From: Verrucomicrobiota bacterium
GTDB taxonomy: Bacteria > Verrucomicrobiota > Verrucomicrobiia > Verrucomicrobiales > Akkermansiaceae
Length of the DNA: 33,106 nucleotides
Assembly (NCBI GenBank): GCA_004294095.1
Contig: RDZR01000057.1
Span: forward strand, 1 to 33,106
Direction of reading: 5' to 3'
Made by a program: the position numbers and the translations under genes. Within the stretch, counting starts at the first letter, position 1, and every line of letters starts with the position of its first letter. Shown here in pieces: positions 1 through 33,106 of this stretch. The notes below the pieces were generated by a model, which saw only the letters and a program-made list of their open reading frames with translations, was not told where the DNA came from and searched no databases.

Positions 1-158
1 ACGGAATCGAAAAAAACCAAGCTGAAGCGATTTTCTCCGACAGAGGCTTGGTGTTCGCGGAGGAATTGATTGAAACCATCAATCGATGCTTGGCGGATGA
101 TTCCCATCGAATCCGAACGGTCAAAGATAAAGGCGAGTTCTGTGGTGTTTGCTTTCAT
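1..158 (-). CDS. VWA-domain protein, 5' part only
   Basis: This is the first 52 codons of a gene that runs off the left edge of the window. Read on the minus strand from an ATG at 158-156, it begins MKANTTELAFIFDRSDSMG. The DRSDS segment (residues 13-17) fits the DxSxS metal-ion-dependent adhesion site of von Willebrand factor A domains, and the preceding hydrophobic strand (LAFIF) is the usual first beta strand. There is no signal peptide, so the visible part looks cytoplasmic, like the small stand-alone VWA proteins of bacteria. No Shine-Dalgarno sequence precedes the ATG. The remaining domains and exact role cannot be seen. Confidence 0.72.
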   Translation of the reverse strand, partial: MKANTTELAFIFDRSDSMGIIRQASIDGFNQFLREHQASVGENRFSLVFFDS

Positions 159-557
159 AACAAGCCAACAATAAGAGATTTTTTTAACATGTCAATCTAA
201 AAAAACTACTTATTCGTTAAAATGTTTTAAAGGCTACTAATGCTTTAGCTTGGGGTGTGGAATCTGCACTATTTGATGATGTTTTTGGGGATGAGGTCAC
301 GAGATGGATGCCAAGATGGTCACGCATCCTGATTGCACGTATTGCCTCAGCCCGAAAAACTTCCCCTGCATATGGGTCCGCCAATACAAGATGGAGCTGT
401 CAATGGCTGTTAAATCCGACTTAAATTTCTAAAAAGGGCAAGCGCCAGACTTTAGAAATTCGATTGCTAGCCGACTCATAATGAGATCAAAATGAATGGA
501 TTTTTTAAAAAGCCGCGAAAGGGATCCAGCATCCAGCTAACGAACGAGCGAACAGTC
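159..557. other. Intergenic stretch without a supported gene
   Basis: About 400 bases separate the VWA gene start from the end of the FecR-like gene. No reading frame here has recognisable protein character. A 63-codon frame starting at 492 runs antisense into the end of the FecR-like gene and looks fortuitous. The AT-rich stretch at 170-240 probably holds the promoter of the leftward VWA gene. The only clear structure is the inverted repeat at 424-460. Confidence 0.5.
424..460. repeat. 10-bp perfect inverted repeat
   Basis: AATTTCTAAA (424-433) is repeated inverted as TTTAGAAATT (451-460) around a 17-base GC-richer spacer. It lies about 100 bases beyond the stop of the leftward FecR-like gene. 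It could be a weak terminator or a two-half-site operator; the AT-rich arms and long spacer argue against a classical intrinsic terminator. Confidence 0.5.
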
Positions 558-1904
558 CTACTCGCTGGCTATCTGCAAAGTCAACGAGCGCACGTTGAGA
601 GCCGCTTCTGCGGATGCGGCGATTCGTATGCTATCAAACTGAGTATGTGGAGCAATTTTGCCCACACAAAAGGGCTTCCCTAATGGAGTTCCTCCTTGGT
701 GGAGAGAAACTTCGCCGGACGAAGCTTGATACCAAAGAGTCACCTCCTGTGGGCCCATCACTGAATCTGCTGGAAGAATGAGCGGGTATTTTTGTTTCAC
801 ATCCAGTGCCCAGGTGCGTGCTGGTCCAAACCCATCGCCGAAGAAAAGCACCTCGTTGCCTTCGTTGTAGAAACTCAAACCAGCCCACCCATCGGTGTGA
901 AAATCACCTAGCGCTGAATTTTGTAGATGCATGGTCACGAGAATCGAGCCCCCATTCAGATCCGGAATTTTCTCAGTTAAATGGTGAAAAACAGAAAAGT
1001 TTTTTCCTTCTAAGCTCGTTTCCCCAAAATTGGGCGTGCCATGCTCTAGTTTCCAACGGCTGGGGGAGAATCCACCGAGCGAGATGGTTTTATACTTGGT
1101 CAACTGCCTCGGAAAATTGACCGATCCGAAATTTCCTGGCATTATGTCCCCCATGGTTGATACTTTTACGGCTTGACCATGAGTCAATTCGCGTTGGATC
1201 GAGCTACCATCCAATTGTAAATTGACACTGCCCTCGATGACTTGAACGTCTGTGGGCTTGGCAGAATTGATTTTGATTCCAAAAATCGCTTGGGAGGCCA
1301 GCAAGATGAGGGAAGGGGACTTGAAGCGCAGCGGCTGAGGACTATTTTCAACATAAACAGTCGCGGTGCCTCGGCCAATTTGAATTTCGCTGGCTTGATT
1401 AAACGAGAGTTCTGCAGGCGCACGCAGGATGAGCCTTTGGTTTTTAGACACATGCAACTCCACGCTCCCGCGCTCCAAAGTGAGTGTGCTATCCGTGGCC
1501 AATTGTATTTTACTCTTATTTTTTTGGTAATTTCCTTCGATCCGCCATAACGCATCTGCTGAGAATTCACCATGGGCGATTGCCATAAATGGAATGCCCT
1601 TATCGGTCTTGGATGGCTGCCAGAGCAGAGCGATGCATATGCCCGTAACGCAGAGGACGGCGGCAATGCCAAGCAGCCATAATGGCCATGGTGAAAAACT
1701 CGAAGCTGATGACTTGCCGATAGGAAAATTTTTCGGTGCATCCTCAAATTCTTCTTCCAAAGTATGATTGAGAATTGCGTATTGGCCGTATTCTTTGAGC
1801 AAATCTTCCTCGCTGACGATGCGTCTTTGGAATTCATCAAAAGTGTCTTTTGAGACGCCACCTTCCAAGATTTCTTGGACTAAAATTTTATCTTGGCGTT
1901 TCAT
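558..1904 (-). CDS. FecR-like anti-sigma factor with C-terminal LamG-like extension
   Basis: A 448-residue single-pass membrane protein. The cytoplasmic N-terminus (residues 1-70) is of the anti-sigma kind, followed by a transmembrane helix around 74-95 (WPLWLLGIAAVLCVTGIC). Residues about 120-255 resemble a FecR domain, with repeated short beta strands such as ERGSVELHV and VQVIEGSVNLQL. The last 180 residues look like a LamG/concanavalin-type beta sandwich. The ATG overlaps the sigma-factor stop by four bases (ATGA), so the two are translationally coupled. In Verrucomicrobia and Planctomycetes such pairs are common, the FecR-like protein holding the ECF sigma factor until an outside signal is sensed. 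The signal is not evident. The LamG assignment is from overall character rather than a diagnostic motif. Confidence 0.8.
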   Translation of the reverse strand: MKRQDKILVQEILEGGVSKDTFDEFQRRIVSEEDLLKEYGQYAILNHTLEEEFEDAPKNFPIGKSSASSFSPWPLWLLGIAAVLCVTGICIALLWQPSKTDKGIPFMAIAHGEFSADALWRIEGNYQKNKSKIQLATDSTLTLERGSVELHVSKNQRLILRAPAELSFNQASEIQIGRGTATVYVENSPQPLRFKSPSLILLASQAIFGIKINSAKPTDVQVIEGSVNLQLDGSSIQRELTHGQAVKVSTMGDIMPGNFGSVNFPRQLTKYKTISLGGFSPSRWKLEHGTPNFGETSLEGKNFSVFHHLTEKIPDLNGGSILVTMHLQNSALGDFHTDGWAGLSFYNEGNEVLFFGDGFGPARTWALDVKQKYPLILPADSVMGPQEVTLWYQASSGEVSLHQGGTPLGKPFCVGKIAPHTQFDSIRIAASAEAALNVRSLTLQIASE

Positions 1905-2449
1905 GATTGTTGGCGGGAAACATCGACCAACTTACGCTCGATGCACTTTTTGAGAACAGCACGTAAATTAAATAAAATGGCCTTCATGGTGCCGGCGCTG
2001 CGCTGCTTGATTGCGGCATATTCTTGCAGCGAAGCGTCAGTCGCATAGCGATGATGCAAAAGCTCGCGATCTTGCGGACGCAGCTTTTCCATGCACGAAC
2101 GTAACGCTGTGTGGCGCTCTTCCAACTCATCAGAGTCTTTTTCCAATTCAGGTGAAATTCGTTCAATCACCTCATCGTCAAAGATAAGCCAACCTTTGGA
2201 AATTAACCTCCGCCGGTGATTTAAAATGTGATAACGAATCGTCTGAAATGCCCACGCCTTGAAATTGGTGCCTAGCTCGAAGCTACCCCGTTTTTGCCAC
2301 AACGTAATATTCACCTCCTGCAGAAGATCACGCGCACCAGAATTTCCGGGTGATAATGAACGAATATAAGACAGCATCGAGCTTTGATGTTTGGTCAGTT
2401 CTTGCACAAATTCGTTAGAACTTGCATCATCAATGTCTGTTTTACTCAT
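1901..2449 (-). CDS. ECF RNA polymerase sigma factor
   Basis: A 182-residue sigma-70 family protein. Region 2 occupies roughly residues 20-85 (YIRSLSPGNSGARDLLQEVN, then FKAWAFQTIRYHILNHRRR), the core-binding and -10 recognition part. Region 4 occupies roughly 125-175 (LRPQDRELLHHRYATDASLQ, then a helix-turn-helix starting YAAIKQRSAGTMK). Regions 1 and 3 are absent, as in ECF factors. It matches the pattern of the group often annotated as the Rhodopirellula/Verrucomicrobium sigma family. Its stop overlaps the start of the FecR-like gene, which is probably its anti-sigma factor. No Shine-Dalgarno sequence precedes the ATG. Its regulon cannot be read from the window. Confidence 0.9.
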   Translation of the reverse strand: MSKTDIDDASSNEFVQELTKHQSSMLSYIRSLSPGNSGARDLLQEVNITLWQKRGSFELGTNFKAWAFQTIRYHILNHRRRLISKGWLIFDDEVIERISPELEKDSDELEERHTALRSCMEKLRPQDRELLHHRYATDASLQEYAAIKQRSAGTMKAILFNLRAVLKKCIERKLVDVSRQQS

Positions 2450-2541
2450 GATCCAAGCCGTAATAAATATGTGTGAAAAAGAGCAAATGGTTTAGTGAAA
2501 ATTTTTCAACGTCAGTTCCTAATGAACCGTTAGCCAAATCC

Positions 2542-3942
2542 TCAAAACTCGACCTCCACTCCCATTCTTCCCACTTCGATCTGCCCAGCATGTTCACTCA
2601 GCAAGGCCTCACGTAACGTGCTTGCCGATTGCTCCTCGCCATGCACCAACCAGACCTTCTGCTTGCTGCCGGTGATGCGTCTAAAATAATCTAACAGTTC
2701 AGAATGATCGGCATGGCCAGAAAATGAATCGATGATTTCAATCTTCGCTCTCACGCGGTATTTACCGCCGAGAATAGAGACCTCTTTGATGCCATCGCGG
2801 ATTCGCCGCCCCAACGTGTTTTCTGCGCAGTAACCGACGAATAGCACCGTCGTCCCCGGCTCGGTGATGTGGTTTTTCAAATGGTGCAAAATGCGGCCCG
2901 CCTCGCACATGCCAGAAGCTGCGATGATGATCGATGGCCCTTCTAACTGATTCAGTGCTTTAGATGCAGTGACAGATCGCACCAAGCTGAGATGATCGAA
3001 CCCGAATGGATTTTCTCGTTCAAAAAGTGACTGATAGACTTCCTCGTTGAAACAATCAGGATGCAATCGGTAAATTTCCGTCGCACTCACGGCAAGCGGG
3101 CTATCCACAAATACGGGAATTTTCGGAATGGCACCTTTTTGAAAAAGCTCGTGAAGCACATAGAGCAATTGCTGCGTGCGCTCAACCGCAAAGGCCGGAA
3201 TCAAAACCTTGCCCCCGCGCTTCAATGCCTGCTTGAGGACATTTTCAAAGTGATCATCCACGCCCGGCGGAGCCTCGTGCTCGCGGCCACCATACGTGCT
3301 TTCCATCAGTAAAAAATCGATCTCTCCAACCACCGCCGGATCTCGCAAAACCTCATTGCCGCCGCGCCCCACATCGCCGGAAAATAAAAATCGCTTACTC
3401 GTCCCATCTGCTGAATCAACAATTTCTAACAGCACCTGCGCGCTGCCCAAAATATGTCCCGCATCAAAGAACGTGAGATGCACGCCATCCGTCAGCGGCA
3501 TGCGGCGGCCATATCCCAGCGTCACAAATTGGCGCAAGCATTGCTCCGCTTCTTGTTCGGAATAGAGAGGCTCCACAGGCTCCAAGCCTTCCTTGCGGCG
3601 GTGCTTATTGAGCCACTCGGTATCGCTCGTCTGAATTCGCGCAGAGTCTGCGAGCATGATCTGGCATAAATCTCGCGTGGCGTGCGTTGCGTAAATATTT
3701 CCGGAAAATCCCTTCTTCACCAAGTTGGGCAAATTGCCACTGTGATCGATGTGTGCGTGAGAAAGAACCACCGCATCGAGCGAGGCTGGGTCAAAATGCG
3801 GGAAATTCCAGTTAATCTCATACGCGTCTTTGCGCGATCCTTGGTAAAGTCCGCAATCTAACAGAATTTTCTTGCCGTTAATTTCTAACAAATGCTGCGA
3901 ACCCGTTGTCGTGCCCGCTGCTCCACAAAATTTGAGTTTCAT
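2542..3942 (-). CDS. MBL-fold beta-CASP RNA metallo-hydrolase
   Basis: A 466-residue metallo-beta-lactamase-fold nuclease of the CPSF73/beta-CASP type. The zinc-binding motif SHAHIDHSG lies near residues 61-70, followed by DAGHILGSAQ, FSGDVGRGG and the C-terminal SGHADHSELLDYF, which supply the remaining metal ligands. The beta-CASP insert shows VLIPAFAVERTQQLLYVL and IIIAASGMCEAGRILHHLK. Family members are endo- or exoribonucleases acting in RNA processing or decay in the cytoplasm. The ATG at 3942 is preferred; a GTG lies one codon upstream at 3945. The stop of the ArgA-like gene is 9 bases upstream of this ATG, so the two are probably co-transcribed. The coding sequence carries four copies of the TGTTAGA motif. 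Confidence 0.93.
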   Translation of the reverse strand: MKLKFCGAAGTTTGSQHLLEINGKKILLDCGLYQGSRKDAYEINWNFPHFDPASLDAVVLSHAHIDHSGNLPNLVKKGFSGNIYATHATRDLCQIMLADSARIQTSDTEWLNKHRRKEGLEPVEPLYSEQEAEQCLRQFVTLGYGRRMPLTDGVHLTFFDAGHILGSAQVLLEIVDSADGTSKRFLFSGDVGRGGNEVLRDPAVVGEIDFLLMESTYGGREHEAPPGVDDHFENVLKQALKRGGKVLIPAFAVERTQQLLYVLHELFQKGAIPKIPVFVDSPLAVSATEIYRLHPDCFNEEVYQSLFERENPFGFDHLSLVRSVTASKALNQLEGPSIIIAASGMCEAGRILHHLKNHITEPGTTVLFVGYCAENTLGRRIRDGIKEVSILGGKYRVRAKIEIIDSFSGHADHSELLDYFRRITGSKQKVWLVHGEEQSASTLREALLSEHAGQIEVGRMGVEVEF

Positions 3943-3951
3943 CACCCCAAC

Positions 3952-5052
3952 CTAAGCATCCTTCGCAGCACCATCCAGCTGATTTTGAAAAACCCTCGAA
4001 TCACGTCCACTCTCCTCATACTGTTGCCGGCGCACTGGTGGTAAATGATCAATCGTCGCGGCCTCATAGCCCAATTTCTCAGTAAAAAATTCTGCGGCGC
4101 GGTTGCTCAATGCGAAGACACGCTTCATCCCGCGTTGGCGAGCGATTGCTTCCACATGCTGCACTAATTCGATGCCGTAGCCGCGCCCTTCATGGGCCTG
4201 TTTCACATATAAACACGCCACTTCGGCGGTTCCTTCCTTAGCGTAAGGATGCAACGCCACGCAGCCGACCACGTGATCATCGATGGTCATCACATAAAAA
4301 TCATCAATCGCCGCCAAAATATCTTCATACGTTCGCGCGATCAATTTTGTCCGCCGGACTGATCTACCAATCATCCCTAACAGCTCAGGAATATCCTCCT
4401 CGCGCAGCTTGCGAATCATCCGGTAACTATCCGCATGCACCATCGTGCCGACTCCTTCGTTAGAAAATAATTCATCCACTAGCACGCCCTGCTGGCGGCC
4501 ATTGAGCACATGCACCCGCGGCACACCTCGGTGGCACGCTTCTGCGGCAGCGAGTAAAAGTTTCGCACTTGCCGCGTCTGTCTCTGCGGCAAGCCTCAGC
4601 GCATCAGCCGCGCGGATCGCATGAGCCGGCGCGCCGTTGACCAAGATCGCTTCTTCTAACAGCGTGATAATTTTCGCCACCTTAATCTCTTTGGCAAATT
4701 CGATCACCGCTGGATCCAACGGACCCGTCATCGATGCATCAATAATCGCAGATTGCCCGCGTGCTAAAATTTCCAATGCTTCCACCGCGGCGGCTGGATC
4801 ATGAATCGGCCGCGATACACGAGCTGCCATAATCTCGCACTCGAGCGTCCAATCATACAAATCTTTCAGATCCCCGCCGAGCACGCCGAGGACCAATTTC
4901 ACCCCAAGATCTTCAAGAACTGCTAGATCTAACAGAGTCTCTGCAATCGCTGGCTCAGGCAGCAATCCGGCCTCAATCAGGACCAAAAAAATCTTGCCAC
5001 GAAATTGCGGAATATACTGAAGAACCTCGCGGATATCACTCTGTTGCGTCAC
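3952..5052 (-). CDS. argA: N-acetylglutamate synthase (ArgA-type, reduced kinase-like domain)
   Basis: About 366 residues, built like ArgA: an amino-acid-kinase-like N-terminal domain and a C-terminal GNAT acetyltransferase. The order of landmarks follows E. coli ArgA: QYIPQFRGKIFLVLI near the start, VDELFSNEGVGTMV at the domain junction, MIRKLREEDIPELLGMIGR opening the GNAT domain, the acetyl-CoA loop EGRGYG, and ending VRRQQYEESGRDSRVF. It would make N-acetylglutamate from glutamate and acetyl-CoA, the first step of arginine synthesis. The kinase-like part is about 75 residues shorter than in the 443-residue E. coli enzyme. A GTG at 5052 puts the N-terminus where the family begins and has AGGA eight bases upstream; an ATG at 5091 would add 13 residues. 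It heads an operon with the beta-CASP gene. Confidence 0.85.
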   Translation of the reverse strand: MTQQSDIREVLQYIPQFRGKIFLVLIEAGLLPEPAIAETLLDLAVLEDLGVKLVLGVLGGDLKDLYDWTLECEIMAARVSRPIHDPAAAVEALEILARGQSAIIDASMTGPLDPAVIEFAKEIKVAKIITLLEEAILVNGAPAHAIRAADALRLAAETDAASAKLLLAAAEACHRGVPRVHVLNGRQQGVLVDELFSNEGVGTMVHADSYRMIRKLREEDIPELLGMIGRSVRRTKLIARTYEDILAAIDDFYVMTIDDHVVGCVALHPYAKEGTAEVACLYVKQAHEGRGYGIELVQHVEAIARQRGMKRVFALSNRAAEFFTEKLGYEAATIDHLPPVRRQQYEESGRDSRVFQNQLDGAAKDA

Positions 5053-5182
5053 GTCTCGATTCCTATCAAACAATGCGCGGCCGACAAGCATCGCTTTCTT
5101 GCTAAATTTTTAGCTTGTGACGGAAAAGGAATTGATCGAAGGGATGTTTGTAATTATTGAAATAGCATTACAAAAATAAGTT
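5053..5182. promoter_or_regulatory. Divergent promoter region with a palindrome
   Basis: The region between the leftward argA-like gene and the rightward gene at 5183 must carry promoters for both. It contains GCTAAA-TT-TTTAGC at 5101-5114, a 6-bp-arm palindrome, and an AT-rich tract at 5145-5178. No -35/-10 pair stands out. The palindrome could be an operator, but nothing in the window identifies its binding protein. Confidence 0.35.
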
Positions 5183-6715
5183 GTGAGTGATCCGCAGAAT
5201 AACCCATTAGACAGTCTTCTAACCAATTTCGCACTCGGTCCCGCGTGGGCCCGCTCAGGTGCCGATGCGCGGGAGCCTCACAAACAAAAAACATTTCGTG
5301 ATGATTCGCGTGGTGACCGCCGAGACATGGATCGTGATGCGAGGCCGAGGGATCGTCATGCCGCACCGCGCCCAGCCCGTCCACTACCTCCAGTGGAAAC
5401 GCGGCCAGCTGAAGGAGTGACTGTGGCGATCGTTCCCTGCCCTCAAGCAGTGCATACGATTGGTAAGGAAATTCATCAAGTGGCGCGCGTCTATTCATTG
5501 TTCGACGTTGCGAAAACCTTACTTTCAGAAAAATCAAGACTGCGCGTTGTTTTTGAAATCGCTGAAGGATCTGAACCACTGTTGTTAGGAAAAAAAGATG
5601 ATTCTCTATTTCTAACAAAAGAAGATGCGCTCAAGCATCTTTGGAACTCGAATTTACTCCAAGAACTGCTTGAAGAAGAAACCATTGAGGTCGATCCGCC
5701 TAACGGAAATTTTCAAGCCATTGCCCGCTGTGGTCTTACGCAGACTCTGCTAGGGCCAGTCAATTTCCATGCTTATCAGAGCAACTTGCGCAAACTTCAT
5801 CGAGAGAAGCTTTCTCATATGCCACTCGAGGCGATCACCGCTAGAGTGAAAATAGAGCGTGGTGAAGAAGCTGTGCAGCTTTGGTTAGATGGGATGAAAA
5901 AACAAACTCGCTGGCGGCTCAAAGGTGATGAACAAGCCGAGTGGTTTCATGAAATCCCAGCGCTAGAGCGAGCGCTCGGTCCTCATTTGTTAGAATCTGC
6001 ATATCAAGAAGTGCGCAAGGCCGAGGTGGCTGCATCCATCCCTGCGCAAAATCTATCAGCTGGGTTATGGGCATCGCTCAAAGCGGCGGGAAGCCACGCA
6101 CGCCAGCATCCTGCCTTCATGATTCCCGCGGTCTGTCGCGCCGCGGAGGCAGAGCATCTTCCCGTTTTCAAACGCCAAGGGAAACTTTTCACCGGTCCAG
6201 CGCGGCCTCATTCATTGCCGCTCGATGCGGTGCTTGCCGAGCGCCCTGCCATCATGGTCCAATGGATACGCGAAAATACGCCCGCCAAGCTCGAAGGTTT
6301 ATGGAAAGCAGTCCTTCCGGAAGGCAGCACCGCCCCCCCTGCGGATTTCGCGGCGGATTTATTTTGGCTGCTCCAGCAAGGTCACATTTTACTTCATACC
6401 GATGATACGCTCGTCGTGCAAGAGCCAAGGACTGCGGCCGAGCCTCCAGCTGAAGGCAGCGTGCCAAGCGGCAAAAAGAAAAAGAAAAAAAAGAAAAAAT
6501 CAACTGCTTCAGATGTCGTCGCTAGTGATGGGATGAAAGTGATTGCAGAGGAGGCGATTGCAGAGTCCATCGCACCAGATGAAATTGCATCAGCCGCTTT
6601 AGAGCCCGGACCGATCGAACTCGCCGAATTGGAGCCTAATGCAGTCGATGATCAGCACTCACAAATCGTAGAAGAAACAGTGAGTGCAGCAGAAGAAAAT
6701 CATCCGGCCTCATGA
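5183..6715 (+). CDS. Hypothetical protein with basic N-terminus and nine-lysine run
   Basis: A 510-residue soluble protein I do not recognise. It has no signal peptide or membrane helix. The first 75 residues are rich in Arg, Pro and Asp and look disordered. A compact region follows (roughly 80-230), including HTIGKEIHQVARVYSLFDVA and LFLTKEDALKHLWNSNLLQE. Residues about 230-420 are helical with many Trp and Leu. A run of nine lysines (DNA 6472-6498) precedes an acidic tail rich in Glu and Ala. The start is a GTG at 5183 with no good ribosome-binding site. The lysine run next to an acidic tail suggests nucleic-acid or ribosome binding, but this is a guess from composition. Confidence 0.75.
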   Translation: MSDPQNNPLDSLLTNFALGPAWARSGADAREPHKQKTFRDDSRGDRRDMDRDARPRDRHAAPRPARPLPPVETRPAEGVTVAIVPCPQAVHTIGKEIHQVARVYSLFDVAKTLLSEKSRLRVVFEIAEGSEPLLLGKKDDSLFLTKEDALKHLWNSNLLQELLEEETIEVDPPNGNFQAIARCGLTQTLLGPVNFHAYQSNLRKLHREKLSHMPLEAITARVKIERGEEAVQLWLDGMKKQTRWRLKGDEQAEWFHEIPALERALGPHLLESAYQEVRKAEVAASIPAQNLSAGLWASLKAAGSHARQHPAFMIPAVCRAAEAEHLPVFKRQGKLFTGPARPHSLPLDAVLAERPAIMVQWIRENTPAKLEGLWKAVLPEGSTAPPADFAADLFWLLQQGHILLHTDDTLVVQEPRTAAEPPAEGSVPSGKKKKKKKKKSTASDVVASDGMKVIAEEAIAESIAPDEIASAALEPGPIELAELEPNAVDDQHSQIVEETVSAAEENHPAS

Positions 6716-6750
6716 TTTTTCAAATAATTGCAACTTTCTTGAGCACAGGG

Positions 6751-6779
6751 TTGACGCAATCACCTCACTGTGATTCAAA
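6751..6779 (+). promoter_or_regulatory. Candidate promoter of the tRNA-Ser gene
   Basis: TTGACG (6751-6756) and TTCAAA (6774-6779) are separated by 17 bases, 19 bases before the mature tRNA start. The -35 matches the sigma-70 consensus in five of six positions; the -10 is weak. Position and spacing make it the best candidate in the gap. Confidence 0.35.
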
Positions 6780-6798
6780 ACCTTCGTCCGCAACGACT

Positions 6799-6888
6799 GG
6801 AACGGTGGCTGAGTGGTCGAAAGCACTCCCTTGCTAAGGGAACGTAGCAGTAATGCTACCGAGGGTTCGAATCCCTCCCGTTCCGCCA
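6799..6888 (+). tRNA. tRNA-Ser (anticodon GCU), CCA encoded
   Basis: A 90-base class II tRNA. The acceptor stem GGAACGG (6799-6805) pairs with CCGTTCC (6878-6884), followed by discriminator G and an encoded CCA. The anticodon loop TTGCTAA carries GCT at 6833-6835, which reads AGU/AGC serine codons. The long variable arm typical of serine tRNAs follows, then a perfect T arm (GAGGG-TTCGAAT-CCCTC). All arms pair well, so it is probably functional. A minus-strand reading frame over it is a well-known artefact and not a gene. Confidence 0.97.
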
Positions 6889-6943
6889 TTCGGTTGCTCG
6901 ACTCTTGGTCCTGCCCAAGGTAGAAGTCCTCGCCCTCAAGTGA

Positions 6944-7184
6944 GTGGTTACCCTCCAACTCCGGCAGATGCTCGAGCAGGAACATGTCACTCAAACCAAA
7001 CTGGCTTCGCGCATGAAAGCCAGCCGTGATTCACTGGATCGCATGCTCGATCCCCCAAATCCCTCGCTCACCGTGGCGAGCCTTGGAAAAGCAGCCGCCG
7101 CACTCGGACGGAAGGTGGAACTGATCTCGCGGATACTGTCTTCGCAGCAAAGTGAAGAGAAGGTGAAGTTTTTCTTTCAGCGCA
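6944..7184 (+). pseudogene. XRE-family antitoxin-like gene, N-terminally truncated remnant
   Basis: The frame from a GTG at 6944 encodes a helix-turn-helix segment of the XRE type seen in HigA-like antitoxins: LRQMLEQEHVTQTKLASRMK, then DSLDRMLDPPNPSLTVASLG and KAAAALGRKVEL. Family members usually carry another 30-50 N-terminal residues, but a TGA lies directly upstream at 6941-6943. They also usually end soon after the RKVEL-like segment, whereas this frame runs on into the antisense of the convergent 1333-residue gene and stops at 7390. No toxin gene is adjacent. It therefore looks like a stub of a toxin-antitoxin locus lying 55 bases after the tRNA-Ser. A short functional regulator from the GTG cannot be ruled out. 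Confidence 0.55.
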
Positions 7185-10100
7185 TTAGACTGGACTTTTT
7201 TCTTTCGGCGATGATTTCCAGAAGCCGCCTGATGCGAGCTGACTCCATGACCAGCGGCTCCAGCGCAGGATGGCAAATGCCAGCCAGATTGCCCAGACCA
7301 GCATCAGCCCACGGTAGAACCAAATGGAAACTGAGATCACGGAAGGATCGGGCAACTGGCGGCTTTCGCTGCGGGCTTGATACCAGTTAAGCTCAGAAGC
7401 AGTCGAGCCCATCCCAGTGATCCACATTTCGGGACGGCCGAGCAGTCCTTCGTGCAGGATGTAAAGCAAGATCAGCAGTAGCGGCAGCACGCTGAGTATC
7501 AAAAGCACTTGGCCCAAGTTGAAGAGTGCTTGAGGCATGCTATGGCCAAAACGCCCGCGCAGAGAAATGAGGTAGAGCCACCCAATGACAAAAAATCCAC
7601 ATAGCCACGGCGCTTGAGTAAGGCCCACGATGAGTAAAATCCACTCGTAACTTTTCAACGGTGAAAGTGGCAGCATGCCGAGAATCAGGCCGAAAAGCAT
7701 GGCGCTGATCAAGATCACCCAAAAGCGCACGGCCGGGCCATTGAGCGGGCCATTGGTCCAGATGATCCAGCGATCGTTAGCTGAGAGCCTGATGCTGCTT
7801 TGGGTGTTTGCAGATGGGATTGGCAGCTTTACGCGATCCGCATGCGCGTGAGTGGGTAATGGGCTGGAGAGTTTCCATGCCAGTTGGATGTTTTGCTCAC
7901 CCGGCTGGAGCGGAATTAACAGGCGAGATCCATCTCTACGAACGGGAGTTTCCACAGATTGAAGCATGAGGCTGGTGATCTCCGCTGCGGGATCAATCTC
8001 GATCGCGAACTCACTGCCTAAGCTCGTTAAAACATCCAGCGAGAGCTCGGATGTCCTCTGCCGCTGGCCAAGGCTCATGCTGTGTTTCGCGCGGTGGATG
8101 GTCATGGTCTCGCCAACCGTGGCTTCTGGCCGGGAAATTTGCAGTGCGATCGTTTCCGTTGGCCATGGCTGCCATGTGGGAACGAGCCGATTTTCATTCA
8201 TTTCAAAAACCGGAGGAAGACCTGTTAATACTAGATTCCACGTAGGCGAAACTGACACCTTCCAGAACTCTGCCCAGCGATCATTTTTCTCAGCCTTGAG
8301 CTCGATGCGCTCGGTGATGCCAAGCTCGCTTTCCCATGCAAGCACTTCTTCCTGCGCGCCTAAGCGGACTTCGATCCGATTGTTCTCCACATTGAAACCA
8401 GAAGATAAAACTCTCTCACCTGGCACGAGTGGTAAACTGAGCGAGATGGCTTTTCCTTTGGGCGATAGGCGACGCACCTCTGTGTGCACGGACCATGTGA
8501 GGCCCAGCTCTAAAGAACGTTGCACTTGCAGGAGCGGTTGAAAATCGTTCCGCTCATAGGACGTTTCCGTGCGGTTACTGGGAGCTTTTTCCGCGAAGAA
8601 AACTTGGGCTTCTGGGCTCCCATTTTGCTTCACTCCCGTGTATGTCCAATCGGGTGCTGCGATGCTGACGTATTGCGGTTTTAGCAAAAAGCTCCATTGC
8701 CAATCGCTGCTCGGGACGAGGCCTTTGACGGTGATTTGGTGAATCCCTGCCGGAAGGACAACCCACAAGTATCCATCCTTGCGAATCGTCGGTAGGTCAT
8801 TCTGCCCATTTGCCTGCACCGTCAATGGCGACCACGTAGGCAAGCGGCCAGGAATAGGGACTGCGGTTTCCCTCGCGCAATGAATCTCTGCTTCCATGGT
8901 CAGTGCTCGGCCCGTAAGTGAGAGGCGGACTTGGGGGATCTGTGCTCGCTGTTCGAGATCGTTCGGCGTTTCGAGAATGCGCTCGCGGAGTTGGGCGAGC
9001 ATTTCTGGTGATGGATATTGAGCACTCGCTTGCGGAGCGGATAAAAAAATCAGGCTGATGCCGATGCAGATCATACTCGCTCGTGCAGCCGCCGCAGATG
9101 ATTGCTTATTCGTTGGGGGGAATTTCACTGTGCGCAAAAGAAAATACAGTAAACCTAGTAATAGCCCGACCCGTATCACCGTAAAAATCCGCTCTAGCCA
9201 TAAAGGAACTAACACGAAGGAAATGGTTTCTTTCGCGCTGACCGGGCCAGACCAACCAAATGCAGAGGTGCTACCCGTCCACTCGGGAACTGCTGGCCCA
9301 GTCTGAATTTTTGCGTCGCTAGAGTAGTTCGCCATTTTTTTGATATTCAGGATTCCGCCGTAGGGATCTTGTTCCGCACGAGCTCTAAATGATTCAGATG
9401 GAGTCGTTGGAGCGGCCATTTCCACAGCGGGTGCAATCTGCGAACTCGCAATCATGAAGTCCTTTGCCAACTGTGGGTAAATGGCTTGTTGAATTTGTTT
9501 TACTAGGAATGGAGTAAGTAACGCGAGCAGTAGGCATGCGGCTACGACGGTTAGTATCTGAAAACTTTTTTTGAGTTTTCCAACCGGCACAAAATGCTGG
9601 GCGACCAACATGCCGATCAGCAACAGCCACGAGAACCTTGGCGCGCCTGTTTCTTGACAGGTGAATACATAGGCGAGAAATGCGATCGCTCCCATTTTCC
9701 ACCCCCAAATGCGCCCTAGGGTAATCGTGACCATCAATAGAAAAAATACATCTAACAGAGTCCACGCAGTCAGCCAATCACCGTGGGACCAATCTGCGCC
9801 CCATATGGCTAGGAGGCGCCAGCCGGGTGGTAGAAATAGGTTCGCATTCAAGCTCTCCGCATCTGCCTGCCAACCGGTGGCTGGGATGCTCGATTGATTT
9901 TCCATCCTGCCTACCGCTTGCAAATCTAGCGATCTCTCGCGGACTTCAATGCCCTCGGCTTGAGTGAGTGGATTGCGGGTGATGAGCTGGCTTTGCTCGT
10001 GAATCTTCGCCGCGCCTAACATCTGGCCCTTCGCGACATCGAGGCGCCAAGTTTGCAGCAGGCTGCCTTTGATGGAATCTTTATAAGTAAATTTCTTGCC

Positions 10101-11186
10101 ATCTTCATCCAGCCAGAATTGCCGCGCCATCGCTAAGCCGGGAGGTTTTTTTTCACCCATGCCGCGCATTTTTTCAACGATTTGAAATGGGCTTTTCGTA
10201 TCCCATAAGTGCAGGGGAAAGTTGCGCCAAGCATCGGGGAAACTCGTTTGTGTGACATCAATCACGGGAATATCTGCAAACTCGATGAGGCGGAAGGCGG
10301 TGTTATGACTCAGAGCGATCAGTTCCTCTGCAACGAGCGGCTTAGCACCTTCTGCATAGGTAAATTTCTCAAGCGGTGTGGTGCGAAATGCGGTGATCGC
10401 GATCGTCCATTTTCCCGAGCGCACTTGGGCGTTGAGCAGGCCTTGAGTATCGATTTTACAAGGGATGATCGAGCTAATCCCTGAGATCTGCCACCCATCT
10501 GGCAAACAATTTCCTAACACTTCTTCTCTGCTTTTTCCGGTGACGGTGAGCTCGATCTCCGTATCCAACCACATCGGAGAGCCGTCGCGCAGGAGGCGAT
10601 AGACTTTTGCGGTGAGTGAGTTTTTGTCTGCTTCCTCATTGTTAGATCGCTGGAGCCATAAGGTGCCGCTTTCATCCCAATTGGGCAATTCGATGGGATT
10701 GCCATTTAACACCAGTTCAAAGATGCCGATGTCTTGGGGAACGAAGAGTTGCTGAGGCATTTCAGGCCACTGGAAACTTCCGGTCAGTTGCCAATCTCCG
10801 ATGCCGAGATACACGCATGGTTTTTGATCTCTGGCTAAGATCGGGAGCTTCAACTCGCCCGCCATGAGCCCGAGTGGCCATACTTCAGAATCGCCAGGCA
10901 GAGAAATCCACGTCGGGTGGTAAACTCGCACTCGGTAAGAAAAACTCCCGCCTTTTTCATGCGCGTCGATCTTGAGTGAACTCGGCCATGCAGCGATTTT
11001 TTGGGCCGCGTCATCATAAGGTGCGGGAACCGTGGGCGGAACTTCGCCCCACGTCGCCCAATTTTTCCACTCACGCAGTGGCTCAGGCACACTCTGACTT
11101 TCTTGCGCCGTTGCCACCGATGGAATGACCGACAAGATGCCGACGAGAATCAAAAACCAACATTTGCCAAAATTCGCTTTTTGCAT
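7185..11186 (-). CDS. Large unknown envelope protein (1333 residues, multiple membrane helices)
   Basis: I do not recognise a named family. A signal peptide (CWFLILVGILSVIPSVATAQ) opens the protein. Residues about 30-465 form a hydrophilic, probably periplasmic part. Three to four membrane helices follow around 470-565 (LLDVFFLLMVTITLGRIWGW, WLLLIGMLVAQHFV, ILTVVAACLLLALLTPFLV), then one near 655-685. Near residue 705 a second signal-peptide-like segment (ICIGISLIFLSAPQASAQ) leads into a second large beta-rich periplasmic part to about 1150. A C-terminal bundle of helices lies at about 1155-1305. The repeated plan suggests an ancient fusion of two secreted-plus-membrane units. It sits alone, convergent with the XRE remnant and divergent from the delta-60 protein. 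It carries two TGTTAGA motifs. Confidence 0.85.
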   Translation of the reverse strand: MQKANFGKCWFLILVGILSVIPSVATAQESQSVPEPLREWKNWATWGEVPPTVPAPYDDAAQKIAAWPSSLKIDAHEKGGSFSYRVRVYHPTWISLPGDSEVWPLGLMAGELKLPILARDQKPCVYLGIGDWQLTGSFQWPEMPQQLFVPQDIGIFELVLNGNPIELPNWDESGTLWLQRSNNEEADKNSLTAKVYRLLRDGSPMWLDTEIELTVTGKSREEVLGNCLPDGWQISGISSIIPCKIDTQGLLNAQVRSGKWTIAITAFRTTPLEKFTYAEGAKPLVAEELIALSHNTAFRLIEFADIPVIDVTQTSFPDAWRNFPLHLWDTKSPFQIVEKMRGMGEKKPPGLAMARQFWLDEDGKKFTYKDSIKGSLLQTWRLDVAKGQMLGAAKIHEQSQLITRNPLTQAEGIEVRERSLDLQAVGRMENQSSIPATGWQADAESLNANLFLPPGWRLLAIWGADWSHGDWLTAWTLLDVFFLLMVTITLGRIWGWKMGAIAFLAYVFTCQETGAPRFSWLLLIGMLVAQHFVPVGKLKKSFQILTVVAACLLLALLTPFLVKQIQQAIYPQLAKDFMIASSQIAPAVEMAAPTTPSESFRARAEQDPYGGILNIKKMANYSSDAKIQTGPAVPEWTGSTSAFGWSGPVSAKETISFVLVPLWLERIFTVIRVGLLLGLLYFLLRTVKFPPTNKQSSAAAARASMICIGISLIFLSAPQASAQYPSPEMLAQLRERILETPNDLEQRAQIPQVRLSLTGRALTMEAEIHCARETAVPIPGRLPTWSPLTVQANGQNDLPTIRKDGYLWVVLPAGIHQITVKGLVPSSDWQWSFLLKPQYVSIAAPDWTYTGVKQNGSPEAQVFFAEKAPSNRTETSYERNDFQPLLQVQRSLELGLTWSVHTEVRRLSPKGKAISLSLPLVPGERVLSSGFNVENNRIEVRLGAQEEVLAWESELGITERIELKAEKNDRWAEFWKVSVSPTWNLVLTGLPPVFEMNENRLVPTWQPWPTETIALQISRPEATVGETMTIHRAKHSMSLGQRQRTSELSLDVLTSLGSEFAIEIDPAAEITSLMLQSVETPVRRDGSRLLIPLQPGEQNIQLAWKLSSPLPTHAHADRVKLPIPSANTQSSIRLSANDRWIIWTNGPLNGPAVRFWVILISAMLFGLILGMLPLSPLKSYEWILLIVGLTQAPWLCGFFVIGWLYLISLRGRFGHSMPQALFNLGQVLLILSVLPLLLILLYILHEGLLGRPEMWITGMGSTASELNWYQARSESRQLPDPSVISVSIWFYRGLMLVWAIWLAFAILRWSRWSWSQLASGGFWKSSPKEKSPV

Positions 11187-11394
11187 CCCTAAGCGATACG
11201 AGGAATCGATCGCTAGGTCAAGGACTCTTGATTTTTAGAAGGCCAGGATTTTTCGCGAGGTGTATCAATCTAACTGTTTACGAAATTTATGAGGAGATTC
11301 GTTTGTTCTTTAGGAATCATTCGCACTGGAAAGCTAAAAAAATTGCAAAAGATATCATGTGTGTTATTTCATGGCAGTCGAAAAACCACGAAAC
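11187..11394. promoter_or_regulatory. Divergent promoter region of two envelope-protein genes
   Basis: About 200 AT-rich bases lie between the starts of the leftward 1333-residue gene and the rightward delta-60 gene. It must contain promoters for both, but I see no convincing -35/-10 pair and no inverted repeat. An ATG at 11359 extends the rightward gene by 12 codons. Confidence 0.3.
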
Positions 11395-14300
11395 ATGAAA
11401 AAGTCTGCTGATCAACAGCTCGGCAAATCTCAATTACTGAGTAAATTCAAAGTCGGCCAATCTTCTGTTGCTTGGTTTTGCGCTATTTTTTTTCTTGTCA
11501 GTGTGTGCCCAGCCTTATCTCGGGGAGGTGCTGTCGATCCTACTTTCTCATCAGCCAACGTCGCAAATGACCGAGTTCGCGCATTAGTTCAACTGAGTGA
11601 TGGGAAAATTCTGGTCGCAGGAAGCTTCACTCGGATCGATTCTTTGGGAATAAATAAAATTGCGCGTTTGAATGTAGATGGCACTCTCGACGCTACGTTC
11701 GATTCTTGGAGTGGACCCAATGACACAGTAGATCACCTCGCTCAACTGAGTGATGGGAAAATTATGATTGCAGGTTCGTTTTCTCAAGTTGGCGGTTATT
11801 CTCGCCCAGGTCTTGCAAGGCTTAACTATGATGGCTCATTGGACTTAAGTTTTAATGCTGGCTCAGGGGTTTTTGGCCAGCACATACGCACTATGGCGAT
11901 TTATCCCGGTGGGAAATTGTTGGTAGGGGGCAAGTTCAGAAACTTTAACGGGATTACCTCAAATGGTTATTTGGTTCGTTTAACTGCTGATGGCTCGATC
12001 GATTCTAGTTTTAGCAGCTTTAGCTGCAACGCACGGGTTTCCTCTGTCGCGGTGCAAGAGGATGGTAAGATTCTCATTAGCGGGTTATTCACCACGGTGA
12101 ATGGGATTCCACAAAAGCATCTTGCGCGCTTAAATGCTGACGGATCCTTGGATACTAGCTTTGAGGCGAGCGCCGACATCAAAGTAAGTATCGATAACAA
12201 GGTTCTATTGCAGAAAGACGGCAAGTTGATCGTGTTTGGGGATTACATCGGACCTTTGGCCAGGATATCTCGGACAACTTTGTATCGACTCCTCCCAAAC
12301 GGCAGTCTTGATCCATCTTTTAATACCGCCATCGGTGCTTCTTGGTGGTCATCAAATGCAACTCTAGGGCCTGACGACCGGATTGTTTTAAATGGTTATT
12401 TAAATCTCACCAATGGCCTATCTCGAAAAGGAGTCTTGCGGCTAAAAATGGATGGCTCAATCGATGAGCTTTTCGATAGTGGCAGCCTCTTTGAGTCGCG
12501 CAGTAATTTTTTAGAAAGCCTTATGGTGCAAGCTGACGGCAAAGTCATAATCGCTCCAAATGGGTTACAAATTTATCGCTTGCTATCATCATCGCCTCTT
12601 CCACCCGCTGGCCCAGCGCCCGTGCTTTCCTCGCTTGTAGATGGTGCTGGTGTGCGCTTGATGTGGACAGACGTTACCCATGAGGAGGGCTATCAGCTAG
12701 AGCGCAGCCCTGACGGCCTTGGAAATTGGACAGTTGTAGGAGAGTTTCCTGCTAGTAGAGCAAGGCGGTTTTACAATGGTGAGCTCGCGCCTGGCACGAC
12801 ATATCATTTTCGAGTGAGGGCATACAATCGTTACGGCAGCGGACCTTACTCTGCAACATTGGTCACGAAAACCCTAAATGGCATCTGGCCTGGGCAAATT
12901 GACCTGAGTTTTGATCCGGTTTTAGGAGGTATCGTCGATCATTATCTGTGGCATCCTGCCATAGTAACCCAAGCGGATGGGAAATTGATCGTGGTCGCCC
13001 CTTATCGAGACAACTTAGATGATACGCCTGTGACTGTGATCGCCCGACTTTTCCCGGACGGCAGGTTAGATCGGCTGTATCACGTGGATCCTAGTCTAAA
13101 TGAGCGCTATTCGCTAGTGCTTCAGCCTGACGGGAAACTCTTGGCCGCCGGTGATTTTGAATTTGTGCGTAATGATGGCAGATTAGTTATAAAATATAGC
13201 ATCTTGCGCTTCAATGATGATGGGATGATAGACCCAAGCTTCGATACTTACGTGGGGAATGATTCTGGCAGACAACGCGTCTCGACTATGACAGTTCAAA
13301 GTAATGGCAAGATTGTGATTACTGGGGTATTCACACGTGTTGGCACGCCACCATGGGAAAACATGACGATGCGGGAAAATATCGCTCGCTTAAATACAGA
13401 TGGCAGTGTTGATCTCACGTTTGATACGAGAAGCAGAATCACGATTTCCGATAATAAGGTCGCGATCGATTCTGCCGGGCGGGTAGTTATTGGCGGGAGT
13501 TCTATTCTGGTAAATAATATTTGGATGGGAAATCCTGTGCGTCTGCTTTCGGACGGCAGCCTGGATACATCTTTTACTTCTAATATTAGAGGGACGGTGA
13601 GAAGCATAGCCATTTCACCTGATGACAGGATTACCATTGCCGGATCCCTAGCCAGCGGCAACTCATCCACGACAGATCAGATTATTCGCCTTAATCAGAA
13701 CGGTAGTCTCGATCCGAACTTCAATGTTTCTTCTAATATAATCGGAATAGGTGCCATTTTAACGCAGCCCGATGGGAGAAGCATCATCGCGGGAAACTTT
13801 ATTCAAAATCAAGGTGCCTTGAGAGGTTCGCTTGCCAGGCTCACCACTGCCGGACTTGGAGATCATGATTTCGGCATTGTCGGAACAGGTGCCCTAAAGA
13901 CTCTGAACTTTACGAACAATCAGAGAATTATTGCGAGTGGATTCATTAGTTTCCCTAATGATACGAATCAAGAAGGGTTTATCCGATTTTATAACACGGG
14001 CGGTCCGCCACCGCCACCGAGCCCTATTGGTCTTGTCGCGACGAGTCTTAATTCAACACAAATCAGAGTGCATTGGACCGATGGTGTGGGAGAAGTCGGA
14101 TACATCATTGAGCGCAGACCTTATGAATCAGACCAATGGACAGTTGTTGGGGAAACTACTGCGAATACTAATTCTTTCACAAATTCGGCATTGGTTCCAA
14201 GCAGTGCATATTACTACCGCGTTAAAGCCTTTAATCTGCAGGGGATATCGCTTCCCTCACAAATTGCCATCGGTTACACGATGATAATTCCGCTAGCGCC

Positions 14301-16047
14301 TACGGATTTACAAGCGCGCTCTTACGGTGATTCCAAAGTGATTCTCGCATGGACGAATATGGGGGGCGCCTCTAGCTATACAATAGAGCGTCAAGTCCGT
14401 GGCAGCACCTCATGGGATATCATCGGCCCTATTTCTATTCATAGCACTTTTTTTACTGACGCTGAGCTGAGTCCTGATACCGAATATAGTTATCGCGTGC
14501 GCGATACGAATATGGGTGGTGATTCCGTGGTCTCCAATGCTGCCACGGCGACAACCCCGCAGCTCGGTTGGATGCCCGCTGGTTCGCCAGATCCGACGTT
14601 CCTGCCTCGTAATGGCTTTACAAATGCCGAAGATTCTATGGGAAATGTTGTCACGGAAGTTCTTATCCAGCCGGATCAAAAGATCATCGCATGTGGGAGC
14701 TTTGTGAAGTTCGACGGCGTTTTCAGAAAAAACATCGCACGGCTTAATTCTGATGGCACGCTTGATTTAACTTTCGACCCTGGTGATTGGAGATGTGCTT
14801 ATATCACCGCGGCAGCTTTGCAACCAGATGGGAAAATTTTGGTCGCTGGAGCGTTTTCGGATTTAAGCGGTAATTTGAGGCCAGACATCCAGCGGCTAAA
14901 TGCCAATGGAAGCGTGGATTCCACGTTTAATGCGACAGCCTCAATGGCCGCCTTTGTTACCTTTAGGCTGCCCGTTTCTGGTTTGAATTGCCTAGCCATT
15001 CAGCCCGATGGAAAGGTGATCGTTGGCGGCACCATGCTAGTTCGCTTAAATAGCGACGGGAGTAGAGACAGCAGTTTCACTGCTAACCTATCCGCTAGAT
15101 TTTCAGACGTGTGGATTTGTTCCGTGATCGTCCAGAATGATGGGGACGTCTTAATATCGGGAAATTTCACCTCGATCAATAGTATCAATTGCAATGATTT
15201 TGCTCGCTTGAATAGCGATGGAAGCGTTGATCCCGCATTCAACGCTGGCTTTGCCTTTCCATCCAGGCGGAGTTCTTTTTCGGGGGCTTATGACATCGCC
15301 CTTCAGCACGACGGTAAAATTATCCGCACGAATCCCCAGTTCGCTTCACAAGGGGTGAGCAGATATCTTATGAACGGGGTGCTGGATACCAGCTTTTCTG
15401 CCCCATCGCTAAACTTTGGAGCAGAAGTCTTGGGACTAGCAATCCAGAGCGATGGTAAAATCCTGATTGCCGGTTCTTTTACGGCTTTGGACGGCTTTGA
15501 AATGCATCGTGTTGCCAGGCTTCATGCAAATGGAACGCTCGATACTGCTTTCGATACCGGGATCCGTATTCCTTCCTTAGTCAGTGTGATCAAGGTTCAA
15601 AATGATGGGAATATCGTTATCGGTGGAAGCTTCCCTCCGATCGGCAACGAAGCCAGAAATCTAGTCGCGCGTTTGTTAGGTGGTTCCGTTTTATGGCAGC
15701 CGTTAGAGCGATGGAAGATTCGTTATGGTATCAGCCCACATGTTTCAGATAGCCTTGATCTTGATTCCGACGGCTTTACTGGCCTCGTCGAATATGCCCT
15801 TGGTGGAAATCCCATTTCTCCAGATTCACATCTCATGCCACCGCTCGTGCTGACTGACAGTCAAATGCGACTGACTTATCCGAAGCTCCGTGCGGAATTA
15901 AGCTACACCGTCGAAATGTCCGAGGATTTAAGGAACTGGTCATCGGAAGGTGTGCATCAAGGAGGAGGGCAACCAAGTGTCACGGCTTCTGCACCGAGAG
16001 ATGGTGACACAACGAAGTTTCTAAGGTTGCGGATCAGCGGACCTTAA
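11395..16047 (+). CDS. Giant secreted protein with delta-60 (DUF5122) repeats and FN3 domains
   Basis: About 1550 residues, secreted. A signal segment (VAWFCAIFFLVSVCPALS) lies near the N-terminus. The body is made of delta-60 repeats, each with a QxDGKILVAGSF-like strand and an ARLNxDGSLDxxF-like strand. They fall into three blocks of seven: DNA about 11530-12590, 12890-14000 and 14580-15690, each probably one seven-bladed beta-propeller. A fibronectin type III domain separates blocks 1 and 2 (12605-12885) and two separate blocks 2 and 3 (14005-14285, 14288-14560). The C-terminus has a DLDSDGFTGLVEYALGGNP calcium-loop-like motif followed by a short beta-rich tail ending FLRLRISGP. The ATG at 11395 gives the more typical signal sequence; 11359 is the longer alternative. 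Probable role: adhesion or carbohydrate binding, by inference only. Confidence 0.88.
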   Translation: MKKSADQQLGKSQLLSKFKVGQSSVAWFCAIFFLVSVCPALSRGGAVDPTFSSANVANDRVRALVQLSDGKILVAGSFTRIDSLGINKIARLNVDGTLDATFDSWSGPNDTVDHLAQLSDGKIMIAGSFSQVGGYSRPGLARLNYDGSLDLSFNAGSGVFGQHIRTMAIYPGGKLLVGGKFRNFNGITSNGYLVRLTADGSIDSSFSSFSCNARVSSVAVQEDGKILISGLFTTVNGIPQKHLARLNADGSLDTSFEASADIKVSIDNKVLLQKDGKLIVFGDYIGPLARISRTTLYRLLPNGSLDPSFNTAIGASWWSSNATLGPDDRIVLNGYLNLTNGLSRKGVLRLKMDGSIDELFDSGSLFESRSNFLESLMVQADGKVIIAPNGLQIYRLLSSSPLPPAGPAPVLSSLVDGAGVRLMWTDVTHEEGYQLERSPDGLGNWTVVGEFPASRARRFYNGELAPGTTYHFRVRAYNRYGSGPYSATLVTKTLNGIWPGQIDLSFDPVLGGIVDHYLWHPAIVTQADGKLIVVAPYRDNLDDTPVTVIARLFPDGRLDRLYHVDPSLNERYSLVLQPDGKLLAAGDFEFVRNDGRLVIKYSILRFNDDGMIDPSFDTYVGNDSGRQRVSTMTVQSNGKIVITGVFTRVGTPPWENMTMRENIARLNTDGSVDLTFDTRSRITISDNKVAIDSAGRVVIGGSSILVNNIWMGNPVRLLSDGSLDTSFTSNIRGTVRSIAISPDDRITIAGSLASGNSSTTDQIIRLNQNGSLDPNFNVSSNIIGIGAILTQPDGRSIIAGNFIQNQGALRGSLARLTTAGLGDHDFGIVGTGALKTLNFTNNQRIIASGFISFPNDTNQEGFIRFYNTGGPPPPPSPIGLVATSLNSTQIRVHWTDGVGEVGYIIERRPYESDQWTVVGETTANTNSFTNSALVPSSAYYYRVKAFNLQGISLPSQIAIGYTMIIPLAPTDLQARSYGDSKVILAWTNMGGASSYTIERQVRGSTSWDIIGPISIHSTFFTDAELSPDTEYSYRVRDTNMGGDSVVSNAATATTPQLGWMPAGSPDPTFLPRNGFTNAEDSMGNVVTEVLIQPDQKIIACGSFVKFDGVFRKNIARLNSDGTLDLTFDPGDWRCAYITAAALQPDGKILVAGAFSDLSGNLRPDIQRLNANGSVDSTFNATASMAAFVTFRLPVSGLNCLAIQPDGKVIVGGTMLVRLNSDGSRDSSFTANLSARFSDVWICSVIVQNDGDVLISGNFTSINSINCNDFARLNSDGSVDPAFNAGFAFPSRRSSFSGAYDIALQHDGKIIRTNPQFASQGVSRYLMNGVLDTSFSAPSLNFGAEVLGLAIQSDGKILIAGSFTALDGFEMHRVARLHANGTLDTAFDTGIRIPSLVSVIKVQNDGNIVIGGSFPPIGNEARNLVARLLGGSVLWQPLERWKIRYGISPHVSDSLDLDSDGFTGLVEYALGGNPISPDSHLMPPLVLTDSQMRLTYPKLRAELSYTVEMSEDLRNWSSEGVHQGGGQPSVTASAPRDGDTTKFLRLRISGP

Positions 16048-16124
16048 CGGTTGCAAGGATGAGATTTATTTTCTGATGACATTTTCGCGATCGCCATAGG
16101 CCGGGTTCTGCACATAATCCAGTC

Positions 16125-16316
16125 ATGTATCAGAAACGCCGCTCTCCACCTGGCTCAGCGCCTGCGACTTTAGTGCCTCACTCCGCAGATGGGGGATCAC
16201 TTCAACCGACGGTGGATGCCATTTTCTACGATGGTGAAAAATTGGTGGAAACTCGCTCGCATTCGATTCAGGAAATTTTTTCTCAACACGGAACTTCGCG
16301 CTTCGTTTGGCTTTAA
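16125..16316 (+). pseudogene. corA-like magnesium transporter, 5' remnant
   Basis: A 63-codon frame whose product fits the extreme N-terminus of CorA-family magnesium/cobalt transporters: SPPGSAPATLVPHSADGG, then VDAIFYDGEKLVETRSHSIQ and ending FVWL. In intact family members the last segment continues into a WxNVDGL-like motif and about 250 more residues, including two membrane helices and GMN. Here a TAA follows FVWL at once and none of the rest is present. The next 95 bases hold an open frame (to 16413) unlike CorA, then a hairpin. The reading is that a corA gene lost nearly all of its body by deletion. The match is to the short N-terminal region only, so confidence is moderate. Confidence 0.5.
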
Positions 16317-16417
16317 AAAAAATCGAACATGCGCTCTTGTGGAGCAGATTCCTGAACCCAAACGCCCCAATAAAATTATGGGCATGGCCGCCGAAATAAT
16401 TTTTAATTTATAATCCT

Positions 16418-16440
16418 GCCGACATTATTTGTCGGCTTTG
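16418..16440 (+). terminator. Candidate intrinsic terminator hairpin
   Basis: GCCGACA (16418-16424) pairs perfectly with TGTCGGC (16430-16436) around a TTATT loop, followed by TTTG. It starts five bases after a TAA at 16411-16413. The stem is GC-rich enough for a terminator but the T-run is short. It may end the residual corA transcript and shield the CotH gene starting at 16493. Confidence 0.55.
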
Positions 16441-16492
16441 CCCGCTAAAATTCTGATTGTAATCCTTGTAATGCTATTATTATAAATCACTT

Positions 16493-19400
16493 ATGTTCAG
16501 TGCGCGATTGCGGTTTTTATTGGGAGTTGTTTTATTTTTACCTGATCTTTATGCGGGAACTTACCCTTCTGCGGGCATTCAGGCTTTCAGTGGTGTGGTT
16601 GGAAGCACGGATGTGGGTGATGGCACGTTGATCAGCTCGACCAACGGCGTGGCTTCCATTCAACCCAATGCTGGCTTTGGCACTGGTTTGCGGCTCACCG
16701 AAGATGGCGTGGGTGGCACATTATCATCATTTCAATTACCGGATATCGACTTGGGAAAAGAAATGAATTCCTTCACCGCGAGCTTCCGTGTGACCATGAA
16801 TGCTGCTGGCACACCTGCGGACGGTTGGTCGTTTAATTTCGGGGGGGTAGCCGCTGGTGACACTGGTGCCGGAGAAGAAGGCTATGCGATGGAGGATGGG
16901 CTGGCGATTGCTTTCGATACCTATGATAACGGTGGCGATACCCCAAGCATCGAAGTGTTTGCCGATGGCGTGAGCGTTGGGAATTTTCCGCAAAGTTTCA
17001 CTTATGATTCCACCCCTCGATTGCTTTCAATTCAATGGGATGCCTCAGGCTTGGATTTAACATGGGATGGCAACGTCATTTGCAGCGACTTGCCGACATC
17101 AGGGTTTGTTCCTGTTCCTGGAAATCGATTTGCTTTTTCAGCTCGCACTGGAGGAGCCACTCAAACGATGATTATTGATGACCTTTTGGTCACAACCACC
17201 ACGAGTATCCCGCTCGAGACTGGTGGACCCGTGATCTCAGAGTTTTTGGCAGACAATAGCGATTCTTTAGAAGATGAGGATACGGATTCGCCAGATTGGG
17301 TGGAAATTTACAATGGGCAAAATGCGACAGCTTCGATGTCCGGCTGGCAACTTCGCAACACCACCGTGGGCGCCGGTTGGCCACTTCCTGCTTTTAGTAT
17401 TCCACCTTATGGCCATGTCGTGATTTATTGCTCTGGAAAAAATCGTAGCAATCCACTCAGACCCTTGCATACGAATTTTTCTTTGGCCAAAAACAGCGGC
17501 ACCATCGCGTTGATCCGTCCAAATGCGTCGGTGGCGAGTGAGTTTAATTATGGACCTCAATTTGTAGATGATGCCTACGGCTTGAAAGGACCACCAGCAA
17601 CGTTCGGATTTCTTGAATCGCCAACGCCTGGGCGCAAAAACGCCTCAATCCAAGCTGCCAGCGGTCCTGCAGAGGATGTTGTATTCTTGCGTGACGGCCA
17701 GCCAGCCGTAGGTGGGCTTTTTTCATCATCGTTCCAAGTCACATTCCAAGCACCGGCTGCGGCGGGTGCTGTGATTCGCTACACGATGAATAACACAGCT
17801 CCCTCGGTGATCTCCCCCGTATGGACTCCTGGCAGCAACTTTACCATTAGTGAGACCACCAATCTACGCGCTCGTGTTTATCTAAGCGGGTCACTTCCTG
17901 GTGAGATAAAAAGTCTCACTTATCTAAAACTCGATGCCTCACTGACCAATTACAACGGATCTGGAATGCCTTTTAGTTCGCACCTACCCATCATAGTCTT
18001 TGATAGTTTTGGCATTCCCGTGGATCAGTTTAACCAATCTGGAAATCGCCCATATCGCTCCAGTTATGCGGTGGTCTTGGATCGTGATCCTCTCGCGTCC
18101 AATCGCGCTCTGATCACCGGTAAAGTGGATATGCAAAATCGCTGTGGAACCCGCGTGCGAGGCGAAACGAGTGCCGAATTTGATCAGCGCAGCTATGCAT
18201 GGGAAATTTGGGATAATGAGAATGAGGACAAGGATGTCAGTATTTTAGGAATGCCGTCCGAAAGTGATTGGGTGCTCCACGGGCCATTCACCGATAAAAC
18301 GTTAATGCGCAACTACACCGCTTACCAAACGATGCGCGATTTTCGTGGAAATGGCAGTGCCATGCGCACGCGTTTCGTGGAAGTTTTCTTCAATCAAGAA
18401 GACGACGAAGCGGTAAGCGCGGATGATTACAAGGGAGTTTACGTCTTGACGGAAAGAATCAAACGGGATGCCGATCGGGTTGACGTGCAGAAACTCAACT
18501 CGTTAACGACGGATCCGGCGATGATTACCGGCGGCTACATTTTCAGAAAGGACAAACCGAGCTTTGGTAACTCCACCTTGGTCACGCCAGGAAATAGCTC
18601 TTACCCCAGCATCGAATTCCAAGGCTTTTCACCCGATGTTTGGAATCCTGCCCAACAGAATTATCTGCAGGGTTACTTGAGCGATTTTGAAAATGCCCTC
18701 TATGGTCCCGCATTTGACAATCCAACGGCAGGCTATGCCGCCTACATCGATGTGGATTCTTTCATCGATAATCAATGGTGGGTCGAAATCACCAAACAAA
18801 TCGATGGCTACCGCATCAGCCAGTATTTCACCAAAGATCGTGGAGAGAAGATCAAAGCACTGCCAATTTGGGATTATAACCTTTCCCTTTCCAATGCAGA
18901 CTTTCTGGAAGGTTCGCAGCCGACTGGTTGGTATTACCCTCAGCTCTGCTGTGTCGATTACTATTGGTATCCTCGCCTCCACCAAGATGTCTCTTACGTT
19001 CGTCGTCACTGGGACCGCTACTGGGAAATGCGGCGCGGGCTTTGGGGCACCGCCAGCATTCTCAATCGCATCGATGCACAAACATCAGAGCTGCTGAATG
19101 GCTCGACGACGCCCGTCACCAACAACATGCCACCACTTGGTCCATTGACGGAAAATGCCGCGATGCGTCACTTTAGGAAATATCCGGTTCTTGGCACTTA
19201 CCTCTGGCCGAATGCACCTGGGTTTGACACGCGGACCACCTTCAATGGCAACAATTCTTCCAACCAACCTGGCGAAGTTGAGCACATGAAAAACTGGTTG
19301 AGCGAGCGCTTACTATGGATTGATGATCAAAATTTTGCGGGCAGCGTGATTTATCGCCCACCATTTTTCAGCCAATCTGGCGGCACAGTGAGTTCAGGAA

Positions 19401-20548
19401 CCCAATTGGTGATTTCGCGCTTCAGCGGTTCAGCACCGGCGGGCTATTCATACGCCAGCGGAGGCACTCTTTACTACACGACTAATGGCAATGATCCCGC
19501 AGGCTCCAGCCCTACGCCGAACGCGATTTCACCTTCAGCAATTTCCTACAGCGGGCCAATCACACTCAGTGCTTCTGGCGTGATCAACGCCCGCTTACTT
19601 TCCGGTGGCGTATGGTCGCCAATGACCAGTGCGAGCTTCGTCGTCGGTGCTTCGCCAGCAAGCTCGGCCAATTTGGTCATCAGCGAGATCCACTATTCTC
19701 CTTCTGCACCGAATGCGGCCGAAATCACCGCCGGATTCGCCGCGAGCGATTTTGAATACATCGAGCTGCTCAACGTCAGCCAGACCAACGTTGATCTCAG
19801 CGGCTGCGATTTTACCGTGGGAATTACGTTTGACTTTGATTCGGTCGCTCCAAGTTCGCGCATCTTAGCTCCGGGTGCTCGGATCGTCGTTGCTGGAAAT
19901 AGTGCAGCCTTCACCCTGCGCTACGGCACACTTCCGAACGTGACTGGTCAGTTTGGTGGGAATTTGAATAACGGCGGGGAGCGTCTCACTCTGCTTGCTG
20001 CCAATGCCAGCATCATTTCTAATCTCATCTACGGAGTTACCGCACCATGGCCACCCGCAAGCAGCGGTTACAGTTTGGTCTTGAATAACCCTGCCTCTGG
20101 TCTGCCCTTTGACAATCCAAGCTCATGGCGAGCGAGTGCCCAAATGGGCGGCACGCCAGGTGCAGCGGCAGGTCCGGCATTTCTCGGTAGTCCAGCCGGA
20201 GATTCGGATGGCGATGGCCTCAGCGATTTCCTTGAATTCGGCCTTGGCTCCAGTCAAGGCAATCCCGCATCCGCATTTTCTCCGTCGGCCACGATTGCAA
20301 CGCACGTGGTCGCTGGCGTGCCTGATCAATATCTCACTTTCAGCCACCGTCGAAATCTTGCCGCCGATGGAGTCAATTACATCGTCGAGCTTAGCCTCGA
20401 TTTTGCCACTTGGGACAGCACTTCAGCACAGGTCGTGCCGGTGAGCACGGTCAATAACAACGATGGCACCGCCACGATGACCTACCGTGCCGCTCAACCA
20501 GAGCGCAGCAACCCGCAGCAATTCATGCGTCTTCGTTTGGCTCCATAG
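16493..20548 (+). CDS. Giant secreted CotH-family protein with lamin-tail and chitobiase-like domains
   Basis: A 1351-residue secreted protein with signal peptide LRFLLGVVLFLPDLYAG. In order: a lectin-like beta sandwich (about 30-240; EDGLAIAFDTYDNGG), a lamin-tail domain (about 244-380; VISEFLADN, PDWVEIYN, GWQLRN), a chitobiase/hexosaminidase C-terminal-like domain (about 415-480; IRYTMNNTAPS), a CotH kinase-like domain (about 490-870; LMRNYTAYQ, DDYKGVYVLTERIKRD, GGYIFRKDK, ALPIWDYNLSLSNADF), a second chitobiase-like domain (about 950-1050; LYYTTNGNDP), a second lamin-tail domain (about 1060-1215; LVISEIHYSP, FEYIELLN) and a C-terminal module with DSDGDGLSDFLEFGLG. CotH proteins include protein kinases, but secreted bacterial members are mostly uncharacterised. 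No ribosome-binding site is visible. The C-terminal module resembles that of the delta-60 protein upstream. Confidence 0.9.
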   Translation: MFSARLRFLLGVVLFLPDLYAGTYPSAGIQAFSGVVGSTDVGDGTLISSTNGVASIQPNAGFGTGLRLTEDGVGGTLSSFQLPDIDLGKEMNSFTASFRVTMNAAGTPADGWSFNFGGVAAGDTGAGEEGYAMEDGLAIAFDTYDNGGDTPSIEVFADGVSVGNFPQSFTYDSTPRLLSIQWDASGLDLTWDGNVICSDLPTSGFVPVPGNRFAFSARTGGATQTMIIDDLLVTTTTSIPLETGGPVISEFLADNSDSLEDEDTDSPDWVEIYNGQNATASMSGWQLRNTTVGAGWPLPAFSIPPYGHVVIYCSGKNRSNPLRPLHTNFSLAKNSGTIALIRPNASVASEFNYGPQFVDDAYGLKGPPATFGFLESPTPGRKNASIQAASGPAEDVVFLRDGQPAVGGLFSSSFQVTFQAPAAAGAVIRYTMNNTAPSVISPVWTPGSNFTISETTNLRARVYLSGSLPGEIKSLTYLKLDASLTNYNGSGMPFSSHLPIIVFDSFGIPVDQFNQSGNRPYRSSYAVVLDRDPLASNRALITGKVDMQNRCGTRVRGETSAEFDQRSYAWEIWDNENEDKDVSILGMPSESDWVLHGPFTDKTLMRNYTAYQTMRDFRGNGSAMRTRFVEVFFNQEDDEAVSADDYKGVYVLTERIKRDADRVDVQKLNSLTTDPAMITGGYIFRKDKPSFGNSTLVTPGNSSYPSIEFQGFSPDVWNPAQQNYLQGYLSDFENALYGPAFDNPTAGYAAYIDVDSFIDNQWWVEITKQIDGYRISQYFTKDRGEKIKALPIWDYNLSLSNADFLEGSQPTGWYYPQLCCVDYYWYPRLHQDVSYVRRHWDRYWEMRRGLWGTASILNRIDAQTSELLNGSTTPVTNNMPPLGPLTENAAMRHFRKYPVLGTYLWPNAPGFDTRTTFNGNNSSNQPGEVEHMKNWLSERLLWIDDQNFAGSVIYRPPFFSQSGGTVSSGTQLVISRFSGSAPAGYSYASGGTLYYTTNGNDPAGSSPTPNAISPSAISYSGPITLSASGVINARLLSGGVWSPMTSASFVVGASPASSANLVISEIHYSPSAPNAAEITAGFAASDFEYIELLNVSQTNVDLSGCDFTVGITFDFDSVAPSSRILAPGARIVVAGNSAAFTLRYGTLPNVTGQFGGNLNNGGERLTLLAANASIISNLIYGVTAPWPPASSGYSLVLNNPASGLPFDNPSSWRASAQMGGTPGAAAGPAFLGSPAGDSDGDGLSDFLEFGLGSSQGNPASAFSPSATIATHVVAGVPDQYLTFSHRRNLAADGVNYIVELSLDFATWDSTSAQVVPVSTVNNNDGTATMTYRAAQPERSNPQQFMRLRLAP

Positions 20549-20582
20549 ATTTTTTCGTTTGGCAAAAAATGCTGAGTGCACG

Positions 20583-20837
20583 ATGCTTCCACGCGTGCGT
20601 GAGTTGCATCTAACATACTACGGAATGCTGGCTGATCAGCGAGGATTGGCGGAAGAATGCCTTGCTAGCTCGGCAGCGACGGTGGCAGAGCTTTTTCTAG
20701 AACTTTCCGCAAAATTCCAATTCGGCGTGGAAATGAAGCACCTCCGCGTGGCGGTGGATGATGTTTTTGTGCCGTGGGATTATTCCTTGCACGATGGAGC
20801 ACGCATTGCTTGGCTGCCGCCGATGTCGGGCGGCTGA
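20583..20837 (+). CDS. moaD: Molybdopterin synthase sulfur-carrier subunit (MoaD)
   Basis: An 84-residue ubiquitin-like protein ending in PPMSGG. The terminal Gly-Gly is the site that is adenylated and thiocarboxylated so that MoaD can donate sulfur to the pterin precursor. Other family features are the N-terminal strand LHLTYYGMLADQRG, the TVAELFLEL helix, the LRVAVDDVFV strand and the HDGARIAWLPP segment before the tail. Length matches the family. The ATG at 20583 is chosen because a frame opening upstream at 20487 overlaps the CotH gene and adds non-homologous residues. The moaE-MOSC gene starts 11 bases after the stop, so the two are co-transcribed and their products should form the MoaD2-MoaE2 complex. 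A TGTTAGA-family motif lies at 20609-20615. Confidence 0.9.
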   Translation: MLPRVRELHLTYYGMLADQRGLAEECLASSAATVAELFLELSAKFQFGVEMKHLRVAVDDVFVPWDYSLHDGARIAWLPPMSGG

Positions 20838-20848
20838 TTCTCAAATCT

Positions 20849-21790
20849 ATGGATGACCAAATTGATTTTTCCTTGTCTCACACGCCGATCGTCGATGCTT
20901 CCATCTCGGACGAGCCGGCGGCAGGTGCCGTGCTTACTTTTGATGGGCGGGTGCGAAATCACAACGTGGGTCGAGCCGTTTCCGCGCTGGAATATCAAGC
21001 CCATGGCGTGCTGGCCGCACAAGTTGGTAGGCAAATTTTGCAAGAAACCTTCGATCAATACGGGCTGCTTCGAGTGCGCGCGATTCATCGCACAGGCCAC
21101 TTGGCCATTGGCGATTTAGCGGTGCGGGTGACGGTGGCATCGGCGCATCGTCAGGCTGCTTTTGAGGCAACTCGGGTGATCATGGAGCGCCTGAAATACG
21201 AATTGCCAATTTGGAAAAAGGAAACTTACCTCGACGGCAGTTCGGAGTGGGTCGGGCCAGACGCCTTGCCTGCCGCAACGGGCGCGCCGATTCCTGCTGC
21301 TATCTCACCCGCGTGGGACGCTTCGATTCACCAAATTTGGATTTCTCCAGAAAATAATTTTCGCGGTCGCCACGGGCAAGAGGCGCTGCAAAATCCCATT
21401 TGCGCCGCAGAGGAAATCGTCTGCATCGCCGGCAAAGGGTTGTTAGGAGATCGTTACTTTGATTTTAAGCCTGACTACAAAGGCCAAATCACATTTTTTG
21501 ACGAAGCAGTGCGCCTAGCGCTGATGAACCATTTGCATCTCCCCGAGCTGTGCGCTTCGCTTTTCCGCCGAAATGTGTTGGTCTCGGGGGTGGATCTTAG
21601 CCAATGGATTGGCCGCCGTTTTTCTCTTCAAGGTGTCGAGTTCGAGGGCTCAGAAGAATGCGCGCCGTGTTATTGGATGGATCAAGCGATCGCTCCTGGC
21701 GCGGAAGCTTTTTTGAAAGAACATTGCCGCGGTGGCTTGCGCGCCCGCATCCTTACGGACGGCGTTTTGCGCGTGAATGCTCGCGGTTAA
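20849..21790 (+). CDS. moaE: MoaE-MOSC fusion: molybdopterin synthase catalytic subunit joined to a MOSC domain
   Basis: A 313-residue two-domain protein. Residues 1-145 are MoaE: AGAVLTFDGRVRNHNVGR, SAHRQAAFEATRVIMERLK, and PIWKKE at 120-125 with the conserved lysines of the active site, followed by SSEWV. Residues about 160-313 are a MOSC domain: GKGLLGDRYF, KGQITFFDEAV, FRRNVLVSGVDL and ECAPCYWMDQ, whose cysteine is the one conserved in MOSC proteins. MoaE transfers sulfur from MoaD to cyclic pyranopterin monophosphate; MOSC domains handle activated sulfur on a cysteine. The usual arrangement is two separate genes. The start is the ATG at 20849; an upstream in-frame start at 20774 would overlap moaD. 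The fusion suggests sulfur transfer or a further cofactor-modifying step in one polypeptide. Confidence 0.88.
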   Translation: MDDQIDFSLSHTPIVDASISDEPAAGAVLTFDGRVRNHNVGRAVSALEYQAHGVLAAQVGRQILQETFDQYGLLRVRAIHRTGHLAIGDLAVRVTVASAHRQAAFEATRVIMERLKYELPIWKKETYLDGSSEWVGPDALPAATGAPIPAAISPAWDASIHQIWISPENNFRGRHGQEALQNPICAAEEIVCIAGKGLLGDRYFDFKPDYKGQITFFDEAVRLALMNHLHLPELCASLFRRNVLVSGVDLSQWIGRRFSLQGVEFEGSEECAPCYWMDQAIAPGAEAFLKEHCRGGLRARILTDGVLRVNARG

Positions 21791-21852
21791 TTCCTTAGAA
21801 AAAGAAGCTTGATTCTTTAACTTTTCCGAAATAGTTTGGGCCATATTCTCTT

Positions 21853-22797
21853 ATGGCAGCAGGCCGTTCCAAAATCCCTCGAACCGCACCCCAACGCCAC
21901 GCGACGAACCAGCGCCGCGAACGTATCTCATTTGCCAGTTTATTCCAGCAGGCCAATCGTTCTGCCGAGCTTCAACTCAACCGCCGTGGCAACCTGCGCC
22001 AGCGTCAATCTGTGCTCGCGGTGATTGCAGAAATGGATCAAACGTTTGATGCGCCTGAATCAATCGATCTATTCAAACGATCGTTCCGCTGGCTTATCGC
22101 ATTGATTCTGTTGCCGTTCTGCTACATTACGACGTGGACATTATTCTCCCAACTATTTCATGCAACGTTAGCGCAAGGCCTCTGGCAGGCAGCGGAGTTC
22201 TGGTATTTTGCGGTGGGTGGGATGCTGATGGTGGGTTGGTTTGCCTCAGGATTGCTGAGGAAGCAGTTTCTTTTTCTGTATGTTTTGGGCCATGAGTTGA
22301 CCCATGTGGTGTTCGTAAAATTGTGCATGGGGCGGGTAATGGACATCCACGTCAGCACGGAAGGAGGCTACATCACGACCAATAAGAGCAATTTATTGAT
22401 TTCGCTCTCGCCGTATTTTGTGCCGTTTTGGACGGTGGTTTTTGCCTTGGCCTATGCGCTCGCCAAGCACTGGGCGGGGTTTGGTGACAGGTGGGATACT
22501 TTGCTTTACGGCATGCTGGGAGTGACGTGGATGTTTCATTTGGTCTGGACGCTGTGGATGATTCCTGGCGAGCAACCGGATTTGAAGGACAACGGCACCT
22601 TGCTTTCGCTGGCAGTGATTTATTTGGCAAATCTGTTAGTCGTTTCGCTACTGCTGTGTCTGGCATCGGAGTCACCTTTGGATCGAGCTGCCGATTTTGG
22701 TCAAGAGTGGATCCGCGTTGCGGCGATGGCGGCAGACGCTTCTTGGCGATATGGAAATCAATCGTTAGAGCAACTGATGGAATTCCTGCGTTTCTGA
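21853..22797 (+). CDS. M50-like membrane metallopeptidase
   Basis: A 314-residue integral membrane protein with a basic 65-residue N-terminal cytoplasmic region. Hydrophobic segments lie at about 79-100 (LIALILLPFCYITTWTLF), 117-133, 137-160, 188-207, 216-237 and 246-266. The third contains LGHELTHVVFVKLCMG; HELTH at 147-151 fits the zinc-binding HExxH of intramembrane (M50/site-2) proteases. The later SLSPYFVPFWTVVF segment resembles the second conserved region of the superfamily, but the usual LDG/NxxPxPxLDGG-like motif is not obvious. Substrate is unknown. It stands between moaE-MOSC and the cysteine desulfurase on the same strand, but with gaps of about 60 bases, so shared transcription is only possible. 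Confidence 0.75.
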   Translation: MAAGRSKIPRTAPQRHATNQRRERISFASLFQQANRSAELQLNRRGNLRQRQSVLAVIAEMDQTFDAPESIDLFKRSFRWLIALILLPFCYITTWTLFSQLFHATLAQGLWQAAEFWYFAVGGMLMVGWFASGLLRKQFLFLYVLGHELTHVVFVKLCMGRVMDIHVSTEGGYITTNKSNLLISLSPYFVPFWTVVFALAYALAKHWAGFGDRWDTLLYGMLGVTWMFHLVWTLWMIPGEQPDLKDNGTLLSLAVIYLANLLVVSLLLCLASESPLDRAADFGQEWIRVAAMAADASWRYGNQSLEQLMEFLRF

Positions 22798-22851
22798 GCG
22801 TGAGTTCCGAATATGGATTGAAATTTTGTTCATGCATCGGATGCTCGCTGG

Positions 22852-24018
22852 GTGATCGATCTTGATGCGAATGCGACGACGGCTCTGCACCCTGAGGTGC
22901 TGGATGCGATGTTGCCATGGCTCAAAACGCATCATGCCAATCCGTCTGGTTCTTACACGGGTGCCAAGCAGGCGAGGCAGGCCATCGATCGCGCGCGGGA
23001 GCAAGTTGCTCGTTTACTCAATGCAAAGGCGGAGGAAATGGTCTTCACAAGCGGTGGCACAGAGAGCGCGAATGCCGCTCTTTTATCGATGGAGCAAGTT
23101 TATGGCGAGCGCAGAGGCATCACATCGGTGATTGAGCATAGCGCCGTCCTGCGCTGTGCAGAGCAAATGCGCAACCCGCCGCTGCGTGCATCGGTCATGG
23201 CCAATGGCGTGCTTGACCTAACAGATTTTGAAATTCAGTTAGATCAGGCCAGTTGGGTTTCGGTGATGTTGGCAAATAACGAAACGGGCGTGCTCCAGCC
23301 TCTAGCAGAAATTGTCCGATTGGCACATGCACGAGGCATTCCAGTGCATAGTGATGCGGTGCAGGCGGTTGGCAAGTTGCCGATCGATGTCAGGCAGCTG
23401 GGAGTGGATTTTCTCTCAATTTCTGCGCACAAATTCCACGGGCCCAAAGGAGTCGGCGCTTTGTTTGTGCGGGAAGGAATCGAGTTCCGCCCGATGTTGT
23501 GGGGTGGGGGACAAGAAAGCGGGCGGCGCAGCGGCACGGAAAATACCGCATCCATCGTCGGCATGGGTGTCGCGGCGGAATTGGCAATTCGTGCTTTGGA
23601 GAACGCTGAACATATCCCACGTTTGGCACAAATGCGGGATGCGTTTGAAACTTTTTTGTTAGAAAAAGTCAGCGGAGTGCAGCGCAATGGTGATCTCGTT
23701 TCTCGATTGCCCAATACCAGCCATCTTTCATTTTCAAAATGCGATGCCTCGGGCATGCTCATTCTGTTAGATGATCTCGGCGTGGCATGTTCCGCAGGTT
23801 CCGCATGCATGACGGGCAAGCAAAAGCCATCTCACGTGCAGCTCGCCATGGGAATTTCTGCGGAGCAGGCAAAGACTAGCTTGCGGTTTAGTTTTTCACG
23901 CTTGAACACGTTGCAAGAAGCACAAGAAGCAGCTCAGCGAGTGGCAAGAGCGGTTGAAAAGTTGCGGCGGGTTCAAGGCAGTGGCATCGGGCCTGTGAGT
24001 GTCTATCAGGCACCTTAG
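22852..24018 (+). CDS. Cysteine desulfurase, NifS/IscS family
   Basis: A 388-residue class V aminotransferase-fold enzyme that removes sulfur from cysteine using pyridoxal phosphate. Visible landmarks are NPSGSYTGAKQARQAID, FTSGGTESANAAL, VIEHSAVL with His96, ANNETGVLQP, HSDAVQAVGK with Asp168, SISAHKFHGPKG with the cofactor lysine at 194, and CSAGSACMTGKQ with the sulfur-accepting cysteine at about 319. The start is a GTG at 22852; an in-frame TGA at 22819 excludes any long extension, and no ATG lies between. The enzyme could feed Fe-S clusters and the MoaD thiocarboxylate. It ends 20 bases before the end of the convergent hemQ gene. Two TGTTAGA motifs lie inside. Confidence 0.93.
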   Translation: MIDLDANATTALHPEVLDAMLPWLKTHHANPSGSYTGAKQARQAIDRAREQVARLLNAKAEEMVFTSGGTESANAALLSMEQVYGERRGITSVIEHSAVLRCAEQMRNPPLRASVMANGVLDLTDFEIQLDQASWVSVMLANNETGVLQPLAEIVRLAHARGIPVHSDAVQAVGKLPIDVRQLGVDFLSISAHKFHGPKGVGALFVREGIEFRPMLWGGGQESGRRSGTENTASIVGMGVAAELAIRALENAEHIPRLAQMRDAFETFLLEKVSGVQRNGDLVSRLPNTSHLSFSKCDASGMLILLDDLGVACSAGSACMTGKQKPSHVQLAMGISAEQAKTSLRFSFSRLNTLQEAQEAAQRVARAVEKLRRVQGSGIGPVSVYQAP

Positions 24019-24037
24019 GAAGGTTAGCGCAATTTTG

Positions 24038-24865
24038 TTAGAGGCAAACTCTGCGGAACAGGGCATCGAGCGGAAGCTGCAGGCCGATGTAAAAATCGCC
24101 AAACTCGCCATAGCGCGCGCTGACTTCATCAAAGCGCATTTCATAAACGATTGCTTTGATGTCGCTGGTATTTTTCGCGAGCAGAGTGACGCCCCACTCG
24201 TGTTCATCAAGTCCAGTTGAGCCGGTAATGAGTTGAAGAATGCGCCCAGAATACGTCCTGCCGACTTTTGCGTGCCCTGCCATCAATTGGCGTCGTGTCG
24301 GGTAATCTAACGAATACCAATTGTCATTTCCTTGGCGCCGCTTGCTCATCGGATAAAAACATATCACCGGCCAATCCGGCAGCACCGGATAGAGGCGATG
24401 CTGGCGGTAATGCGCCATGCGGTCCTCAAACTCTTGGAGTGCCTTAGCGAATTCTGTGCTCTTGGGATCGAGCGATTTTTCGGCAATTAAAGTTTCTTCG
24501 ATGTATTGCTCGCGGGTGGTGGTGTATTCAGAACCCTCAGTCTGTGAAAGATACGAATACGTCGGAATTAAAATTTCTGGCCCAAGCGAAAGGCTAAGTT
24601 GCTTCTCAAAGGCGTTGGCCACTTGCAAATCTGGGGTAAGCAGCATGAAGCCCAAATCTGCCTTAGGGCCGACCACCGCATAGACTAACAGATGGGTGTC
24701 TGGGGTGGAGCGTATTTCTTGCACCAACTCGCTGAGCTGCGTTTTCGCGTGGCGTTGATCATCCTCACTGTAGAGCGCCCATTGTGAGTGATCTATCTGA
24801 TAGAAAAGATGCAATACATGCCATCCTTCGTGGGGCACGACGGGTTGAAATTCTTCATTCGGCAT
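24038..24865 (-). CDS. hemQ: HemQ, coproheme decarboxylase (chlorite-dismutase family)
   Basis: A 275-residue haem-binding enzyme that would convert coproheme to protohaem, the last step of the coproporphyrin-dependent haem pathway. The diagnostic stretches are CFYPMSKRR, with the family's catalytic tyrosine (Tyr171), DNWYSLDYPTRRQLMAGH with the proximal haem histidine (His198), VGRTYSGRILQLITGS and EWGVTLLAKN, then MRFDEVSARYGEFGDFYIG. The ATG at 24865 is preferred; the frame is open to 24943, which would overlap the upstream gene. The gene follows the acidic membrane-protein gene by 19 bases, so both are likely in one transcript. The middle (about 110-160) seems longer than in Firmicute HemQ. 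Its TAA overlaps a TGTTAGA motif. Confidence 0.92.
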   Translation of the reverse strand: MPNEEFQPVVPHEGWHVLHLFYQIDHSQWALYSEDDQRHAKTQLSELVQEIRSTPDTHLLVYAVVGPKADLGFMLLTPDLQVANAFEKQLSLSLGPEILIPTYSYLSQTEGSEYTTTREQYIEETLIAEKSLDPKSTEFAKALQEFEDRMAHYRQHRLYPVLPDWPVICFYPMSKRRQGNDNWYSLDYPTRRQLMAGHAKVGRTYSGRILQLITGSTGLDEHEWGVTLLAKNTSDIKAIVYEMRFDEVSARYGEFGDFYIGLQLPLDALFRRVCL

Positions 24866-24884
24866 ATGGCGTAGAAAATGGAGA

Positions 24885-26057
24885 TCAGCGTTGGTTAATC
24901 GAAATATTTGTCTTAAACAAAGAGACAAAATTACCCGACCCATCTATCGAAGATGCTTCATAGACTTCAATGGTCCATGGCTTTTCATTCCCCGCACGGT
25001 ATGAAGTGAATAGCCCGATCTCTTCAAACCCAGCTGTCCCAACCACTTGGACTTTTTGCTCTTTTCGCAGATTGATGACTTTCGTGTCGCCCATGGCCGT
25101 GCCTTCAGAATCACGAAAGATGATGCGCAGCGCTGCGCTGCCTTTGCTGCAAGAAATTTCCATGACGGGTAAAAGCACGCTGCCGCGCCGGAAGGTATCT
25201 GCATTTTCGCCAGTGGAAATCGGCTTACGCCAAAATGTCTCGACTGATTGGATGGTGATCGATTTACCGTTCATCGGGAAATCTGCTGCAACGGCAGGTT
25301 CTTCGATTTTGGGTAATCGGTTGATACCTGCCACGACAAATATCACGGAGCTCGCTAACAAAATCAGAACCATTAGCGACAGGCCTACGCCCTCAAGCGT
25401 AGAGATTCGAAGCGACTGTTTCCACGCGCTCGGATCAGGCTCAGCTAGCGGTTTTTTTTCGACAAATTCACCAAAGCCTAAATCCACTTTTTCGGGAACC
25501 ATTTCATCCTCACTTTGTGCCTCAGCCGGTTCGTCTTTAGCGTAATCATTCTGCGCAAGCTCGACTTCTGGAATTTCTGCAGTGCTGGATTTTTCACTTT
25601 TCGTTTCATTGTCCTCGGCCGTTTCAGGTGCGGTTAAGGGGGGTTTTTCAAGTGGTGTTTTTTTGCCGCGAGGTGTGGCTGGCACGTCGTCCCAGTCGGA
25701 CAAATCATCAATATCTCCAACTCTAGCAAGCGGCGCCGTCGTTTTGTTTAATGGATTTCTCTCACCGGGCTTCGCGCGGGTGATGTTTGTCATCATCGCA
25801 TCTTTGTGGCGAGGGGCAGCCGGAATATTTTGCGAAGCGGGTTTTGCCTCTATGCTTTGACTTTCAAAGGATGGACGAGGCTTGGGCAATTTTGTTTCCG
25901 TTGCAATCTGCGACGGTTTCAATTCCAAATCGTCGATGTCCTCGATGTCATCCCAAAGACCAGTATCAATGGTATTTTTATTCAAATTTCCCAAAGTTGG
26001 ACGATGCCGAGGTGGCAGTTGCGGAGATCTGGATGATAGTGGTGAGTCGCCGGACAT
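24885..26057 (-). CDS. Acidic single-pass membrane protein of unknown function
   Basis: About 390 residues, no family recognised. Residues 1-220 are low-complexity, rich in Glu, Asp, Pro and Lys, and probably disordered. Two related acidic patches occur, LWDDIEDIDDLEL and IDDLSDWDDVP, that could be short docking motifs. A single membrane helix (VGLSLMVLILLASSVIFVVAG) near residue 240 precedes a beta-rich extracytoplasmic domain of about 130 residues containing SKGSAALRIIFRDSEG and VQVVGTAGFEEIGLFTSYRA. The topology would be cytoplasmic N-terminus and periplasmic C-terminus. The ATG at 26057 (MSGDSP) is preferred to one eight codons upstream. It precedes hemQ by 19 bases, so it may be co-expressed with haem synthesis. 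Confidence 0.75.
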   Translation of the reverse strand: MSGDSPLSSRSPQLPPRHRPTLGNLNKNTIDTGLWDDIEDIDDLELKPSQIATETKLPKPRPSFESQSIEAKPASQNIPAAPRHKDAMMTNITRAKPGERNPLNKTTAPLARVGDIDDLSDWDDVPATPRGKKTPLEKPPLTAPETAEDNETKSEKSSTAEIPEVELAQNDYAKDEPAEAQSEDEMVPEKVDLGFGEFVEKKPLAEPDPSAWKQSLRISTLEGVGLSLMVLILLASSVIFVVAGINRLPKIEEPAVAADFPMNGKSITIQSVETFWRKPISTGENADTFRRGSVLLPVMEISCSKGSAALRIIFRDSEGTAMGDTKVINLRKEQKVQVVGTAGFEEIGLFTSYRAGNEKPWTIEVYEASSIDGSGNFVSLFKTNISINQR

Positions 26058-26191
26058 GTGAGTGAAAGAGTTTAACCTCAAATTTTAGAATGACCAGCGA
26101 GAATCTGAAATCTGGCATGATCAGTAAAAATACGGTTGTATTTTCCAATTTCCAAGTCCATCGCATGTCGACAATTTTTTAGTTCATAGCC
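26058..26191. promoter_or_regulatory. Divergent promoter region with hairpin
   Basis: This gap separates the leftward membrane-protein/hemQ operon from the rightward ferredoxin operon. It holds a perfect 7-bp inverted repeat, AAAATAC (26127-26133) and GTATTTT (26138-26144), around GGTT. Its midpoint position suggests an operator affecting one or both directions. No clear -35/-10 pair is visible. Confidence 0.35.
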
Positions 26192-26428
26192 ATGGCCGAT
26201 CGAGAAGATAAAAATGTTGAGAATGTAGCAGGCAAGTTTTACGTCGATAGCCAATGCATCGATTGCGATCTTTGCCGCGAAACTGCGCCCAATAATTTTA
26301 CCCGTGCGGACGATGAAGGATATTCGTTCGTGTTTAAGCAGCCAACGACGGATGCAGAGGTGGAGCAATGCCGCGAAGCACTCGAAGGTTGCCCAGTGGA
26401 GGCGATCGGCGAGGATGGGGAGAGTTAA
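26192..26428 (+). CDS. Ferredoxin, single [4Fe-4S] type
   Basis: A 78-residue acidic ferredoxin. Cys22, Cys25 and Cys28 form CxxCxxC in QCIDCDLCRETAPNNF, and Cys67 in GCPVEAIG supplies the fourth ligand of one iron-sulfur cluster. A fifth cysteine (Cys60) could form a disulfide or modulate the cluster, as in other single-cluster ferredoxins. The N-terminus NVAGKFYVDS is usual for the small ferredoxins of this group. It acts as a soluble electron carrier; the partner is unknown. The gene is divergent from the hemQ operon and 21 bases ahead of the DciA-like gene. No Shine-Dalgarno sequence precedes the ATG. Confidence 0.93.
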   Translation: MADREDKNVENVAGKFYVDSQCIDCDLCRETAPNNFTRADDEGYSFVFKQPTTDAEVEQCREALEGCPVEAIGEDGES

Positions 26429-26449
26429 GTTCAGCGCACTCATTGCATC

Positions 26450-26821
26450 ATGAGTTCAAATCCGCGTCTTAGCCCACTTGCCAAACGCGTTTTGGCAGAG
26501 TGGCATGGATGTGATGAACCATTGGATGTCCACGCGGGTGTTCACCGCGCGGCAGATATGTTAGATTCGATCTTACGTGCCTCGGGCATGCAAGACGGGC
26601 TGCTCCAGCAAGAAGTCATCGATGCATGGAAAAAACTCGCAGGCGAGGTAGTCGCTAGCCACTCCGCGCCCGTTTCCATTCGCAACGGGCATCTCATCTT
26701 GCGCGTGACTCAACCGACGATGCGCCATCATTTAGAACAAATGAAACCCTTGCTTTTAAAACGATTGCAGTCTGTTTTGGGTGCAGAAGCGATTCGCTCA
26801 ATCCAATTTTCCTTAGGCTGA
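26450..26821 (+). CDS. DUF721 / DciA-like protein
   Basis: A 123-residue protein with the DUF721 pattern: a helical N-terminus, VIDAWKKLAGEVVASHSAPV and the strand segment RNGHLILRVTQPTMRHHLEQ, ending in a helix and LGAEAIRSIQFSLG. DUF721 includes DciA, the loader or modulator of replicative helicase DnaB in bacteria without DnaC. A role in replication initiation is therefore likely but not proven for this short version. The TGA stop shares one base with the next ATG (TGATG), so translation is coupled to the HAD-NUDIX gene. A TGTTAGA motif lies at 26559-26565. Confidence 0.82.
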   Translation: MSSNPRLSPLAKRVLAEWHGCDEPLDVHAGVHRAADMLDSILRASGMQDGLLQQEVIDAWKKLAGEVVASHSAPVSIRNGHLILRVTQPTMRHHLEQMKPLLLKRLQSVLGAEAIRSIQFSLG

Positions 26822-27873
26822 TGTTTCAAAACTTAATTTTCGATTGGTCCGGCACTCTGGTGGATGACCTTGGACCAGTGTTAGAAGCCACCAATCATGT
26901 GCTTTCAATTTATGGATTGCCAGCCATGGATCGTGAGCAATTCCGCCGCCGCTTTCGCCTGCCGTATATGGATTTTTACGCGGAAGTATTGCCGGATATT
27001 CCTCTCGCGGAGTTGGAATCTCACTTTCGCCCCGCATTCGATCAGGCACTCACTCCGGTGACAATTTTGCCGCATGCCGCCGAGAAATTAGCGTGGTGCT
27101 CGGCACTTGGGATTCGTTCGTTTGTGCTCACTTCCATGGACACCATCGCCTTCGAGCGCCAGCTTCATGACTTTGGCTTGGCCCACCATTTTGAGGCCAC
27201 CTATTCCGGAGTGCTCGATAAACGTGAGGTGATTCATCAAATCATCGCGCACCACCATTTAGACCCCAAAAAAACCGCCTTCGTCGGCGATATGACTCAC
27301 GATGTGGAAACTGCCCGCCACGGCGGCGTCTCATCCATCGCGGTGCTGACCGGCTACAATCACGCGGAAGTCCTTGCCGCCGCCCGGCCGGATCTAACAG
27401 TGCCTGATTTGAAAGTCCTCAAAGACCTCTGGAGTCTGCGTCTCGATCAACATCGCCCGACGGTCACTGTGGGCGCTCTGCTCTACAATGATCATGCCGA
27501 AATCTTGTTGGTGAAAACTCCGAAATGGAAAAACCTTTGGGGCATCCCCGGCGGGAAAATAGAACGCGGCGAGACGATGCTCCACGCGCTCCAACGCGAA
27601 ATGCTCGAAGAAACCGGCATCGAAATCGACCGCGTGCAATTTGTCCTCGCGCAAGATTCCATCGATTCTCCTCAGTTCATGCGCTCGCAGCATTTTGTGT
27701 TGCTCAACTATCTCGCTCACGCGCAATCCACCGAAGTGGTTCTCAATCACGAAGCGACGGAGTATCGTTGGATAAATCTGTTAGATGCGTATGATTTGCC
27801 TCTTAATGAAGCGACTAAATTTTTGTTAGATCACATCCAACACCACTCTTTGCTGCCCACACCTGATGCATGA
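26821..27873 (+). CDS. HAD phosphatase-NUDIX hydrolase fusion
   Basis: A 350-residue protein with two catalytic domains. Residues 1-205 are a HAD hydrolase of the phosphoglycolate-phosphatase type: motif I DWSGT (8-12), motif II FVLTS (Thr104), motif III Lys134, motif IV GDMTHD (156-161). Motif I has Ser where most HAD phosphatases have a second Asp, so the general acid/base is missing or supplied elsewhere. Residues 213-345 are a NUDIX hydrolase with a complete box, from Gly245 through Glu251 to REMLEETG (259-266), in IPGGKIERGETMLHALQRE. The last eight bases overlap folB. A NUDIX pyrophosphohydrolase and a phosphatase are the activities needed to turn dihydroneopterin triphosphate into FolB's substrate, which makes a folate role attractive, but this is inference. 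Four TGTTAGA motifs lie inside. Confidence 0.88.
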   Translation: MFQNLIFDWSGTLVDDLGPVLEATNHVLSIYGLPAMDREQFRRRFRLPYMDFYAEVLPDIPLAELESHFRPAFDQALTPVTILPHAAEKLAWCSALGIRSFVLTSMDTIAFERQLHDFGLAHHFEATYSGVLDKREVIHQIIAHHHLDPKKTAFVGDMTHDVETARHGGVSSIAVLTGYNHAEVLAAARPDLTVPDLKVLKDLWSLRLDQHRPTVTVGALLYNDHAEILLVKTPKWKNLWGIPGGKIERGETMLHALQREMLEETGIEIDRVQFVLAQDSIDSPQFMRSQHFVLLNYLAHAQSTEVVLNHEATEYRWINLLDAYDLPLNEATKFLLDHIQHHSLLPTPDA

Positions 27874-28219
27874 TGCCATTGAAATTCGTCGTCTCCGCGT
27901 TTCAACTCACATCGGAGTGCCGGACGAAGAACGTGCCTCTCCGCAGGACGTTTGGCTTACGGTGATGATGGTGCCCTCGCAGCCGTGGATCGGCCTGCGG
28001 GATGAAATTTCGCGCACAATCGATTATCACCAAATTTCCATCGAGTTGGAAAAATTAGCATCTTCACGGCCTAGAAAATTGATCGAAACCCTCGCCCTCG
28101 ATGCGGCTGACTATCTGTTAGGGAATCACCCGCTCGCCCGCGTCTCGATCACGGTGGAAAAGAAAATTTTACCCAATACGGAATGCGTGGCAGTGCACAT
28201 CACTCGCGAGGCACTCTGA
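27866..28219 (+). CDS. folB: Dihydroneopterin aldolase
   Basis: A 117-residue protein with the FolB/tunnelling-fold pattern: IRRLRVSTHIGVPDEERASPQ at the N-terminus with the conserved glutamate, TIDYHQISIELEKLA in the middle, LIETLALDAADYLLG as the long helix, and VEKKILPNTECVAVHI at the end with the active-site lysine. It converts 7,8-dihydroneopterin to 6-hydroxymethyl-dihydropterin in folate synthesis. The ATG lies inside the last codons of the HAD-NUDIX gene, an 8-base overlap that implies tight coupling. The gene ends 9 bases before the end of the convergent aminotransferase gene. Confidence 0.9.
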   Translation: MHDAIEIRRLRVSTHIGVPDEERASPQDVWLTVMMVPSQPWIGLRDEISRTIDYHQISIELEKLASSRPRKLIETLALDAADYLLGNHPLARVSITVEKKILPNTECVAVHITREAL

Positions 28220-28228
28220 ATCAATCGC

Positions 28229-29365
28229 CTAATTCACGGCGGCGATCAAACGTGCAAGCCCTTCGCGTAGCCGCGAGTGGGGGCAGCCGAAGTTGAAACG
28301 CACCCAGCCGGGCCAACCGAAAAATTTTCCATCTGATAGATAAAGTCCGCCTTTTTTCTCGATGTGCAATGCGGGATTTTCCACACCCAGCTCACGCGCA
28401 TCGATCCATGCCAGATAAGTTGCCTCGCCTGCATGCACCTTGAGCATTGGGCAATCTCGCTCGATGGTGCTGAGTAATTCAGCGCGATTTACCGCCAAGT
28501 AACGCATCAATGCTTCACGCCACGGCTCGCCATCGCGGTAGGCCGCTTCTGCCGCATAGTATGAAAGTGCATTAATTTCCGATAATGTATGGCCGCGCGC
28601 TGCACTAAATTTCCGCCTCAGCGTCTCATCTGGAATCACCGCGTAGGCGTATCCGAGGCCGGCGATGTTCCACGTCTTGCTGGGTGAAAGCAGGGTAATC
28701 GTCCGCTTGCGCAAATTTTCTGTTAGGTTCAGCGCTGAGAAATGCGGCGTGGCCAATTCATCAAAAATCAGATCGCAGTGAATCTCGTCTGAAACCAAAA
28801 CCAGATCGTGTGCTTCGCAAAACATGGCCAAGCGCACCACCTCATCCGCCGTGAAAACTCGCCCTAACGGATTTTGTGGGTTGCAGAGTAAAAAGCACTT
28901 CACTTTTGCATGCACTGCTTGCTCCATCGCCTCCCAATCCATTTCCCAGCGGCCCTGCACCATGCGGTGATCCACCGTCACCAGCTCGGCCTCAGCATCG
29001 TGATGGATTCCTACAAATGGCGGATAGACCGGCGTGCACGTCATCACCGCATCGCCGGGCTTGCAGAACGCGCGGCCAGCAAGTGAAAGCGCCGGAACTA
29101 ATCCACCAAGATGCACGATTTGTTCTTTGGGAACCGACGCGTGACGGCGCTTGAGCAGATAATCCGCAAGCGCGGATTCAAGACCAGCGTGGGCCTGCGC
29201 ATAGCCGAAAATCCCGTGATCCACGCGTTGGTGAATTGCTGTTAGAATTTCTGGCGCAGAGGCAAAGTCCATGTCTGCCACCCAAAATGGATCTAGCTCC
29301 GGGCGGCGATCATACTTGATGGAGCCGCTGCCTTGGCGTGGAATAACTGAGTCAAAATCATACAT
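28229..29365 (-). CDS. PatB/MalY-type PLP aminotransferase (putative C-S lyase)
   Basis: A 378-residue class I/II aminotransferase-fold enzyme. It begins YDFDSVIPRQGSGSIKYD, and has FWVADMDFASAPEI, IFGYAQ, CNPQNPLGRVFT, LVSDEIHCDLIF with the PLP-ring aspartate, LSPSKTWNIAGLG with the cofactor lysine, and VRFNFGCPHSRLREGL at the end. This order is that of the MalY/PatB group, many of which split cystathionine or cysteine conjugates to release a thiol, ammonia and pyruvate; some transaminate instead. The ATG at 29365 gives the family's usual N-terminus; an upstream frame to 29404 adds 13 residues. It follows the amidase gene on the same strand with a 55-base gap. Confidence 0.88.
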   Translation of the reverse strand: MYDFDSVIPRQGSGSIKYDRRPELDPFWVADMDFASAPEILTAIHQRVDHGIFGYAQAHAGLESALADYLLKRRHASVPKEQIVHLGGLVPALSLAGRAFCKPGDAVMTCTPVYPPFVGIHHDAEAELVTVDHRMVQGRWEMDWEAMEQAVHAKVKCFLLCNPQNPLGRVFTADEVVRLAMFCEAHDLVLVSDEIHCDLIFDELATPHFSALNLTENLRKRTITLLSPSKTWNIAGLGYAYAVIPDETLRRKFSAARGHTLSEINALSYYAAEAAYRDGEPWREALMRYLAVNRAELLSTIERDCPMLKVHAGEATYLAWIDARELGVENPALHIEKKGGLYLSDGKFFGWPGWVRFNFGCPHSRLREGLARLIAAVN

Positions 29366-29420
29366 AAGTTGCCGCAAGTTCAGACGCTCTGAGCGCATGC
29401 ACAAGTTTTTATCAGCATTT

Positions 29421-30722
29421 TTAAGGAATGGTTTTCAGCTTCCTCGCATGCAAGTAATGCAGCTTCAATCCTTGCACCAGCCCGTCTGCATATTCGCGAA
29501 AAATGGAAGGCTGCATTTTCCCACTCACTTCTCGCAGCCCGTCATAATCTCCTGCTTGAATTCGCGCATAATCAATCGTCGAGTTCATCACGTAAGGCTC
29601 AATATAGAGCACCGGGCAATCAAACAAACGATTTGCTAACAGATTTCTTGCCCACAAAAACGGCTCACCTTTGATTTCCCGCACCGCGAAGGACAGCGGT
29701 GGATACTGATAGGCAGGCAAGCCAGACGTGCGTGCGAATTCGCGTGCCAGTGTCGAGCCCACGCGCAGCTCTTCGTCGTGGCTGCCGGAGAGAAGCTTTT
29801 GCACCATGCGATGCCGTTGATCTAACAGTTTTGTTTCGTCCGAGCTATAGGCACCGTGCAGTAAAATGTGAAAATGCGTGCGATCAATCAATCTCGGGTG
29901 GTTTGGATCGCCCCACGCCTCGGCATTGAAATGCAAGCAGAGCACCAAATCCGGCCGCATCTCGTTATTCACCTTCTGCGCCCGTGCATGAATTTCCGCC
30001 GTGCGGTAAAAAAGCCGCTCCGCCAATTTTTGCGGACTCATGCCACTTGGATTCGGTGCCGTGGCCACATTATTTTCTAACAAATCAGCAGGACGCAGCA
30101 GTGTGAGCGGTTCATTTTTCTCACGGATGAGGCTAACATTGGCCCCAAGTGCTTCGAGTCGTGGCTTCATGAGCAGTGCCACGTCCAAGGTCATGTTGCC
30201 TTCCATCACTGGTTTGCCATCGCCGACGATGAACCAACGTTCTTCGACCTTTGCCCAATCTCCGCCGATGTGCCCAGGATCGATGGCAATGTGTAAATCT
30301 TGGAGCGGTCGATCCGCTGTCGTCGGTGGAAGTTCATCTGCCGTGCGCCAAAAACGTGGTGCAGATCGCGGCGCTTGTTCGGAAAATTTTAGCACGTAGC
30401 GATCCTTCGGTGATGGCAGTCCTGTTAGAATCACTGCGGCATCTTCTTGTATCTCTAACCATTCTTTCCAGCCATCGCCAGTCACATAAATCTCCTCAAC
30501 CAATTGTTGGAATCTCTCGCGGCTGATGGATTCTTGATAAATATCTAACAGAGACCAAACCGGGGCAGGGGATAAAGCTGATAGAGGGATCCGCGGCGGC
30601 TTCACGGGCGCTTCTACCGCCTGGTCATCGGTAGTCTGATGATGCCACCACGCAACGATCGAAACGCCACAAACGACCGCGACGAGCGTGATTGGAAGCC
30701 AACGACTCGAAATAAACTTCAT
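29421..30722 (-). CDS. N-acetylmuramoyl-L-alanine amidase-like protein
   Basis: A 433-residue membrane-anchored protein with a helix at about 9-25 (LPITLVAVVCGVSIVAWW). The C-terminal half has the Amidase_3 layout: IAIDPGHIGGDW with the first zinc histidine, EGNMTLDVALLMKPRLEALG with the glutamate, LCLHFNAEAWGD with the second histidine, and CPVLYIEPYVMN with the catalytic glutamate. It would cleave the amide bond between muramic acid and the peptide in peptidoglycan, in the periplasm. The N-terminal 140 residues hold no recognised binding domain. It differs from AmiA/B/C in a long insert between the catalytic motifs. The gene is divergent from ymdB. Four TGTTAGA motifs lie in it. Confidence 0.82.
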   Translation of the reverse strand: MKFISSRWLPITLVAVVCGVSIVAWWHHQTTDDQAVEAPVKPPRIPLSALSPAPVWSLLDIYQESISRERFQQLVEEIYVTGDGWKEWLEIQEDAAVILTGLPSPKDRYVLKFSEQAPRSAPRFWRTADELPPTTADRPLQDLHIAIDPGHIGGDWAKVEERWFIVGDGKPVMEGNMTLDVALLMKPRLEALGANVSLIREKNEPLTLLRPADLLENNVATAPNPSGMSPQKLAERLFYRTAEIHARAQKVNNEMRPDLVLCLHFNAEAWGDPNHPRLIDRTHFHILLHGAYSSDETKLLDQRHRMVQKLLSGSHDEELRVGSTLAREFARTSGLPAYQYPPLSFAVREIKGEPFLWARNLLANRLFDCPVLYIEPYVMNSTIDYARIQAGDYDGLREVSGKMQPSIFREYADGLVQGLKLHYLHARKLKTIP

Positions 30723-30794
30723 GGCCTAATTGAGTTGATACAAATCATAAAGCAATCAATTCTACGCGCGTAATTACGTAACTTATCGTCGCTC
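30723..30794. promoter_or_regulatory. Divergent promoter region with overlapping palindromes
   Basis: Only 72 bases separate the leftward amidase gene and rightward ymdB. The palindromes TACGCGCGTA (30763-30772) and GTAATTAC (30770-30777) overlap here. They could bind a regulator, or simply reflect packing of two promoters; no -35/-10 pair is clear. Confidence 0.35.
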
Positions 30795-31595
30795 ATGTCA
30801 TTGATTCGCATTTTATTTTTAGGTGATATTGTAGGCGAAATCGGGCGCAAGGCGGTGATGGAACAAATGCCATTGCTCAAGCAGTCTGAAATGATCGATT
30901 TCATCATCGTCAATGGCGAAAATTCTGCCGGCGGCCGCGGGATTACCCCAAAAATTTGCATCGATCTGATGCGAGCAGGAGCTGCCGTCGTGACCACCGG
31001 AGATCATGTGTGGGACCAGCAGGAAATCGTCGATTATTTTGCGACTGAGCCACGCTTGCTGCGTCCGATCAATTATCCACTCGGCACCCCCGGTGGCGGC
31101 AGTGTGGTGTTAGAAACTGAGAAGGGGAAAGTCGCCGTGATTCAGGCGCAAGGGCGATCTTTCATCCAACCTCCTCTCGAGAATCCATACCTCATCGTTG
31201 AGCAAGAAGTTGAGCGATTGCGCGAGCAAGGCGTTCACGTCATTGTGTTAGATTATCATGCCGAGACGACGAGTGAAAAAATTGCGATGGGCCGCATGTT
31301 AGATGGAAAAGTTTCGTTGGTCGTCGGCACACATACCCATGTGCAAACAGCCGATGAGCGGATTTTTCCACAAGGCACCGGTTATCTAACAGACGCAGGC
31401 ATGTGCGGGCCGGATGATTCAGTGCTCGGGCGCAACATCGAGTCAGTCGTTTGGCGCTTCAAAACTGGCCTGCCTACTCGTTTTCCGATTGCGACCGGTG
31501 CGGTGCGCTTGTGCGGCGTGATGGTCGATGTCGATACAAAATCCGGATCCTGCCAGAGCATTCAGAGATTTTCCCAATACCTCGCAGCTGAGTGA
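30795..31595 (+). CDS. ymdB: YmdB-family metallophosphoesterase
   Basis: A 266-residue calcineurin-like phosphoesterase of the TIGR00282 type. It opens IRILFLGDIVGEIGRKAV with the metal-binding GDIVG, continues FIIVNGENSAGGRGITP with the asparagine ligand, TTGDHVWDQQEI with GDH, VIVLDYHAETTSEKIAMG and VVGTHTHVQTADERIFPQGT with the last histidines, then YLTDAGMCGP. The B. subtilis member is a cyclic-nucleotide phosphodiesterase affecting sporulation and motility; the bacterial role is broader and unsettled. The ATG at 30795 has no Shine-Dalgarno sequence. Four TGTTAGA motifs lie inside and a fifth lies 16 bases after the stop. Confidence 0.93.
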   Translation: MSLIRILFLGDIVGEIGRKAVMEQMPLLKQSEMIDFIIVNGENSAGGRGITPKICIDLMRAGAAVVTTGDHVWDQQEIVDYFATEPRLLRPINYPLGTPGGGSVVLETEKGKVAVIQAQGRSFIQPPLENPYLIVEQEVERLREQGVHVIVLDYHAETTSEKIAMGRMLDGKVSLVVGTHTHVQTADERIFPQGTGYLTDAGMCGPDDSVLGRNIESVVWRFKTGLPTRFPIATGAVRLCGVMVDVDTKSGSCQSIQRFSQYLAAE

Positions 31596-31933
31596 CGAGC
31601 CGCGCAGTTTTCTAACACAAGGAGCGTGGGCGTCCCGCCCACTCTCAACTCTCTTCTTTAATCCCGTGACCCATGATCACAGATCGTGTCATCATCCGGG
31701 CATCATTCTTTCTGGCTCAAAGACCGTTTCCATTATTTATCAGTATCATTCTACTGAGCTCAATACGCCGCCCAAGCAAGTGCATTGCTTACCAAACACC
31801 ATATGATATTTATAACTCAATTCCACTGTTTGCGCTGGCCGCTTGAATTCGCGCATTAAACGACAGGATTCCATCACAGCGTTGTTGAAAAATACGATGA
31901 CTTAGGGCCTGCCGGGATTTGTAAAATCGGCAC
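31596..31933. other. Intergenic stretch between ymdB and the dioxygenase pseudogene
   Basis: No reading frame with protein character is seen. The stretch contains a TGTTAGA-family motif (31611-31617) and the strong hairpin at 31622-31646. The rest is mixed sequence, probably including the original downstream region of the leftward pseudogene. Confidence 0.5.
31622..31646. terminator. Strong GC hairpin, candidate bidirectional terminator
   Basis: GTGGGCG (31626-31632) pairs with CGCCCAC (31636-31642) around a 3-base TCC loop. The stem extends by three more pairs (31622-31624 with 31644-31646) past one mismatch. It lies 26 bases after the ymdB stop, and a pyrimidine-rich stretch follows. It could end ymdB transcription. 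A short dispersed palindromic repeat is an alternative that this window cannot test. Confidence 0.55.
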
Positions 31934-32865
31934 TCAACAAATGCGCCCCCTTTTTCCGGCGAGCGAGTGGCCAACAGGATGACTGCCGATCCAACGTTCA
32001 TCGGCGGGTTCAGCAGCGGATTGGTAGCGGATTGGTAGCGGGAATCGCTGGAGAAGCGAAAGGCACGGGTTTGGTTATCCAAGCTGGCGTGGACGGTTTG
32101 CACGGTGAAGATCAACACGTCGCCCATGCGAAATTTTGTGGCCGTGAGCCAGCGACCACCGAGCTTCTCCCGCAACGAGGCGGGATTTTTGGCGAGGTTA
32201 CCGCTCCAAGGGAAGGTCTTTTCGCCCGAAGCGACTGCGTCTCCACTGGGACGATTCGCGCAGTAGCTGTCCACGTCGCGGGAGAGATAATTTTTGAGTC
32301 TCTCTTGTTGAAGATGCGAGTTTTCCAAGATCATCAAACCTCCGAGCTCCAACGGAACATCGCCCATCGGCACCCATGCGGTGTAGAGGCGATGCGTGCC
32401 GCGTCCCATGTAGACGACGTCGCAGTGGGGCGGTGTGCCATTCCCAGGCGAGACCGCGCGAAACTATGTGAAGTCAAAGTGCAACACTTCTTCGTCGATG
32501 AAGCGGGTGAAAAAGTCGATCATCTCGCCTTGATAAAGTAGCCTTTGGAGTGGCGGGTTGTTCAGGGCCAGGTCAGGTCGAAATTTGGTGTCGGCGTTCT
32601 CGCTAGAAATGGCCTCGATGCTCGGATATCTGGGGTCAAGCAAGTTCTCGGCAGCGAGACGATCGGTGACGAGGCGTCGCACTTCGAGCACGTTCTCGGC
32701 GTCGAGCAAACCGGGTAAATACAAGTAGCCATCCGTTTGCATGCGCTCGCGAAGGGCGGGAAAATCGCCCGTCGTGATGAGGTCATCGCTAGCCGTAAGT
32801 TCGCCGAAGGCTTCGGGGGACAAATCGAGTTCGTAACCTGACGAGGTGATTGGTTGAACGGGCAT
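31934..32865 (-). pseudogene. Phytanoyl-CoA dioxygenase (PhyH) family gene, disrupted
   Basis: Read leftward from ATG 32865 this is a PhyH-family Fe(II)/2-oxoglutarate oxygenase of about 310 residues, with MQTDGYLYLPGLLD, the iron-binding HxD in GTPPHCDVVYMGRGT, then VPMGDVPLELGGLMILENSH and HASLDNQTRAFRFSSDSRYQ with the second histidine and the arginine for 2-oxoglutarate. Two lesions break it. An in-frame TAG at 32464-32466 follows HFDFT where relatives tend to have Trp, so a TGG-to-TAG change fits. A tandem duplication of an 11-bp unit (AGCGGATTGGT, plus strand, 32015-32025 and 32026-32036) shifts the frame near the end. Removing one unit restores ADERWIGSHPVGHSLAGK and a TGA at 31934-31936. 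Each half remains open, so decay is recent. Confidence 0.85.
32015..32041. repeat. 11-bp tandem duplication inside the dioxygenase gene
   Basis: AGCGGATTGGT occurs at 32015-32025 and again at 32026-32036, followed by AGCGG, about 2.5 copies in all. Eleven is not a multiple of three, so the extra unit causes the frameshift described for the pseudogene. The pattern fits replication slippage. Confidence 0.9.
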
Positions 32866-33106
32866 GGTTTTTACCTGAGTTTAAATTTGGTCGTTAGAGA
32901 TATAGCTAGTCCAGAAAATCTGACCTCTTGCTGGATCAGATTGGCTTTAATCGTAAGAAAACTTAAAATGACCATAGCAAATCACACTCCTTGGGTCAAG
33001 CAAACTTTGGCACATCTGAGAATTTAGTGGGTAGCAGGTGAACCTCAGGGCCAGCACGAGGAGAGTTGTCCACAAGGTTCCTCTGCGAGAATGGGATTTA
33101 AAACTC
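32866..33106. other. Region upstream of the dioxygenase pseudogene
   Basis: About 240 bases to the window edge with no recognisable coding sequence. It should contain the promoter of the leftward pseudogene, whose ATG is preceded by CAGG nine bases away. Nothing else is recognised; a gene starting beyond the edge cannot be excluded. Confidence 0.4.

Follow-up and report, generated by a model that had tools for sequence, protein, structure and literature searches.

The HAD-NUDIX fusion gene that overlaps folB in a genome of the Akkermansiaceae (Verrucomicrobiota) probably codes for a bifunctional enzyme acting in the pterin branch of the folate pathway, with a NUDIX pyrophosphohydrolase joined to a HAD domain that is a candidate for a dedicated dihydroneopterin-phosphate phosphatase. 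The gene lies in a window of 33,106 nucleotides (contig RDZR01000057.1, assembly GCA_004294095.1), which is the whole stretch of DNA analysed here, and is the middle one of three touching genes within 26450-28219, namely dciA, the fusion gene and folB (Table 1). One nucleotide is common to the TGA of dciA and the ATG of the fusion gene. The presence of a HAD phosphatase domain and a complete NUDIX box in one protein, noticed in an earlier sequence-only reading, is borne out by Pfam (HAD_2 74 bits; NUDIX 78.1 bits), and so is the overlap of 8 bases with folB, whose ATG stands at 27866 while the TGA of the fusion gene occupies 27871-27873. The source genome comprises 3.0 Mb in 113 contigs and is 97% complete, and the closest named matches to the locus are MAGs labelled Akkermansiaceae or Verrucomicrobiaceae.

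Table 1. Features of the dciA, fusion and folB cluster (window coordinates)
Feature	Position	Strand	Evidence
dciA (DciA/DUF721 family)	26450-26821	+	Pfam DciA 69.8 bits; dciA match in 58/65 related loci
HAD-NUDIX fusion gene, 350 aa	26821-27873	+	Pfam HAD_2 and NUDIX; predicted model
HAD domain, about residues 1-205, phosphoglycolate-phosphatase-like fold	26821-27435	+	Pfam HAD_2; fold search
HAD motif I DWSGTLVDD, residues 8-16, nucleophile D8	26842-26868	+	alignment of 114 relatives
NUDIX domain, about residues 213-340	27457-27840	+	Pfam NUDIX 78.1 bits, residues 214-327
Complete Nudix box, residues 245-267	27553-27621	+	sequence; 34 aligned fusions
8-nt overlap, fusion stop and folB start	27866-27873	+	sequence
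folB, dihydroneopterin aldolase family, 117 aa	27866-28219	+	Pfam FolB 69.5 bits

In the proposed pathway, FolE2 would supply 7,8-dihydroneopterin triphosphate, which the NUDIX domain would split into pyrophosphate and the monophosphate; removal of the last phosphate by the HAD domain would then give 7,8-dihydroneopterin, and FolB, encoded in the overlapping frame, would convert this to 6-hydroxymethyl-dihydropterin for FolK. The parts would form a kit that relatives join variously, as HAD-NUDIX, HAD-FolB or HAD-NUDIX-FolB chains or as HAD or NUDIX alone beside folB. The most constant member of the kit would be the HAD, which is most likely a dedicated dihydroneopterin-phosphate phosphatase, as a candidate put forward from sequence. 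The substrates assigned to the two domains, like any channelling between them, are inferred. We also lean, with somewhat more reserve, towards the wider view that the HAD represents an unrecognised DxS phosphatase family dedicated to dihydroneopterin phosphate within a modular pterin factory, of which the triple chain would cover the whole way from the triphosphate to 6-hydroxymethyl-dihydropterin.

The HAD domain belongs to the HAD superfamily (HAD_2 cut-off 23.8, residues 5-175), and D8, T12, S105, K134, D157 and D161 are all present in the window protein. Its motif I, DWSGT, has a serine (S10) where DxD phosphatases have the second aspartate, which places the protein outside the canonical DxD enzymes. 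P-type ATPases (DxT) and phosphonatases (DxA) likewise lack the second aspartate. The acid/base position is occupied by serine in 112 of 114 HAD sequences and by asparagine in the other two. In HAD phosphatases the second aspartate of motif I acts as the general acid/base (PMC8069645, PMC12715507). Across 34 aligned fusions D8, T12, K134, D157 and D161, which include the nucleophile and residues of motifs III and IV, are invariant (34/34), and the HAD is the better conserved domain, with a mean identity to the window protein of 65% vs 52% for the NUDIX. The invariant nucleophile and motif III/IV residues, together with the serine motif, point to an active but unusual enzyme, as predicted from the alignment, and make a preference for anhydrides a real rival. 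A literature search for the motif strings returned two papers, which by their titles deal with a survey of paediatric tumours and with a kinase from plants.

A predicted model of the fusion has a mean pLDDT of 92.2 and a pTM of 0.63, the two domains being confident and their mutual placement less so. The fold search with this model returned general HAD and NUDIX relatives and barely probed the NUDIX part; for the HAD, the nearest solved folds are 2ah5 (Z 25.1, rmsd 2.3, 204 residues) and 3mc1_B (Z 24.8, rmsd 2.4, 205 residues), with 2nyv also matched (Z 23.8, rmsd 2.7, 203 residues). The best NCBIfam match of the HAD is a phosphoglycolate phosphatase model, far under its cut-off, and indeed the domain falls short of both TIGR01449 (39.4 of 180 bits) and NF009695 (58.6 of 225 bits).

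The NUDIX domain scores well above the Pfam cut-off of 21.1, and its box, GX5EX7REUXEEXGU, is complete, with E251, R259, E260, E263 and E264 invariant in all 34 aligned fusions. Its sequence matches are general MutT-like, and against the NCBI NudB model NF006961 it reaches 30.7 bits, under the cut-off of 103. Six NUDIX places are found in the source genome, that is, the fusion and proteins of RppH-, MutT-, MTH1-, NudF- and KsgA-NUDIX type (the labels are ours), and none of these proteins reaches a listed NCBI cut-off, the KsgA part apart. A separate dedicated NudB, which the sequence-only reading had named as evidence against itself, was not seen among the six: the best score with the NudB model is 46.5 of 103 bits for the RppH-like protein, followed by the fusion and by the MutT-like protein at 26.5 bits, scores that leave room for a promiscuous enzyme. 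That the fused NUDIX lies further below the NudB model than the RppH-like protein does counts against the main explanation. The KsgA-type protein is itself a fusion, of a KsgA/RsmA rRNA dimethyltransferase (ksgA model 221 bits, cut-off 171) with a C-terminal YfcD/IDI-like NUDIX (L003, G000:C26:26643-26993 and upstream); in relatives, NUDIX matches recur in open frames of about 450-490 aa, of which L125, L127, L129 and L134 match L003 at 51-55%. The RppH-like gene of the source genome (L001:728-1929) overlaps by 4 nt the end of an opposite-strand gene that reads as HAD-like.

The downstream protein is a member of the FolB family by its Pfam score (cut-off 31.8) and its conserved residues. Among the NCBI models it lies above the cut-off of TIGR00526 and under that of the equivalog TIGR00525 (55.6 of 72.15 bits). 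E22, Y54, E74 and K99, which we take to be the catalytic residues of dihydroneopterin aldolase, reach at least 95% conservation across 111 relatives. As for the rest of the window, the region upstream of the cluster at 24038-26081 has, on the opposite strand, a chlorite-dismutase-family gene, matched in 41 of 53 loci (L007-L059), and a poorly conserved gene of 398 aa; one protein encoded at 20774-21790 combines MoaE and MOSC domains, and an open reading frame of 1333 aa (7185-11186) has no Pfam match at E 0.001.

The HAD-NUDIX/folB arrangement is not a matter of chance. In a scan of one genome per species, 65 related loci were collected, with HAD and NUDIX both present in 47 and a same-strand folB and a dciA match in 58 each. 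The seven loci without folB comprise three HAD-NUDIX loci with no folB match in the available flank (L014, L016, L018), one that reaches a contig end (L058), two with a distant HAD (L069, L070) and one with a NUDIX match only (L071). The contig of L069 carries the label Parcubacteria; there (3462-4559), 18 nt separate the end of an independent NUDIX gene from the distant HAD homologue that follows it, and no folate gene was seen by eye in 5.4 kb. Within the order, the fusion finds a match of some kind in 286 of 288 genomes, which in many of them is just another HAD or NUDIX protein, and FolB is found in 274 of the 288. Distances were taken from 131 HAD and 89 FolB places among the matches listed, which give 84 genomes with both; several g2 genomes are not in this count, nor are FolB entries from genomes with no HAD entry. 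Among these listed matches, the HAD lies within 250 bp of folB on one strand in 76 of the 84 genomes and within 10 kb in four more (769, 774, 2163 and 6724 bp). Homologues of the fusion lying away from folate genes, another outcome that had been set as adverse, do occur and are rare: among the matches listed they are confined to four of the 84 genomes (G059, G095, G150, G226), all of group g3, in which the fusion is kept.

Conversely, FolB without such a HAD is found in G245 and in many genomes of families f2 and f4, so that other phosphatases would serve f2 and part of the f4 bacteria. Family f1, which has about 168 genomes by hand count, includes five that lack FolB (G054, G068, G209, G244, G255), and in these, as in G245, which keeps FolB, HAD matches are no better than 2e-11, below orthologue strength. 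The five retain FolE2 and FolK. This joint loss of HAD and FolB is modest evidence, since the two are one gene or neighbours in that family.

The domains are also shuffled. Among 110 HAD entries, which represent 109 distinct loci (L061 and L079 are on the same contig), 56 are HAD-NUDIX, 25 HAD alone, 23 HAD-FolB (22 loci) and 6 HAD-NUDIX-FolB; the loci were partly chosen and those with a masked or short HAD left out, and the counts are thus not frequencies. HAD-FolB chains occur in groups g2, g4, g6, g9, g11 and g12 and in family f5, as well as in named loci including L054 and L064; g2 is probably Akkermansia and g9 probably Rubritalea. The triple chains, of 495-498 aa, are found in six genomes (G039, G043, G088, G091, G105, G146), all of family f4, group g20; identity to the L095 chain is 87-89% for the remaining five, and a model of the triple fusion has a mean pLDDT of 76.1, with low values in the linker and over part of FolB. 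A fifth arrangement is seen in G103 (f4, g41; locus L112), where a NUDIX gene without HAD (ATG 2245, end 2688; 220 bits to the NUDIX profile) overlaps the ATG of folB (2685) by 4 nt and the HAD profile matches no open reading frame in the 4.9-kb stretch. That G103 has a HAD orthologue at another place is judged unlikely from the match strengths, because the best match of this genome to the whole fusion (7.5e-34) is weaker than those of HAD-only genomes in its family (about 1e-50 in G007).

On a tree of the HAD, the presence of the NUDIX changes at least seven times, the fusion to FolB at least seven times and the triple fusion once, counts that are rough, with many unresolved forks, long branches that meet, and gain and loss not separable. 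Elsewhere in the class, HAD-NUDIX overlaps folB by up to 38 nt in family f11 and precedes it by 504 nt in f17, while HAD alone overlaps folB by 4 nt in f14; intergenic gaps were computed from the most upstream start codon, which overstates overlaps and makes the frequent values of 4 nt the safer ones. Six loci of family f7 have the HAD without folB within 8.5-9 kb of sequence, and a scan of viral contigs with a HAD-FolB protein confirmed no relative. The HAD-FolB and HAD-NUDIX-FolB fusions, the overlap of a lone NUDIX gene with folB and the adjacency of HAD and folB together strongly support a tie of both domains to the FolB step, much more strongly than the window alone, as far as gene arrangement can tell. 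Adjacency and fusion do not by themselves fix a substrate.

Of 26 genomes surveyed for NUDIX places, 14 have the HAD and folB without the fused NUDIX, and a replacement was searched for in these 14. They hold 86 NUDIX places, of which 46 were fetched, a motif filter giving a NUDIX open reading frame in 42. None of these 42 is an orthologue of the fused NUDIX; they are RppH-, KsgA-NUDIX-, MutT- and MTH1-like (labels partly ours), with NUDIX-PPK2 found besides in g2. NrtR-like proteins of greater length occur in G083, G130 and G136, and the first of these genomes also has a Nudix_N type. The remaining 44 places include several of KsgA-NUDIX length, the rest being weak, and may hold a divergent replacement; G287 has four NUDIX places, three of them among the matches listed. 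Over loci L114-L183 (n=70), 64 have a NUDIX open reading frame, and fusions score 155-166 bits to the window NUDIX domain against at most 47.8 for all others. With no orthologue of the fused NUDIX among the 42 read, another protein must carry out the first step in these genomes or the HAD must do more than assumed. In two g2 genomes (G080, L147:1283-2629; G024, L151:1248-2591), an RppH-like NUDIX is fused to polyphosphate kinase 2 (PPK2) in a chain of 447-448 aa.

The substrate of the first step would be available in any case. The source genome encodes FolE2 (296.7 bits) and FolK (113.2 bits); type I FolE, considered as the source of the substrate, has no match there. Among 37 genomes checked, FolE2 is found in 34 and FolE in two others, with neither in the fragmented G253, so that dihydroneopterin triphosphate would be produced whether or not the NUDIX is fused. 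FolE2 of the source genome stands beside queC- and queD-like genes (L073, G000:C97; the queC label is from the translation), and one cyclohydrolase thus probably serves both queuosine and folate. The FolB-less genomes keep FolK, and a bypass by PTPS-III, that is, a PTPS with glutamate replacing the active-site cysteine, was considered as the reason for the loss of FolB and HAD. A PTPS search of 34 genomes gave exactly one match in 33 and none in G253; the 24 proteins read of these 33, ten of them from FolB-less genomes, all have a cysteine three residues before HGH and are QueD-like, including those of four of the five FolB-less f1 genomes. With the cysteine in 24 of 24, this bypass does not account for the loss in the genomes read.

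The proposal that the fusion supplies both steps between dihydroneopterin triphosphate and dihydroneopterin thus stands in part. It gains from the connection between the FolB step and the two domains, as seen in the fusions, in L112 and in the adjacency in 76 of 84 genomes among the matches listed, and loses from the absence of the NUDIX in many relatives with HAD and folB, from a HAD without the acid/base aspartate and from the many genomes of the order that have FolB and no such HAD. The first two of these weaknesses feed a reading in which the HAD alone strips the phosphates stepwise with a preference for anhydrides (from the triphosphate DHNTP to DHNDP and DHNMP), the NUDIX being a losable accessory and a general phosphatase perhaps taking the last phosphate. 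This we regard as unlikely, though worth keeping in mind: serine replaces the residue given as acid/base in PMC8069645 in nearly all sequences, and the NUDIX is lost where HAD and folB persist, the NUDIX genes there being of other types. Against it, the lone NUDIX that overlaps folB in G103 indicates that this domain matters without the HAD, the fold is that of monophosphatases, and any other NUDIX protein might perform the first step. As a tentative analogy, the DxS motif may be closer to DxT, as in P-type ATPases, than to the DxD of phosphatases.

A house-cleaning nucleotide hydrolase, with a MutT-like NUDIX and a nucleotidase-like HAD that adjoins folB fortuitously or only for the sake of expression, would suit the general MutT-like matches, the four genomes of 84 (among the matches listed) with the fusion away from folB, and a first cluster gene, dciA, for which we know of no folate role; it is nevertheless improbable, as the same HAD is fused directly to FolB in several lineages, with and without the NUDIX, and separate MutT- and MTH1-like proteins exist in the source genome. 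Lower still is the probability that the substrate of the HAD lies on the side of the other product, with FolB cleaving phosphorylated dihydroneopterin to glycolaldehyde phosphate and the HAD clearing this or the derived phosphoglycolate. The phosphoglycolate phosphatase-like enzymes among its best model and nearest folds fit such a role, and a HAD-FolB fusion suits any pathway neighbour of FolB, but such a role leaves unexplained why a NUDIX hydrolase whose box is invariant should be the third partner, and FolB retains what we take to be the ordinary dihydroneopterin aldolase residues. Finally, a HAD that is dead or weak and merely holds NUDIX and FolB together is hardly credible: the aspartate of motif I is lost and a non-catalytic HAD protein is known (PMC12632274), but D8, T12, K134, D157 and D161 are invariant in the aligned fusions, the HAD is better conserved than the NUDIX, and it persists in genomes that lack the NUDIX and carry folB as a gene of its own. 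A pterin-branch enzyme with a dedicated HAD phosphatase thus remains the preferred reading.

Compared with known systems, the window NUDIX resembles FolQ of Lactococcus lactis and NudB of Escherichia coli in its domain and box, in the de novo folate genes of its genome and in the reaction proposed, and shares a folate-gene context with folQ as described in PMC1971073. In that 2007 paper FolQ is the NUDIX enzyme of the first step and a phosphatase without specificity is believed to take off the last phosphate, while deletion of nudB in E. coli lowers folate (PMC5389931). The window NUDIX differs in its fusion to a HAD and in its low NudB score, FolQ being set beside it by description only. HAD enzymes fill missing phosphatase steps in thiamin and riboflavin synthesis (PMC4921024, PMC12051542), and the role proposed here is alike; it differs in the pathway, in the recurrent link to FolB and in the serine of motif I. 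The likeness to phosphoglycolate phosphatases is in fold (2ah5, 2nyv) and in weak NCBIfam matches, with the HAD under the cut-offs of all phosphoglycolate phosphatase models listed and DWSGT in place of DxDGT. The window FolB has the family match and conserved residues of a dihydroneopterin aldolase, and is unlike the usual FolB in that its gene overlaps the fusion and that relatives fuse it to HAD or HAD-NUDIX.

In a June 2026 review, the phosphatase in the bacterial pterin figure is marked as unidentified (PMC13259868). Within the open-access papers listed, no HAD, HAD-NUDIX or HAD-FolB enzyme of folate synthesis was found, nor was a defined sequence family of dihydroneopterin-phosphate phosphatase. 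Collectively, the HAD-NUDIX protein is a strong candidate for the missing phosphatase of folate synthesis, and a HAD family that is connected by several arrangements to its neighbours in the pathway offers a specific and testable candidate for this long-open step, in bacteria that probably include Akkermansia (group g2). If true, folate engineering would gain enzymes made of a single chain, and the catalysis of a HAD phosphatase that has serine for its acid/base aspartate could be probed.
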